Shown: positions 1-64,000 of the stretch, one piece after another
Position numbering within the stretch: position 1 is the stretch's first letter
Layout: each line of letters starts with the position of its first letter
Assembly (NCBI RefSeq): GCF_007753265.1
Contig: NZ_CP036349.1
Span: forward strand, 2,761,363-2,825,362
DNA length: 64,000 bases
Direction of reading: 5' to 3'
DNA from: Botrimarina mediterranea
Lineage (GTDB): Bacteria > Planctomycetota > Planctomycetia > Pirellulales > Lacipirellulaceae
The notes under the pieces: generated by a model
The model's input: only the letters and a program-made list of their open reading frames with translations
The model's database searches: none
Told to the model about the DNA's origin: nothing
Program-made: the position numbers and the translations under genes

Positions 1-336
1 GATTAGACGCTCGAAGCTCTCCTCGGAAGCATCCAGCAAATCGGCGCGCACGTCCGGGGCGACGCCGGCGTTGTTCACCAACGCGTCGAGACGACCGAAG
101 CGTTCAAACACTTCGTCCACCATCCGCTGGCGATCATCGGCCGAGGCGATGTCGGCACGGCAGTACAGCACCTCGGCGCCCTGCGCCGTCAGCTGGTCGA
201 GCGCGTCTTGCACGTCCTCCGCGGGGCGGCGGCCGTTGACGGCGACGTCGAAGCCCGACTGCGCGAGCCGCAAGGCGACCCCGAGGCCGATGCCCCGGGT
301 GCCGCCGGTAACCAGCGCCGCTTTCTTGCCAGCCAT
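1..336 (-). CDS. short-chain dehydrogenase/reductase, partial (C-terminus beyond window)
   Basis: The visible 112 residues are the N-terminal half of a classical SDR. The cofactor motif TGGTRGIG lies near residue 10 and is followed by a Rossmann pattern. A conserved GRRP after the second strand would fit NADP preference, and NNAG lies near residue 90. The catalytic Ser-Tyr-Lys residues are off the window. Its ATG is only five bases after the stop of the GH88-like gene, so the two are probably one operon. SDRs beside GH88 enzymes often act on keto-sugars released from unsaturated uronides, as KduD does, but many such genes are annotated 3-ketoacyl-ACP reductase. The substrate is therefore an inference. 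No signal peptide is seen, so it should be cytoplasmic. Confidence 0.88.
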   Translation of the reverse strand, partial: MAGKKAALVTGGTRGIGLGVALRLAQSGFDVAVNGRRPAEDVQDALDQLTAQGAEVLYCRADIASADDRQRMVDEVFERFGRLDALVNNAGVAPDVRADLLDASEESFERLI

Positions 337-341
337 CGCTG

Positions 342-1730
342 TTAGCTCGCTGTGGGACCGAAGAACGTGTAGTAGGGCTCGCCCTTCGCTAGCCGCTGAA
401 CGTATAGAGCGAGTTCGCGGGCGTGGTAGTCGCCCCACATGCTCGACTCACCGCACGGGACCGACTGGCCCGCCGGGATGTGGTCCCAGCTGTTGGGGCG
501 GTGGTAGACCGAGTGCAGGATCAAGCCCTGGTGGCTGTCATCGGTCGAGAGGTACGCGGGGCTCAAAAGCGTGTCGAGCACTGTGAGCCCCGCCTGACGA
601 TAACGCCCGCCGGCCTCGCCGTCGCCGCGCGATTCTAGGTAGCGACCCAACCGCAACAAGCCCTGGGCGCCGATTGCGGCGGCGGAGCTATCGACCGGCT
701 CGTGGGCGTTGAACGGCTCGGCGGGGCGGTCGAGATAGTCGCCCAACAGCGCGAGGCCCGGCGCGCCGGTGTCCCAATAGGGGATGCCGCAAGTCGGCGT
801 GTGTTCGATGTAGAAGTCGCAAGTCGCCTGCGCCGCCTTGAGGAACACGGCCTCGACGGCATCACGACCTCCGAACGGCTCGAACTCGGCGTCGTCGAGC
901 GTGGCGAGCCACTCGAGTTCCTCCGGGAAGCCGACCATCGCCCACGACAGACCGCGGGTCCAGGTGCTGAATGCCGAGTAACCCTGCTGCGTCGAGGGGC
1001 AGCGGTACTCGCCGTTTTTCGTGTTGAAGACCGACTCGTGCGCCGCTCGGCCACGGACATCGTAGGCGTCGCGGCCGTCGCCGTACCAAAGGTTGTAGCG
1101 CGCCGTCGCCTTGGCGTGGTCGATCAACCGGCCGAGCAGGCTGATCTTTTCATCCCGTTCGCCCAAGAGAGCGTGGCCCAACTGATGCGACACAGCGAGC
1201 GCCCGACACGAACGGATCGTATCGACGAACAGCGACTGCGGGCCGTTGAACGAGTAGATGTAACCGCCGCCGTCGATGGTCGGCGACCACCGCGCCGCCT
1301 GCACCGCGCCGGTCACTTTGAGGGCCAGCTCGCAGAACCGCCGCAGCCAGGCGTCCTCCGGCAGTCGGCCTTCGCGTTGCAGCCGCCAGATCGCGCCGTA
1401 GGTGCTGACATTGTTGAACCCGTGGTCGTGAACGCCGACGTGCGTCAGGTGCGGCGCCATGGCGTCGACCGTGCGGTCGATTCCCAGCTGCAAGAAGCGT
1501 TCGTCGCCCGTCGCGTCGAACTGCAGCAGCGCGGCGCCATACTGAAAGCCCTGCGTCCACTCGGTCCAGCCGCGCGCCGTGTAGCGGCCCTCGACCGTGA
1601 ACACCGGCGAAGGCGATCCCGGTGGCAGCGAAGCCTCGATCGCGTCGATCTTCGCGGCGGAGGCCGACCACAACCGGTCGAGCTTAGGGAGCAAATCACT
1701 CGGCGTGATCTGCCAGTTGATCTGAATCAT
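342..1730 (-). CDS. GH88-like unsaturated glucuronyl hydrolase
   Basis: This 462-residue protein has the (alpha/alpha)6-barrel character of family GH88 (and the related GH105), which hydrate the 4,5-double bond of oligosaccharides made by polysaccharide lyases and so release unsaturated uronic acids. The HDHGF motif (Asp102) and the FVDTIRS motif (Asp170) match the positions of the two catalytic aspartates in characterised unsaturated glucuronyl hydrolases. A long conserved block around residues 235-275 (NTKNGEYRCPSTQQGYSAF) is typical of the family. No signal peptide is present, so it acts in the cytoplasm on imported oligosaccharides. It probably forms an operon with the SDR gene that follows it. 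The exact glycan is unknown. Confidence 0.85.
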   Translation of the reverse strand: MIQINWQITPSDLLPKLDRLWSASAAKIDAIEASLPPGSPSPVFTVEGRYTARGWTEWTQGFQYGAALLQFDATGDERFLQLGIDRTVDAMAPHLTHVGVHDHGFNNVSTYGAIWRLQREGRLPEDAWLRRFCELALKVTGAVQAARWSPTIDGGGYIYSFNGPQSLFVDTIRSCRALAVSHQLGHALLGERDEKISLLGRLIDHAKATARYNLWYGDGRDAYDVRGRAAHESVFNTKNGEYRCPSTQQGYSAFSTWTRGLSWAMVGFPEELEWLATLDDAEFEPFGGRDAVEAVFLKAAQATCDFYIEHTPTCGIPYWDTGAPGLALLGDYLDRPAEPFNAHEPVDSSAAAIGAQGLLRLGRYLESRGDGEAGGRYRQAGLTVLDTLLSPAYLSTDDSHQGLILHSVYHRPNSWDHIPAGQSVPCGESSMWGDYHARELALYVQRLAKGEPYYTFFGPTAS

Positions 1731-1925
1731 GACGAACGGACGCCCAATGAGTCGCTACGAGGAGGCTGACCACGGCGAGGCGGGCACAGCAAAGCTCTAT
1801 AAAGCGACCATCGTAGGCGCCGATCCGCCTTGCATCCAGGCTGTGGCAGGCCCCGTCTTCAGAAACACCGAGGATTACGCGAAATCGGACAGCGATTGCG
1901 GGCGACGCCAGGTCCCTTCAACTTC

Positions 1926-3590
1926 TCAGTGGTGGAACGACGCTGTCTTTTCCGTGTCGTTCTCATCCTCGTCGGGCTCGGCGGGCATCTCGAGGTCGAG
2001 AAGCTCGATCGTCGCCGTGTGGCCGACCTCGGGCGAAGCGCCGCCGATCGCCAGCAGGCCGCCGTCGTGCGCGGGGACCAGCTGGTGGAAGAACCGCTTC
2101 GTGGCGAATTTGTCGACCTTCTCCCAGCTCTGCCGATCCTCACTCAAACGATAGAGCACGCCCGCCATGCCGCCGGCGTAGAGCTCGCCGTCGAGGTTCC
2201 AAGCGGCGAGGCCAAAGCCATGAAAGGCCCGACCGGGAAACTCGGGGCCTTCGCTCCACTCGCTCTTGGCGGGATCGAACAGAAAGACTTGCTTCGACAT
2301 CCCTTGTTCATCCGTCATCCCGCAGAGGGCGACGACCTTGCCATCGATCTGGCTGACGGCCAACGCGCGACGCTTGAACGGCGGCTCGGGGACTTCGCGC
2401 CACCCGGCCGACGGGTCGGCGAGGTCAATCGCCACGGCGCCCGCCTGCCACTCCCCAGAGCTGTCGCCGCTGAGCTTCCAACCGCCGACAACATACAACG
2501 TGTCGCCAACCACGACCGCGTTGTGCGACGAACGTGGCTGCGGGAGGGGCGCGAGTTCAGTCCAGTCCTTCGACTTCGGGTCGTAGCTCGCAAAGCTATC
2601 GACCGAGTGCATGTCTTCGTCTTCGCCCGCAGCGTTGCGCGCGTCGAGACCGCCGATGCGATAAACCTTGCCGCCGTGGGCGACCACCGCGAGGCCCTGC
2701 AGCCCGGGACCCGACGCCAGCTCTTCCCAACCGCCTTCGCCGTCGAGGCGGATGCGGCGGAAGTGATTCGATAGGTTGTCGCGTGAGTGGTCGTGCGCCT
2801 GACCGGTGTGGCCGCCGTAAACGTACAGCCAGCCGTCCGCAACAGCGGCGCCGAAGCTCGACACGGCCTCCGGCAGCGACTCGAGCGCGCCGACCTTGGC
2901 GGCGGCTTCCTTCGAGTAGTTGAAGGTCGCGGTGAGGATGTTCGTGGCCGACGTGAAAGCTTGGCCGTCGAGGTCGCCCTTCGCTTCCTTGTCGTTGTAC
3001 ATCACCATGACGCCATTGAGGCCGTCGTGGACGGCGTCCATCGCGAACTCGGCGACGCCCTCTTCGCTGGCCGTAGCATTGACGCTCTTCTCGCCTTCCT
3101 CGTTAGATAGCGTCGCCTTCGCGCCGGCCAGCGGCTCGCCATTGAGCAGCACCGTCACCACCAGCTTGTCGCCCTCGACCTTCAACAGCGCCTGCAGCGC
3201 GACGTCTTCCGCCGGCTCTTGCGGCCACGTCGCCGGGTTCTCCGCCGGGAAGAGCTGCGCGTAGTAGTTCAGCTTCGAGCCGTGATAGACGCCGTAGACG
3301 ACCTGCGACGTGACACGACCGCGGGGCTCGATCGGGTCCTCACCCTCAAGGCCGATGAACCCGTCCTCCTCAACCGTCTCCACGGCGAGCTTCTTGGCCG
3401 GCGCGTCGATAGCCGACTGCCACAGCTCAGCGGCGCCGATCGATTCGGGCAGGTGGTACTCGGTGTCCGCAAGGCCTTCCCCGAAGTGCATCCGCGGATA
3501 GGCCTCGTCGCTGATCGACAGCCAAGGGAAGTGGGCGAGCGACAGAGTCGGGGCAGCAAGCAGGGCTACGAGAGCGAGCAAACGGTTCAT
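1926..3590 (-). CDS. secreted DUF4198-like domain fused to Kelch beta-propeller
   Basis: I start at the internal ATG because MNRLLALVALLAAPTLSLA is a clear signal peptide. A longer frame adds 12 residues before it. The mature protein (554 residues before cleavage) would begin HFPWLS; an N-terminal histidine right after signal cleavage is typical of DUF4198 (nickel-uptake-like) proteins and could bind metal. Residues of about 20-230 form the DUF4198-like part. Residues of about 240-550 hold repeated Kelch blades with GG-containing motifs (GGHTG, GGLDAR, GGWKL, GGMAGV) and W/Y at the blade ends. The role is unknown; periplasmic metal or carbohydrate binding is an inference. It stands alone on the minus strand upstream of the GH88 gene, with about 195 bp between them. 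Confidence 0.75.
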   Translation of the reverse strand: MNRLLALVALLAAPTLSLAHFPWLSISDEAYPRMHFGEGLADTEYHLPESIGAAELWQSAIDAPAKKLAVETVEEDGFIGLEGEDPIEPRGRVTSQVVYGVYHGSKLNYYAQLFPAENPATWPQEPAEDVALQALLKVEGDKLVVTVLLNGEPLAGAKATLSNEEGEKSVNATASEEGVAEFAMDAVHDGLNGVMVMYNDKEAKGDLDGQAFTSATNILTATFNYSKEAAAKVGALESLPEAVSSFGAAVADGWLYVYGGHTGQAHDHSRDNLSNHFRRIRLDGEGGWEELASGPGLQGLAVVAHGGKVYRIGGLDARNAAGEDEDMHSVDSFASYDPKSKDWTELAPLPQPRSSHNAVVVGDTLYVVGGWKLSGDSSGEWQAGAVAIDLADPSAGWREVPEPPFKRRALAVSQIDGKVVALCGMTDEQGMSKQVFLFDPAKSEWSEGPEFPGRAFHGFGLAAWNLDGELYAGGMAGVLYRLSEDRQSWEKVDKFATKRFFHQLVPAHDGGLLAIGGASPEVGHTATIELLDLEMPAEPDEDENDTEKTASFHH

Positions 3591-3647
3591 CGGAATCGGT
3601 CTCGAGAAAGACGGTTGGGAACTCAATAGTTCGGGGGGGCGCAGATA

Positions 3648-4601
3648 CTACAACGCCTCGACGACCTCATCGCCCGCCCGCGTCACCAACGCGCGGCGGA
3701 CATTGACGTCAGTGTCAGTAGGTACAAACCGGACAGACCCATCCAGCATCGCGAACTGAACGCCACCGGCGTGATCGCTGCGGAAAGTTCGGTGTGAATC
3801 CGAAGGGTAGCGAGTCTTGTTGTTGTTGAACAATCCATACAGGGCTTCCCGATCGCCGGGGGTAAAGATATCGGGTTCTCCCGGCGGCGCTTCTGGGGGA
3901 GTGCTCATGTGACCCCATGCATGCAACCAATAACCCTTCGCCCACGCAAAGCCGTGCTCGTTGTAGCTGTCGATGGAAGGAATCCGCTCTTTAGATTCAA
4001 AGGCGTAGTTGATCTCACCGATCAAGAAAGTTTTGGAAGAGCCGTCGGTTATATCCTTGAATCCTAGACTGTAGGGCTTACCAGGCGTCACGCGCGCGAA
4101 GGCGCCATCGGGATTGCCGCCGGCGCCAAAATACGTCCGCGTTGAAATTAGATAGCTGCCGTAGCCGAAGGCTGGAGCCGTCCCCACAGGACCTAGCACC
4201 GGCGGGCGCATCGAGGGACACAGGTAGGTCTCCACCACGGCGGTCGTTATCGGCGCGTTGGCCGGCGCGGAGAGGAGCTGACTCACATCGTACGTGTCGT
4301 AAAGGCTGCCCTCTTCCAGATAGGGTAAGAGCACAATCAAGGCGCCGCCGTGGTCTTCGGTCGCACCGAAATCACCGGCCTTCGGTGGCGGCAAGTGGCG
4401 ATTCGTATCGAAAAAGTTTTGCGTCGCGAGGCCGACCTGTTTGAGGTTGACGCGGCAGCTGCACCGCCGTGCCGCCTCTCGCGCCGCTTGAACCGCGGGC
4501 AAGAGCAGCGCGATCAAGATCCCGATGATGGCGATCACGACCAAGAGCTCCACGAGCGTGAAGCCTGCGGCCGCGCGATCAGTTGCTGGTTTCCGTTCCA
4601 T
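3648..4601 (-). CDS. DUF1559 family prepilin-like protein
   Basis: The N-terminus carries the type IV prepilin/pseudopilin signature [23 protein letters not shown] followed by [11 protein letters not shown], the hallmark of planctomycete DUF1559 proteins. The hydrophobic helix would be processed at Gly-Phe by a prepilin peptidase. The rest is a DUF1559/SBP_bac_10-like globular domain ending with the typical motif FAMLDGSVRFV about 30 residues from the C-terminus. I start at MERKPATD (317 residues); an upstream ATG would add seven residues, and neither has a strong ribosome site. The gene lies just downstream of a dockerin/PEP-CTERM gene on the same strand, a pairing that recurs at 15.3-18.6 kb. 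The function of DUF1559 proteins is not established; a role in cell-surface architecture is commonly supposed. Confidence 0.92.
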   Translation of the reverse strand: MERKPATDRAAAGFTLVELLVVIAIIGILIALLLPAVQAAREAARRCSCRVNLKQVGLATQNFFDTNRHLPPPKAGDFGATEDHGGALIVLLPYLEEGSLYDTYDVSQLLSAPANAPITTAVVETYLCPSMRPPVLGPVGTAPAFGYGSYLISTRTYFGAGGNPDGAFARVTPGKPYSLGFKDITDGSSKTFLIGEINYAFESKERIPSIDSYNEHGFAWAKGYWLHAWGHMSTPPEAPPGEPDIFTPGDREALYGLFNNNKTRYPSDSHRTFRSDHAGGVQFAMLDGSVRFVPTDTDVNVRRALVTRAGDEVVEAL

Positions 4602-4629
4602 CGTTATCAATTGAGGATACAAGTCGAGG

Positions 4630-5859
4630 TTATGCCGTACGAGGGCGGCGTAGCAGCGACAAATTGGCCAGCGCCAGGATGGCGGTCAGGCAGGCTGTTG
4701 GCTCGGGGACCGCCAGCACTGGCGAACCAGCGAAGGCGTCGCGCCAGACCGAGTAGTCCGCGGCGTCGATGAATCCGTCGCCATTGCCATCGGCGCCCGT
4801 GCTAGGGGTAACGGTTGAGCCGTAAGCTTGCGACCAAACGTCGTAGTCCGCTTGTTCAACGAAGCCGTTGCCGTCGTAGTCGCCGGGGATCGCCAGCAGC
4901 GAGTATTCGATCGCCAGTGAGGCGAACAATTGCCCCGAGGCGCCTTCTCGCATCCGCCACTCGGGATAGGCGCCTCCCGACTGCCCCATGACGCCGGTTC
5001 TGTGCATCGACGAAAGCATGAAACCGATCGATCCATCGGAGAGCGACTCTTGTACATACTGTGCGACTCCCGGCAACGAGAGGTCGAGCTCAAACGTAAA
5101 GTTGATGTTGCCCGCCAGGACCGATCCGACAGCGGCGGCGGTCTTACCGATCGCCCAGGGGGCTGCGGTGAACGGGTCGGTTTGCTCCGTAGGCGACGTG
5201 GCGCTGAACCCACCGGTGTAGCTGTTGGAAACGTCGATGTACTGACCTTCACCATCGCCAGCAATGGGGTAGGCGATGTAAGAGCCGCCCTCGCCTGAGT
5301 ACGGCTCACTCGCTTCGCTGTAGAGCAAATCGCCTGACGCGTTCCCTAGATCGAATCCTTCGTAACCGTCGCGGAAACCTACGCCGAACAGCTCAAAGGG
5401 TTTCTGAGAACTGACGTTTCCACTCTGAGCTTCGGTCAGAAGATCGATGTGCGAAAGCGGCTGATCGGTGTAAAGCAGATCACCCGACGAGAGGGGAGCT
5501 CGCCTGGCCCAAGCCGTCACTTTCACCGATTCGATGCGGTATCGCGTCGGGTCGTTAGCCGGCGCGATCTGATCGGAAGTTTGAAAGGCCATTAGGGCCA
5601 TCCCCAATCGCGACGCCCCTGTTGCATTCCCCCTCACGAACTGGTTCGTTTCCGGGTCGATCGACAAATCGGTAAATGTGGGGCTTTGGAACCGTGACCC
5701 TGAGCCACTGTCATTGTTGGTGTAGACCCATGCATCGATGTCGGCGCCGCCGGTCCATGTCTCCGTCGTCTCCCCGCAGCACACTGCCGCGGGGAGAGCG
5801 ATGGCGTTGAGCAAGAAGGCGGCAGCCGTCGTTTGGCGAATCATCCGTATCAGTTGCAT
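4630..5859 (-). CDS. secreted dockerin-like PEP-CTERM protein
   Basis: A signal peptide (MQLIRMIRQTTAAAFLLNAIALPAA) is followed by about 280 residues of unrecognised beta-rich sequence. Then come two calcium-loop repeats of dockerin type I form (DYDGNGFVEQADYDVW and DGNGDGFIDAADYSVW). The protein ends in a PEP-CTERM sorting tail: VPEPTA, a hydrophobic stretch and RRPR. PEP-CTERM tails are recognised by exosortase/archaeosortase-type enzymes, so the product should be exported and processed at the envelope. I chose the ATG nine bases after an AGAGGA site; a TTG six codons upstream is in frame but less likely. It is followed within 30 bases by the DUF1559 gene and is probably co-transcribed. The ligand or role is unknown. 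Confidence 0.85.
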   Translation of the reverse strand: MQLIRMIRQTTAAAFLLNAIALPAAVCCGETTETWTGGADIDAWVYTNNDSGSGSRFQSPTFTDLSIDPETNQFVRGNATGASRLGMALMAFQTSDQIAPANDPTRYRIESVKVTAWARRAPLSSGDLLYTDQPLSHIDLLTEAQSGNVSSQKPFELFGVGFRDGYEGFDLGNASGDLLYSEASEPYSGEGGSYIAYPIAGDGEGQYIDVSNSYTGGFSATSPTEQTDPFTAAPWAIGKTAAAVGSVLAGNINFTFELDLSLPGVAQYVQESLSDGSIGFMLSSMHRTGVMGQSGGAYPEWRMREGASGQLFASLAIEYSLLAIPGDYDGNGFVEQADYDVWSQAYGSTVTPSTGADGNGDGFIDAADYSVWRDAFAGSPVLAVPEPTACLTAILALANLSLLRRPRTA

Positions 5860-5898
5860 TAGGTAGATCCTCTTCAAGACGTTGCCCGAGGCAAACCC

Positions 5899-6576
5899 TT
5901 ACGATCGGCGCTGCATCGCGACGCCAGCGATGGCTGCCAGGGCGATCACCGCCGAGGTCGGCTCGGGGGTGTGGACGGCGGTGTCAGCGGCATAGCCATC
6001 AGCCGACCAAGCAGCGTCAACGACGAAGAGGCCCATCGACGTGTGTCCGGGCTCAGCCGTAACCATGAACGACGGCGTGACAACCGGGCCGGGGATCTCG
6101 TACTTGACGAAGAATTGACCGGCGCCCATCGCGTTCCCGTCGTCGAGCCTCATCACTTGCAGCGACGGCGAGACGCCATCAATGGGGCCGAACGTAACGT
6201 CGTTCGACCAACCGCCGAACAGCGTAACGCCCTGGACGATAACCGTCGTGAAGCCGTCGGGGCCGACGCCGGGGGCGGTGAAGGTCACTTCTTCCGACAT
6301 CGATCCACCCGCTGCGTAGTAGTTGCCCGAACCAGAGACGTGGACTTCGCCATTGGTCGTAATGAAACTGCCGCTGTGCGTGCCGACATCGGGCGTTGTG
6401 TCCTCAATGACGCCGTCGAGGTTTTCATTCCATGTGTCCCAACCGACGTAGGTCGTGTCCGCATCGCCGCGGAACGACGGCTCGAACAAGCCGGTCGCGG
6501 TGTAGATGTCAAACGGAGCGGCCGTCGCCATGGCGGCGGTCGAGAGGGTCAGGGCGAGTGCGAGGTTGCGGAGCAT
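5899..6576 (-). CDS. secreted PEP-CTERM protein, unknown function
   Basis: A 225-residue protein starting MLRNLALALTLSTAAMATAA, a clean signal peptide. An AAAGGA ribosome site lies about 12 bases upstream; a longer frame of 44 more residues has no such support. The body is glycine/threonine-rich and beta-like (for example VSGSGNYYAAGGSMSEEVTF) with no domain I can name. The C-terminus is HTPEPTSAVIALAAIAGVAMQRRS, a PEP-CTERM tail without dockerin repeats. It lies upstream of the dockerin/PEP-CTERM and DUF1559 genes on the same strand, about 40 bases from the next start, so it probably belongs to the same unit. Confidence 0.82.
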   Translation of the reverse strand: MLRNLALALTLSTAAMATAAPFDIYTATGLFEPSFRGDADTTYVGWDTWNENLDGVIEDTTPDVGTHSGSFITTNGEVHVSGSGNYYAAGGSMSEEVTFTAPGVGPDGFTTVIVQGVTLFGGWSNDVTFGPIDGVSPSLQVMRLDDGNAMGAGQFFVKYEIPGPVVTPSFMVTAEPGHTSMGLFVVDAAWSADGYAADTAVHTPEPTSAVIALAAIAGVAMQRRS

Positions 6577-6868
6577 GAGGTCGAATTTTCCTTTTTCCAC
6601 GTTGTCGTGGCTTGCTACTTGGTGAACTCCGCCGCGGGCGCGACGGCATGGTGGGAACGATTGGGTTGGCCGACGCAACGGCGTCGCCAATCCGCCGAAA
6701 GGGGTCACGATCAGGCGATCGTGTGTGCTGGGCCTCCTACTGGTCTCGCATGGCGGAACGGGTCAGGGCGACACCCGCGGTTGGGTGGCGGCGACGACTC
6801 CCGTTGGCTGGCGATGACCGTGTCGCGCCTCGCAAGAGAGGAGGGCGACGGCCTGGCTGGCGGCGGGT

Positions 6869-6890
6869 GGTGGTTCTTAGGAGAACCACC
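6869..6890. promoter_or_regulatory. perfect 9-bp hairpin upstream of hemP
   Basis: GGTGGTTCT and AGAACCACC pair perfectly around a four-base TAGG loop. It sits ten bases before the Fur-like palindrome. It has no U-run, so a classical terminator is unlikely. It could be part of an untranslated leader or a second operator. Confidence 0.4.
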
Positions 6891-6900
6891 GAATTGTTGT

Positions 6901-6915
6901 TGCGACTGAGTCGCA
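6901..6915. promoter_or_regulatory. candidate Fur-family operator (7-1-7 palindrome) upstream of hemP
   Basis: TGCGACTGAGTCGCA is a perfect 7-1-7 inverted repeat. Known Fur boxes have the same architecture (for example TGAGAATCATTCTCA), and the outer TG, the GA at positions 4-5 and their complements agree. HemP genes are classic iron-regulated targets. The start of hemP lies 115 bases downstream. Operator function is inferred from shape and context only. Confidence 0.5.
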
Positions 6916-7029
6916 GGAGCGGTAGTTTAACCCCATCGGCATTTAAGACAAGTGCCCCTTCCAAAAAAGCTACCCAGCTCCACTCGCCCTCAAATACAGC
7001 CCCTCCCGCGATACCGGAGGGGCCGCGTC

Positions 7030-7233
7030 ATGGCTGAAACGCCGCTACCCGAGGACTCCACCGTCGGTTCGGTGCCCGTCCGCCCCGGGACCTGCCCCAC
7101 CTCCGCTCTGCTAGCGAGAAGCGTCCGCTCGGCCGACCTCTTCGGGGGGGCCAAGATGGTGCTGATCGAGCACGCCGGCGAGCAGTACCGGCTGATCGTC
7201 ACCAAGAACGACAAGCTCATCCTGCAGAAATAG
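7030..7233 (+). CDS. hemP: hemin uptake protein HemP
   Basis: A 67-residue protein whose second half (SADLFGGAKMVLIEH, then GEQYRLIVTKNDKLILQK) closely follows the small HemP family. HemP proteins accompany haem-uptake receptors and are induced by iron starvation; their biochemical role is not fully settled, and a regulatory role on hemin transport has been proposed. I chose the ATG with a strong GGAGGGG ribosome site eight bases upstream; an open frame extends 26 codons further but lacks such a site. No haem receptor, TonB or haem ABC gene is nearby, so it stands alone. A Fur-like palindrome lies 115 bases upstream. The protein is short and probably cytoplasmic. Confidence 0.85.
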   Translation: MAETPLPEDSTVGSVPVRPGTCPTSALLARSVRSADLFGGAKMVLIEHAGEQYRLIVTKNDKLILQK

Positions 7234-7623
7234 CCGTGGGAGGCGCGGCATGGGGTCTGTCCCGCCGTTCCCCTTCGGAGAGGTCGAGAGACGCTCCGCA
7301 TGGCGGCGAAGAAAGGGACCGGCGTCCGGCATGGTTCTGGACATGCGTGCAGATGTCCGTAGAGGGCCCTTCTGCCGCGTCCTGAGGCCGACCTCAGGGT
7401 TTACCCAGGCCCCACCACCGGAGGCCGTAGATGGCCTGCGAGGGGCTTACCTGAGGGCGCAGGCGATTTAATCCCCCAACAGGGGTCGTCGCGGGTCCGG
7501 TCGACGCAGAAATTGCGGTCTCGACTCCCCGAGCGGCGAATAAGATGGCGGACCCGCGCAAAAGTCTTGGGTGACTCTGGCTTACCCTCAAACCAGGACC
7601 GCGGTACCTACGAGGCGACGCCC
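7234..7623. other. intergenic region between hemP and the histidine kinase
   Basis: No gene is supported in these 390 bases. A hairpin CCTGAGG-CCGA-CCTCAGG lies at 7381-7398. It has no U-run, so it is at best an attenuator-like structure. A weak frame running to 7471 overlaps it but has no coding character. Confidence 0.5.
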
Positions 7624-9036
7624 TTGCGTATCCCGATCCGATTCCAGTTGATGGGCCCCCTCGTGGCGGTCGCGGCGGTGAGCCTCGCGACGGTGGCCGT
7701 GGTCTATGGCCAGCTGGCGACGCGCCAGACGCGCCAGCGGATCGAATGCCAAGTGAGCGGCGTCACTCAAGTGCTGCGGCAGAGCAGCTTCCCGCTCACC
7801 GACAAAGTGCTCCAACAGATGGCGGGCCTCGCCGGCGCCGAGCTGCTGCTCACGGACGACGCTGGGACACCGATCGCCGCCAGCAGTCGTCGAGCCGACG
7901 CCGCCGCGACTGCCGTCAATGAGTCGTCGCATTCGACCACCGCGGACCAATCGCTCGGCAAGACGCTCACAACGCCAGCGGGCGTCTACTTCCATTCGAC
8001 ATGGCCCGTTGACCGGCCGGACCGATCCGGCGCCGCGCGGACGCTGCACGTGCTCGTTGCGAAGACCGAGTACGACGCCGCTTGGCGGGCGGCCTTCCTG
8101 CCGCCGATCCTCGTGGGCGCGATCGCTTCGGCGGCGATCGCCGGCGTTACGCTTCTGGCCACCGGTCGCCTCAGCCGCCTCATGGCCCGCATCGGCGGTG
8201 AGGTCCGCCGGCTCGCCGATGGTGACTTCCGTCCCGTTGAGACGCCACGCCTCAACGACGAGTCGCGCGATCTAGCGCTCGCCGTCAACCGCGCGGCGGC
8301 GCGCCTCGCCGAGTACGAAGAAGAGGTGCGTTCCACCGAGCGGCTCAAGACGCTGGCGACGCTCGGCGCGGGGATGGCCCACGAGGTCCGCAACGCCGCC
8401 ACCGGCTGTCGGATGGCGATCGACCTGCACGCCGAAGAGTGCGACGCGTCGACCTCGGGCCGCGACACGCTCGACGTCGCCAAACGCCAGCTTGGTCTTA
8501 TCGAAGGCCGGCTCAAGCAATATCTCAGCGTCGGCAAGGGCGCGTCGGACGGCGCCATCGAAACGGTCGATTTAACCCAAGTCGCCCGCGACGCCCTCGA
8601 ACTCACCGCCGCCGCGGCTCGCCACGCCGGGGCTTCGGTCGGTTCGCAACTGCCCGCAGGCGTGTGCCCGGTGCGCGGCGTCCCCGAAGACCTCACGCAT
8701 GCGGTCGTCAACCTGCTGCTCAACGCGATCGAAGCCGCCGCCAAACGCCAGGCCCTCGTCGGGACGCCGGCCGCCGTGTCGATCCAGTTGCGGAGCGACG
8801 CCCGCTGCGCCACGCTACAGGTTCGGGACTCGGGGTCGGGCCCCGACGCCAGCGTCGCGCCGCGGGTGTTCGAGCCCTTCGCCTCCGACAAGCCCGAGGG
8901 GGTGGGCCTCGGGCTTGTCGTCGTGCGTTCCGCCGTCGAGCTTGGCGGCGGAGCGGTCACATGGGACCGTGTCGAAGACGAGACCCGCTTTCTCCTACAG
9001 ATGCCGCTAGCGACCGAGGACTGCCAGCATGCCTAA
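7624..9036 (+). CDS. NtrB-like sensor histidine kinase
   Basis: About 470 residues from a TTG start that follows a GAGG site by nine bases and gives an N-terminus of LRIPIRFQLMGPL; an internal ATG at 7651 is the alternative. One membrane helix lies near residues 12-32 and a second near residues 158-180, enclosing a sensor region of about 125 residues. A HAMP-like linker (LADGDFRPVETP) follows. The HisKA motif MAHEVRNAATG puts the phosphorylated histidine near residue 253. The ATPase domain has N-box VVNLLLNAIEAA, G1 box RDSGSGPD and G2 box GVGLGLVVV. The last eight bases overlap the response regulator gene, so the two form a translationally coupled pair. The signal sensed is unknown. Confidence 0.9.
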   Translation: MRIPIRFQLMGPLVAVAAVSLATVAVVYGQLATRQTRQRIECQVSGVTQVLRQSSFPLTDKVLQQMAGLAGAELLLTDDAGTPIAASSRRADAAATAVNESSHSTTADQSLGKTLTTPAGVYFHSTWPVDRPDRSGAARTLHVLVAKTEYDAAWRAAFLPPILVGAIASAAIAGVTLLATGRLSRLMARIGGEVRRLADGDFRPVETPRLNDESRDLALAVNRAAARLAEYEEEVRSTERLKTLATLGAGMAHEVRNAATGCRMAIDLHAEECDASTSGRDTLDVAKRQLGLIEGRLKQYLSVGKGASDGAIETVDLTQVARDALELTAAAARHAGASVGSQLPAGVCPVRGVPEDLTHAVVNLLLNAIEAAAKRQALVGTPAAVSIQLRSDARCATLQVRDSGSGPDASVAPRVFEPFASDKPEGVGLGLVVVRSAVELGGGAVTWDRVEDETRFLLQMPLATEDCQHA

Positions 9037-10405
9037 AGTGTTGATCGTTGACGACGAAGAGTCGATCTGCTGGGGCGTCGCTCGTGTTTGTGAGAAGCTC
9101 GGGCACCCGACACGGTCCGCCTCGTCCGCCGAGGCCGGACTGCGCGAGGCGGCGAGTTGGCGACCCGACCTCATCGTCCTCGACGTGCGGCTGCCGGGCG
9201 TCGATGGCATCACAGCGATCGAATCGTTCCGCGCATTGCTCGGCCCCGTGCCGATCGTCATCGTCACCGCCTTCGGCGACATGGCGACCGCCGTCCGCGC
9301 CGTGCAGAGCGACGCCTTCGACTACCTGCTCAAGCCGTTCGGCGTGCAGGACATTCAAGCCATCATCGAGCGCGCCCTGAAACGGGCGCCCCGTTCGATC
9401 GAGCCGCCACCGTCGGCCGGCAGCGACTTGATCGGCGCCTCGACCGTGATGCAGTCGCTCTACAAACGGGTCGCCCTCGCGGCGGCATCGGAAGCCAGCG
9501 TCCTCTTGCAAGGCGAGAGCGGCAGCGGCAAGGAACTCGTCGCCCGCGCGATTCATCGTCACAGCGCCCGCAGCAAGGGCCGCTTCGTCGCGGTCAACGT
9601 CGCCGCGCTGAGCCCCTCGCTGGCCGAGTCGGAACTCTTCGGCCACGTCGATGGCGCGTTCACCGGCGCGACACGCACCCGGCCGGGCCTGCTCGCCCAG
9701 GCCGACGGCGGGACGCTCTTTCTCGACGAGGTCGCTGACATCCCGCTGCCGTTGCAAGTGAAGCTGCTCCGCGCACTCGAAGAGGGCGCCGTCGTGCCGG
9801 TCGGCGGCGACGAACCGACGCCGACCAAGTTTCGGGTGGTCGCCGCGACGCATCAGAACCTGTCTCAGTGCGTCGCTGCCGGCGCATTCCGTCACGACCT
9901 CTACTACCGCATCTGTGCGTTCGAGGTCGCGATTCCGCCGCTGCGTCAGCGCGTCGAGGACATCCCAGCGCTCGCCGCCCACTTCATGTCGCTAGCGGGC
10001 CGATCGTCTGTACGCCTCTCAGAAGCAACGCTCGACGAGCTGCGGTCGCGGGAGTGGCCCGGCAACGTCCGGGAGTTGCGCAACGCCATCGAGCACGCCT
10101 GCGTGCTCTCTCGCAGCGGCGTGATCTACCCCGAGCACCTGCCGCCCGCGCAGCGGCGCCTCGACGGGCCGATGCCGGCGACGTCGGAGCTGGCCGCTGT
10201 CGCCGCGCGCCGCGCCGATGAACTGCTCGACGACCCTGCCAGTGAAGCGGTGGTCTACGAACGGCTGATGGCGGAGATCGAACGCCCCCTCTTCGAGCGA
10301 GCGCTCGCCCGATACGGCAACGAGTGCGCCCCTGCCGCCCGCGCTCTCGGTCTGCACCGCACGACGCTCAAGCGCAAGCTCGATGAGCTTGAGTCGTCGA
10401 CGTGA
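9029..10405 (+). CDS. NtrC-family sigma-54-dependent response regulator
   Basis: A 458-residue protein with three clear domains. The receiver domain (1-115) has acidic residues DDEE and the phospho-acceptor Asp52 in IVLDVRLPG. The AAA+ domain (about 130-365) has Walker A GESGSGKE at 162-169, the sigma-54 contact loop GAFTGA at 209-214 and Walker B TLFLDE at 229-234. A Fis-type helix-turn-helix at the end (AARALGLHRTTLKRKL) binds DNA. With GAFTGA intact it should activate sigma-54 promoters when phosphorylated by the overlapping kinase. Its targets cannot be read from the neighbourhood. Confidence 0.95.
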   Translation: MPKVLIVDDEESICWGVARVCEKLGHPTRSASSAEAGLREAASWRPDLIVLDVRLPGVDGITAIESFRALLGPVPIVIVTAFGDMATAVRAVQSDAFDYLLKPFGVQDIQAIIERALKRAPRSIEPPPSAGSDLIGASTVMQSLYKRVALAAASEASVLLQGESGSGKELVARAIHRHSARSKGRFVAVNVAALSPSLAESELFGHVDGAFTGATRTRPGLLAQADGGTLFLDEVADIPLPLQVKLLRALEEGAVVPVGGDEPTPTKFRVVAATHQNLSQCVAAGAFRHDLYYRICAFEVAIPPLRQRVEDIPALAAHFMSLAGRSSVRLSEATLDELRSREWPGNVRELRNAIEHACVLSRSGVIYPEHLPPAQRRLDGPMPATSELAAVAARRADELLDDPASEAVVYERLMAEIERPLFERALARYGNECAPAARALGLHRTTLKRKLDELESST

Positions 10406-10435
10406 GCGTCCGTTTTCTGGCACAGCACGGTTCAT

Positions 10436-10520
10436 GTGGGAGGCGTCTCCAGACGCCGATTACAGTATCCATGCCGTTGCGGAATGGTGTGCGTAATCGG
10501 CGTCGGGAGACGCCTCCCAC
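10436..10520. repeat. REPIN-like inverted doublet A
   Basis: Two 28-base arms at 10436-10463 and 10493-10520 are reverse complements at 27 of 28 positions, with a 29-base spacer. The left arm contains its own palindrome (GGCGTCT-CC-AGACGCC). The element fills the gap between the convergent response-regulator and GH172 genes, so as RNA it could also terminate both. Confidence 0.8.
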
Positions 10521-10543
10521 CATCAGCAACCCTGGTTGTTGAT

Positions 10544-12619
10544 TCAACGCGGCTGGAGCCAAATGAAATCGACGCCCAGCCGCGCGTCTTCGCGGCCCTT
10601 GTCGTCGAACATCAGTTCGATGACGTGCTCGCCCTCGCTCAGCTCGAGTTGCTGGGACTCCGACGCCCGTAGCATCGTCCGGCGGCCTTCGTAGAGATCG
10701 ACCTCGTCCCTATCGGCGCCGACGCCGAAGCCGAACGGCTCGCCGTCAAGCGTCGCCCGCACCGCGCCGGAACGCCCGTCAAAACCGAGGCCGATCCGCA
10801 CCTCGTACTTGCCCGCCTTCTTGACGGGGAGCTTGAGCCGCAGCGTCTCGCCATCGGCCTGCGGTCGCCACGCCATCAACTTGCCGTGGGACCAGACCTC
10901 GCCGTCTTCGAGTTGGTGTGGTTGCGCTGTAAGGGTCTCGGGCTCAAAGTACGTCGCGCCGGCCGAGGCGTTCTGAGCGTTCGGGACCCACGGCGCCGGT
11001 AGCCGTGGGATGCGGACGTCTTCGGCGGTGATCGTCACATGATCATCGATGATGCCGGGCCGCCCGTAGTGATACGCCTGACGGGCGTAGCTGAAATCCT
11101 CGACGGGGTGGTACGACAACAACTCCAGGTAGAACGCGATGCGGTCTTCGAAGGGCTGGTCGTCGAGGAAATGATGACGGTAGTTCGCGACAAAGCCGCG
11201 GTTGCCGGGGCCGTCGTTGCGGGGTTGGCCGCAGTAGGGGTACGCGAAGATGTCTTCCGCGCTCCAGGCGTAATTGTAGTAGTCCTCCGAGCCGGTGCCG
11301 AACCAGGAGGGCGTCTTGTCGTCATCGACGAAGACTTTCTCATCCCCTTCGCCCCACCACGTGCCGCCCTGATGGGTTCCTAGGGCCGTGTTCATCATCA
11401 GCGACGCCGTCCCGACATAGCGCCCCGTCCCGCCCGCGACGAGGAACGGGATGTCGAGCGCCGGCGGCGTCGCGATGCCGTGCGTCACCCGCCAGCGGGC
11501 GTAGAAGTGCATCGTGCGATCGTCATTCCAATCGCGCGCTTTGGTGTTCGCCTCACCGCGGATGCGGACCTCTTGCTCGCCGAGGTTGTGAAACTCGACG
11601 ACCAGCGATTCTTTGTAGGGCATGAGGTACCGACTCGTCATCCAGCCATCGTCCTGCACCGTGAACGGCAGCGAAACGTAAGGATTCACGTCCGGCGCCG
11701 CGGCGAAGAAATCTCCCACCGGCGACTGCACCTGGGCCTTCGACCAACCGTCGCAAGTGACGTTCATCACCGTCTGCCGCAACGCCGCCCGCTCGTCGGC
11801 GCCCTCGACCAACAGCCGCAGCCGTTCCAAAGCGCCGGGGCCTTCGACCCGCAGGGGTTCGCTCCGCGCGCCCGGCGCGAGCTTCAGGTCGAAGTCGTGC
11901 GACTTGCTATCAGGCGACAGCCCAATGCCATCCGGGTGGGCGAGGATGAGGCTGACTTCTTTGACGACATCCGCATGGATCTTCAGATCGTCGGCGCGAA
12001 AGGACTTTACCTCAACGTCCTTGCCCTCATACTTGCGAACCTGCACATAGTAAAAGTGCAGCTGCTTCTGGTCGCCGATCCACTCGATGCGGCAACGCTT
12101 CGCGAAGGGCATCGGGCAGTACGCCGCGTCGCGTTGGTACAGAGTCCCACGCAGCGTTTCGGCGGCGACGCCGCTCCCTTCGAGGAACGCCTCGTACGGC
12201 CGGTGCATGAACTGCTCGGCGGGGCCGTCGTAGATCGGCTTGTCGGCGCCGTCGAGGTAGACGCGGATCGTCCCGTTGATATTGGCGGTCCAAGTCCGCA
12301 CGATCGCGCCGGGGCCTTCGACGTCCGCTAGCAGGTACTCGCCGACGCCTTCCGCGTCCGGTTCCTTAAGCACCTTCTCGAACGGCGGGATCGGCGCGCC
12401 GCCGAAGCCGTCGGAGTTCTCGAACCAGTGCGGCCCGCCCGGGACCTGGCTCCGCCGGTCGTAGGAGGTGAACTGGATCGTCTTGTAAGCGTGCTCGGGC
12501 GTCTCGCAGAGCCGCTCGAAGTCGACCATCTCATGAATCAGAGTGGCGGTCGTGACGGGCTCGGCGGTCGTTGTGCTGGCAAGGATGGCCAGAAGCGAGA
12601 TCGTAAATAAGTAGTGCAT
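10544..12619 (-). CDS. secreted GH172 (DUF2961) family protein
   Basis: A 691-residue protein with signal peptide MHYLFTISLLAILASTTTAE. DUF2961 motifs are clear: LADVEGPGAIVRTW near residue 97, and GTGSEDYYNYAW near residue 435 after a WWGEGDE motif. The family is now classed as GH172; characterised members include a difructose dianhydride I synthase/hydrolase and arabinofuranosidases. The last 150 residues (from about 540) look like a carbohydrate-binding beta-sandwich (KLPVKKAGKYEVRIGLG, then ELMFDDKG) attached to the core. The substrate is therefore probably a furanoside-type glycan outside the cytoplasm, but linkage cannot be told. A second GH172 lies at 20.4 kb and shares the carbohydrate-binding-like tail. 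Confidence 0.88.
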   Translation of the reverse strand: MHYLFTISLLAILASTTTAEPVTTATLIHEMVDFERLCETPEHAYKTIQFTSYDRRSQVPGGPHWFENSDGFGGAPIPPFEKVLKEPDAEGVGEYLLADVEGPGAIVRTWTANINGTIRVYLDGADKPIYDGPAEQFMHRPYEAFLEGSGVAAETLRGTLYQRDAAYCPMPFAKRCRIEWIGDQKQLHFYYVQVRKYEGKDVEVKSFRADDLKIHADVVKEVSLILAHPDGIGLSPDSKSHDFDLKLAPGARSEPLRVEGPGALERLRLLVEGADERAALRQTVMNVTCDGWSKAQVQSPVGDFFAAAPDVNPYVSLPFTVQDDGWMTSRYLMPYKESLVVEFHNLGEQEVRIRGEANTKARDWNDDRTMHFYARWRVTHGIATPPALDIPFLVAGGTGRYVGTASLMMNTALGTHQGGTWWGEGDEKVFVDDDKTPSWFGTGSEDYYNYAWSAEDIFAYPYCGQPRNDGPGNRGFVANYRHHFLDDQPFEDRIAFYLELLSYHPVEDFSYARQAYHYGRPGIIDDHVTITAEDVRIPRLPAPWVPNAQNASAGATYFEPETLTAQPHQLEDGEVWSHGKLMAWRPQADGETLRLKLPVKKAGKYEVRIGLGFDGRSGAVRATLDGEPFGFGVGADRDEVDLYEGRRTMLRASESQQLELSEGEHVIELMFDDKGREDARLGVDFIWLQPR

Positions 12620-12814
12620 GTCTCAAGCGTTTTAAGAGCAGTAGAACCGGACGCTAAGGCGTGCCGGCTGATCCTGTTGGCAGCACCTTACTAGCCGCGG
12701 GGCCTTAGCCCTCGGTTCGGTCGCTACGCTTCGCCTCACTTGTTGCGTGAAACTCGATTGGGACGCCACCCGAGGCTAGCATCTACGGCTCATGGTGGTG
12801 ACGCATTTGCTGGG

Positions 12815-14977
12815 CTACTTGGCGACGGGGACGTTTGTCGGCGCGTCGTCGAGTCCATCACGCCAAGTGAGCGGCGCCAAGTACACGCCGCCGCGGCCCC
12901 AGCCCGCGCGGCTGACCCACCAATCGCCCTTCTCGTCACGGACCACTTCCGCGGCGTGCGACGGGATGTGGCCGACCTGATTCTCGACCTTCCAATCGTA
13001 AGGCGAGTCGCTAACGAACACGTCGGTCCCGTCGTAGCCGCCGCGCGGGCCGATGAACAAGTAGAACTTGTCGCCGCGGCGCACCACGAAGGGCGACTCC
13101 GTCGGCCCGCCGAACGTCCCGCTCTCGGTGTCGGTGTAGACGACGCGGCGCTCGCCCCAGTGCAGCAGGTCGTCGCTCTCGACGCAGGCGACGATGTGGT
13201 TGCCCCCCTCCGGCTTGGCGTTGGCCGTGTAATACATCAGCCACTTGCCGTCGTGCCGCAGCAGGAACGGGTCGCGGGCGTCGTAGCCGTCCACCACCAT
13301 CGGGTTCTCCGGATGGCGGGTCCACTCCTTCATGTCGGCCGACGTCGCTAAGTGCAGCTTGTACTTCGAGTGGTCGGCGTCACCGGCGCAGTAGTACATG
13401 TAGAAGAGCCCATCATGCTCGATGACATGCGGCGCCCATAAGTGCTCCTCACGCCATGGCGCCTCGGTCGCGACGCTCAACGCGAACGGCCGTTTGTTCC
13501 ACGGCTGCTGCAACAGCGTCGTCGCCGTTGCGTGGGCGAAGTCGTCCTCGTCGGCCGGGTCGAGCGGCTCGGCGTGCGTGATGCCAAACAGATGCCACAG
13601 CCCGTCGCTGTCTTGAATGAAGCAGTGGTCGTTCACGTACCATGCCTCTTCCTCGTCGACGCCCGGATCGTAGATGTGGATGAACTCGCCGCTTTCGACC
13701 AAAGTCGTAGGCTGCTTCTCGGCGGCCTCTGCCGTCTCGATCTGCGCCATTTCGTCCGCGGTGAACCGCTCTTCGGCGACAGGCTCGGTGCTGTGGCTCG
13801 CTTCGAGCTTGCTAGGCTTCGGCGCTGAGACGGGAACTACCAACACCTCGTTGCCATCGGCGTCCATCTCGATCCTGCCGCTGTACCTTAGCACCGTTTC
13901 GCGGGAGAGCTTCTCCGTGACCCGCACGAGATCGTCGAACGTGTAAGTCGTGTGGCTGAATCGCCGGTCGGTTTGCAGGGCGGAGGTGTAACGCTCGGGG
14001 ATCGCCGCCGTCCCCATCGTTGTGAACAGCACGCCCGCGGCGTTCGACGGGTTGCAGTCCGAATCCTGGCCGCAACGCGTCGCGATCGTGATGGTCCGGT
14101 CGGGGTCGCGCTCGCCATACAGCATCCCGATCAGGATGTAAGCGCCGTTGAGCTTCACGTCGATGCAGAAGTGATCCTCGCTTCCCGGGCCGCAGCAGAG
14201 GCCGTGCACGTAGCCGGGGCTCTTGTGGTACTTCGCCTCAACGAGCCGCCAGACGGCTTCCCACTCTTCGGGATTCTCTTCGTGCCAGGCGACCACGTCG
14301 CGAACCATCTCGGCGTACTGACTCTCGGCCGGGATGCTCCGCAGCGCCGCGGCGATAATCCGCTTCGGGTCCTCTTCAAAAAAAGCCTCGGCGTACATCG
14401 CGCCGACAAACTGCCCACCGTAAACACCATCGCCAAAGTTCATCAGCCGGCCGAACTTCTCGCCCAGGTCGATTGCTGATTGCGGCAGGCCCGGAGCGAT
14501 CAAGCCGCTGTAGTCGGCCTCGATCTGGTAGTCGATATCGTCCGTATGATCGCTGTGCGGCGGGCTCCCCGAGGCCGGCGGGGCGATGCCGCGGCGCAGA
14601 TTCGTCCGGCCCGCGTCGTTCGCGTGCCACAATGGATAACCGCTGTTGGCGAAGTCGATCCCCGCCTGGCGGATCGAGCAGCCCAGCCCGTGCTGCTCGA
14701 GCGTCCGCAGGAACGTCATCTCAACGTAGAGATCGTCCTGGTCGTACTGATTGATCATCTCGGGCGTCCACGCCGGCATCTCCGCGGCCGGGATGATCTT
14801 GCCGTTGAAACGGAACTCCGTTGGAAAGCCCCATCCGACCCCCGCCATCTGCCCGAGCCAACCCGCCTTCATCTTGTCGACGTAAACCTCTAGCGGCAGC
14901 CGTCGTTCCTCGGCAAGCGAACGCGAACCGATCGCGGCGAACAAGCAAAGCGTCAGCAATAAAAAGCGCAGGTGCAT
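12815..14977 (-). CDS. secreted ADP-ribosylglycohydrolase-like domain fused to five-bladed beta-propeller glycosidase
   Basis: I start at MHLRFLLLTLCLFAA, which gives a signal peptide; a GTG 13 codons upstream is less likely. Residues of about 30-350 match the ADP-ribosylglycohydrolase family, with metal-binding-type clusters DQDDLYVE (near 80), HTDDIDYQ (near 145) and DSDCNPSNAAG (near 308). From about residue 435 to the end (720) there is a GH43/GH32-like five-bladed propeller: SATSADMKEWT-like sentences, YDARDPFLLRHDGKW, GGPTESPFVV and DSPYDW. ADP-ribose removal from an exported protein is unexpected, so the first domain may instead act on a glycoside. It lies 195 bases upstream of the GH172 gene on the same strand. 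Confidence 0.8.
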   Translation of the reverse strand: MHLRFLLLTLCLFAAIGSRSLAEERRLPLEVYVDKMKAGWLGQMAGVGWGFPTEFRFNGKIIPAAEMPAWTPEMINQYDQDDLYVEMTFLRTLEQHGLGCSIRQAGIDFANSGYPLWHANDAGRTNLRRGIAPPASGSPPHSDHTDDIDYQIEADYSGLIAPGLPQSAIDLGEKFGRLMNFGDGVYGGQFVGAMYAEAFFEEDPKRIIAAALRSIPAESQYAEMVRDVVAWHEENPEEWEAVWRLVEAKYHKSPGYVHGLCCGPGSEDHFCIDVKLNGAYILIGMLYGERDPDRTITIATRCGQDSDCNPSNAAGVLFTTMGTAAIPERYTSALQTDRRFSHTTYTFDDLVRVTEKLSRETVLRYSGRIEMDADGNEVLVVPVSAPKPSKLEASHSTEPVAEERFTADEMAQIETAEAAEKQPTTLVESGEFIHIYDPGVDEEEAWYVNDHCFIQDSDGLWHLFGITHAEPLDPADEDDFAHATATTLLQQPWNKRPFALSVATEAPWREEHLWAPHVIEHDGLFYMYYCAGDADHSKYKLHLATSADMKEWTRHPENPMVVDGYDARDPFLLRHDGKWLMYYTANAKPEGGNHIVACVESDDLLHWGERRVVYTDTESGTFGGPTESPFVVRRGDKFYLFIGPRGGYDGTDVFVSDSPYDWKVENQVGHIPSHAAEVVRDEKGDWWVSRAGWGRGGVYLAPLTWRDGLDDAPTNVPVAK

Positions 14978-15307
14978 CGATAGGTAGGTGCTCGGAGTCG
15001 AGATCGTGCGAGGCACTTAGCCAGGCACTTTCGTAAGAATCACTATTTTAACGGAGGCGCTGGCTAAAAGCGCGTAAGAAGTCGCGGGCCTCAGCGTCGG
15101 CGTGAACTCGATCACACACGTGCGTCAGAAGACAAAGCGCCATGACGCGCGGCGGCGTCACGCCACACGCCACAGCGCTCTACCACCCCGAATGAACATT
15201 CGGCGGCGCGACGATACGACGCCGCATTTCGCGGAGGCCTGCCCCACTTCAATTGGGTCCACCTCACTTAGCCCCGGTCAATGACGGGGAGCCAAGCGAC
15301 CCGAAGC
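14978..15307. other. intergenic region with short palindromes
   Basis: No gene is supported in these 330 bases upstream of the ADP-ribosylglycohydrolase fusion. TTAGCCAG at 15017-15024 and CTGGCTAA at 15060-15067 form an inverted pair, which may be a weak member of the doublet class. Another hairpin lies at 15268-15293. Confidence 0.5.
15268..15293. repeat. TTAGCCCCG hairpin, uninterrupted relative of the IS target
   Basis: CCCCG and CGGGG pair around the loop GTCAATGA. The left side CACTTAGCCCC and the loop GGTCAATGA also occur around the insertion sequence at 21.9 kb, where the loop has been split. The right side here ends AGCC instead of CTAA, so this copy is imperfect. Confidence 0.6.
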
Positions 15308-16435
15308 TTAGGAAACACGCCGACGTACGGCTCCCACCATCGCCAGAGCCGCCAACAGCGCGGTAGACGGTTCTGGGACCGACAGCGGTAGGGGCAAAGT
15401 CGAGCCGTAGTTCTCGGCCCACAGGGTGTAACCCGCCGGGCCATTGTCGGGCGCGCCGCCGTCACGCCAGACGGTATAGTCAGCGGCGTCCACGACGCCG
15501 TCGGTGTTGTAGTCGCCGGTAAGGCCCGGCGCAGCAGGCAGGATGTCGAAGCTGAAGCCCGCCAGCCCCGAGTTGCCAAACGAGATCGACCCGTCTTGCG
15601 CCTTCACGCCCACTGCAAACAGATCGCCCGGCTGCGCGTCGGTGATGTCGAAGAAGTGCATATCGACAAAGCGATTGGCGGTGATCGTCCCGCTGCTGAC
15701 GAAGTCGAGCACGGCGCCGCCGGCGAGTGAGGTGACTTGTGCCAAGAAGATCTCCTCAGGAACGAAGTTGGCGTTGTCGGTGCCGTCCGACATGACACCC
15801 AGGCGGAACGCGGCAGGTGTCCCCTCACCGACGGCAAACCCCCATCGCCCCGCGGGGAGGGCCTCTGGGTTGGGGTTTGCCGGGTCGTTGCCGAACTGGT
15901 CCCAGCCGTCGAGGATGCCGAGCTGTACGTAAGGCGCCTGGCCGAACGACTGCGGCGACTGCGACTCTCCCCACGCCCAGTTGCGGATCCCGGCGGTCTG
16001 GGTGGGGTCGTCGATCAAAGCGTAGCCGTAACCACCGACGACCCGGCTCGCGAGCACTTGAGAATCGACCACGAAATCAGGCAGATCGATGAGGTTTGGG
16101 AAGAGCGACTCGATGATCGGGTCGCCTGGCGCCGCACTCGAACCGGGGGCGACGTACGCGCTAGGATAATCGAACCGCGTGCCGAACACCGCGTAGCCGT
16201 CGCGGCCGTAGTAGCGCTGGCCGTCCTCATCAACAGCGCTGTAGACATTCGCCGTGCTGGAGGTCCGCCACGGGACGACAACGTAGGGGCGGTTGGGATT
16301 CCCGTTAGGACCAGCGCCGGGGAAGAACGTCCCGCCGATGTTGTAATGCGAGCCGACGAAGCTCAAATCGACGGCGTCTGCCGAGTGAGCCAAGGCAGTC
16401 GCTAGCAGAAGCAGAGTTAGGATGCGAAGAGACAT
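15308..16435 (-). CDS. secreted PEP-CTERM protein with dockerin-like repeats, GTFFPG family
   Basis: A 375-residue protein with signal peptide MSLRILTLLLLATALAHSADA. The body is a close paralogue of the gene at 17645-18556: both share YxIGGTFFPGxGP, GYAxFGTRFDYP, FPNLIDLPxxV, SQxLASR and GYALIDDP, and later RFVDMHFFDI. The C-terminus adds a dockerin-like pair of calcium motifs (GDYNTDGVVDAADYTVWRD and a weaker second one) and a PEP-CTERM tail VPEPSTALLAALAMVGAVRRR. I do not recognise the main domain. With the DUF1559 gene and the paralogue it forms a three-gene run on the minus strand. Confidence 0.82.
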   Translation of the reverse strand: MSLRILTLLLLATALAHSADAVDLSFVGSHYNIGGTFFPGAGPNGNPNRPYVVVPWRTSSTANVYSAVDEDGQRYYGRDGYAVFGTRFDYPSAYVAPGSSAAPGDPIIESLFPNLIDLPDFVVDSQVLASRVVGGYGYALIDDPTQTAGIRNWAWGESQSPQSFGQAPYVQLGILDGWDQFGNDPANPNPEALPAGRWGFAVGEGTPAAFRLGVMSDGTDNANFVPEEIFLAQVTSLAGGAVLDFVSSGTITANRFVDMHFFDITDAQPGDLFAVGVKAQDGSISFGNSGLAGFSFDILPAAPGLTGDYNTDGVVDAADYTVWRDGGAPDNGPAGYTLWAENYGSTLPLPLSVPEPSTALLAALAMVGAVRRRVS

Positions 16436-16489
16436 GAGAGCGGTTCCGCCATGCGAGAAAAGTTAATTCTGTCAGAACGTGGCGCGTGC

Positions 16490-17524
16490 TTAGAGCGATT
16501 CGGTTTCGCCGTTGGAGCGGGTCGACACGGCGCGCCAGACGGCTTCTTCCACATCGTCGCTGACGAACTCGACGCGGCCGTCGCAAAACGAAACAACGAC
16601 CCCGTCGGGGTGAACGCTACGGGACGTTTGCGCCATCGGGCCCCGCGGCAACTGCATGTTCTGCGAACTGCACGGCGCCTCGGGGTAGAGTTCGCCGTTG
16701 CGGTCGTCCGTGCCGTTAGGCCCGTCAGCGCAGTACTCCAGTTTATCGAGTGCTCTGGCGTTCGGAAGGAATTCGTGTGAGTACAAACAGCTGGCCAAGT
16801 AGATCAGGCCTCGAGAGTCTTCGCCCGGGAACTGGCGGCACTCACCCAGCATCACCGTCTTGCTGGTCCCGTCAGAGATCTTGCGGAGCTCCAACCCTTC
16901 ATTGGCTTCGCTATAGACCTTTTCGAACACGCCCCTCTTGTCGTGCCCCGAGCTCTGGAGGTCGTTCTTGCGAACGAAGTCGTAAGTAGCTTTGGGCAAC
17001 GCCTGGTACCAGGGAAACCAGCCGGTGTTTGCGACGTAGTTGCCGTGGGTAAAGCACGCCGCGGCGCCGGTGTGGATGTCGGGTCCTGTGTCGGAGGGGC
17101 AGAGGAACAGCGGCAACTGTGTATAGGTCCAAGGCGCGGAGTGGGGGCAGGTGCGACCGGCGTCCTCCCACGGCTCGAAGACCGGTTTATCAAAGTCGAT
17201 CTGCCCGAAGAGCGACGCCTCTTCCAAGTAGGGGAGTGTGTAAGTCGCCCAGGTGTGATTGATGTCGCCCGAGCCATCGAGCGTCGTAAAGCCGGCTGGC
17301 AGTCGCGTTACAGCGCTCTCATGGTTGAGGACGCCCAGCGTCAGCTGCTTGACGTTGTTCAAGCAGGCGTTCCGCCGCGCCGCTTCACGCGCCGCCTGGA
17401 CGGCCGGCAGCAGCAAGGCGATCAGGATGCCGATGATCGCGATGACGACCAGCAGCTCGACGAGCGTGAACCCGCCCCCGCAGCGCCGCGATCGATTCGC
17501 TCGACGAGTTGAAAAATTCCGCAT
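16490..17524 (-). CDS. DUF1559 family prepilin-like protein
   Basis: A 344-residue protein with the class signature [23 protein letters not shown] and AREAARR, then CLNNVKQL, and the closing motif [12 protein letters not shown] in place of the usual DGSV form. I start at the ATG preceded by GAGGAAGG at six bases; a TTG five codons upstream is in frame but unsupported. It lies between two paralogous PEP-CTERM genes and is about 50 bases upstream of one, probably in one transcript. Prepilin-type processing and surface assembly are inferred from the N-terminus. Confidence 0.92.
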
Positions 17525-17581
17525 GTTTGCCTTCCTCAATCCGTTCTAACGCCTGAAATTCTCTGTCGTCCCCCTCTAGGC

Positions 17582-17615
17582 GCCACAGGGAACGCAACGT
17601 GGCGTCCCCTGTGGC
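17582..17615 (-). terminator. hairpin after the PEP-CTERM gene
   Basis: GCCACAGGG (17582-17590) and CCCTGTGGC (17607-17615) pair perfectly over nine bases with a 16-base loop. It lies between the stop of the upstream PEP-CTERM gene and the DUF1559 start. No U-run follows, so it may be a processing site or weak terminator. Confidence 0.4.
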
Positions 17616-17644
17616 CCTCCGGGTGTCTGGTTCACTCGAATCCA

Positions 17645-18556
17645 TCAGCAACGGCTGCGGCGTTGCCCGACCGTCACGACAATCGTTGCGAGACCGACAA
17701 GTGTCGCCGAGACCGGCTCGGGAATCTCGAAAGTGAAGCCCGAAATGCCTGCGCTGCCGCCGCCGGGGTTGAAGGCGTAGAACGTAAACGTCTCGCCCGA
17801 TTGCCCGCCGACGATGTCGAAGAAGTGCATGTCGATGAAGCGGTTCTTCGTCACCGTGCCGGTGCTCACTTGCCCGCCACCGAGACTCGACGAAATCCGA
17901 ACCTCGCTCGGCGCCCAGTTGGTGGAGTCCAAGCCATCGGTCATCACACCGACGCGGAACACTTCCGGTGCGTCGGCGCCGAGGGTGAAGCTCCAGCGCT
18001 CGGCCGGAGCGCCGACGCCATCGGCGCCGCTCGGCGTGCCTGTTCCGTCGAGGATGCCTAGCTTCACGTACGGCGGCTGGAACACCGACGCCGGCGTCTG
18101 CGAGGCGCCCCAAGTGAAGTCGCGGGGGCCGTTGGTGAGTTGTGGGTCGTCAATCAGCGCATAACCCCATCCGCCCGCCTTCCGGCTGGCGAGGATCTGA
18201 CTGCCGGAGACCCAATTCGGCAGGTCGATCAGATTCGGGAACACGCTGTTGTCGGTGGGATTCACGAAGGCGTTGCCGCCGGTGGCGTTGGCGTTCGGGT
18301 AGTCGAAACGCGTGCCGAACATCGCGTAGCCAGCGCTGCCGTAGGTGTTGTTGCTGTCCAGGTCGTGGGTCTTCGCCACGTCGCTGCCGCGCCAGCCGGC
18401 GACGACATACGCGTTGGCGTCAGCGGGGCCGCCGCCTGGAAAGAACGTGCCGCCAATGTCGTACTGCGTGCCCGCGTAAGTGACCGTGCTGGCCTGGGCG
18501 GTGGTTGTCATCGCGCCGGCGCACATCAAGGCGACGGCAAGGTGTTTCACGTTCAT
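17645..18556 (-). CDS. secreted PEP-CTERM protein, GTFFPG family
   Basis: Starting at MNVKHLAVALMCAGAMTTTAQA, a clear signal peptide, the protein has 303 residues; a longer frame adds 21 residues without support. It is paralogous to the product of 15308-16435 over almost its whole length (IGGTFFPGGGP, GYAMFGTRFDYP, FPNLIDLPNWV, GWGYALIDDP, RFIDMHFFDI) but lacks the dockerin repeats and ends directly in IPEPVSATLVGLATIVVTVGQRRSR. The family is not one I can name. The paired arrangement around a DUF1559 gene suggests a common surface role. Confidence 0.82.
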   Translation of the reverse strand: MNVKHLAVALMCAGAMTTTAQASTVTYAGTQYDIGGTFFPGGGPADANAYVVAGWRGSDVAKTHDLDSNNTYGSAGYAMFGTRFDYPNANATGGNAFVNPTDNSVFPNLIDLPNWVSGSQILASRKAGGWGYALIDDPQLTNGPRDFTWGASQTPASVFQPPYVKLGILDGTGTPSGADGVGAPAERWSFTLGADAPEVFRVGVMTDGLDSTNWAPSEVRISSSLGGGQVSTGTVTKNRFIDMHFFDIVGGQSGETFTFYAFNPGGGSAGISGFTFEIPEPVSATLVGLATIVVTVGQRRSRC

Positions 18557-18857
18557 TAGGCGCCCCACAAGAGTTAGAAGAGACAGCGTTTGAAAAGGTA
18601 AATCAAAGAAGCGACGCAACAGCCGCAGCGGCCGACGATCTCATGTCGCCATCGCACTAGTCCCAACGGCGCGAACCACTGATGCCCGGTTAGTGGGCCG
18701 GCTCGAAGAGGATTCGAAAACGCGATGAGAACTCGTCCGGGCGGCGTCCTCTCACGGCCTGCTCAAGTAGTTGACCTTTTGCTGGCAAGGCGAGAGGTTG
18801 CCTCTGCTGTACAAAATGGCTCGGGAACTCGCGGTTTGCTACACGCGAATGCGGAAA
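18557..18857. other. upstream region of the PEP-CTERM/DUF1559 run
   Basis: These 301 bases lie between the PEP-CTERM start and the end of the XylR-type gene on the same strand. I see no gene and no clear promoter motif. Confidence 0.4.
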
Positions 18858-20066
18858 TCAGGTTTCGGAATGCGACAAGCCGTTGCGTCGCCGCACCGAT
18901 TCGCGAAACTCGGTGGGAGTAATCGTTTCCTCCTCACGGAAGACCACCGCCAAACGCCTCGCGCCGGAGAATCCGGCCCGCTTGGCGATCGCCGGCATCG
19001 CCAGATCGGTCTCGATCAACAGCTGTTTGGCGAGCTCGATCCTCGCCCGCCGGATCTCGTCCAGCACGGTCCGGCCCAATTGTTCCCGGAACTTCCTCTC
19101 CAGCATTCTCCGCGACACGGCGGCGTGCTCGTGCACCGCCTCGACATCGATGGGCAGGTGCGCATGACTGCGGATGTAGGCCAACGCGACCCGCAAATCG
19201 GCGTCCTCGATTGCGAGGGTGTCCGTCGAGAACCGCGTCGCCACCCGGACGGGCGGGAGGTAATTTCTCGTTTGACGCAGGGCCTCCCCCGACATCAGCC
19301 GGTCGATCGCCTCGGCGGCCTCGTATCCGATGCGCTGCGAGGGGATCACGATGCTCGACAGCGGCGGCGTCGCCAGGTTGCATTCGAGTTCGTCGTTATC
19401 GACGCCCAGCAGAGCGACCTGGTCGGGGACCGCAAGCTCGAGCTGCTGGCAGATGTCGGCCAATTCGCGCGACGGCACATCGTTGCTCGACAGGATGGCG
19501 ACCGGCTTGGGCAACTCGTTGAGCCAGGCACGGACGCGGTCATCGACGTTCACCCAGCTCACTCCGGCCAGGGGTCGCGGCAGGTACTCGGCGTAGCACG
19601 ACGTGAGGCTAAAGCCTTTCTTCGCCAGAGCGTCGCGGAAGCCCTCTTCGCGGTCCCGCGAGAACCCCGCGTGCGCGCTGCCGAAGAAGCCGAAGTTCCG
19701 GAACCCCCGGCTGAGAAAGTACTCCGCCGCCATCCGTCCCACCGCCAAGTGATCGGCCTCGACCAGAGGCACGTCGAGGTCGGCGAGCGTGCTGGTGGTG
19801 TTCACCATCGGCACGCCCAACGCCACCAACTCATCGGCAATCTTGCGGTCGTAAAGATGGGCAATAATGCCGTCAGGCTTCCATTCGCGGAGCGGTTTGA
19901 GCACGTAGCGCGCGAGCGGACCGTCGCGGATCACCCAGCCGGTCTTCGAGTGCGCGTAGGCTTGCACGCCGCGCATGACTTCGCGGTTGTAGGCCAGGTC
20001 CTGCCCCATGATGAGGGCGACTCGGCGGCTGCTCAAAGTCTGCGGCGTCGAAGTCGCCAAGGTCAA
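18858..20066 (-). CDS. XylR-type sugar-responsive AraC-family regulator
   Basis: A 402-residue protein joining a LacI/periplasmic-binding-like ligand domain (about 15-285, with VALLGVDNDEL and LSSIVIPSQRIGYEAA) to a C-terminal AraC HTH pair (about 295-395, with HAAVSRRMLERKFREQLGRT and AGFSGARRLAVVFREE). This architecture is that of XylR, the xylose-responsive activator, and is very common in planctomycetes, where ligands are mostly unknown. The start is a TTG nine bases after AGGAG. It is divergent from the GH172 gene at 20361 and upstream of the PEP-CTERM/DUF1559 run, so either could be its target. Confidence 0.9.
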   Translation of the reverse strand: MTLATSTPQTLSSRRVALIMGQDLAYNREVMRGVQAYAHSKTGWVIRDGPLARYVLKPLREWKPDGIIAHLYDRKIADELVALGVPMVNTTSTLADLDVPLVEADHLAVGRMAAEYFLSRGFRNFGFFGSAHAGFSRDREEGFRDALAKKGFSLTSCYAEYLPRPLAGVSWVNVDDRVRAWLNELPKPVAILSSNDVPSRELADICQQLELAVPDQVALLGVDNDELECNLATPPLSSIVIPSQRIGYEAAEAIDRLMSGEALRQTRNYLPPVRVATRFSTDTLAIEDADLRVALAYIRSHAHLPIDVEAVHEHAAVSRRMLERKFREQLGRTVLDEIRRARIELAKQLLIETDLAMPAIAKRAGFSGARRLAVVFREEETITPTEFRESVRRRNGLSHSET

Positions 20067-20204
20067 AGTCTCCTGCGCCGCGAGGCGCTCGTTCGGCGAG
20101 AGTGCGAAAGGCCCTCAGCCAGCGATCGAAAGCGAAAACATAGGCCGCTGCCGGCAATAGCGGAAGAACGGAGCGATCTGCGTAGGCGCTTGTCCCTGCT
20201 TCAG

Positions 20205-20304
20205 AATAACCACAGAGACACAGAGACACAGAGGGCACGGAGGAAAGCACAGAGCTGGTTTCTCAGTGCGTCGCTCCGTGCCCTCCGTGGCTCCGTGGTT
20301 AATA
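20205..20304. repeat. REPIN-like inverted doublet B
   Basis: The left arm (20205-20242, AATAACCACAGAG with iterated ACACAGAG and ending GGGCACGGAG) is an imperfect reverse complement of the right arm (20274-20304, CTCCGTGCCCTCCGTGG and ending GTGGTTAATA). The left arm holds one extra eight-base unit. It occupies much of the 294-base gap between the divergent XylR-type and GH172 genes, where promoters must also lie. Confidence 0.75.
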
Positions 20305-20360
20305 AAATTTATCACCGATTCGCAGCCACCCACTCGTCTCCATCTTTGCTCCACTCCTCG

Positions 20361-21860
20361 ATGAAAACCACTTCGTTCGTCGCTATTGTCTTCTCCATCG
20401 CTCTTCAAGTCAGCGGGGTGTCGGCGCAATCGCCCGCGATCCTCGGCGGTCAGACGGGCCCACTCAGCGGGCTCGACCGATTGCAGGAAGGCCGCTCGAT
20501 GCGGTCCTCTTCAAGCGACATCTGGGACTGGCGCAACGGCAACAGCGACGCCCGTCCGATCGCGCCGGGCCAAACCCTCGTGATCGCCGACCTCGAAGGC
20601 CCGGGCCGCATCGAGCACATCTGGAACACGATCGCCTCGAAGGACCCGAAGGTCTCGCGCGCGGTTGTCGTCCGCATGTACTGGGACGGCGAAGAGCACC
20701 CGTCGGTCGAGGCTCCGCTCGGCGACTTCTTCGTCATCGGCCACGGCGATGATCGTTCGATGCAGTCGCTCCCCGTGACCGTTAGCGCCGAGGGCCGGGC
20801 CCGCAACTGCTACTGGCCGATGCCCTTCCGCAAAGGCGCCAAGATCACCGTCACCAACGAAGGGGGCAAGCCAGTCGACGCGTTCTACTACTACGTCGAC
20901 TGGCGTAAGCTGCCGTCTCTCCCCAACGACACGCCGTACTTCCACGCCCAGTACCGTCAGAGCTACCCGACGACGAGCGAAAACTACCAGATCGCCGACA
21001 TCGAGGGCCGCGGCCACTACGTCGGCACGGTGATCAACGTCCGCCAGCGTACCGGAGGCTGGTTCGGTGAAGGGGACGACTTCTTCTACATTGATGGTGA
21101 GAGGGATCCCTCCATCCGCGGCACGGGCACCGAGGACTACTTTTGCGACGCTTGGGGCTTCCGAGAGTTCAATAGCCCGTTCTACGGCGTTCCGGTCTTC
21201 GACCACTACCAGCAGTTCGGCCGCATCACGGCCTACCGCTGGCACATTGCTGATCCAGTTGTTTTCGACAAATCGCTCCGCATGGAGATCGAGCACAAGG
21301 GCGCCGTGTTCAACGACAAGGGCGAAGTCGCCACCGGCTACGGCCCACGCACCGAGGACTACGCGTCGGTCGCCTACTGGTACCAGCTCGAACCGCACAA
21401 GCCGTTCCCGAAGTTCCCCTCGGGGTCGGAGCGTCTCTATCCTGAAGTGAAGACCGTCATCGAAGCCGAAGCGGTGAAGGGCAATGCGACGAGCGGCGAG
21501 TACGAAACCCAAGCCGGCGATCACTGGAGCCACGGCGCCCAGCTCTTTTGGCGACCGATGAGCGAAGGGGAGTCGATCGAGCTGCCGTTCAAGGTTGCGA
21601 AGAAAGGCAAGTACGACCTCAAGTTGATGACAACCCACGCCAAGGACTACGGCGTCTACGACGTGCTGGTCGATGGCAACGTGATCCTCCCGAAGCTCGA
21701 TCTCTACGCCGCCGAACAGTCGCTGCTGCCGCACGTCGCCAAAGCGGTCGAACTCACTGCGGGCGACCACACGCTGACGTTCAAGAACGCTGGCAAGGCC
21801 GATGACAGCACGGGGTACTTCCTGGGTGTCGATGTGATGGAGCTCAACGCGATCGAGTAG
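20361..21860 (+). CDS. secreted GH172 (DUF2961) family protein
   Basis: A 499-residue protein starting MKTTSFVAIVFSIALQVSGVSA. The open frame continues far upstream, but that part is antisense to the XylR-type gene. DUF2961 motifs are IADLEGPGRIEHIWNT and GTGTEDYFCDAWGF, after WFGEGDDFFYIDG. Residues from about 370 form a carbohydrate-binding-like sandwich (PFKVAKKGKYDLKLMTTHA) as in the GH172 at 10.5 kb. The active sites of characterised GH172 enzymes use glutamates in the core; I cannot place them with confidence. Divergent pairing with the XylR-type regulator suggests sugar-dependent control. Confidence 0.87.
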   Translation: MKTTSFVAIVFSIALQVSGVSAQSPAILGGQTGPLSGLDRLQEGRSMRSSSSDIWDWRNGNSDARPIAPGQTLVIADLEGPGRIEHIWNTIASKDPKVSRAVVVRMYWDGEEHPSVEAPLGDFFVIGHGDDRSMQSLPVTVSAEGRARNCYWPMPFRKGAKITVTNEGGKPVDAFYYYVDWRKLPSLPNDTPYFHAQYRQSYPTTSENYQIADIEGRGHYVGTVINVRQRTGGWFGEGDDFFYIDGERDPSIRGTGTEDYFCDAWGFREFNSPFYGVPVFDHYQQFGRITAYRWHIADPVVFDKSLRMEIEHKGAVFNDKGEVATGYGPRTEDYASVAYWYQLEPHKPFPKFPSGSERLYPEVKTVIEAEAVKGNATSGEYETQAGDHWSHGAQLFWRPMSEGESIELPFKVAKKGKYDLKLMTTHAKDYGVYDVLVDGNVILPKLDLYAAEQSLLPHVAKAVELTAGDHTLTFKNAGKADDSTGYFLGVDVMELNAIE

Positions 21861-21870
21861 CGAGCGGCTC

Positions 21871-21936
21871 GTAGGGCAGGCCTCGCCTGCCAGCGCCAGA
21901 GTCAAATGCAACACCGGCAGGCGGGGCCTACCCTAC
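21871..21936. repeat. REPIN-like inverted doublet C
   Basis: Arms at 21871-21891 and 21916-21936 are reverse complements at 19 of 21 positions. The left arm contains a nested perfect stem (GGCAGGC-CTC-GCCTGCC). It lies 10 bases after the GH172 stop and five bases before the hairpin that was hit by the insertion sequence. Confidence 0.75.
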
Positions 21937-21957
21937 ACACTTAGCCCCCGGTCAATG

Positions 21958-22908
21958 CAACGTTATGCAGTTGCTAGCAGGGGTTAAAAGAAGGGAGTTC
22001 GCGTTCTACTGAATCTCTTTTGGGACCAACCAAGGGAGAAGCCAGATGGAACGCGAACTCTGGGAGCAACTGTACGCGATTGCCAGGCGGCTGGACAACG
22101 TTTGGACGAGCGGGTTTTACCGGGCGTCGGAGGTCGTGGCGGTGTTCTTATGGGCGGTGGTCCACGACCGGCCCACCAGCTGGGCCTGCCAGCCCGACAA
22201 CTGGCCGCCGCAGCTATCGGTTCCGTTCCCGTCGCAATCGACGATGAGCCGCCGGCTACGGAGCCGTGGCGTGAGGGAGCTGCTGGGCCGTCTGGAGCAG
22301 GCGTTGGGGGGCGACCCGCGGCGCTGGTGGTTGCAACGGATCGACAGCAAGCCGCTGCCGATCGGTTCCTACAGCAAGGACCCCGACGCGCGCGTGGGGC
22401 GGGCGGCCAACCGCTTCGCGAAGGGCTACAAGCTGCACGTGGTGTGGGGCGAGGGCCCGCTCCCTTCGGTGTGGCGGGTGGAGCCGATGAACACGGGCGA
22501 CGCGACGGCCGCTCGTCCGCTGCTCGAAGAGCTGCCGGGCGAGGGCTATGTGACGGGGGACCGTCAGTACGACAGCAACCCGCTGCACCGCGTGGCTTCG
22601 CCGCGTCATCAGATCATCGCCCAGCAGCAGCGGCCGGGGCAGGCGTTGGGGCATCGCCGCCACGAGCCCAGCCGTGTGCACTGCCTGGAGATGCTCCGCC
22701 GTCCCTTCGGACAAGCCGTGCTCGCCTTCCGCGACCCGATCGAACGCTGCTTCGGCAACCTCACCAGCTTCGCCGGCGGCCTGGGCCCCCTGCCAAGCTG
22801 GGTCCGCCGCCAACACCGCGTCCACCTCTGGGTCCAAGCCAAGCTCCTCCTCAACGCCCTCCGCGTCCTCAAACGACAAAAGCTCGTGATAGCAACTGCA
22901 TAACGTTG
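21958..22908 (+). mobile_element. insertion sequence of about 951 bp, IS5-like
   Basis: Perfect 19-bp terminal inverted repeats (CAACGTTATGCAGTTGCTA at 21958-21976 and its complement at 22890-22908) enclose one transposase gene. CAATG flanks both ends directly (21953-21957 and 22909-22913), consistent with a target duplication. Because the next bases are also complementary, the ends could be set one or two bases further out, and the duplication would then be three or one base. The element looks complete and recent. Confidence 0.88.
22046..22903 (+). CDS. IS5-like DDE transposase
   Basis: A 285-residue, apparently intact transposase. The first catalytic Asp is likely in RIDSKPLPIG (near residue 100), the second in VTGDRQYDSN (near 172) and the Glu in RDPIERCFGNL (near 236), giving a DDE core with IERCF spacing as in IS4/IS5-type enzymes. 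A predicted DNA-binding start (WEQLYAIARRL) and an SMSRRLRS-type helix precede it. It is the only gene in the element and fills almost all of it. A frame-shifted 270-residue frame on the same strand is a shadow. Confidence 0.85.
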   Translation: MERELWEQLYAIARRLDNVWTSGFYRASEVVAVFLWAVVHDRPTSWACQPDNWPPQLSVPFPSQSTMSRRLRSRGVRELLGRLEQALGGDPRRWWLQRIDSKPLPIGSYSKDPDARVGRAANRFAKGYKLHVVWGEGPLPSVWRVEPMNTGDATAARPLLEELPGEGYVTGDRQYDSNPLHRVASPRHQIIAQQQRPGQALGHRRHEPSRVHCLEMLRRPFGQAVLAFRDPIERCFGNLTSFAGGLGPLPSWVRRQHRVHLWVQAKLLLNALRVLKRQKLVIATA

Positions 22909-23014
22909 CAATGATCGGGGGCTAAATAAGCCGCCGCAACCAAATCGCTACCCACCCGCTCCGCCCCCCGTAGAATGCCCCACAGCATCCACGGACACAG
23001 GACAGGGCAGGGGC

Positions 23015-24811
23015 ATGGCCAATCGCGACACTCTCGGCGGCGTCATCCACACGTACCAGAAGTACGACCCGATGCGGTTCCCCTCGCCCCGCGATCCGGG
23101 GGAGGGGCCCGACATGGTCTCCGCGGCGTTCGAGCACGCCCTCATGTTCGGCGAACGCCGCGAACTCACCGAAGAAGAAATGGCACGGGCGATCCGCCTC
23201 GACCCCTCCCAGATCGCCGGCCTCGGGCCCAGCATCGACGCGCTGAAGGCGATGCTCGAGGAACGCAAGCGGAAGATCCTGGAGCGGTTCGAGACCCGCA
23301 AGGCCCGCAAGCGCGCCCACAAGGCGCTGCACGGCGCCGCGGCGGAGGTGAAGCCGCCCAAGGAGTTTGCCGACCGCTTCCGCCAAGCGATCAAGACCGA
23401 GCAGCTCCGCGACCTGGAGCGCCTATGGTACGCCACCGGCGACGACAGCTCGCCGTTCGCGCGGCAGCTTGTCCAACTGCTCGATCGGATGGGCGATAAG
23501 TACGAGATCGAAGAATTGATCGCCAAGTACGTCTTCACCGGCGCCGAGTCGATGACCGTGCCACAGGCGCTGGAGGTCAAGGAAGAGCTCGAGAAGATCG
23601 ACGAACTGCTCAAGCAGCTCGAAGAGGCTGCGAAGACAGCGCAGATCGGTCTGATCGATATGGACCTGCTCAGCGAGTTCGCCGAGCCGGGCGACGTCGA
23701 AGGTCTCTCCGAGTTGCAGCAGCAAGTGCAGGACTATTTGCGTGAGGTCGCCGAACGCCAGGGCCTCGAACAGTCCAAGCAAGGCGGCGCCTTTAAGCTC
23801 ACGCCAAAAGCGCATCGCGTCTTCCAGAACAAGCTCCTCCAGCGTCTGTTCAGCGACCTCCAGGCCAGCCGCACCGGCCGCCACCAAGCCGACCTCACCG
23901 GCGAAGGCGCTGTCGAGACGCAGCGCACCCGGCCGTACGAGTTCGGCGACTCGGTGGCGAATATGGACATCGTCTCTACGTTCACGAACGCGATTCTGCG
24001 AAGTCACGCGGAACGTGGCGCTAAGTTGGAAGTGGGAAGTGGGAAGTCGGAAAGTAGTGAATCGGACTCAACCGCAAAAAACTTCCCACTTCCAACTTCC
24101 CACTTCCAACTTCGATCCGATGACATCGTCGTCCACAAAACGCGCAACACGCCCAAAGCCGCCACCTCGGTTGTGATGGACATGTCGGGCTCGATGCGCT
24201 ACGACGGGCAGTACGTGAACGTCAAGCGGATGGCGCTCGCGCTGCAAGGGCTGCTCAGGAGCGAGTTCCCCGGCGACTTCCTGTCGTTCGTCGAGTGCTA
24301 CTCGTTTGGTAAGCCGGTCGAGCCAGGCAAGCTGCTGTCGCTGATGCCCAAGCCGGTGACGATCAACAACCCGGTGGTGCAGCTGCGGGCCGACATGAGC
24401 CGCGACGATATTTCTGAGCAGATGGTCCCGCCGCACTTCACGAACCTCCAACACGGCCTGTCGATCGCCCGCCGTCAACTCGCTGTGCAGGACACGCCTA
24501 ACCGGCAGATTGTGCTGATCACCGACGGCCTGCCGACAGCTCACTTCGAGGGAGAGGTGCTCTACCTCCTCTACCCCCCCGACCCCAGGACCGAGGCCGC
24601 GACGCTCCGGGAGGGGATGCTCTGCGCCCGCGAAGGGATCACGATCAATCTCTTCTTGCTGCCGAGTTGGTCGCAAACCGAAGAGGACGTGCGGTTCGCG
24701 TATCGGCTCGCCGAGTCGACTCGGGGCCGGGTTTTCTTCACCGCGGGACGGGATTTAGACCGTTATGTGGTCTGGGATTACGTGTCGCGACGTCGGGAAG
24801 TGCTGGGATAG
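23015..24811 (+). CDS. VWA-domain protein with an in-frame repeat insertion
   Basis: A 598-residue protein. The N-terminal 330 residues are helical and charged, with coiled-coil-like stretches (VKEELEKIDELLKQLEEA). The C-terminal third is a von Willebrand A domain with the metal-site motif DMSGSM (Asp389, Ser391, Ser393), a distal threonine candidate and ITDGLP near residue 508. Such proteins usually work with MoxR- or ChlI-type AAA ATPases, but none is adjacent here. Residues 337-366 (KLEVGSGKSE to TSHFQL) are encoded exactly by a 90-base inverted repeat, which looks like an insertion between the helical part and the VWA domain. No signal peptide. Confidence 0.85.
   Translation: MANRDTLGGVIHTYQKYDPMRFPSPRDPGEGPDMVSAAFEHALMFGERRELTEEEMARAIRLDPSQIAGLGPSIDALKAMLEERKRKILERFETRKARKRAHKALHGAAAEVKPPKEFADRFRQAIKTEQLRDLERLWYATGDDSSPFARQLVQLLDRMGDKYEIEELIAKYVFTGAESMTVPQALEVKEELEKIDELLKQLEEAAKTAQIGLIDMDLLSEFAEPGDVEGLSELQQQVQDYLREVAERQGLEQSKQGGAFKLTPKAHRVFQNKLLQRLFSDLQASRTGRHQADLTGEGAVETQRTRPYEFGDSVANMDIVSTFTNAILRSHAERGAKLEVGSGKSESSESDSTAKNFPLPTSHFQLRSDDIVVHKTRNTPKAATSVVMDMSGSMRYDGQYVNVKRMALALQGLLRSEFPGDFLSFVECYSFGKPVEPGKLLSLMPKPVTINNPVVQLRADMSRDDISEQMVPPHFTNLQHGLSIARRQLAVQDTPNRQIVLITDGLPTAHFEGEVLYLLYPPDPRTEAATLREGMLCAREGITINLFLLPSWSQTEEDVRFAYRLAESTRGRVFFTAGRDLDRYVVWDYVSRRREVLG
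24023..24112. repeat. REPIN-like inverted doublet D inside the VWA gene
   Basis: The left arm (24023-24047) reads AAGTTGGAAGTGGGAAGT plus GGGAAGT; the right arm (24081-24112) is its reverse complement with one extra seven-base unit. The whole element is 90 bases, begins on a codon boundary and keeps the frame open. The sequence iterates a seven-base AAGTGGG/AAGTTGG unit. Confidence 0.85.
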
Positions 24812-25048
24812 GGGTCCCGAGTTGGCCCTTAGCCACCCAGAGGGAGGGGCGGTAAACTTTCCCCAACCGGTCACAGCCCCGCTGTCGGGATCGGCGGCAT
24901 ACCCGGCGAAGACCGACGCGGCGCCCGTTGCGGAACACCGAGACGAGGCAACGCCGGTACAACCCGCTAGCGACGCCGACCGATAAACCAGGAGACGTCC
25001 ACCTTGTCGCTCCCAACTGACGCCTCTCCCCCCGGAGTCGCTGTTCAC

Positions 25049-27049
25049 ATGCGCCTTGCTTCGCTGAACGCCGTTTGTTTATTGAATCGATTCGCCCCGG
25101 TCGCACTGACCGTTGCCTTGGTGGCGTCAGCCGCTGCGGCTTGGGCTGCGCCGAAAGCCGCTGAGATCTTCCCCGCGGAGACCGTCGGCTTCGCTGCGGC
25201 CGAGGACGCCGTCGATCTTGGCGAGCGGTGGGAAAGGACCCAAGCCGGCCGCTTTACGTCCGACCCGACGATGAAGCCGTTCGTTGATCAGGTCCGCAGG
25301 CGGATGAGCGGACAGCTCGGCTCGCTGGAGCAGCGTCTCGGCGTGACGATCGACGATTTTCGCAACGTCGCCACCGGCGAGGTGGCCGTCGGCGTCGTGA
25401 AGTCGAATGTCAAGAACCAACGCGGGACGCTCGCCGCACTGGTCGACGCAACGGGACGTGACGCCGAAGCGAAGTCATTGCTCTCAAGTATCGACAAACG
25501 CTTAACGCAACGCGGCGCCAAGCGGTCCACCGCGGGCGAGCTTACGATCTATGTTCTCCCGGAGGATAAGCAGGCAGACCTAACAGAGCGAACCGCCGCT
25601 GTCTTCCACCAAGGGGGCTACGTCGGCGTCACCGAGAGCCAACAGGTTGCGGCCGACTTACTCACCCGTCTCCGCGGTCAGAAGTCGGGAGAGGTGCTCG
25701 CAAACGTGGCGGCCTACAAAGAAACCCAAGCCCGGGCCCGCAAGGCCGCCGGTCGCTCCGAGACCCACTTGAGTTGGTATCTCGCGCCATTCGAGTACCA
25801 AGCCGCTACCCGCGACGCCATAACCGAGGGCGTGCTGCCGGACAAGAAAGACACGCTAGCCATCCTCGCCGAGCAAGGCTTTGACGCCATTACCGGCATC
25901 GGCGGCTTAGTAAGCGTTGCGACGTCGCCGGAGCGCGACTTCGTGCACCATACCTTCGTTTTCGCGCCCCCGAAGCCAGGGACCGCGGGCAAGCCAGCGG
26001 ACCAGCGGTACGAGGGGGGGATGCGGATGCTCGAACTCCCGAACTCCGCCGAACGTCTCTCGGCCGATAGCCCGCCGGTCGAGCCGTGGGCGCCACGCCA
26101 GGTGGCGACCTACAAGACCCTGCACGTCGATGTTGAGAATGTGTTCGAGCACCTACCGTCCACCTTCGACGCCTTCGCCGGCTACAAGGGCGCCTTCGAG
26201 AACGTTCTTACCGGACTTGAGAAGGACCCCTACGGACCCAAGATCAACGTCAAGCGTGACATCCTCCCGTACTTCGGTACACGGGCGGTCGTGATGACCG
26301 ACTATACGCTTCCCATCGATCCCAAGTGTGAGCGATACCTGCTCGTGATCGACGTCAAGGATGAAGCCGCCCTCCGCGAGCCGATCGACCGCTGGCTCTA
26401 TAGCGACGGCGCCGAACAGAAGGAGATCGAGGGCGTTCCCTATTGGGAAATGGTTCCCGAAGATCAAGCCCTGGGGCACGACGACCTCGACCCGCTGGCG
26501 CCGCTCGGCGAGCCCGTTCAGCCGGTCCAAGGCGAGCGTGAAGAGCGAGTCCTGCAACGCGCCGCCGTCTGCCTCCACCAGGGCCGGCTGGCGATCGCTT
26601 CCGACGCCGACTTCCTCCGTCAGGCGGTGTTCGGCGTGTCGGCGGGCGAGTCGCTCTCGCACAGCCCCGACATGCGGGCCACGATCGGCGCCCTCGCCGA
26701 TATCGCCCCCGGCGATCGCTGCGTCTGGACTTTTACCCGCAGTGACGAGGCGTTCCGTCCGACGTACCAACTTGTCCGCGAAGGCAAGATGCCCAAGTCG
26801 CAGACGTTCTTCGGCCGGTTGCTTAACCGCATGATGACCACCGAAGAGCAACGCGAAGTCGGCGCCGAGCGAGAGCAGAAGGTCCAAGGCGACCGTCTGC
26901 CGTCGTTCGAACTGGCCCGCCGGTACTTCGGCCCCTCGGCGCGCAGCGTCCGCAGCGAAGACGACGGCTGGCTGATCAGCGGCGTCGTGCTGAGCAAGGC
27001 GCCCGAAGGCGACCGCCCGGCGGCGTCGGTTGCGCAGAACCAACGATAG
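25049..27049 (+). CDS. secreted protein of unknown function
   Basis: A 666-residue protein from MRLASLNAVCLLNRF, whose hydrophobic run (VALTVALVASAAAAWAA) is a signal peptide. A TTG at 25004 follows AGGAGA by about ten bases and would add 15 residues, so the start is uncertain. The body contains repeated mixed alpha/beta units and phrases such as FPAETVGFAAAEDAVDLGERWERTQAG and ALVDATGRDAEAK. It has the flavour of planctomycete DUF3352-like proteins, but I do not recognise it firmly. It converges on the alpha/beta hydrolase gene across a hairpin terminator. Confidence 0.75.
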   Translation: MRLASLNAVCLLNRFAPVALTVALVASAAAAWAAPKAAEIFPAETVGFAAAEDAVDLGERWERTQAGRFTSDPTMKPFVDQVRRRMSGQLGSLEQRLGVTIDDFRNVATGEVAVGVVKSNVKNQRGTLAALVDATGRDAEAKSLLSSIDKRLTQRGAKRSTAGELTIYVLPEDKQADLTERTAAVFHQGGYVGVTESQQVAADLLTRLRGQKSGEVLANVAAYKETQARARKAAGRSETHLSWYLAPFEYQAATRDAITEGVLPDKKDTLAILAEQGFDAITGIGGLVSVATSPERDFVHHTFVFAPPKPGTAGKPADQRYEGGMRMLELPNSAERLSADSPPVEPWAPRQVATYKTLHVDVENVFEHLPSTFDAFAGYKGAFENVLTGLEKDPYGPKINVKRDILPYFGTRAVVMTDYTLPIDPKCERYLLVIDVKDEAALREPIDRWLYSDGAEQKEIEGVPYWEMVPEDQALGHDDLDPLAPLGEPVQPVQGEREERVLQRAAVCLHQGRLAIASDADFLRQAVFGVSAGESLSHSPDMRATIGALADIAPGDRCVWTFTRSDEAFRPTYQLVREGKMPKSQTFFGRLLNRMMTTEEQREVGAEREQKVQGDRLPSFELARRYFGPSARSVRSEDDGWLISGVVLSKAPEGDRPAASVAQNQR

Positions 27050-27066
27050 AGTTCGCCTGCGATAGT

Positions 27067-27089
27067 CCCCCTCCTTAAAACGGAGGGGG
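27067..27089. terminator. bidirectional terminator between convergent genes
   Basis: CCCCCTCC and GGAGGGGG pair perfectly around TTAAAAC, 18 bases after the upstream stop and just before the stop of the convergent gene. There is no strong T-run on either side. Confidence 0.6.
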
Positions 27090-27092
27090 GAT

Positions 27093-29546
27093 CTACGGCG
27101 ACTCTACCTTCGCCCAATAGGGCCGCTTCCGATCCGCCCGCGTCCGCACGTCTTCAAGCAGTGTCTTCAGGTCGGGCTGTACCCGTTCGTCACGGGCGAC
27201 GAGCCGCTTGCCGTTGTGCTCGATCTCAATCGGTTCGGTGAAGTTCACGAGTTCGGGTGAGAGCCAAACCGTCACCTTCTCAGCGCCGGTGTAGAGGCCC
27301 AGCTTGTTGCCGCTGAACTTGCGGCCACGGATCGACGCCGCGCGGACGCCGCGATCCGGGGGCCACTCGGCTGGAGCTGTCATCGACTTCTCGGGGAGGC
27401 CGCTGGCCTCGATCCACCAAAAGAAGTTGTCCCACGGCCGCATCGTGAAGCACTCGAACTCTTCGGGCGGGGGCCCACGACGCTTGCGATTCATCCATTC
27501 GAAGGCGAGTTGGAGGTCGTCGGACAGCGGGTCGTAACCGCGTCCGCGGTACTCGACGACGGTCGTATCGTTCCGAGGACGCAGGTAGCGATCGAGTTCG
27601 CGCGCGTTGCGGGCGATCTTGTCGCCGTCGAGTTCGCCGAGCACGATGCGCCACGGGACGAACTCGGAGTTTTTCCAATACCACGCACAGTACTGATCGG
27701 CGACGCCGAGGAAGGGGAGGGCGCCCGCCCATAAGTCGGGGTGGGCGAGCGCCAGGTCCCACGCCAAGTCGCCGCCGGCGCCGTGCCCGGTGACGAATAC
27801 CCGGTCGGGGTCGATAGCGACCCGGCGCATCGCGTCTCGAAGCGATGCGAGCACCGCCGCGTGCTCTTCGGCGGTATAACCATAACGGAGTTGATTGCTC
27901 CAAGCCCATTCGACCGCGACGACGACATAGCCGTGCCGCGTCGCCTGCCCGACCCGGCCAATCCCTTCGCGGACGCCGCCGGACCAGAAGTCGAGCTGCC
28001 GCTCCGGCGCGACGCCGAGGTCGCCCAGCGTGACGATCGTCGGGTAGCTGCGTAGCGGGTCGTACTCGGGCGGCAGCTGCACGACCCAACGGACCTCGCG
28101 GTCGCCCACCTTCACAAAACGCTCGAAGTAACCGGGCACGGCGCCGGTGGTGGGTGGCGATGCGGCGGATTCGGATTCGTTATCGACCGGGTCCACCAGC
28201 GGCAGCGGGGGCTCCATCCGGGCGACCAGCTCGGCGATCTTCGAGACCTCGGCGCCCTCGGCGTCTTGCAGCGTCAAGAAGACCGCGTCGCGAGCCTGGG
28301 CGTCGCGCGTCGAGAGGTAACGCCGCATATTGTCACGAATCCGCACCAGCTGCAACGCGCCCGGCAGCGAGTCCACCGCGTTGTTCGATCCGAGCAGCCA
28401 GCCGCTGATCGCCACCGCGGCGAGTTCTTCGGCGCCGAGGGCGTTGCCCGTCGCCAGTTGCCGAAACGCCGTCAAGCGGTCTTCACTGGCCGAGCTGAGC
28501 CGCTGCTTGATCTCGGCGACAATGATCGCCGCGACGCGACGCGTCGCTTCGTCTTGCAAGCCCTCGACGGTGCGTTCGAGTTGATCGAGCAGGTCGGCGC
28601 GGAGGTCGCGTGTCGCGTCGTCGTCGTCGAGAAGCTCGCGCACGCGTTGCAGCGTGTCGCCGGCGACGCCGTCGGCGGGGAAGCGTTCGAGCAGCGACCG
28701 AGCCAGCTGGTGTTGCCCCGCCGCTTGCCTCAGCTCGATCTCCGCCAGCAGCGTCCGCGAAGCCAGCTCACGCAGCCGCCGCAGGTTGTCGTCGATGTCC
28801 TCGGCCTCAACGCCCGCGCGACCGGCGAAGTCGTTGCGGATGGTTTCAAGTTCCCGCGCCGCGTCGCGGTAACGCTCCGCCTGCAGGTACAGCCGCACGA
28901 CCTGCATCCGCTGGTCGAAGTCGTCTTGTGCGACAGCGCCCGTCAGGATTGTGCTCAGCGTTTCGCGCGGCAGGCTGCTGGTCGCCAACCGCATGTCCCA
29001 GATGTAACTGCGGGGCTCGGCGCGGAGGCCTTGCACGCGTGTGTAGACCGGGGTGACCTCGGTGACGCCCTGGATGACAGAGATCGGGCCTTTGTCGCTC
29101 GGCAACTCGATGATCCGCCGGCCATGGTCGTCGAACGGGCTGACCCGCGACGGCGCACCGATCACCCCCAGCGATGCGCCGCGTTTGGCGTCGTTCTGCC
29201 AGACCCGGATCTTGACCGTGGGTTCACCGCGCTGATCGAGCACCTCACGGACGGCCGTCTTGTGCAGGTACGTGCGCCGTAGGCCGTCTTCGACGACGAG
29301 GATCGACTTGAGGTTGGTTCCGCCCGAGGCGGTATTGGGCGCCAGCGGGTCTTCGGCGACGCCGCTTGTCTCGCCCAACTCGCCAACGAGGACGCGGCCG
29401 TCTTTGATCTGGATGGTCGCGGCTGTCGCTAGGCTGGCCGCAAAGCCGGCGAGCGGCAGGCACGCGGCGCCGGCCAGACAAAAACGCCAAAGCGTCTTCA
29501 CCGCCGGCGCGGGGGGAAAACGCAAGGTACGTTTTAGATAGGCCAT
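27093..29546 (-). CDS. secreted protein with C-terminal alpha/beta hydrolase (esterase-like) domain
   Basis: An 817-residue protein. The N-terminus has a long positively charged region and a hydrophobic segment (FCLAGAACLPLAGFAASLATAA) that looks like a signal peptide. Residues of about 45-150 contain a beta-rich segment (IQIKDGRVLVGELGE). Residues of about 190-420 are helical and arginine-rich. The C-terminal 330 residues form an esterase/polyhydroxybutyrate-depolymerase-like domain, with PEYDPLRSYPTIVTLGD, a nucleophile-elbow-like GHGAGGD where Ala replaces the usual Ser, and a later PWRIVLGELDGDK. The elbow GHGAG lacks the normal serine, so catalysis is doubtful. Confidence 0.75.
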   Translation of the reverse strand: MAYLKRTLRFPPAPAVKTLWRFCLAGAACLPLAGFAASLATAATIQIKDGRVLVGELGETSGVAEDPLAPNTASGGTNLKSILVVEDGLRRTYLHKTAVREVLDQRGEPTVKIRVWQNDAKRGASLGVIGAPSRVSPFDDHGRRIIELPSDKGPISVIQGVTEVTPVYTRVQGLRAEPRSYIWDMRLATSSLPRETLSTILTGAVAQDDFDQRMQVVRLYLQAERYRDAARELETIRNDFAGRAGVEAEDIDDNLRRLRELASRTLLAEIELRQAAGQHQLARSLLERFPADGVAGDTLQRVRELLDDDDATRDLRADLLDQLERTVEGLQDEATRRVAAIIVAEIKQRLSSASEDRLTAFRQLATGNALGAEELAAVAISGWLLGSNNAVDSLPGALQLVRIRDNMRRYLSTRDAQARDAVFLTLQDAEGAEVSKIAELVARMEPPLPLVDPVDNESESAASPPTTGAVPGYFERFVKVGDREVRWVVQLPPEYDPLRSYPTIVTLGDLGVAPERQLDFWSGGVREGIGRVGQATRHGYVVVAVEWAWSNQLRYGYTAEEHAAVLASLRDAMRRVAIDPDRVFVTGHGAGGDLAWDLALAHPDLWAGALPFLGVADQYCAWYWKNSEFVPWRIVLGELDGDKIARNARELDRYLRPRNDTTVVEYRGRGYDPLSDDLQLAFEWMNRKRRGPPPEEFECFTMRPWDNFFWWIEASGLPEKSMTAPAEWPPDRGVRAASIRGRKFSGNKLGLYTGAEKVTVWLSPELVNFTEPIEIEHNGKRLVARDERVQPDLKTLLEDVRTRADRKRPYWAKVESP

Positions 29547-29767
29547 AACAGATCGCGGGCGGCGGGCCCCACCGGTTCGCCAGCGGGCGATTTTCGTCGA
29601 GGAGCACTACTAACTATCTTCGGGCGCGGCTCGCGGGGGTCAAACCTCTGGCAGCCGCTTGCCGCCAATCAATGGCGCGACGTTCGCTTGCCGCTACCCC
29701 GACCGCTACATCCGCTACCACTGACCGACCCTCTGGCCCTTGAGCTGACCCTCTGAGGACGTGTCCG

Positions 29768-30268
29768 ATGCCCGATCCGCCCGCGATTCAACACCCCCGA
29801 CGGACTTCTAACAAGAAACACCACACGGCGACGGCGTTCGCCCCGCCGATCGTCCGGGCGACGGCCGCCCTGGCTTGGCTCGTTTCGGCGGTCTGCTTCA
29901 TCCGCGCGGCGAGCCTCTGGTTCGGCGGCGTGCAGGACTTCACCGACGCCGTCTTCTTCCTCGGCCTGGGGGGCGGCGCCGCGTATCTAGGCTTGGCCCT
30001 GCCGCGACGGGTCGTCTCGGCGTGGCGGGCGTGCCGGCAACTCGCCGCCGCGACGGGCACGATCAACATGGTGGTGATGCCCGCCCTTGTTGTGGCGGGG
30101 GCCCTGGCGGTCGGCTACCGGCTCTGGTCCGGCGTCGATCCCGCCCTCGCCGCCTGGACCGTCAAACTCTGCGTCGCCGGCGTGGCCACCGCCGTGCCGT
30201 GGATGTTCTACCACGCATTGGGGGACGACCGGGTGAGAAGCTGGTTCTGCGCGGTCGACTGCCGATGA
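29768..30268 (+). CDS. small membrane protein, unknown
   Basis: A 166-residue protein with a charged histidine/lysine-rich start and about four hydrophobic segments (ATAALAWLVSAVCFI, FTDAVFFLGLGGGAAYLGLAL, MVVMPALVVAGALAVGYRL, LCVAGVATAVPWMFY). A GAGGA site lies 11 bases before the ATG. No known domain is recognised. It ends eight bases before a paired inverted repeat. Confidence 0.6.
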   Translation: MPDPPAIQHPRRTSNKKHHTATAFAPPIVRATAALAWLVSAVCFIRAASLWFGGVQDFTDAVFFLGLGGGAAYLGLALPRRVVSAWRACRQLAAATGTINMVVMPALVVAGALAVGYRLWSGVDPALAAWTVKLCVAGVATAVPWMFYHALGDDRVRSWFCAVDCR

Positions 30269-30275
30269 GGGGCGG

Positions 30276-30394
30276 AATGACCAATGTCCAAGCCCCAATG
30301 ACCAATGGAAGGGGCCAGGAGTCAGTAATCAGGATGAGCTTGTGCGGCGGTGCCTCATTGGTCATTGGGACTTGGTCATTGGTCATTGGTCATT
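30276..30394. repeat. REPIN-like inverted doublet E
   Basis: Left arm 30276-30308 (AATGACCAATG, spacer TCCAAGCCCC, AATGACCAATG) and right arm 30356-30394 are imperfect reverse complements. The right arm carries additional copies of the seven-base unit TGGTCAT. It lies between the small membrane protein and the HD gene. Confidence 0.75.
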
Positions 30395-30446
30395 AGCTGC
30401 CCTCGGCGTCTTGGCGGTGAGCTTCTAACCGGCGAGAATCGCCGGC

Positions 30447-31856
30447 ATGAAGGACTTCACCCGCGAAAGCCTCGTTCACGACCCGGTGCATGGCTACGTG
30501 CCGTTCGTCTCGGTCGTGCCCGACGGCGAAGTAAGCGAACGCCGGCTGCTCGACAACCCGTGGCTCCAGCGGCTGAGGCAGATCCACCAACTCCAGACCG
30601 CTTGGTGGGTCTATCCGTCCGCCGAGCACACGAGGTTCCAGCACGTCATCGGCGCCATGCACATGGCGAGCCGGGCGGTCGAGACGCTCTACGAATCGCT
30701 GCACGACGTCTGTAAGGGGGACGTTCCTAGTCGCAAGGCGGTCGATTGCCTCTGCCGCACCGCGGCCCTGCTGCACGACGTCGGCCACGGGCCGTTCGGC
30801 CACTTCTTCGACGAGCACTTCCTCAAGCCGCACTACGGCCTGACGCACGAGACGCTCGGCGCCTTCATCATTGAGCACGAGCTGGCGAAGCTGCTCGAGG
30901 GCATCTACGAGTGCCCCAGCGGCCGCATGCAGGCGGGCGAGTCGATCGACCCGGCGCACGTCGCCATGCTCATTCAGCGTCCCAAGCGGGACGACTCCAG
31001 CGAGTGGCCGCGCTGGCTAGTGCTGCTGCGGAGCCTCTTCTGCGGGCTCTACACCGTGGACAGCATGGACTTCGTCCTCCGCGACGCCTACATGACCGGC
31101 TACAGCGCCCGGGCGTACGACCTCGAACGTCTGTTGCGCTACAGCTTCTTCAGCGACCGCGGCCTGACGATCCACCAGAAGGGGCTTTCGGCCCTGATCA
31201 AGTTCGTCCAGACGAAGAGCGAGCTGTTCCGCGCCGTCTACTTCCATCGCACCGTGCGGGCGATCGACAAGACGTTGCGCGACATCTTCGTCGATAGCCG
31301 TGAGCTGCTGTTCCCCCACGACCCCCGTGAGCGGCTCGACGACTACTGCCGGTTCACCGAGTGGTCGCTGCTAATCGACGTGAGCCGCTGGGCCGAGTCG
31401 AGCGACGCCAAGAAGCGACTGCTCGCACCGCGTTGGGAACGCATTCTCGGCCGTGAGGTCGATTGGATCGCGGTCGAGGACCGCAACGTCACGTACCGCC
31501 CCGGCGAGTCGGAACAGTCGAGCCTGTTCAGCGACGCCGGCCTGTTGGAGCACGCCATCCGTAGCCGCCTGCCCGCCGATATCGAAGACCTGCCGATGCA
31601 GATCGACTTGCCGCGCCACATCTACCGGCCCGACGCGCTGGCTGCAACGGCGGGCCAGAACTATCAGTTCAAACCGTCAACGGGCAAGGTTTATCCGCTG
31701 ACCGACGATCAACTCTTCCGCCAGCTGCCGGTCGCCCACCGCGCTTGCCGTGTCTACTTGCAGAAGAACCACCCGAAAGAACACGCCGCCGCGGTTGGCG
31801 AAGCGCTCGACGCGCTTGTCGGCAGCCGGAGCGAAGACGATCTAACAAATATGTAA
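30447..31856 (+). CDS. HD-superfamily phosphohydrolase (dNTPase/SAMHD1-like)
   Basis: A 469-residue protein with HD-domain metal motifs: HTRFQHVIG (His near 70), LLHDVGHGPFGH (HD pair near 112), a downstream HETLG (near 135) and DSMDFVLRDAYMTG (Asp near 205). The start DPVHGYVPF and the spacing match the dGTPase/SAMHD1-like HD family, which hydrolyses deoxynucleoside triphosphates; many bacterial members are uncharacterised. It is cytoplasmic. It is separated from purB by a repeat element. Confidence 0.87.
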   Translation: MKDFTRESLVHDPVHGYVPFVSVVPDGEVSERRLLDNPWLQRLRQIHQLQTAWWVYPSAEHTRFQHVIGAMHMASRAVETLYESLHDVCKGDVPSRKAVDCLCRTAALLHDVGHGPFGHFFDEHFLKPHYGLTHETLGAFIIEHELAKLLEGIYECPSGRMQAGESIDPAHVAMLIQRPKRDDSSEWPRWLVLLRSLFCGLYTVDSMDFVLRDAYMTGYSARAYDLERLLRYSFFSDRGLTIHQKGLSALIKFVQTKSELFRAVYFHRTVRAIDKTLRDIFVDSRELLFPHDPRERLDDYCRFTEWSLLIDVSRWAESSDAKKRLLAPRWERILGREVDWIAVEDRNVTYRPGESEQSSLFSDAGLLEHAIRSRLPADIEDLPMQIDLPRHIYRPDALAATAGQNYQFKPSTGKVYPLTDDQLFRQLPVAHRACRVYLQKNHPKEHAAAVGEALDALVGSRSEDDLTNM

Positions 31857-31864
31857 AGAAGAAC

Positions 31865-31959
31865 GGGACGCGGATGTCAACGGATTCAGCGGATCGACGC
31901 GGATCCAAGCTGAGACCAATCCGCGTTGATCCTTAATAATCCGTGAAAATCCGCGTCCC
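31865..31959. repeat. REPIN-like inverted doublet F
   Basis: The left arm (31865-31904, GGGACGCGGAT, ACGGATT, GACGCGGAT) and right arm (31919-31959, ATCCGCGTTGAT, AATCCGTG, ATCCGCGTCCC) are imperfect reverse complements. It fills most of the 122-base gap between the HD gene and purB, so the start of purB must be read after it. Confidence 0.75.
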
Positions 31960-31978
31960 CCTTTTGTCCCGCCAGACG

Positions 31979-33409
31979 ATGCCCGACCACGAAGTTTATG
32001 AGAACCCCCTAATCTCGCGCTACGCCTCGCGCCCGATGGCGTCGTTGTGGGGAGCGCAGAAGAAGTTCTCGACCTGGCGGCGGCTGTGGGTGTGGCTCGC
32101 CGAGGCGGAGGCGGAGTTGGGGCTGCCGATCACCGCGGCGCAGCTCGACGAACTGCGGGCGAAGGTCGATGACATCGACTTCACCGCCGCGGCGGGCTAC
32201 GAGAAGAAGCTCCGTCACGACGTGATGGCTCATGTCCACACGTACGGTGACGCGTGTCCCAATGCGAAGGGCATCATCCACCTCGGCGCGACGAGCAACT
32301 TTGTCGTCGATAACGCCGACGTGATTGTCATCCGCGAGTCGCTGGAACTCGTCGCCAGCCGCTTGGCGGCCGTCATCGACGCCCTCGCCGCGTTCGCCGA
32401 GAAGCACCGCGACCTACCGACGCTCGGCTTCACGCACTTGCAGCCCGCCCAGCCGACGACTGTCGGCAAGCGCGCGACGCTCTGGTGCTACGACCTGGCG
32501 CTTGACCTCGCCGAAGTTGAGCACCGCATCGCGACGCTCAAGGCCCGCAGCACGAAGGGGACTACCGGCACGCAGGCGAGCTTCCTCGAGCTCTTCGAGG
32601 GCGATCACGACAAGTGCCGCCAGCTCGAACAACGCGTCGCCGAGAAGATGGGCTTTGACGCTTCTTATGCGGTAACGGGCCAGACGTACCCGCGAAAGGT
32701 CGACGCCCAGGTGCTCGACTGCCTCTCGGGGATCGCCGCGAGCGCTCACAAGGCGACGACTGACCTCCGCATCCTGGCGATGCGCAAGGAAATCGAAGAG
32801 CCCTTCGAAGAGCACCAGATCGGTTCGTCGGCGATGCCCTACAAGCGCAATCCGATGCGTAGCGAGCGGATCGGCGCGCTGTCGCGGTTCGTGATGAGCC
32901 TCGCCCAGAACGGCGCCGCCACGCACGCCACGCAGTGGATGGAGCGGACGCTCGACGACTCGGCCAATCGCCGGCTCTCGCTGCCGCAGGCGTTCCTTGG
33001 CGTCGATGCGGTGCTGGTGATCTACGAGAACGTGGCGCGCGGCATGGTGGTCTACCCCGAGGTGATCGCCAAGAACCTCCGCGAAGAGCTGCCGTTCATG
33101 ATCACCGAGAACGTGCTGATGGAAGCCGTCAAAGCGGGCGGCGACCGCCAAGACCTCCACGAAAAAATCCGCCAACACAGCCAAGCCGCCGGCGCGGTTG
33201 TCAAACAACAAGGGGGCGCCAACGACTTGCTCGATCGCTTGCGCAGCGACGACGCCTTCAAAGCCGTCGACCTCGGCAGCATCGCCGACCCTTCGCAACT
33301 CGTGGGCCGCGCGCCGCAGCAGGTGGACGAGTTCCTCACCGAGGTCGTCGCGCCCATCCGCGAGCGCTACGCTGACCGGGCTGCCGAAGGCGAAGAGCTG
33401 CGTGTCTAA
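31979..33409 (+). CDS. purB: adenylosuccinate lyase
   Basis: A 476-residue enzyme of the fumarase/aspartase superfamily. The signature [18 protein letters not shown] contains the catalytic flexible-loop serine. [13 protein letters not shown] at the start and THAT-like helices are as in eukaryotic-type ADSL. It cleaves adenylosuccinate to AMP and SAICAR to AICAR in purine synthesis. I start at [10 protein letters not shown] because the frame upstream lies inside the repeat element; a longer frame starts 12 codons earlier. Cytoplasmic. Confidence 0.96.
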
Positions 33410-33429
33410 AGACGCCGCATCGTTTCGTG

Positions 33430-33456
33430 TTCACCACGCCTGCGATCGCTTATACT
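33430..33456 (+). promoter_or_regulatory. possible sigma-70-type promoter
   Basis: TATACT at 33451 with TTCACC upstream at a 15-base gap, followed 47 bases later by the start of the PEP-CTERM gene. The gap is short and the -35 is weak. Confidence 0.3.
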
Positions 33457-33502
33457 CCCTTCACAGAAGTTCGGGCCTGCTCCTCTGCCAAAGGTTCTAA
33501 CG

Positions 33503-34174
33503 ATGCCATGCAAGCGAGCATTGGTGGCGGCCATTGTGAGTTTAGCCATCGCTGTCGATGCCTCTGAGAGTTGTGCGGCGACGCTCCCGAGCACCGGTTT
33601 GCAGCTACAGGCCACCGCCAACGTCTCCATCGACCCCAGCGCCTTCTTCAGGCCTGGTGAAGAAATCACGATCCGCTTCGACCTGCGCCCCGAAGACCTG
33701 CGTCGGTCCACCGCCAGGCCATCCACGGGCTGGTCATTCCTCTACGTCAATAATCCGATACCGGTCCATGTTTCCAGTGAACGCGCGGGCGAACACCCAA
33801 CGGTCGGCGTGATCGGACGTCTCTTGGCGACGAGCGGCGCCTCAACGATGGACCAGATACGCGTCGACGTACTAGTGGGAAACGAAGTTGTGCCCGTGAT
33901 CACCATCCCGCGGACGCTTGACCCCACAACTTTCCCGCTGTCGATCGAAGCGATGCTGGAGGCGATCCGGCAGTCCATCGAGGATCCCGGGGTAACGCCG
34001 ATCAACGCGGACGGGATGCTCTTGGTGGACACCGGGCCTGGACCTGGAGACCGAGAGATCGTCCGATTCGTCAACGCCCGCTGGTCGCTGATCCCAGAAC
34101 CGGGGACGACGGCAAGCGTCATGATCGCCATCCTGCCGGGCTGGTTCGTGCGTCGGAAAGCCCACGAAAACTAG
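33503..34174 (+). CDS. secreted PEP-CTERM protein, unknown function
   Basis: A 223-residue protein with signal peptide MPCKRALVAAIVSLAIAVDASESCAA and C-terminal tail LIPEPGTTASVMIAILPGWFVRRKAHEN, a PEP-CTERM sequence. The body is beta-rich and holds no domain I recognise (VNVSIDPSAFFRPGEEITIRF). It is convergent with the TadE-like gene, 23 bases apart. Confidence 0.8.
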   Translation: MPCKRALVAAIVSLAIAVDASESCAATLPSTGLQLQATANVSIDPSAFFRPGEEITIRFDLRPEDLRRSTARPSTGWSFLYVNNPIPVHVSSERAGEHPTVGVIGRLLATSGASTMDQIRVDVLVGNEVVPVITIPRTLDPTTFPLSIEAMLEAIRQSIEDPGVTPINADGMLLVDTGPGPGDREIVRFVNARWSLIPEPGTTASVMIAILPGWFVRRKAHEN

Positions 34175-34197
34175 CCGCGCGTCGAACCGCGGCGCAA

Positions 34198-34629
34198 TCA
34201 GTTGAACCCTTCTTTTCGCATCACGGACGTTGCCGTCAGCGTTTGCCCGCCGAGGAACCACGGCGTTGGGCTCCAGCTGACGGAGAGGAAATCGACCGTT
34301 AGCGTCATGGTGATCAAGTCGCCCCCCTTGGCCGTGCCCGGGTCTGGCGAAACCGTCGCGGTGACGCCCGGCACCGAGGCGCCGGCGGCGTAATTCACCG
34401 CGGACGTGACGGCGCCCGCCGAGGTGCCGTTGAGGGTCGCCGCCTCACGGGCGCCGACCCGCGAGGCGTTCACTAGCACCTGCTGCACCATCAGCGCTCG
34501 GCCGATCTCGATGCAGCCGAGGATCATCAGGAAGAACAACGGCGCGACGATCGCGAACTCGACCACCGCGGCGCCGCGGCGGTCGGTTTGGCGTGAACGG
34601 CGGCGAGGGCGTGGCCGGTTGGCGTACAT
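34198..34629 (-). CDS. TadE-like pilus/pseudopilin protein
   Basis: A 143-residue protein with a hydrophilic start, then the TadE/TadG motif RRGAAVVEFAIVAPLFFLMILGCIEIGRALMVQQ: Glu close to a single N-terminal membrane helix. The rest is a small beta domain with a hydrophobic end. Proteins of this type are minor components or assembly factors of Flp/Tad pili. The larger TadG-like gene is immediately upstream (53 bases). No Tad ATPase genes are in the window. Confidence 0.88.
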   Translation of the reverse strand: MYANRPRPRRRSRQTDRRGAAVVEFAIVAPLFFLMILGCIEIGRALMVQQVLVNASRVGAREAATLNGTSAGAVTSAVNYAAGASVPGVTATVSPDPGTAKGGDLITMTLTVDFLSVSWSPTPWFLGGQTLTATSVMRKEGFN

Positions 34630-34682
34630 TCGAGGGGTGCCACTGCTAGAGGTGTGGGGGCGTCAAGTCAAAGCCGCAGCGG

Positions 34683-35849
34683 CTACTGGAGAAGCACCGC
34701 TGGCGAGTAGACCTGATAGCTCGTCCCGGCCACGGTCGTGGGCACAACGCCAGTCGCGAGGACGGGCGCCGTCTGGATGGTCAGGTGCTTCTTGTTCATG
34801 GGTCCGGTCAGCTTCACATCGACGATACGGATTCCCTGCCAAGCCACGATCGTATAGATCGCGTTGTTGCCGGGGCCTTCGACCTTGCTGAAGATCGGGA
34901 TGATCCGCGGCTTCCCCTTGATAGCGGCGAGCTCGTCTTTGACGCCGGCGCTGATGCCCGTGTCGCCATTGAGCGTCAACTCGCCGTTCTCGTCGAACAC
35001 AAGCGGCTTGCCGAGCGCCGCGAAGTCGGCGGCGCTGATCCCGTAAAGGATCTGTCGGGCGATGTCGTTGGTGCTGTTGTTCGCGCCGCCGATATCGACC
35101 GTGCCGCGGTTGCCCGGTGAACCGGTCCCTTGCGGGTAGAGATTGACCTCGACCTTGCCATCGGAACCGCTCGTGACGGCGCCGGTCGCTTCGTTGTACT
35201 TGTAAGAATCGGAGCCATTGCCGGCGAGCCAGCTGAGGTGCGTCTGGCGGTCGAGCGCGAAGGGGAGCAGGTCGATGTTGCCGCCCCCGGACGGGGCCTG
35301 AAAGCCGCCGACGTTCCGCACCAAGCCAGCCGTCGCCTCGGCTTCGAGTGATTGCGTGCGGATGCCGAACACGCTGGCGAAGAACAGCGGCGCGGCGCCG
35401 TTGAGCGTCTCGTCGCGGCGGATCTTTACCCTGGCGGCGTTGAACAGCGCGGAGTCGCTGGTCTCCATCGCGTCGGGGGCGCCGAGGTCGGCGAGGTAGC
35501 CGAACACCAGGTCGCCGCTCGAGGTGTTCGCATAGTTCGAGTCGATCTGCGGCGCCACGCGGCCGACGATGTTGGTCGAGGCGACGCTCGCCGCGGCGGC
35601 GCGGCCCGCCAGGACCGCGGCGTCGGCCGGCAGCTCGTCCGCCATGCCGGAGGCCATCTCCCACGCGGCCGCCATCGCAGCGGCGTCGGCGGTGCGTTGC
35701 AGTTCCTCCTTCACCGAGAGGATGTAACCGACGTCAACGCTGAAGGCGACCATGCCGAGCATGACGATCGAGAAGAGCGCGGCGAGCACCGTAATGGCGC
35801 CGCGCCGTTGGCCACGCGTCTGGCGTGGCAAGAGTGGGTGGTGGCGCAT
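34683..35849 (-). CDS. TadG-like Tad pilus protein
   Basis: A 388-residue protein. The N-terminus has QRRGAITVLAALFSIVMLGMVAFSVDVGYILSVKEELQRTADAAAMAAAW, the pattern of TadG/DUF2134-type proteins: one membrane helix then an Ala-rich region. The C-terminal part is a repetitive beta-like region. It precedes the TadE-like gene and probably forms one operon with it and with the genes upstream. Confidence 0.85.
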   Translation of the reverse strand: MRHHPLLPRQTRGQRRGAITVLAALFSIVMLGMVAFSVDVGYILSVKEELQRTADAAAMAAAWEMASGMADELPADAAVLAGRAAAASVASTNIVGRVAPQIDSNYANTSSGDLVFGYLADLGAPDAMETSDSALFNAARVKIRRDETLNGAAPLFFASVFGIRTQSLEAEATAGLVRNVGGFQAPSGGGNIDLLPFALDRQTHLSWLAGNGSDSYKYNEATGAVTSGSDGKVEVNLYPQGTGSPGNRGTVDIGGANNSTNDIARQILYGISAADFAALGKPLVFDENGELTLNGDTGISAGVKDELAAIKGKPRIIPIFSKVEGPGNNAIYTIVAWQGIRIVDVKLTGPMNKKHLTIQTAPVLATGVVPTTVAGTSYQVYSPAVLLQ

Positions 35850-35950
35850 GGGGACTCTCCCGAGAAAGACTAGAAGGATCGTCGGAGAGTTCGCTTCGCC
35901 CGCGAAACCAGAGGCCGATGCTTACACAACAACACGTCTTCAGCGACCCG

Positions 35951-36601
35951 TCAGGGGTCGAGGTCGGCGTCGATGTCGATCGGCGCGACCATCTCTTGGT
36001 ACTCGTCATCGCCGTCGAACCGCCAACGGAGCTTCTCGAGCACCAACGACGAGACACGGTTGCCCGCGTAGCCGATGCCCGACTCCGTGAGAGAAGTCGC
36101 CGGCAGGTAGCCATTGAGCCGCGCCAGCTCGGTGTGGGTAGTGATCTTGAGCGCTTCACCAGCGGCGAAGTTACCCCAGGTCGTGGACTCGGCGTTGAAC
36201 ACCTCGTAGGTCAGGCTGCAATCCGATAGCGTCAACCGCTGCGCCCAACGGATCGTCTCGCCGTCGGTGTCGAGCGGCAACTCGTTCGAAGCCGACTTGC
36301 TCGAACGCCAATTCTCACCGTTCCAGTGTTGCAGCTGGACGCCGCCGGGCTCGAAGCCGGGATAGCTCCAGTGGTTGAGGCTCAGCAGAAAGAAGTCGCT
36401 GTCGATGCCGCCCGCAGGAGACATCACCATGCTGACTTGCGGCGCCGTCCGGAGCGCGTCTGGGCCGCCGACGGCGAGCGACCAGTGCTCCTCGATCTCG
36501 ACGACATCACCATCACCCCCCGAGGCAGGGTTCGCGGCGACGAGCAGGGCCAACGCCATTGCCGAACCGCGCAGGGCTCGACGTGCGACCGATGAGGTCA
36601 T
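35951..36601 (-). CDS. secreted protein, unknown function
   Basis: A 216-residue protein. Start at MTSSVARRALRGSAMALALLVAANPASGG, with GGAGAAGG five to eight bases upstream; a longer frame has no support. After the signal peptide the sequence is EEHWSLAVGGPDALRTAPQVSMVMSPAGGIDSDFF, an unrecognised fold with aromatic and charged residues. It lies 101 bases upstream of the TadG-like gene on the same strand. Confidence 0.7.
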   Translation of the reverse strand: MTSSVARRALRGSAMALALLVAANPASGGDGDVVEIEEHWSLAVGGPDALRTAPQVSMVMSPAGGIDSDFFLLSLNHWSYPGFEPGGVQLQHWNGENWRSSKSASNELPLDTDGETIRWAQRLTLSDCSLTYEVFNAESTTWGNFAAGEALKITTHTELARLNGYLPATSLTESGIGYAGNRVSSLVLEKLRWRFDGDDEYQEMVAPIDIDADLDP

Positions 36602-36770
36602 TGCGCCTTCTCCGGGCTGGGCGTCCCGCCAACGCCCTACTTGGACGAGTTCGTTAGAAGAGCGGCCGCCGAAGCGGCCGGGGCGAGTGCGGGTTACCTC
36701 TCCGCCCAATAGAAAACGTAGGTCACAACTGTGAGGCATTGCGAAGAAAACTTCGCATTGCGGCAGTCCG

Positions 36771-37217
36771 TCAAGCGACGTCTTTGGTGCGGACCTGCTC
36801 CGACCGGTCGATGCGGGCCTGCATGGCGTTGAACGCCTCGGCCAAGTCTTGCCAGTAGTCGCCGTCACGGAAGCGGATCGGATCGACGTGCTCGCCCGCG
36901 GCCGCGCGGCGCATCGACTCGCGCAGCCGCACCATCGGACCCGCAAAGCGGTGCGAGAACTTCACCAGATCTAATAGCACCACCGGCAGCAACGCCGCCG
37001 CGGCCACCAGCCCCATAATTAAACACGAGATCAGCGACCGCAGTTGTTCGGGCGACTCGACGAGCTGGGCGATGCCGGGCGCGATAAAGACCCACCCGAC
37101 AACCGTCAGCATCCCAACGACCGTGAGGCTGAGGGCCCAATAGCGAGCCGCGATCCAGACGAGTCCGCCCTGGATATCGCGATCGACAAATACCCGCTTC
37201 CGCTGATGCTTCGACAT
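36771..37217 (-). CDS. membrane protein with HAMP domain only
   Basis: A 148-residue protein with two membrane helices (YWALSLTVVGMLTVVGWVFI and LISCLIMGLVAAAALLPVVLLDLV), then a HAMP-like segment (RESMRRAAAGEHVDPIRFRDGDYW, then LAEAFNAMQARI). No kinase, methyl-accepting or cyclase domain follows. A HAMP module on its own could pair with another membrane protein or regulate surface machinery. It is about 170 bases upstream of the secreted gene and the TadG/TadE pair on the same strand. Confidence 0.75.
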   Translation of the reverse strand: MSKHQRKRVFVDRDIQGGLVWIAARYWALSLTVVGMLTVVGWVFIAPGIAQLVESPEQLRSLISCLIMGLVAAAALLPVVLLDLVKFSHRFAGPMVRLRESMRRAAAGEHVDPIRFRDGDYWQDLAEAFNAMQARIDRSEQVRTKDVA

Positions 37218-37998
37218 GACGCTACTCCCCCGTGAAGAGCCTCCGCGCAGACCACGACCTAGGGATCGGCGAGGCCATTGAGAAGCCTAGCTCAGGAAAA
37301 GGAGGGGGGAGGAACGAGGGATTCTGAGCCGTCGGCGCTAGCCGCGGGTAGCCTCTCCAGCTGGTCGTCTACTTCGCAAAGCGAACGCCCAACGTTGGCC
37401 TTGAGACGCGCTGAAAATCGGTTCGATAGCCGAACGAGACCCAGTGGGCATGAACACGCGTCCAGATGCGAATAAAGGGCCTTTGCGGAGCCTTCCGCGG
37501 CGTCTTTGGTCCGAGTGTCGACCCGGGCTCGCGACGCACGGAAGGGCCCTCTATGGGCCCCACAGAAGGCGCCGGCAAAACCCCCGTGTTTTCCAGGGGT
37601 TCAGCACCGGCGAGCCGGGAGCGTCAGCGACCGGAGGGATGCGGGTCCACGTATGGCGAGCGTGTCCGTCGCGCACTCCGGTCGCTGACGCTCCCGGCTC
37701 GCCGGCGCTGGTGGATCGCTGGCGGCGCTCGGCTTCCCAGGGGGACGCGTAGGATGCGACCCAGGCCACGCTTGCTGAGAACTCAGGGGCGCCCGGCGCG
37801 TCGGCGGAGAGCCCCGACGCCCAAGACGATGACGCCGATGGTGGTTCCGCAGTCGTCATTAGCTGCTGAGGTAAGCTGCCCATCGACAAGTTGGAGGACG
37901 CTCAGTGCTACCCGTCATGGATCTGTTGGGGATGCCGATGCAAACTATCCCTTAGTGACAATGTCGTATGCAACGGACTTCCAGCAAGCGGTGCCCGA
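37218..37998. other. gene-poor stretch upstream of the small membrane protein
   Basis: No gene is supported in these 781 bases. It contains the longest inverted doublet of the window and short GC palindromes such as GGGCCC-TCTAT-GGGCCC. Frames here are open in several directions because of high GC. Confidence 0.5.
37602..37710. repeat. REPIN-like inverted doublet G
   Basis: Arms at 37602-37635 and 37677-37710 are reverse complements at 33 of 34 positions (CAGCxCCGGCGAGCCGGGAGC and CGTCAGCGACCGGA). The inner 29 bases are perfect. The 41-base spacer has no coding signal. It lies in an otherwise gene-free stretch. Confidence 0.85.
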
Positions 37999-38493
37999 AT
38001 GCCTGCTTCGAGACTGACGGCGAGACACGCCTTCATGTACTTCGTGATCGGCGCATGGGCATTCGCGGTGATTGGCATCGGCTTGGGGATGGCGGCGGGC
38101 GCCATGGACACCGGCCAGACCGATGCCGCGTTATGGCGTAAAGCTTTGTACGTGTTCTCGATGACGCTCGCGGCAGCCGTTGTCGCCGCGGCCTTGGGGA
38201 CGATTTATGCTGGCTGGCTACGCCTCCGTCGCTTTTCGGCAAGGTGGCGGAAAGCCCGCGTCGTGCCTCTCGGCGCCGGTTTCGTCTCTTGGATTTCAGT
38301 CGTGTTGTTTTACTTTCCTCTTTATTTGGCGCTTGGCCAACCAACGGAGTCGACCGGAGGCTTCGTGGAGGACTACGCCTACCTGGTCTTGATCCCGTTG
38401 GTCCTGGTTGCCTTGGCTGAGGGAAGTTATCGCTTGCTCAAGTCGATCGATGCCGACATTCCAGTCACGCCGCAGAGCGAAGAGCTTCCTTGA
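37999..38493 (+). CDS. small membrane protein, unknown
   Basis: A 164-residue protein from MPASRLTARHAFMYF, with four hydrophobic segments (FVIGAWAFAVIGIGLGMAAGAM, VFSMTLAAAVVAAALGTIYA, FVSWISVVLFYFPLYLAL, YLVLIPLVLVALAEG). A longer frame adds 36 residues without support. No domain is recognised. It is monocistronic as far as can be seen. Confidence 0.55.
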   Translation: MPASRLTARHAFMYFVIGAWAFAVIGIGLGMAAGAMDTGQTDAALWRKALYVFSMTLAAAVVAAALGTIYAGWLRLRRFSARWRKARVVPLGAGFVSWISVVLFYFPLYLALGQPTESTGGFVEDYAYLVLIPLVLVALAEGSYRLLKSIDADIPVTPQSEELP

Positions 38494-38931
38494 GTGCGCT
38501 GCTGTGGCAAGCGTCAGGAGCATCGCAGTAAACGCGGGGGTATCACTAAGACGTAGACTACCCGCCGCGTCGGCATTAAGCCTCGATACTAAGGACGATG
38601 AAACCGACGAAGCAATGGCGATCCCGCAACTGACCAAGGTGAGCTGCACCTCAGCGAGTTGCGCTACAGCGCCGTCGGGAGCGGTTGGTCCAACAGAGGC
38701 AGTTTGATGGCGCATGGAAACGACGGCTACGATTCAGTCCGCAGTCGCGCCTTTGAAGGGGCATCGAAGGATCCCTCCTGGCAGCTAATCAATGAAATCA
38801 CTCGATTGGGACTGAATAGCCAAACGATAAAACAACCGCTACAAGCCCGACTCGGGTGCATGTCATATTAAGCGTTGCAAGCATTGGGAGGATGTCTTGT
38901 ACTCAAGAGTGGACGATGGCGAGGCTCTAGT
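38494..38931. other. gene-poor stretch before the DUF1254 gene
   Basis: These 438 bases hold no gene I can support. One short frame (38707-38871, beginning MAHGNDGYD) has plausible composition but no ribosome site or family, and is not called. Confidence 0.4.
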
Positions 38932-40407
38932 TTATTCCGCCTTCACGAGGACGGGGGGCTTCCAGGCGCCTTCGCCCGGGGGAAGGATCGAAGGTTCTTC
39001 GGTCTTCGGCCAGTACAGTCGCATGGCGAGGTAGATCGGCCCGTCCGGAGCGGGAAGCCAGTTGCTTTCCTTGTCGTCGCCGGGGCTGTCCTTCTGGATG
39101 TAGATGGTCAGCGAGCCGTCGTCGTTCTTTTTCATGTTGGGGACCATCGGCGAATTAATGAGATAGCGGTCGATGGGATTCTTGATCAGGAACTGGGTCT
39201 TGCCGTCGTACATGGTCACCGACCAGAAGGCGTTAACGGGGGGGAATCCATCCGCCGGGAAGGTCAGCGTGTAGTTGTACTTGCTCCCGTCGAGGGTTTC
39301 GCCCTTCTCATCCACGCGGGTGAGCGGGTAGGCGGCTTCCACAGCATCGTTGCCGTAAATCCCTCCCTTTGCCGCCGCGGCGCGCATCAGCCAATCGCCG
39401 TTGAAGAACTCCTGGTCGCCGAAGAAGGAACCGATGTTCCAGCCGTTGACTTTCTTGGTTCCGTCGGCCAGCCATTTGCTCACCTTCTCATCGCCCTCCT
39501 TCATCGCGATGCCGACGGCGGCCTTGTGTTCCAGGGAGAGGTCCTTGAAGTCGAAGGTCTTACCGGGGCCGACGCCGATGCTGGCGAGCTTTGAGCGAAT
39601 CTCTTTGCTGTCTTCCGCCGGCGGGACGAACTCGAGGGCCGCGTCCAGGTACTGAAAGAAGTTTTCCTTGATCCCGGCGGTTGTTGCAGGAAGGAAGTCA
39701 ATCTTCGGCGCCCCGGGAGGGGCGGGTTTCTTCAGGTAGGAGGAGAGGGGCTGAACCTTGTAGCCATCCTGCACCTTGATCACGTTCGGCATATCGTCCG
39801 GATTGAAGAGCTGGGTCCGGTAGGCGGCTAGTGAGAACGGGGTGGTCGAAGTGAAGACCTGCTTGATGCCTTCGGGTTTCTCGCCTTTCCAATCGGGGCC
39901 AACGACCATGTAGTCGCCAGGCTCGTTGCCCGTGGCCCGGCTGCCCATGTACCCATAGTTGTAGGTATTGCCGTCGCAGAGCATTACCGAGAAATAGCGA
40001 TCCTTATCCACCGGAGGCACCGACAGCACGATTGGCTCGGCTCGTAGGTCCAGCCAGGCCAGCGAGTAAGGCGTGTCGCTGTTCGGCGTGATGACCGCGG
40101 TGTCCTTGTAGGTGAATACGCGCGGTTCATTGAGGATTTCGTTGAACGGCGCCTTGAACTGCCCCGAGTCCTGATTGACGGCGTATTCGTTCATCACCGC
40201 GTAGTTCATCACGATCGGCAGACCGTAGATGAATCCTTCCTCGGCAATGGCCTTGGTTTCTTCGATGCTGGGGGCGGAGACGCCTTCCGCTTTGTCAGCT
40301 TTGTCCGCTAAAGAAATGGCGTCGTTCGTTTCGCTGCAGCCAACAAACGTAGTGATGGCGATCGCGAACGCGGCGACGGCCAGACTTGGGAAATGTATTG
40401 CTTTCAT
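38932..40407 (-). CDS. DUF1254/DUF1214 lipoprotein
   Basis: A 491-residue protein starting MKAIHFPSLAVAAFAIAI. A lipobox-like FVGC lies near residue 23, so it is probably a lipoprotein. The family motifs are clear: AEEGFIYGLPIVMNY, TAVITPNSDTPYSLAWLDLRAEP, then in the C-terminal half YSLTFP-like phrases, FWSVTMYDG, and SSPMVPNMKKNDDGSLTIYIQ. DUF1254/DUF1214 proteins are widespread in bacteria and have no settled function. It is isolated, with long non-coding stretches on both sides. Confidence 0.85.
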   Translation of the reverse strand: MKAIHFPSLAVAAFAIAITTFVGCSETNDAISLADKADKAEGVSAPSIEETKAIAEEGFIYGLPIVMNYAVMNEYAVNQDSGQFKAPFNEILNEPRVFTYKDTAVITPNSDTPYSLAWLDLRAEPIVLSVPPVDKDRYFSVMLCDGNTYNYGYMGSRATGNEPGDYMVVGPDWKGEKPEGIKQVFTSTTPFSLAAYRTQLFNPDDMPNVIKVQDGYKVQPLSSYLKKPAPPGAPKIDFLPATTAGIKENFFQYLDAALEFVPPAEDSKEIRSKLASIGVGPGKTFDFKDLSLEHKAAVGIAMKEGDEKVSKWLADGTKKVNGWNIGSFFGDQEFFNGDWLMRAAAAKGGIYGNDAVEAAYPLTRVDEKGETLDGSKYNYTLTFPADGFPPVNAFWSVTMYDGKTQFLIKNPIDRYLINSPMVPNMKKNDDGSLTIYIQKDSPGDDKESNWLPAPDGPIYLAMRLYWPKTEEPSILPPGEGAWKPPVLVKAE

Positions 40408-41132
40408 TGCTGATGGCTTTTCGGGGGAAGTTTGTGCCAGGACAGACAAGATGATGCGTAGAGGCGCCAAGTCCGACTAGAGAGAGTATCACCCGTTCGA
40501 CATCGGACCGATAGTAGGCGGCGCGATGCATAGGCCGCAAATCGTCATAGCTCGAAGATTTGCCAGCTGGTTTCGCGGAACTGCAATCGATGGAACACAC
40601 TTCATCGACCCCACCGATCTCGTTCCTCAGGTAGGTAGCATCATCCAAGTTCGATTGTGACCCCGCCAAACTGCTGTCGGTGAACATCACCTTGGCAAGA
40701 TACGACCAGTCTCTGCGACGCGTCGAAGTGAAACTCCTCAGCACCTTCGGTGCGCCTCATCGTCGCAGCGTTACAGCTGACTTCGGGCACTTTGCAAATT
40801 GCCCATCTGGCGTCGGGTGCATCATCCGCCCCCTGGAGGCGACTTCGCCAAGGCACAGCGGCGTCAAATCTCGAATAAGACCTCGGCGCCTAGCTCGATG
40901 AGCTAGGGCACAGCGAGTTGCCCAAGCTCAACAACGGCGATTCTTGCATCCGCCCTGAGCTGTCTCCACCAAGGCGGTTTTAAGGAGCCACTCGAGCATC
41001 GATAGATCGGACGGCTGCGAACGTCGTCCTGTCGGGCGAGCGTAAGAGTCGGTGGCGCCAGCGGATCTGGTATCCTGGGGCGGCGCCCCCCTCGCATCTC
41101 CCGGTTCTCTTGGTGACTTTCCGCTTACTTAA
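40408..41132. other. gene-poor stretch between the DUF1254 gene and the ECF sigma factor
   Basis: No gene is supported in these 725 bases. A perfect hairpin (CCTAGCTC-GAT-GAGCTAGG) lies at 40889-40907. Several short frames in opposite strands overlap, which argues against any one of them. It may contain remnants of an older gene. Confidence 0.5.
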
Positions 41133-41783
41133 ATGTCCGATAGCACGAATGTCAGCCACTGGATTGATTTGGTGAAGGCGGGCGATTCGGCCGCCGCGAA
41201 TCGCCTATGGCGTCACTACTTCACCCGCCTAGTGCGGTCGGTCCGCGCCCGGTTGCATGGGAGCGATCGCGCCGTCACGGACGAGGAGGACATCGCGCTG
41301 AGCGTGTTCGACAGCTTCTACGACGCGGCCGAGAAGGGGCGTTTCCCCGACCTGTCCGATCGTGACGATCTGTGGCGGCTCTTGCTGCGGATGGCGGCCA
41401 GGAAGGTGGTCGACAAGCGGCGGCGCGACCGGAGGCAGCGGCGTGGCGGAGACGTCCGGCTCCACTCCCTCGACCACGCCGGGGACGGCGAGCAGGTCAT
41501 CGAAGCCATCGGTGACGAGCCGTCGCCGGAAATGGCGCTGATGATGCAGGAATCCGTGCAGCAACTTTTTTCTGAATTGGGTGTCGGCCCGCTCGGAGAA
41601 GTAGCGGTGGCCAAGTTAGAGGGGTACACGAACGCCGAAATCGCCCGCCGATTCGGCTGCTCCGAACGGACGATCGAGCGTCGTCTGCACTTGATCCGCG
41701 AGAAATGTCAGCAGGAGACGATTGAAGCCGATGAACATCCGCCAGAAGAAGCTGCCGATCGCGGCCCTGGAACGCATCGATGA
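41133..41783 (+). CDS. ECF-type RNA polymerase sigma factor
   Basis: A 216-residue protein of the planctomycete-rich Sigma70_ECF type. Region 2-like sequence lies at about 10-100 (SAANRLWRHYFTRLVRSVR, DEEDIALSVFDSF, LWRLLLRMAARKVVDKRRRDRR). Region 4-like HTH is at about 165-195 (LEGYTNAEIARRFGCSERTIERRLHLIR). The last 62 bases overlap the kinase gene. Sigma and kinase are probably one signalling unit. Confidence 0.93.
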   Translation: MSDSTNVSHWIDLVKAGDSAAANRLWRHYFTRLVRSVRARLHGSDRAVTDEEDIALSVFDSFYDAAEKGRFPDLSDRDDLWRLLLRMAARKVVDKRRRDRRQRRGGDVRLHSLDHAGDGEQVIEAIGDEPSPEMALMMQESVQQLFSELGVGPLGEVAVAKLEGYTNAEIARRFGCSERTIERRLHLIREKCQQETIEADEHPPEEAADRGPGTHR

Positions 41784-43527
41784 TTTGTGCGCCGAGTTTG
41801 AGCGGAAGTGGCAATCCGACGAGCCGCCGACGATCGAATCGGTGCTGATGGTTGAATCGGCACGGACAGCCGACGCCTCGACGCTGGAGCGTGACGTCTT
41901 GCTGGCGGAATTGGTCGTTCTGGACATCGACTACCGGCGGCGCCGCGGTGAAACGCCGACGAAGCAAGAGTACCTGGATCGGTTCCCCGACCGCGCCGCG
42001 GTCGTCAACGACGCGCTGGCGGATGCTCCGGTACGGGCCGGCGCGTTGCAACCGCCGACCGTGGGGCAACTAGCGGAACTATTCCCTTCGCTGGAGATCA
42101 TCGAGCTGGTTGGCGCCGGCGGGATGGGCGCGGTTTACAAGGCGCGGCAACCGGGGCTCGATCGACTGGTGGCGCTGAAGGTGCTGCCGTCGGAGTTCGA
42201 TCACGACGTGAAGTTCGCCCTCCGCTTTACGCGGGAGGCGCGGACCCTCGCTAAGCTGAGCCATCCGAACATCGTGTCGGTGCACGAGTTCGGCAACGTC
42301 GGAGAGACGTATTACTTCCTGATGGAGTTCGTCGACGGCTCGACGCTCCGCGACATCGTGACCGCGGGGCAGCTGTCGCCCGAGCACGCGCTGGCGATCG
42401 TGCCGCACCTCTGCGACGCGCTACAGTACGCCCACGACAAGGGGATCGTCCACCGCGACATCAAGCCCGAGAACATCCTGATCGCCGCCGATGGGACGGT
42501 GAAGATCGCCGACTTCGGACTCTCACGGATCCTGGGGGATGAAGGCCAACAAGAGGCCCTCACGGGGACGCACCAGATTATGGGCACGCCCCGCTACATG
42601 GCGCCCGAGCAGCTCGAGGGCACGCGCAGCGTCGATCACCGAGCGGACATTTATTCGCTGGGCGTCGTGTTCTACGAGATGCTCACCGGGGAACTCCCCA
42701 TTGGGCGGTTCTCGGCGCCGTCGAAGAAAGTGAAGATCGACGTTCGGCTTGATGAAGTCGTGCTGCGCACGCTTGAGAAAGAGCCGCGGCGTCGCTACCA
42801 GCGCGCCAGCCAGGTGAAGTCCGACATGGAATCGATCGCTTCGCAAGGCGTTGCGGCCGGCGACCCAGCCGAGGCGCGGACGGTCATCTACGAATCCAGT
42901 TCGCGGGACGACCTTGGCGCCGGCACGGCGAACATCGCGCAGCAAGAGCTCGCCGGCAGGATGCTGCTGACCCGCCGTCAACTCATGGACCGCATCGAGC
43001 AATCGCTGCGCCCGCTCTTCCGCTGGCAGTTGCTGCAGGCGGTGTTGGGAGTGGCGCTTATCGCCCTCGGCGCGCAGTGCTGGGCCCGTAACACGGATGT
43101 CCCCCACCGCGTGGTGAACGGAGTCATCCTGCACGTCTACGGCGTGCTCGTGTTCGCTCAGGCGCTACTGGTTTGCACGAGGGTCCGACGGATCGACTAC
43201 TCGAAGCCGGTCCGCGATATCCGAGAGAAATTGGACAGCCTGCGCAGCGGCTACCTGCGTGCGGGCGTCCTCATCGGCTTCGTGTGGTGGCTGATGTGGA
43301 TTCCGGTAGCGGTCGCTTTGGGATTCGACTTCGTGTTGTACCCGAACTCGATCTACCCGTCGCTGATCGTGGGAGTCGTCGGTTTCGGCGTCTCGGTGTG
43401 GCTCTACCTCCGTGTCCTGCGTACAGGGAATCCCTCCGCAGAGACGTGGAAGAGGAAACTAGCCGGTGAGAGTATTGCCGCCGCGTATCTCGCGCTCGAC
43501 GAAATCGAGAGCGCTCAGATCAACTGA
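41731..43527 (+). CDS. PknB-like Ser/Thr protein kinase with C-terminal membrane segments
   Basis: A 598-residue protein from this ATG; the in-frame TTG at 41722 sits six bases after AGGAG and may be the real start. Residues of about 120-370 form an eukaryotic-like kinase domain: GxGGMGAVYKA loop, ALKVLP lysine, HRDIKPEN catalytic loop, DFGLS and APEQLE. C-terminally, after a linker, there are four hydrophobic segments (LLQAVLGVALIALGA, VILHVYGVLVFAQALLV, LIGFVWWLMWIPVAVAL, SLIVGVVGFGVSVWLYL). Thus the kinase domain is cytoplasmic and anchored at the membrane. It overlaps the ECF sigma gene, so it may phosphorylate that factor. Confidence 0.9.
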   Translation: MNIRQKKLPIAALERIDDLCAEFERKWQSDEPPTIESVLMVESARTADASTLERDVLLAELVVLDIDYRRRRGETPTKQEYLDRFPDRAAVVNDALADAPVRAGALQPPTVGQLAELFPSLEIIELVGAGGMGAVYKARQPGLDRLVALKVLPSEFDHDVKFALRFTREARTLAKLSHPNIVSVHEFGNVGETYYFLMEFVDGSTLRDIVTAGQLSPEHALAIVPHLCDALQYAHDKGIVHRDIKPENILIAADGTVKIADFGLSRILGDEGQQEALTGTHQIMGTPRYMAPEQLEGTRSVDHRADIYSLGVVFYEMLTGELPIGRFSAPSKKVKIDVRLDEVVLRTLEKEPRRRYQRASQVKSDMESIASQGVAAGDPAEARTVIYESSSRDDLGAGTANIAQQELAGRMLLTRRQLMDRIEQSLRPLFRWQLLQAVLGVALIALGAQCWARNTDVPHRVVNGVILHVYGVLVFAQALLVCTRVRRIDYSKPVRDIREKLDSLRSGYLRAGVLIGFVWWLMWIPVAVALGFDFVLYPNSIYPSLIVGVVGFGVSVWLYLRVLRTGNPSAETWKRKLAGESIAAAYLALDEIESAQIN

Positions 43528-43711
43528 GTCATCGACGGAAAGCGTGCTGGGGGAGGGACTGAGCCCACCGCCACAATCCGACACGAGTCCAGCCCGGGGC
43601 TCCGGTTTCGAATACGGGCGTTCTATCCCCAACCAAGCGACGGCGGTCGCGTCAGCCTTGGCGAGAAGCGCCTCAGTCAAGAAGCCAAATCACGCCCGCG
43701 TGACCTACGCA

Positions 43712-47191
<3,480 letters not shown>

Positions 47192-47193
47192 CG

Positions 47194-48513
47194 TCAGCGG
47201 CTCGTTGCTTTAAGGGGGGCGGTGGGGCCATCGACGGCGAAAGCAGCGGCGGGCTCGTTGACGCTTCCGATACGGATCGCTTGCCCGGGACGGAGGCGTT
47301 CGTTCCCTTCGACGACGACGAACTGCCCGGATTCGAGGGCGCCATCGACCTCGATCAGCGCGCCAACCGCGACGCCGAGCTTCACGGGGACGGGAGTCAC
47401 TTTGCCCTCGCCCCCCTGCCGGGTGTCGCCGTCAACGACGTAGACCATCGGCTGCGCGCCGCCGAGGACGATCGCGTCCTTGGGCGCCATGGTCGCCTGC
47501 TGTTCGGCGCCGATCGGGAGTCTCACCCGCGCGTACATGCCGGGCTTGAGCACGGGGCCGGCGTCGGTGATCTCGTTGGTGACGACGATCTTCACGGGAA
47601 ATGTCCGCGAACGCTCGTCGCCTTGCGGGATGATCTCCGACACACGACCGACGAAGAAGCGGCCTTTGAGCGCCGGCACTTCGATGTTGACCTCCGATCC
47701 AGGCATGACGAACGGGATGCTCTGCTCGACAACCTGGGCGACGACCTCGACCTCATCAACGGCGATGACCTCGGCGACGGGATCGCCCTGGTTAACCCAC
47801 TGGCCTTCCTCGGTGCTCTCGGTGACGACGTAGCCGGCGAATCGAGAGATGATGGTGTGCTTGGTGAGCTGGTCGGCGAGCCGTTCGGTGACGGCTTCTT
47901 GCATGGCGACCTCGGCGGCGGCCTGCGCGATCACTTCTTTACGATTCCCTGCGACGGCCAGGTCGTAGGCTGCTTTCGCTTCGAGGTACGCCCCCTCGGC
48001 CTCGGCCGCTAGGGCGATCGCCTCTTCGTACTCGTCGTCGGTGATGACCTGCTGTTGGTGATAGACCTTTTCGACACGGCTGCTGCGGGCGTTGGCGAAG
48101 TCCCGACGCGCCTGGGCGGCCGCCATCCGCGCGCGGGCCTGAGCGATCTCTTCGGGCCTCAGACCATTCCGTAATTCGGCGAGCCGTTGGCGGCGAAGCT
48201 CGAGCTCGGCCTTCGCCGCGTCGAGTTCGAGGTTGATCGTGTCGGTAAGCAACTGGGCAAGCGTCTGCCCTGCTTCGACGCGGTCGCCCTGGTTGACCGG
48301 GAACTCGACGACGCGACCCGCGACAGCGCTGCCGATCGTCGCCCGGCGGAGCGGCTGGACGGTGCCGACGAAGGTCTGCGAGGCGGCGACCGTCCGCGAC
48401 TCGACCGGCGCGATCACCACGCCGGGGGGCGGGGCGCCTGGAGGTTGGGCGTAGGCCACGGCACTCAAAGAAGCCGCCGCAAACGCAAACAGCAGGGAAG
48501 GCTGGGAGGACAT
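47194..48513 (-). CDS. RND periplasmic adaptor (membrane fusion protein)
   Basis: A 439-residue protein with signal peptide MSSQPSLLFAFAAASLSAVAYA. The biotinyl-lipoyl-like half motifs GTVQPLRRATIGSAVAGRVVEFPVNQGDRVEAGQ and FAGYVVTESTEEGQWVNQGDPVAEV flank a helical hairpin with heptad pattern (AKAELELRRQRLAELRN and ARSSRVEKVYHQQQ). A beta-barrel domain follows. It links the RND pump to an outer-membrane factor. It sits two bases after the MarR gene and two before the permease, so all three are co-translated. No outer-membrane factor gene is in the operon. Confidence 0.93.
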   Translation of the reverse strand: MSSQPSLLFAFAAASLSAVAYAQPPGAPPPGVVIAPVESRTVAASQTFVGTVQPLRRATIGSAVAGRVVEFPVNQGDRVEAGQTLAQLLTDTINLELDAAKAELELRRQRLAELRNGLRPEEIAQARARMAAAQARRDFANARSSRVEKVYHQQQVITDDEYEEAIALAAEAEGAYLEAKAAYDLAVAGNRKEVIAQAAAEVAMQEAVTERLADQLTKHTIISRFAGYVVTESTEEGQWVNQGDPVAEVIAVDEVEVVAQVVEQSIPFVMPGSEVNIEVPALKGRFFVGRVSEIIPQGDERSRTFPVKIVVTNEITDAGPVLKPGMYARVRLPIGAEQQATMAPKDAIVLGGAQPMVYVVDGDTRQGGEGKVTPVPVKLGVAVGALIEVDGALESGQFVVVEGNERLRPGQAIRIGSVNEPAAAFAVDGPTAPLKATSR

Positions 48514-48515
48514 GG

Positions 48516-48962
48516 TTACCTGGCCAGGGCGGGGGCTTCGAGGTTTTCGCGGACAGCGGTGAGGAGCCGGTGTAGCTCGTCTTGATCGCGGCGGCTGAGA
48601 CCCGCGACGGCTTGTTCACGGACGGCGCGCCCGCAATCGGCGATCTGGCGCCACTGTTTCATCGCGGCGGGGAGCGGGTGGATGAGCTTCTTACGGGCGT
48701 CGTCCTCGCAGGGGCGTCGCTGGACGAGCCCGGCCTCTTCCATGCGGTCGATCACGCCGACGAGGTTCGGCGGCTCGACGAGCAGCATGTCGGCGATCTC
48801 ACGCTGCGTCATCGGGCCTTCGGCCGCCAAGCAGCCGAGCACCTGGGCTTGGCGGAAAGTGATGCCGTGCGGCGCGAGGGCCTGCTGGAGCGAACGCATG
48901 AAGGCGTGGTGGCCCATCGCCATCCAGTAGCCCACGCTCGCCTCGAAGTCGTACTGCAACAT
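48516..48962 (-). CDS. MarR-family transcriptional regulator
   Basis: A 148-residue protein with the winged-helix of the MarR family: ITFRQAQVLGCLAAEGPMTQREIADML, then EPPNLVGVIDRMEEAGLVQRRPCEDDARKK, the usual wing with basic residues and Asp-Asp-Ala-Arg. N- and C-terminal helices form the dimer interface. It is first in the efflux operon and divergent promoter DNA upstream holds two palindromes, so autoregulation of the pump is likely. Two bases separate its stop from the adaptor start. Confidence 0.93.
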   Translation of the reverse strand: MLQYDFEASVGYWMAMGHHAFMRSLQQALAPHGITFRQAQVLGCLAAEGPMTQREIADMLLVEPPNLVGVIDRMEEAGLVQRRPCEDDARKKLIHPLPAAMKQWRQIADCGRAVREQAVAGLSRRDQDELHRLLTAVRENLEAPALAR

Positions 48963-48984
48963 GACGCTACCGCCAGCGGAAGTG

Positions 48985-49009
48985 ACAATATTGTTATAGT
49001 AGTAACTAT
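48985..49009. promoter_or_regulatory. tandem palindromes, candidate MarR operator
   Basis: ACAATATTGT (48985-48994) is a perfect palindrome, and ATAGT-AGTA-ACTAT (48996-49009) is an inverted repeat. The pair forms a short AT-rich island 22 to 47 bases upstream of the MarR start, with TATAAC on the gene strand as a possible -10 element inside it. Its placement over the promoter fits autorepression. Confidence 0.5.
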
Positions 49010-49086
49010 CTGTCGGATGACCAGTTCACCGGCGGGTGGGCGGTCCGCTGAGTGAGGCAGCCTACGCTGGCAGCGGCCGCGGGCGT

Positions 49087-50640
49087 TTAGTCGATGAACC
49101 GCGGCGGTTGGGCGTTTTCGCCAGAGGCCTCAACCGCGGGCCTCTGGTCGCCTCCGAGCCCGAAATCGACCCGCTCGAGGACGACGCCCTGGGCGTCGAG
49201 CAGGCGGATCGTCGGGTCTTCGGCGATGATCTTAGAGTCACGCACGACGACATCCACGGCGTCGGCCAGGTTCAGTGAGCCTTTGCTTTGGAGGTTGAGC
49301 CGTTCGAGGACGAGCCGCGTCGCGGGGCTTTCGGGAATGCCCTTCACTTTGACGGCGTCGCCACCGGCTTGCCCCACGACATCGCGGACGGTGATGCCGC
49401 GGTAGTGCGGCGTTGCGGGGCCAACGGGTCGGCGTGGCAGCCGCTCGCCGAGTTCTCCGACGTACAGCGGCGAGCCGATCATGTCGAAGAAGATGGCGTG
49501 ACTCAGGGTGCGTAGCCTTAGCCGCTCGACGACGAGGTGGTCGCCGCCGCCGCCGCGCGGCCGACGCGTCTTGAAGTAGGCGCCGAAGCTGACGCCGTCG
49601 AATACGCAGTCGTGGACATAGACGTTGCGGACGCCGCCGGCGGTCTCGCTGCCGGTGGTAAACCCACCGTAGCCGCCCTGGGCGTAGCAGCGACGGATGA
49701 CGACGTTCTCGGACGGCTTGTCAACGCGCAGCCCATCTTCGTTGCGGCCCGACTTGACGGCGTAGCAGTCGTCGCCGGTGTTCGTCGAACAGTACTCGAT
49801 GAGCACGTTGCGACTCGAGTCGACGTTGACGCCGTCGCCATTGACAACGCCGAGGCTGTCGATCGTCACGCCGCGCACGACGACACGGTTGCAGTAGATC
49901 GGCACGACGTTCCACATCGGCCCGTTGCGGAGTGTAACGCCTTCGATGAGCACGTCTTGGCAATCAACGGGACAGATGAAGTACGGCCGGAAGTAATGGC
50001 GATCTTCTTTCCCGTCGAAGACGCGCGAAGCGATTGGCGATTCGGGATCGACAATCTCGTCCGACAGTCCCTTGCGAGCCTCACGCACAGGGCCGCTATC
50101 CGGGCCGAGAAGGACGCCGCGGCCGGTGATAGCGATCCGCTCTTGCTTGTGGGCGTATACGAGGCCGCCGAGGCCCATCATCTCGAGCCCTTCACAGCGG
50201 GTGAACACGGGCGGCAGGTAGTCGGCGATCTCGCCCGCGAAGCGAAGCACGGCGCCCTCTTCGAGGTGCAGGTCGACGCCCGAACGCAATGTAATTCTTC
50301 CGGTCGGCCAATCGCCGGTGGGAACCACGAGGCGCCCACCGCCAGATTCAGCAAGCCGATCGATCGCCGGTTGTATGGCGCCCGGCTTCGGCGGCAGCGG
50401 CAGCCGTACTTCGCGATCGGCGAACTTCGGGCGTACGAGCGTCGGCATCGGGAAGGGCGCCGCGATCGGTTCGATCTCGGCAGGCATCGCCGCGGGGCCT
50501 ACATCCTTGTGGTCGAGCCTTCCTGCCGCGCCGGCGTATGTTAGCGGCGTTGCGATGTACAGGACTAAGCCCGCTATCAAGACAGGGAGCCACGAGAGCC
50601 GAACGCGCCGCGATAGGCTATTAGTCGAATTACTTCTCAT
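49087..50640 (-). CDS. secreted GH28-like polygalacturonase
   Basis: A 517-residue protein starting at MRSNSTNSLSRRVRLSWLPVLIAGLVLYIA, a signal anchor or signal peptide; longer frames reach into the antisense of the next gene. The body is a right-handed parallel beta-helix. GH28 catalytic aspartate blocks are recognisable: GDGVNVDSSRN and NTGDDCYAVKSGR, with GGFTTGSE and FKTRR standing where the family normally has GHG and RIK. Substrate is likely galacturonan or rhamnogalacturonan. It is divergent from the sugar isomerase-like gene with only 18 bases between starts. Confidence 0.87.
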   Translation of the reverse strand: MRSNSTNSLSRRVRLSWLPVLIAGLVLYIATPLTYAGAAGRLDHKDVGPAAMPAEIEPIAAPFPMPTLVRPKFADREVRLPLPPKPGAIQPAIDRLAESGGGRLVVPTGDWPTGRITLRSGVDLHLEEGAVLRFAGEIADYLPPVFTRCEGLEMMGLGGLVYAHKQERIAITGRGVLLGPDSGPVREARKGLSDEIVDPESPIASRVFDGKEDRHYFRPYFICPVDCQDVLIEGVTLRNGPMWNVVPIYCNRVVVRGVTIDSLGVVNGDGVNVDSSRNVLIEYCSTNTGDDCYAVKSGRNEDGLRVDKPSENVVIRRCYAQGGYGGFTTGSETAGGVRNVYVHDCVFDGVSFGAYFKTRRPRGGGGDHLVVERLRLRTLSHAIFFDMIGSPLYVGELGERLPRRPVGPATPHYRGITVRDVVGQAGGDAVKVKGIPESPATRLVLERLNLQSKGSLNLADAVDVVVRDSKIIAEDPTIRLLDAQGVVLERVDFGLGGDQRPAVEASGENAQPPRFID

Positions 50641-50658
50641 TACGCTGGGGTTTCCCTG

Positions 50659-55908
<5,250 letters not shown>

Positions 55909-55910
55909 GG

Positions 55911-58900
55911 CTATTGCTTGCGAGCGGGTTGTTCGATGAGGAGTTGGATTGGCCCGAGGAGGCCGAACGGTGTGAGATCGTTGTTGGCGAGTCGGACGGG
56001 GGCGGAGGTCCATGCAGTGCGATCCGCTTCGGGAAGCGATCGTTCGGCGACGAGGCGATTCTTCCAGGTGCTGGGCGTCACGATTGTCATCCGGTTTGTT
56101 CCAGACTGCAGCGCATCGGTGACCTCGACACGCCACGGCGCGGTCCAGGCGACGCCGCAATCAACGCCGTTGACGATCACCTCGGCGAGAGCTGCGGCGC
56201 CGCCAACTTGCAAGGAGATGCGTCCTTGCTTCGGCGGCGATTCGATCTCAAAGGTGGTTTCGTAGCGGGCCTCTCCAACGAAGTCCTGTAGCTCCTCGTA
56301 TACGGTAAGATCGCCCAGAACCGTGAGGGATCGTGAGAGGGGCGCTTCACCAACAGCTGGCGCGAACGTCAACCGCCAAGGACCGCGGATCTCAGCTAGG
56401 AAGGAGGCTTTGCCGAGCAGTGGCGCCGTTGAGCGATCTCGCAACACGATCACTTGCGATTGGGCCGGCTCCAGTTGAAGCACGAGCTTGGTCCGTTCGT
56501 CGCCAATGGCGTCGATCTCACGTCGCACGCCACTAACTGGGTCCCATACCTCGACAGCGCCCGCCGTCGCGCGCAGCGAGAGGTCGAGCCTTTGCGGTGT
56601 GTTGCGTTGGTTGCTGACAAAGTAAGCGTCCCAACCGTCGCCTTTGCGATGCGTCCACGCCACTCCGTCGATGGGCTCGAAGTCGCGTGCGAGACCCTTG
56701 CTCGACAAGTCGGATTCGGTCCACATTGGGTCGCCCGTACGATGTACTAATCGGTACTCCTTCTCGGCGATCACCTCAGGCGGCACAGAGTCGTACTTGT
56801 AGCCTCGTAGCGGGTCGAGCCAGTCACCGGGGTCTGGGATGCGCGCCGAAGCTCGTACGCCGGCTGGTTGTTCGCGTTGCGGTTGGCCTTCATTGGCGAC
56901 CCGGCGGCGCTCGCGCGCTACGAAGTCGCGTCCGAGTAAGCCGGGTGTGAGCTCAATGAGTTTGTCAGGCGTAAGTGCGCGGCGTGGGTAGTCGTCTCTC
57001 ATCTCGACTGCGACATCGACAACCGGCTCACCGGCTTGCAGCACCGCTTGGCACCGGGCGAGGTAGTCTATCCAGCCACGAGCGCCGCGTATCCAGGGCT
57101 GGTCGCGTTGGAAGTAGAGGCCGACGCCGCCGAGGGTTTGACCGGGCTTGCGGTCGAGCCAGGGGTTGTGCGTCCAGACGTGGAACACGAGGCGATTGGC
57201 GCCGAGCGCCAGGTTGCGGTCGCCGAGAAGTTTAAGCGACCGGGGAGTCTCATCCCAACCGATGCGGAGTTGCGTGAACGCCTCGGCCTGGATGACGCGC
57301 TTGCCGTAGACGTGGGCGCCGCTGATCGCGTCGAGCATGTCAGTGGGCTTGTCGTGCGTGGGGCTCTCGAGCCAGAACTCGCCCATTGGCGCGTCGAGAC
57401 GAGCGAAGTGCCGCAAGGCGTCACCGGGCATGGTGGGCGCCGTGCACTCGCCGCTGAAGCGTAGACCCCCCTCGTCGGCGATCTGGCGTAGCGATCCGTA
57501 GAAGCGTTCGGCAAGCAAGTCAGCGATCGTCGCGCGGACGTTACGGAGGAACCGCTCGGAAGCAGCCGCAGATTCGATGGGGATGCCCGCCATTGTCGGG
57601 AGCCACTTCGTGAGGTCTTTGCCGTTGCGATGGCGATACTCCTCGGCGAAGTCGGCGGTCCAGTTCTGGGCGCCACACTCCCAGCTGTCGAGATGCAGCG
57701 TGGTGAGGGTGCGACGCATCGCGGCGGCGCCGATCTCGTCCGCAATTTGGCGTCGCGCTTCGCCGTACCAGCGGTCGTACTGCAACTGCGTGGCGCGGTT
57801 GGAGAGCTTGTCGCACTCGAGGCCGATGCCGCCGGCGGTGGCGTTGCGTTTACCCGTGGAAGTGTGGCCGAAACGCAGGATGAGCCACTCGCCCTCGGGC
57901 GCATCCCAACGTAGGCGGCCAGCCTTATCGACTTGCTTTGATAGATCGATGATCGAATCGATCGGCACGCAAACCCTGGTTGGCGCCTGTGCGTCCGTCG
58001 TCGCGGGGCTCTGCCTCCAGACCTCGCCCGCTTTGCCGCGGTAGTGATGGAGGTTCGGCCCGCTCGACAGGACAATCGACTGTACTTTGAGCACGGACGC
58101 CCACTTCGCCGAGTCGAGGTCTTCGGCTCCTGGCTCGCTACCTACAGGCGTCCACGAAAAGCGGTACGACCTGCTCGTGGTCTCAGGCAGCGCGTGAGTG
58201 ACAGGACGCCCTTCGTCTTGCCAGCCGTGTCGCGGCGCTGCGAGTCGTGATACGACGCGCCAAGAGCCGCCGCTGTCTTTCGCCTCGACTCGCAATCGCT
58301 GGCATTGGTAGTTGGAGCCGTCGGGCGAGATCGTCACCGAGCGGGCGGTGAAGGGCTCGTCGAAGTCGTAGCGAATCCAGCACGGCTTGTCGCTGCGGTA
58401 ACGCTCCTGGTTGTCGGGCTTGGCGAGGCGTCCTGCACCGGGATCACCAGCGCTCGTCGTCACCGTTGGAGGCTGCGAGGCGCTGTCGACGCCATGGCCT
58501 ACTGGACAGGGGAGAGCCAATGTCGCGATGTCTCGGTAGTAGCCTTCGCGGGTCTCGGGTTGCGGCAGCTCGATGTCGATTTGCAGTCCGCCACTGAACG
58601 TGGCTTCGCTCCAGACGACTTTCTGCATCGAGAACTCGGGCGTGATCCATGGCCCACCAGCCGTCGCAAAGCCGTCGCAGAGGTGCATGCCGAGTTGCAG
58701 GTCGAGCCGATCTGCCTCGCGCGCGGCGTGACGGATCATCCGCCAGAAGCGCGGCGAGAGCTGAGTCGCAGGCGGCTCGTAAGCGGGTGGCGTGGCTGGG
58801 CCCTGGATTGGCATCAGGTACGCGCCGCCGAGTCCGGCGTCGCGCATCGCTTCGAGGTCAGCGGTGATCCCCTCGGGGCTCACCGCGCCGTGCATCCAGT

Positions 58901-59066
58901 ACCAGAAGACCCACGGCCGCGCATCGGCGGGGGGGGCGTCGAACGCGGCTTCGAGTTGCTCGATCGTCTGCGCCGCTATGTTCGACGCGCCGAGCACCAG
59001 CGACACGCAAGCCACGAGAAGACGGACGCGCGAGAACGTCGAGCGACGTACGTCACGCAGCCACAT
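55911..59066 (-). CDS. secreted GH106-like alpha-L-rhamnosidase
   Basis: A 1051-residue protein from MWLRDVRRSTFSRVRLLVACVSLVLGASN, a signal peptide; in-frame ATGs further upstream lack support. Typical GH106 features: RPWVFWYWMHGAVSPEGITADLEAMRDAGLGGAYLM near the mature N-terminus, LDSWECGAQNWT with a glutamate, then FSGECTAPTMPG and later WTHNPWLDRKPGQTLGG. The C-terminal carbohydrate-binding domain (ISLQVGGAAALAEVIVNGVDCGVAW) is as usual. Activity on rhamnogalacturonan oligosaccharides fits GH28 nearby. It opens the coupled GH106, propeller, GH2 series. Confidence 0.88.
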   Translation of the reverse strand: MWLRDVRRSTFSRVRLLVACVSLVLGASNIAAQTIEQLEAAFDAPPADARPWVFWYWMHGAVSPEGITADLEAMRDAGLGGAYLMPIQGPATPPAYEPPATQLSPRFWRMIRHAAREADRLDLQLGMHLCDGFATAGGPWITPEFSMQKVVWSEATFSGGLQIDIELPQPETREGYYRDIATLALPCPVGHGVDSASQPPTVTTSAGDPGAGRLAKPDNQERYRSDKPCWIRYDFDEPFTARSVTISPDGSNYQCQRLRVEAKDSGGSWRVVSRLAAPRHGWQDEGRPVTHALPETTSRSYRFSWTPVGSEPGAEDLDSAKWASVLKVQSIVLSSGPNLHHYRGKAGEVWRQSPATTDAQAPTRVCVPIDSIIDLSKQVDKAGRLRWDAPEGEWLILRFGHTSTGKRNATAGGIGLECDKLSNRATQLQYDRWYGEARRQIADEIGAAAMRRTLTTLHLDSWECGAQNWTADFAEEYRHRNGKDLTKWLPTMAGIPIESAAASERFLRNVRATIADLLAERFYGSLRQIADEGGLRFSGECTAPTMPGDALRHFARLDAPMGEFWLESPTHDKPTDMLDAISGAHVYGKRVIQAEAFTQLRIGWDETPRSLKLLGDRNLALGANRLVFHVWTHNPWLDRKPGQTLGGVGLYFQRDQPWIRGARGWIDYLARCQAVLQAGEPVVDVAVEMRDDYPRRALTPDKLIELTPGLLGRDFVARERRRVANEGQPQREQPAGVRASARIPDPGDWLDPLRGYKYDSVPPEVIAEKEYRLVHRTGDPMWTESDLSSKGLARDFEPIDGVAWTHRKGDGWDAYFVSNQRNTPQRLDLSLRATAGAVEVWDPVSGVRREIDAIGDERTKLVLQLEPAQSQVIVLRDRSTAPLLGKASFLAEIRGPWRLTFAPAVGEAPLSRSLTVLGDLTVYEELQDFVGEARYETTFEIESPPKQGRISLQVGGAAALAEVIVNGVDCGVAWTAPWRVEVTDALQSGTNRMTIVTPSTWKNRLVAERSLPEADRTAWTSAPVRLANNDLTPFGLLGPIQLLIEQPARKQ

Positions 59067-59304
59067 ACGGAGTCGACCGAAGGGAAAAGATTGGGGGCAA
59101 TCGGCCTCGAAAGCGAGCATCTCTCTATCGTATCCAGGGCTCGGTGATGGCCGGTGAATTGGGGCCTTCTTTTGCGTCAGGGCGGGTTGTCGATAAGAAC
59201 GCGATGAGGGTGGCGAGGTTTGTTTTGTTTTTGGCCACCGCATCGGTTAAAATACTTGACTAACGAGTTGTTCTCTGTCAGCCATCGCATTCAGGTTGGG
59301 CGCC
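59067..59304. other. divergent promoter region between GH106 and GH26
   Basis: These 238 bases must hold the promoters for two divergent glycanase genes. TTGACTAA at 59256 resembles a -35 element for the GH26 gene, but no good -10 follows at the right distance. Confidence 0.35.
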
Positions 59305-61083
59305 GTGCGTGCATTTCTCACCCTGCTGACGCTGCTGATCGCGCTGACGGCGTTCGGGCAGACTTACCGGTTCGAGGCCGAGACCGGCGTCATCACCACG
59401 TCCGGTTCGAACACCCGGGTCGCGTCGTCGGTCGCGGGCTACTCGGGGACCGGGTACGTCACGGGGTTTCCGAATCAAGACCCGGTGGTCGATCTGCTCA
59501 CCGTGCCGGCTTCGCTCGATGAGGGGCTCTACGACCTCTACGTCGGCTACCGCGCGCCGTTCGGGCCGAAGGGCTACGAACTGTTGGTTGGTGATGAGGC
59601 CTCATCGGGGATGTTCGGCGAGTCGAGTGCGTTCGCCGAGCACTTCGGCGGTCAGTTCTACCTCGATCAGGGAGCGCTGGATGTCCGCGTCAGTGAGGGG
59701 TGGGGCTACTACGACATCGATTACTTCGAGTTCCGCTCGGCCGAAGTCCGCAGGCCGCTGCCCGTTGAGCCGGTGTTGTCGAACCCCACGGCGACGCCAC
59801 GCACGCGGTACCTGATGAACTACCTTGCGGATAACTACGGCACACAGACCCTCTTTGGTCAGCAACGCGAGTACTACAACCCGCCGGCAATCATGACCCC
59901 GGGGGTGCTCAGTCACACCGGCGGGATGTTTCCGGCAATTGTCGGCGGCGATTTGTCGGACTACTCGCCGTCACGCGTCGCGTTCGGCGCCAACGCCAAC
60001 GGCGAGTCGGAACGGTTGATTAACTGGGCGCAGCAATCGGGTGGCATTGTCAGCCTGATGTGGCACTGGAATGCCCCAACGGGCCTGATCAACCAGCCAG
60101 GCCAAGAATGGTGGCGGGGCTTCTACACCGACGCGACGACGTTCGACGTGGGCGCGGCGTTGGCGGACCCGGCGTCGCCGGAGTACGCGCTGCTGCTGCG
60201 CGACATCGACGCCATCTCGGACGAACTGCTGAAGTTCAAGGCGGCGGACGTCCCCGTGCTCTGGCGGCCGCTGCACGAGGCGCAGGGCAACGACTCTGGC
60301 GCGTGGTTCTGGTGGGGCGCCAGCGGGCCCGACGCCCTCAAGGAGCTGTGGGGGCTGATGTACGACCGGATGACCAACCATCACGGCCTCGACAACCTGA
60401 TCTGGGTTTCGACCGCCCAAGTCGAGGCGTCGAACTGGCAAGAGTGGTACCCCGGTCATGACCAAGTCGATATCGTCGGCGTCGACATCTACAGCAACGA
60501 CCCGACCGACAACATGAGCCCGCAGTGGCTGGAGTTGTTGAACGAATTCGACGGCGAGAAGCTGATCGCCCTCAGCGAGACGGGCTCGTTACCTCCGCAG
60601 GAAGTGATGGAGCGTTACGGCGTCTCGTTCAGTTACATGCTCCCTTGGAATGAAGACTTTCTGACCAACGATCAGTCGGCGGCGACGGTGCAGGGGATCA
60701 TCGGCGACGACGACGTCGTGGTGCTCAGCGAGCTGGCGACAATGCCCTGGCGGCAGATCAATCCCGCGGCGGCCGGAGATTACAACGGCGACGGCAGCGT
60801 GGACTCAGCCGATTACGACGTATGGACCGCGATGTACGGCCTCACGGGCGGCGCGCCGGCCGACGGCAATGGCGACGGCGTTGTCGACGCGGTGGATTAC
60901 ACCGTATGGCGCGACGCGATGGCGGCGGCGGTGCTGGCCGTCCCGGAGCCGAGTGCGTTGACGCTGTGTGCCGGGCTTATCGGCTCACTGATCACCAAGT
61001 CCAGGAGCCCACGACGCGAGTCGTGGGAGCCATCCTTGGACCCGGTTCACTCCCACGACTCGCGTCGTGGGCTCTCGAACTAA
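59305..61083 (+). CDS. secreted CBM-GH26 mannanase with dockerin repeats and altered PEP-CTERM tail
   Basis: About 592 residues from GTG (MRAFLTLLTLLIALTAFGQ as written, a signal peptide); a TTG nine bases upstream is possible. Residues of about 20-150 are a CBM35-like carbohydrate-binding sandwich (YRFEAETG, YDLYVGYRAPF). The GH26 barrel carries the acid/base Glu in RPLHEAQG (near 325) and the nucleophile Glu in ALSETG (near 425). Two dockerin-like motifs (DYNGDGSVDSADYDVW, DGNGDGVVDAVDYTVW) and PEPSALTLCAGLIGSLI follow. The expected basic C-terminus is replaced by about 30 residues that read through an inverted doublet. Confidence 0.88.
   Translation: MRAFLTLLTLLIALTAFGQTYRFEAETGVITTSGSNTRVASSVAGYSGTGYVTGFPNQDPVVDLLTVPASLDEGLYDLYVGYRAPFGPKGYELLVGDEASSGMFGESSAFAEHFGGQFYLDQGALDVRVSEGWGYYDIDYFEFRSAEVRRPLPVEPVLSNPTATPRTRYLMNYLADNYGTQTLFGQQREYYNPPAIMTPGVLSHTGGMFPAIVGGDLSDYSPSRVAFGANANGESERLINWAQQSGGIVSLMWHWNAPTGLINQPGQEWWRGFYTDATTFDVGAALADPASPEYALLLRDIDAISDELLKFKAADVPVLWRPLHEAQGNDSGAWFWWGASGPDALKELWGLMYDRMTNHHGLDNLIWVSTAQVEASNWQEWYPGHDQVDIVGVDIYSNDPTDNMSPQWLELLNEFDGEKLIALSETGSLPPQEVMERYGVSFSYMLPWNEDFLTNDQSAATVQGIIGDDDVVVLSELATMPWRQINPAAAGDYNGDGSVDSADYDVWTAMYGLTGGAPADGNGDGVVDAVDYTVWRDAMAAAVLAVPEPSALTLCAGLIGSLITKSRSPRRESWEPSLDPVHSHDSRRGLSN
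61005..61074. repeat. REPIN-like inverted doublet H in the GH26 3' end
   Basis: Two 25-base arms (61005-61029 and 61050-61074) are perfect reverse complements, separated by 20 bases. Each is itself a near-perfect hairpin (CCCACGAC-GCGA-GTCGTGGG). The stop codon lies seven bases after the second arm, so the element supplies the end of the coding sequence and may also terminate the transcript. Confidence 0.85.
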
Positions 61084-61095
61084 CTGATGCTGACA

Positions 61096-62937
61096 TCAGT
61101 AGCACAAGCCGTGGCCGTACGGGTACAGCGGCTCGTAGTTCTCGTCACCGATGTTGATGGGGTGCTGGTCTGCGGACTTGGGCCACGTGAACGAGAGCTT
61201 GCCGGTGGGGGCGTAATCGCCTAGCAGCACGTCGGCGACGCCGGCGCCCTCGGTGCCAGGAAGCCAAGCGGCGACCACCGCGGCGCACTTATCAGCGGCG
61301 TCGCCGAGCACCAATGGCCTGCCGGAGATCACGACGAGAACGACGGGCTTGTCCGTGGCGACCGCCGCTTCGACCGCGTCTTGATCTTCGTCGCTGAGCT
61401 TGGGCTCGTCGGTGTCGCCCGTCCCTTCGGCGTAGGGTTTTTCGCCGACCACGACGACAATCGCTTCGGCTTGGTCCGACTCGGCGACGAGGCGATCATT
61501 GGCCGCATCGGCCAGGGCGTCGCGGATCGTGACGCCACCGGTGGTGACGTCGCCCGTTTTCCCTTGCCAGTCAATCGTCCAGCCGCCGCACTGCATACCC
61601 AGGTCGTCCGCCGCCGAGCCGGTCACCGCGAAATTGCCGTCCTTAAGTGGCAAGACGCCGTCGTTCTTCAGCAGCACGAGGGACTGTCGAACGGCGCGCC
61701 TAGCGACTTCACGATGCGGCTCGGAGCCGAAGCTGGACGCGAGGTTCGCGTCGGACATGATCACTGGGTCGGGACCTAAGAGGCCCATCGCCGCTTTGAC
61801 GCGGAGGATGCGCCGCACGGCGTCGTCGATCCGCTCCATCGGGACGGCGCCCTCGTTCACGAGCTCGGTGAGCTTCGTGACGAATTCCTGGTACCGCTCG
61901 GGGACCATCACCATGTCCATGCCGGCGTTGATCGAGAGGCGGATGCACTCTTTGTAGTCGCTGGCGAGTTGGTCGATGGCGTTGTAGTCGGAGATGAGGA
62001 AGCCCTCGAAGCCGAGTTCTTCTTTGAGCACCTCGGTGAGCAGGTAGTGGCTCGCCGAACACTTCTCGCCGTTCCAGCTGCTGTACGAGGGCATGATCGT
62101 GCCAACGCCCGCGGCGATCGCGGCGGGGTAGGGCGCCAGGTGGACGCGGCGCAGCGTGGCTTCGTCGACACGAGTGTCGCCCTGATCGAGACGCAGGCGG
62201 ACGCCGGCACGGAACTCGCTTGAGCTGGCGTCGCGTTTCTCGGCGGAGGTTCCACCGTCGCCAACAAAGTGCTTCGCGCAGCCGAGCACCCGCAGGGGGT
62301 CGGCGAGGTCGTTACCCTGTAGGCCGCTGACGGCCGCAGCGCCGAGCAGCGTCGCCAACGCCGGCGATTCGCCGAAGCCTTCGTAAGTGCGGCCCCAGCG
62401 GTCGTCCTGCGGCACCGTCACGCAGGGGGCGAAGTCCCAGTTGACGCCAGTTCGACGCATCTCGATGGCGGTGATGCGATGGACTTCTTCGACGAGCGAC
62501 GGGTCGCGCGTGCAACCGAGGCCGATGTTGTGTGGGAAAATGACCGCGCCAATCACGTTGCTGTGCCCGTGCACGGCATCAACACCGTAGAGCAGCGGCA
62601 CACCGAGTCGGGTGGCGAGCGCTTCGCGCTGGCAGGCGTCGTTGGCGCGGGCCCAGGCTTCGGGCGAGTTGCCGTCTTTCGGGTCGGAGTTGCCGCCACT
62701 GAGGACCGAGCCGAGCGCGAGCGTGCGGACATCGCTGAGGTCGCCGAGGTACTGCAAGTCGGCTTGTGTCATCTGCCCGACCTTCTCGGCGAGCGTCATG
62801 CGGCCGAGCAGCTCGTTGGCGATGTCGTCGTAAGCGGAGAACTCCCCGGGCTTGTGTTGCGCAAGGGTTGCGACTTGAGCCGTCGAGAAAGAAGCTGCAA
62901 CGAGGGCGAGCACCAAAACGAAACGGCGCGTCATCAT
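61096..62937 (-). CDS. secreted GH3 beta-glucosidase-type hydrolase
   Basis: A 613-residue protein with signal peptide MMTRRFVLVLALVAASFSTAQVATLA. GH3 motifs: LLYGVDAVHGHSNV, FAPCVTVPQDDRWGRTYEGFGE, KHFVGDGGT, and the nucleophile Asp in FLISDYNAIDQL. The C-terminal alpha/beta sandwich has VVVVGEKPYAEGTGD and closes with FTWPKSADQHP. About 610 residues matches exo-1,3-/1,4-glucanase-type GH3 enzymes without a fibronectin end domain. It converges with the GH26 gene across 12 bases and follows the partial GH5-like gene on the same strand. Confidence 0.94.
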   Translation of the reverse strand: MMTRRFVLVLALVAASFSTAQVATLAQHKPGEFSAYDDIANELLGRMTLAEKVGQMTQADLQYLGDLSDVRTLALGSVLSGGNSDPKDGNSPEAWARANDACQREALATRLGVPLLYGVDAVHGHSNVIGAVIFPHNIGLGCTRDPSLVEEVHRITAIEMRRTGVNWDFAPCVTVPQDDRWGRTYEGFGESPALATLLGAAAVSGLQGNDLADPLRVLGCAKHFVGDGGTSAEKRDASSSEFRAGVRLRLDQGDTRVDEATLRRVHLAPYPAAIAAGVGTIMPSYSSWNGEKCSASHYLLTEVLKEELGFEGFLISDYNAIDQLASDYKECIRLSINAGMDMVMVPERYQEFVTKLTELVNEGAVPMERIDDAVRRILRVKAAMGLLGPDPVIMSDANLASSFGSEPHREVARRAVRQSLVLLKNDGVLPLKDGNFAVTGSAADDLGMQCGGWTIDWQGKTGDVTTGGVTIRDALADAANDRLVAESDQAEAIVVVVGEKPYAEGTGDTDEPKLSDEDQDAVEAAVATDKPVVLVVISGRPLVLGDAADKCAAVVAAWLPGTEGAGVADVLLGDYAPTGKLSFTWPKSADQHPINIGDENYEPLYPYGHGLCY

Positions 62938-62968
62938 CGGAAAACCGAGGGCAGGAGTTTTTTGAAGA

Positions 62969-64000
62969 TCACGGCGCGTCGTAACGTATCTCCACCCGAG
63001 AGAGCTGGATGGGGCCGGGAACAGTTTCCGGCGCAGTGATCGTGACGAGACGCCCTTGGCGATCTTCCGTCATCGCCTCGACGAGCGTCGGGGTCAAGTA
63101 GCCATAGTCTCCCGCCGGGCGATTTGGCGTTTTTATTGTTGTTGAAAGCGGTACCGGGTCGTCGGCGGCGTCTAGAGAAACAGTAACTCGTGGCGCCGCT
63201 GCATCGCCGCCGAAGGCGTAGACGGTAGTACTCACCACTGGACCTGGGACCGCATACGTGACGCTCGCCCCCGGGCTCAACGAGAGCCGGCTGGGGTCCT
63301 CCTGAACGGTCCGGGCGTTCCCCGCATCCGCCGCCACGTCGCCATCGGTCGAAGCGATCAGCTCAAGGCTCGCTAGTTCATCGACGAGGGCGTGCGTCGC
63401 CGGCGTCACGGGTCCGACCATGTTCGACGGCACCGCTGCGCCGGAAGCGTTCTTGGCGACGACTCGGTAGTAGTACGACTGGCCCGGTGTCGCCGACGCG
63501 TCGGCATACTGGGGGCGGTAGTAGAGAGCGGCGTCGTCAACGCCTTCGGCGATCGCTTGCCATGGCCCCTCGGCGCTGGATGATCGCTGTACGACGTACG
63601 AAGAGGCGCCGGTGGAGCCTCGCCACGACAGGCGAGCCGGGTCCTCGATCGGCAGTAGCTCAGCTGGCTTCGGGGCTGGCAGTTCGGGTACCGACTGGTC
63701 GCGAATCTCGTACGCTTTCGCACGCATCATTTCCAGTAGTGCTGACTCGTCGTAGGCGTCGCCCGAGGCGAAGCCGGGCCAGTGGTAGGCCTTGTAGCGC
63801 CCTTCGGCGGCAGGCTCGGAGTGGGCGTAGAAGCCGCCGTCGCGGTTGCGGAACCGAAGGCTCCAGACCAAGACGCCGATCGCCTTCGACTGGATGGCGT
63901 CGTCGAAGACTTGCCGCATCTCGTCGTTGGGGATGAAGCCCACCTCGCCGACGAGATAGGGCTTCTTGCCGGCGGCGTCGGCGATGGCTTGGCGAACGGC
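62969..64000 (-). CDS. GH5-like glycanase with fibronectin-type module, partial (N-terminus beyond window)
   Basis: The frame is open to the window edge; the first visible residues are AVRQAIADAAGKKPYLVGEVGF. The glutamate in VGEVG is placed as the nucleophile of GH5-type mannanases. The barrel end (IGVLVWSLRFRNRDGGFYAHSEP) follows, then a fibronectin type III-like module (LSWRGSTGASSYVVQRSSSAEGPW to YYYRVVAKNASG) and a C-terminal beta domain (VSTTVYAFGGDAAAPRVTVSLD). A shorter internal start at a GTG would drop the catalytic residue, so the gene really continues past the window. It is 31 bases upstream of the GH3 start on the same strand, likely one operon for mannan. Confidence 0.82.
   Translation of the reverse strand, partial: AVRQAIADAAGKKPYLVGEVGFIPNDEMRQVFDDAIQSKAIGVLVWSLRFRNRDGGFYAHSEPAAEGRYKAYHWPGFASGDAYDESALLEMMRAKAYEIRDQSVPELPAPKPAELLPIEDPARLSWRGSTGASSYVVQRSSSAEGPWQAIAEGVDDAALYYRPQYADASATPGQSYYYRVVAKNASGAAVPSNMVGPVTPATHALVDELASLELIASTDGDVAADAGNARTVQEDPSRLSLSPGASVTYAVPGPVVSTTVYAFGGDAAAPRVTVSLDAADDPVPLSTTIKTPNRPAGDYGYLTPTLVEAMTEDRQGRLVTITAPETVPGPIQLSRVEIRYDAP

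Follow-up and report, generated by a model that had tools for sequence, protein, structure and literature searches.

A 90-bp inverted doublet of heptamer arrays in the reading frame of a VWA-domain protein gene of Botrimarina mediterranea

The VWA gene and its inverted doublet

The window, that is, the whole stretch of DNA analysed (64,000 nucleotides), comes from Botrimarina mediterranea, the genome of which (G000) is a single contig of 5,871,207 bp. It contains the gene of a VWA-domain protein, and the linker of this protein is partly encoded by two arrays of the heptamer GGAAGTN that face each other. The features of the locus, in window coordinates, are as follows:

23015..24811, plus strand: VWA-domain protein gene, an ORF of 598 aa with a helical N-terminal half, a linker and a VWA domain
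23990..24121, plus strand: the variable linker in its full length, flanked by the invariant residues N325 and D370 (alignment)
24023..24052, plus strand: left arm, a GGAAGTN array of a partial unit, three units and a partial unit; encodes KLEVGSGKSE
24053..24082, plus strand: spacer/loop of 30 nt; encodes SSESDSTAKN
24083..24112, plus strand: right arm, an inverted heptamer array of NACTTCC units; encodes FPLPTSHFQL
24170..24529, plus strand: VWA domain match, residues 386–505, with D389, S391, S393, T476 and D504 invariant (alignment)

The VWA domain was recognised by Pfam (VWA_2, residues 386–505, E 4.2e-06), and an NCBIfam search of the protein gave 0 models fitting at E 0.001. The five invariant residues D389, S391, S393, T476 and D504 presumably form the metal site. 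In the predicted structure (24 sequences, mean pLDDT 68.3), a helix extends up to residue 341 and the VWA fold begins at residue 383; residues 339–361, which lie between them and within the insert, have a pLDDT below 50 in the model, as do residues 1–49 and 286–317, that is to say, low confidence is not peculiar to the insert. Structural comparison of the model leads to VWA domains, among which that of NorD with NorQ stands at rank 25. Upstream neighbours were scanned with the Mg-chelatase ChlI model (cut-off 20.3 bits) at four VWA loci. A match was obtained for Blastopirellula marina (27.1 bits) and a Gimesia MAG (20.4 bits) and none for Lacipirellula limnantheis or B. colliarenosi; three upstream proteins used as tblastn queries gave 0 matches in the window and in two Botrimarina loci. 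The protein probably works as the VWA partner to an AAA+ ATPase of MoxR/ChlI type. An ORF that immediately precedes the VWA gene in the window (22046–22903) matches the transposase model DDE_Tnp_1.

The inverted-repeat search gave two arms of 30 nt each (24023–24052 and 24083–24112), 30 nt apart, with 28/30 positions paired (93% complementary). Since (24023−23015)/3 = 336, the 90-bp element is exactly codons 337–366, KLEVGSGKSESSESDSTAKNFPLPTSHFQL; the used frame contains no stop, and the 90 bp can be read through in 4/6 frames. The linker has an inverted-repeat score of 24, its 300 dinucleotide shuffles reach at most 10, and both the RNA fold (110 nt, −51.6 kcal/mol, z = −7.0) and the DNA fold (90 nt, z = −8.8) were equalled in stability by 0/200 shuffles. 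The doublet reported in the preliminary description is thus real by repeat search, shuffles and folding alike; that it starts on a codon boundary, has a length divisible by three and carries no stop agrees with the codon positions and the open frame, and its place between the helical part and the VWA domain agrees with the Pfam match and the predicted structure. The 30 residues that it was said to add are correct as the length of the segment but not as the net gain, which is about 26–28, because the usual linker has 11–13 aa and this one has 39; a few native codons were perhaps replaced.

The window holds five inverted doublets with a score of at least 17, namely the copy in the VWA gene and those at 10436–10520, 30276–30387, 37602–37710 and 61005–61074. 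The latter four belong to other families: a GTGGGAGGCGTCTCC REPIN-type, an AATGACC heptamer-type and two GAGCC REP-type doublets. At about 20200–20240 of the window there is also a repetitive motif, ACCACAGAGACACAGAGACACAGAGG, in frame within an overlapping ORF.

The linker among orthologues

Orthologues of the VWA protein were found in 30 of the 43 genomes of the family, and among the 29 readable loci the linker is short in 19 and longer in 10. Among the best 80 of 430 orthologue loci (the named loci), the linker, measured from the N-x-x-x-R to the D-x-x-H-type motif, has 11–13 aa in 71 (69 by pattern, together with L100 and L109 by eye) and is longer in 9. Both flanks of the linker are under purifying selection: their protein identity is 70–90% (alignment, 16 orthologues), and their dN/dS is 0.034–0.205 against four relatives, with values of 0.065 and 0.034 on the two sides against the sister species (G001).

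The ten longer linkers of the family comprise three with significant doublets, which belong to three families, one that looks eroded, one with a weak doublet and five with none. The GGAAGTN doublet of G000 was matched by 0/300 shuffles. The linker of G042 has a GCGGATT/GCGGAAT heptamer doublet (score 19, 0/300 shuffles), the unit array of which is also found at two further places in the G042 genome, and that of G003 has a doublet with CCCTCCCCCTTCGGGGGAGGG arms, of CCCTCCCCC type (score 27, 0/300 shuffles), which matches two dispersed doublets of G001 (39 vs a shuffled maximum of 19). The G001 linker itself does not align with the element of G000 and has no ungapped inverted repeat; it resembles the dispersed GAGCC doublets (30 vs a shuffled maximum of 20), and by this similarity it is probably an eroded REP-type doublet of the GAGCC family. 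The doublet of G018 is the weak one (4/300 shuffles), and no doublet was found in the linkers of G002, G006, G008, G009 and G039 (25/300 shuffles in G039). The exact patterns give thin support for the G001-type and G003-type families, for the G001-type palindrome occurs at 5 places in the 43 genomes (at most 2 mismatches) and the exact G003-type pattern at 2, one place being the linker in each case; a relaxed G003-type pattern gave 9 places in 3/4 genomes and missed the G003 linker itself.

Since the linker is variable throughout the group, its variation in length is not due to this element alone. It had been expected that the segment would be absent from orthologues or replaced by another repeat while the flanks align, and both situations are seen; conservation of the segment in distant genera was looked for among the orthologues and was not found.

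Dispersal and reading frames of the GGAAGTN unit

The two-unit pattern GGAAGTNGGAAGT has 48 matches in its own genome vs 1 for the reversed control. They fall at 21 sites: convergent doublets, always with the G-array first, at 14, and arrays on one strand at 7, one of them (L038) maybe due to chance. On inspection the spacers differ between copies and are seemingly unrelated, which means that the copies did not arise simply by duplicating one element. By rough gene calls, several of the other copies immediately precede an apparent start codon or lie between two genes that run in one direction; codon-score frame calling, which is too noisy to classify the 21 copies, placed 3/21 in the same frame, L038 included. 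The strict GGAAGTN doublet pattern occurs in 2/43 family genomes, G000 and G001, both Botrimarina (control 0), and another unit, GCGGAWT, forms doublets in 8/43, by a pattern that misses G042 because the spacer there exceeds the length allowed.

In order to compare the arms, they were exchanged between loci and re-registered among the 14 doublets. The summed pairing score was 252 vs a permuted mean of 249.5 (191/500 permutations at least as high), and the free N agreed between paired arms in 12/28 units (permuted mean 0.52; 428/500 permutations at least as high). Arm-to-arm copying thus has no support among these doublets: as pairing and N agreement are no better than permuted, the arms were seemingly not copied from each other, and they look like draws from one unit pool.

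As seven is not divisible by three, the three frames of a strand all translate a pure heptamer array into one and the same cyclic heptapeptide, which for GGAAGTG is GSGKWEV or TSHFPLP; it follows that GGAAGTN arms are free of stops in any frame, the exception being a GGAAGTA unit read from the G strand. Frame neutrality belongs to stop-free units and not to heptamers as such. Taken together, heptamer-type doublets have a mean of 2.17/6 open frames vs 2.60/6 in the others (arms 7.83/12 vs 9.29/12), and only the three GGAAGTN doublets are more open (4/6 frames; arms 10–12 of 12).

In G000 the unit is also read in frame in a FadB/FadJ-type protein (residues 214–239) and a tandem UvrA (residues 1108–1140), and arrays on one strand are in frame in a LolC/E-like permease and at the C-terminal tail of a GGDEF protein. 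In G001 it is in frame in a MutS-like protein (KWEVGSGKSE...PPTSDFPL), and a ValRS-like protein of G000 has an in-frame REP-type doublet, both names being given by reading. The linker of the FadB/FadJ-type protein has a significant doublet in 2/20 orthologues (G000 and G001) and none in the other 18 (best L149, 12/200 shuffles); the linker peptide of L146 among them, which we take to resemble the CCCTCTCCC element, has no significant inverted repeat. The tandem UvrA, a protein of 2440 aa (L044, G000:C1:5016400-5024400, minus strand, ORF 2-7321), additionally carries two GAATGAC heptamer doublets in its two modules (EARMTNDE...SSFVIRHSSF and EARMTNAD...RHSSF). Two further doublets were placed by reading, one just before a lipobox-like stretch of a DUF3299 protein (L031 3925–4005) and one just before the N-methylation motif of a DUF1559 protein (L046 3990–4080), so the start or signal residues of these two proteins may come from the repeat.

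REPIN-like doublets of several families number 64 in 0.8 Mb of G000 (G000:C1 1-800000, L151-L230) and 137 in 1.6 Mb of G001 (G001:C1 1-1600000, L231-L270), and most of them are not heptamer arrays. By a rough mask (80% coding), 51 of the 64 are intergenic, 9 lie partly and 4 mainly in genes, which is expected if most insertions into genes get lost. Doublets in frame within ORFs, with coding scores on both sides, are 2/64 in G000 and 3/137 in G001, one of the five ORFs being doubtful (G001:1579429); heptamers are in excess among in-ORF doublets (2/6 vs 3/195, Fisher p 0.007), the numbers being very small. De novo doublets in the 0.8 Mb of G000 number 8 of period 7, 2 of period 8, 2 of period 9, 3 of period 10 and 0 of periods 5, 6 and 11; there are 5 of period 7 and 6 of period 8 in the 1.6 Mb of G001. 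In 1.32 Mb around the 80 named loci, six doublets have period 9 and two have period 7, both with units other than GGAAGTN. The idea that period 7 is special was dropped on the counts of G001 and of the named loci.

G000 and G001 have three GGAAGTN doublets in common. One lies within the FadB/FadJ-type gene, another precedes a recJ-like gene, and the third separates a gcvH-like from a gcvP-like gene (recJ, gcvH and gcvP named by reading the sequence). With arm ends chosen manually, identical positions amount to 163/183 in the arms, 38/73 in the spacers and 476/610 in the flanks, and the better-kept arms could reflect some arm function. Moreover, site 663073 has GGAATGC-type arms in G000 and GGAAGTG-type arms at the orthologous site of G001, and site 653786 has a GAATGAC heptamer doublet in G000 and a doublet of another family in G001. 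When the 64 G000 doublets were followed into G001, 23 could be placed, with 8 doublets of the same family (two at threshold), 3 of another kind and 12 without any; control intergenic sites have a doublet in 6/49 placed (600 tries). General hot spots for repeat-type exchange were considered and rejected: with 3/15 vs 6/49 control sites there is no clear excess, so the exchange of repeat types is in general not above background, and these counts do not make repeat exchange as in the VWA linker a general rule.

Origin of the element and comparison with known repeats

The 90 bp are, with high probability, a copy of a dispersed repeat that entered a permissive linker in a frame-keeping length and was tolerated. 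The two GGAAGTN arrays facing each other across an arbitrary spacer would be a copy of the dispersed repeat of this genome, which would have entered the linker joining the helical half to the VWA domain, a permissive and probably disordered segment. The length would have kept the frame, for which the total must be a multiple of three, the spacer open and the site tolerant of a disordered segment. Insertion is read from the comparison between species, and the translation of the segment from the open frame; that tolerance followed insertion would be the simplest account. The peptide would then be a disordered tether without a specific role, and the VWA mRNA would carry a stable hairpin at the element. 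The preliminary description had left the choice between a repeat tolerated in a linker and one recruited as coding sequence; the former is supported, and recruitment in the sense of usefulness would go beyond this support.

It is improbable that the doublet arose at the place itself, by slippage growth from a native seed (the F-R-L-R codons contain CTTCC) which was then mirrored by template switch. In its favour, the codons of relatives at this point of the linker contain CTTCC and the end of the G008 linker reads like three degenerate heptamers (both by eye), the spacers of the GGAAGTN copies are seemingly unrelated, and site 663073 has doublets of different unit types in the two species; however, GGAAGTN recurs at 21 sites in one genome, and the arms pair no better than exchanged arms.

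A hairpin that works as RNA or DNA on expression or mRNA stability, with coding being incidental, is compatible with insertion and rather unlikely. The stable RNA fold would agree with it, as would the arms kept better than the spacers against G001 in 3/3 doublets and the copies roughly called just upstream of apparent starts or between co-directional genes, but the element is kept in 0/9 other long-linker orthologues of the family, the sister species has another sequence, and the pairing at the N positions is not maintained. A similarly small chance is given to mobilisation as a REPIN by a RAYT (Y1 transposase), which is also compatible with insertion. The architecture is REPIN-like, doublets are many in G000 and G001 (most not heptamer arrays), and there are 5 Y1 transposases in G000 and 9 in G001; against this, the heptamer arms have no internal palindrome, and a heptamer doublet was found in 0/20 Y1 loci (3.2–3.4 kb each, of 25 matches in 5 genomes). 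Seven of these 20 loci contain perfect palindromes whose arms are at least 10 long, two of them of the TAGCC/GTAGCC type. An assembly or sequencing artefact has next to no probability, the frame being open on both sides of the element and the unit being present at 21 sites and recurring in another species at the orthologous position of the FadB/FadJ-type gene.

Cyanobacteria likewise have heptamer arrays in functional genes, namely the STRR heptamers in rnpB and in the tRNA-Leu intron; these differ from GGAAGTN in being in RNA genes and in their unit sequences. The nearest arrays are the heptameric repeats GGGAATC of Xanthomonas and GGGGA(C/T)T of Nostoc, which have 2–26 units per array and are dispersed and mostly intergenic (Rehm et al. 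2015, PMC4692102). According to the part of that paper available here, two Xanthomonas genomes have 70 and 75 convergent pairs, 7–11% of the Xanthomonas repeats overlap ORFs, and the position of a repeat is often kept between species, with length and sequence varying; this part contains no study of in-frame protein inserts, and the text of the paper does not mention planctomycetes (PMC4692102). Like the Xanthomonas heptamers, GGAAGTN has dispersed arrays of at least two units (48 matches, 21 sites) and forms convergent pairs (14/21 sites). Unlike GGGANTN, it reads GGGAAGT when N = G, with G and not T as the sixth base; the left arm (N = T, G, G, C) contains two GGG tracts, compared with the four of the G-quadruplex criterion.

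RPEs are described, in the accessible parts of the sources, as palindromic repeats of about 100–150 bp that lie in frame in conserved protein genes and are tolerated (PMC2229807, PMC10969869). The VWA-gene element is likewise an in-frame palindromic insert in a conserved protein gene, and by these descriptions it is set apart from the RPE families, which have their own sequences, by its heptamer-array arms and arbitrary spacer. GTAG/CGTC REPs and REP dimers are found inside ORFs, where they give 20–30 residues (Di Nocera et al. 2013, PMC3733652). In the portion of this work at hand, intragenic REPs are often in genes of DNA synthesis and repair (uvrA, uvrB, recB) and of tRNA synthetases, different REPs lie at about one recB site in two Xanthomonas species, and REPs are noted in Planctomycetes (PMC3733652). 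The VWA-gene element is not a REP, as its arms are direct heptamer arrays with no internal palindrome and no GTAG/CGTC tag. With REPINs, as far as the excerpt describes them (PMC3116915), it shares the inverted doublet with a spacer, the predicted hairpin and the dispersal, and it differs from them in the lack of a heptamer doublet at the 20 Y1 transposase loci. In Borgs, tandem repeats read in frame create disordered protein regions; unlike the inverted doublet of the VWA gene, these are, in the part of the source available, direct tandem repeats of archaeal extrachromosomal elements (PMC9879509). The open-licence literature yielded no paper joining planctomycetes with heptameric repeats or Botrimarina with repeats. 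In-frame palindromic repeats and convergent heptamer pairs are already known, and their combination, in planctomycetes, is new.

Coming back to the insertion of a dispersed repeat, the same protein linker holds, in related species, repeats from three or four families that are unrelated to each other, and the adjoining domains are conserved. With this case, the idea that small palindromic repeats regularly supply protein linkers becomes open to direct tests in culturable planctomycetes. It is put forward tentatively, as a doubtful but conceivable generalisation, that convergent heptamer doublets might be distinct small dispersed elements of planctomycetes, the stop-free units of which would easily be captured as linkers and the units or families of which would turn over at fixed sites. 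If so, linkers rebuilt from a different repeat in different species would time and again provide proteins with new disordered sequence. That stop-free seven-base arrays read alike in every frame hints at a simple rule on the kinds of repeat that a gene can take up, and low-complexity peptides such as KWEVGSGKSE and PLPTSHF in these proteins would then be recognisable as translated repeats and not as domains. Besides the heptamers, G000 and G001 also have doublets with 8- and 9-base units (CGCGAAGG, CGCAGAGA and GACGCGGAT), which suggests a wider class of inverted doublets.
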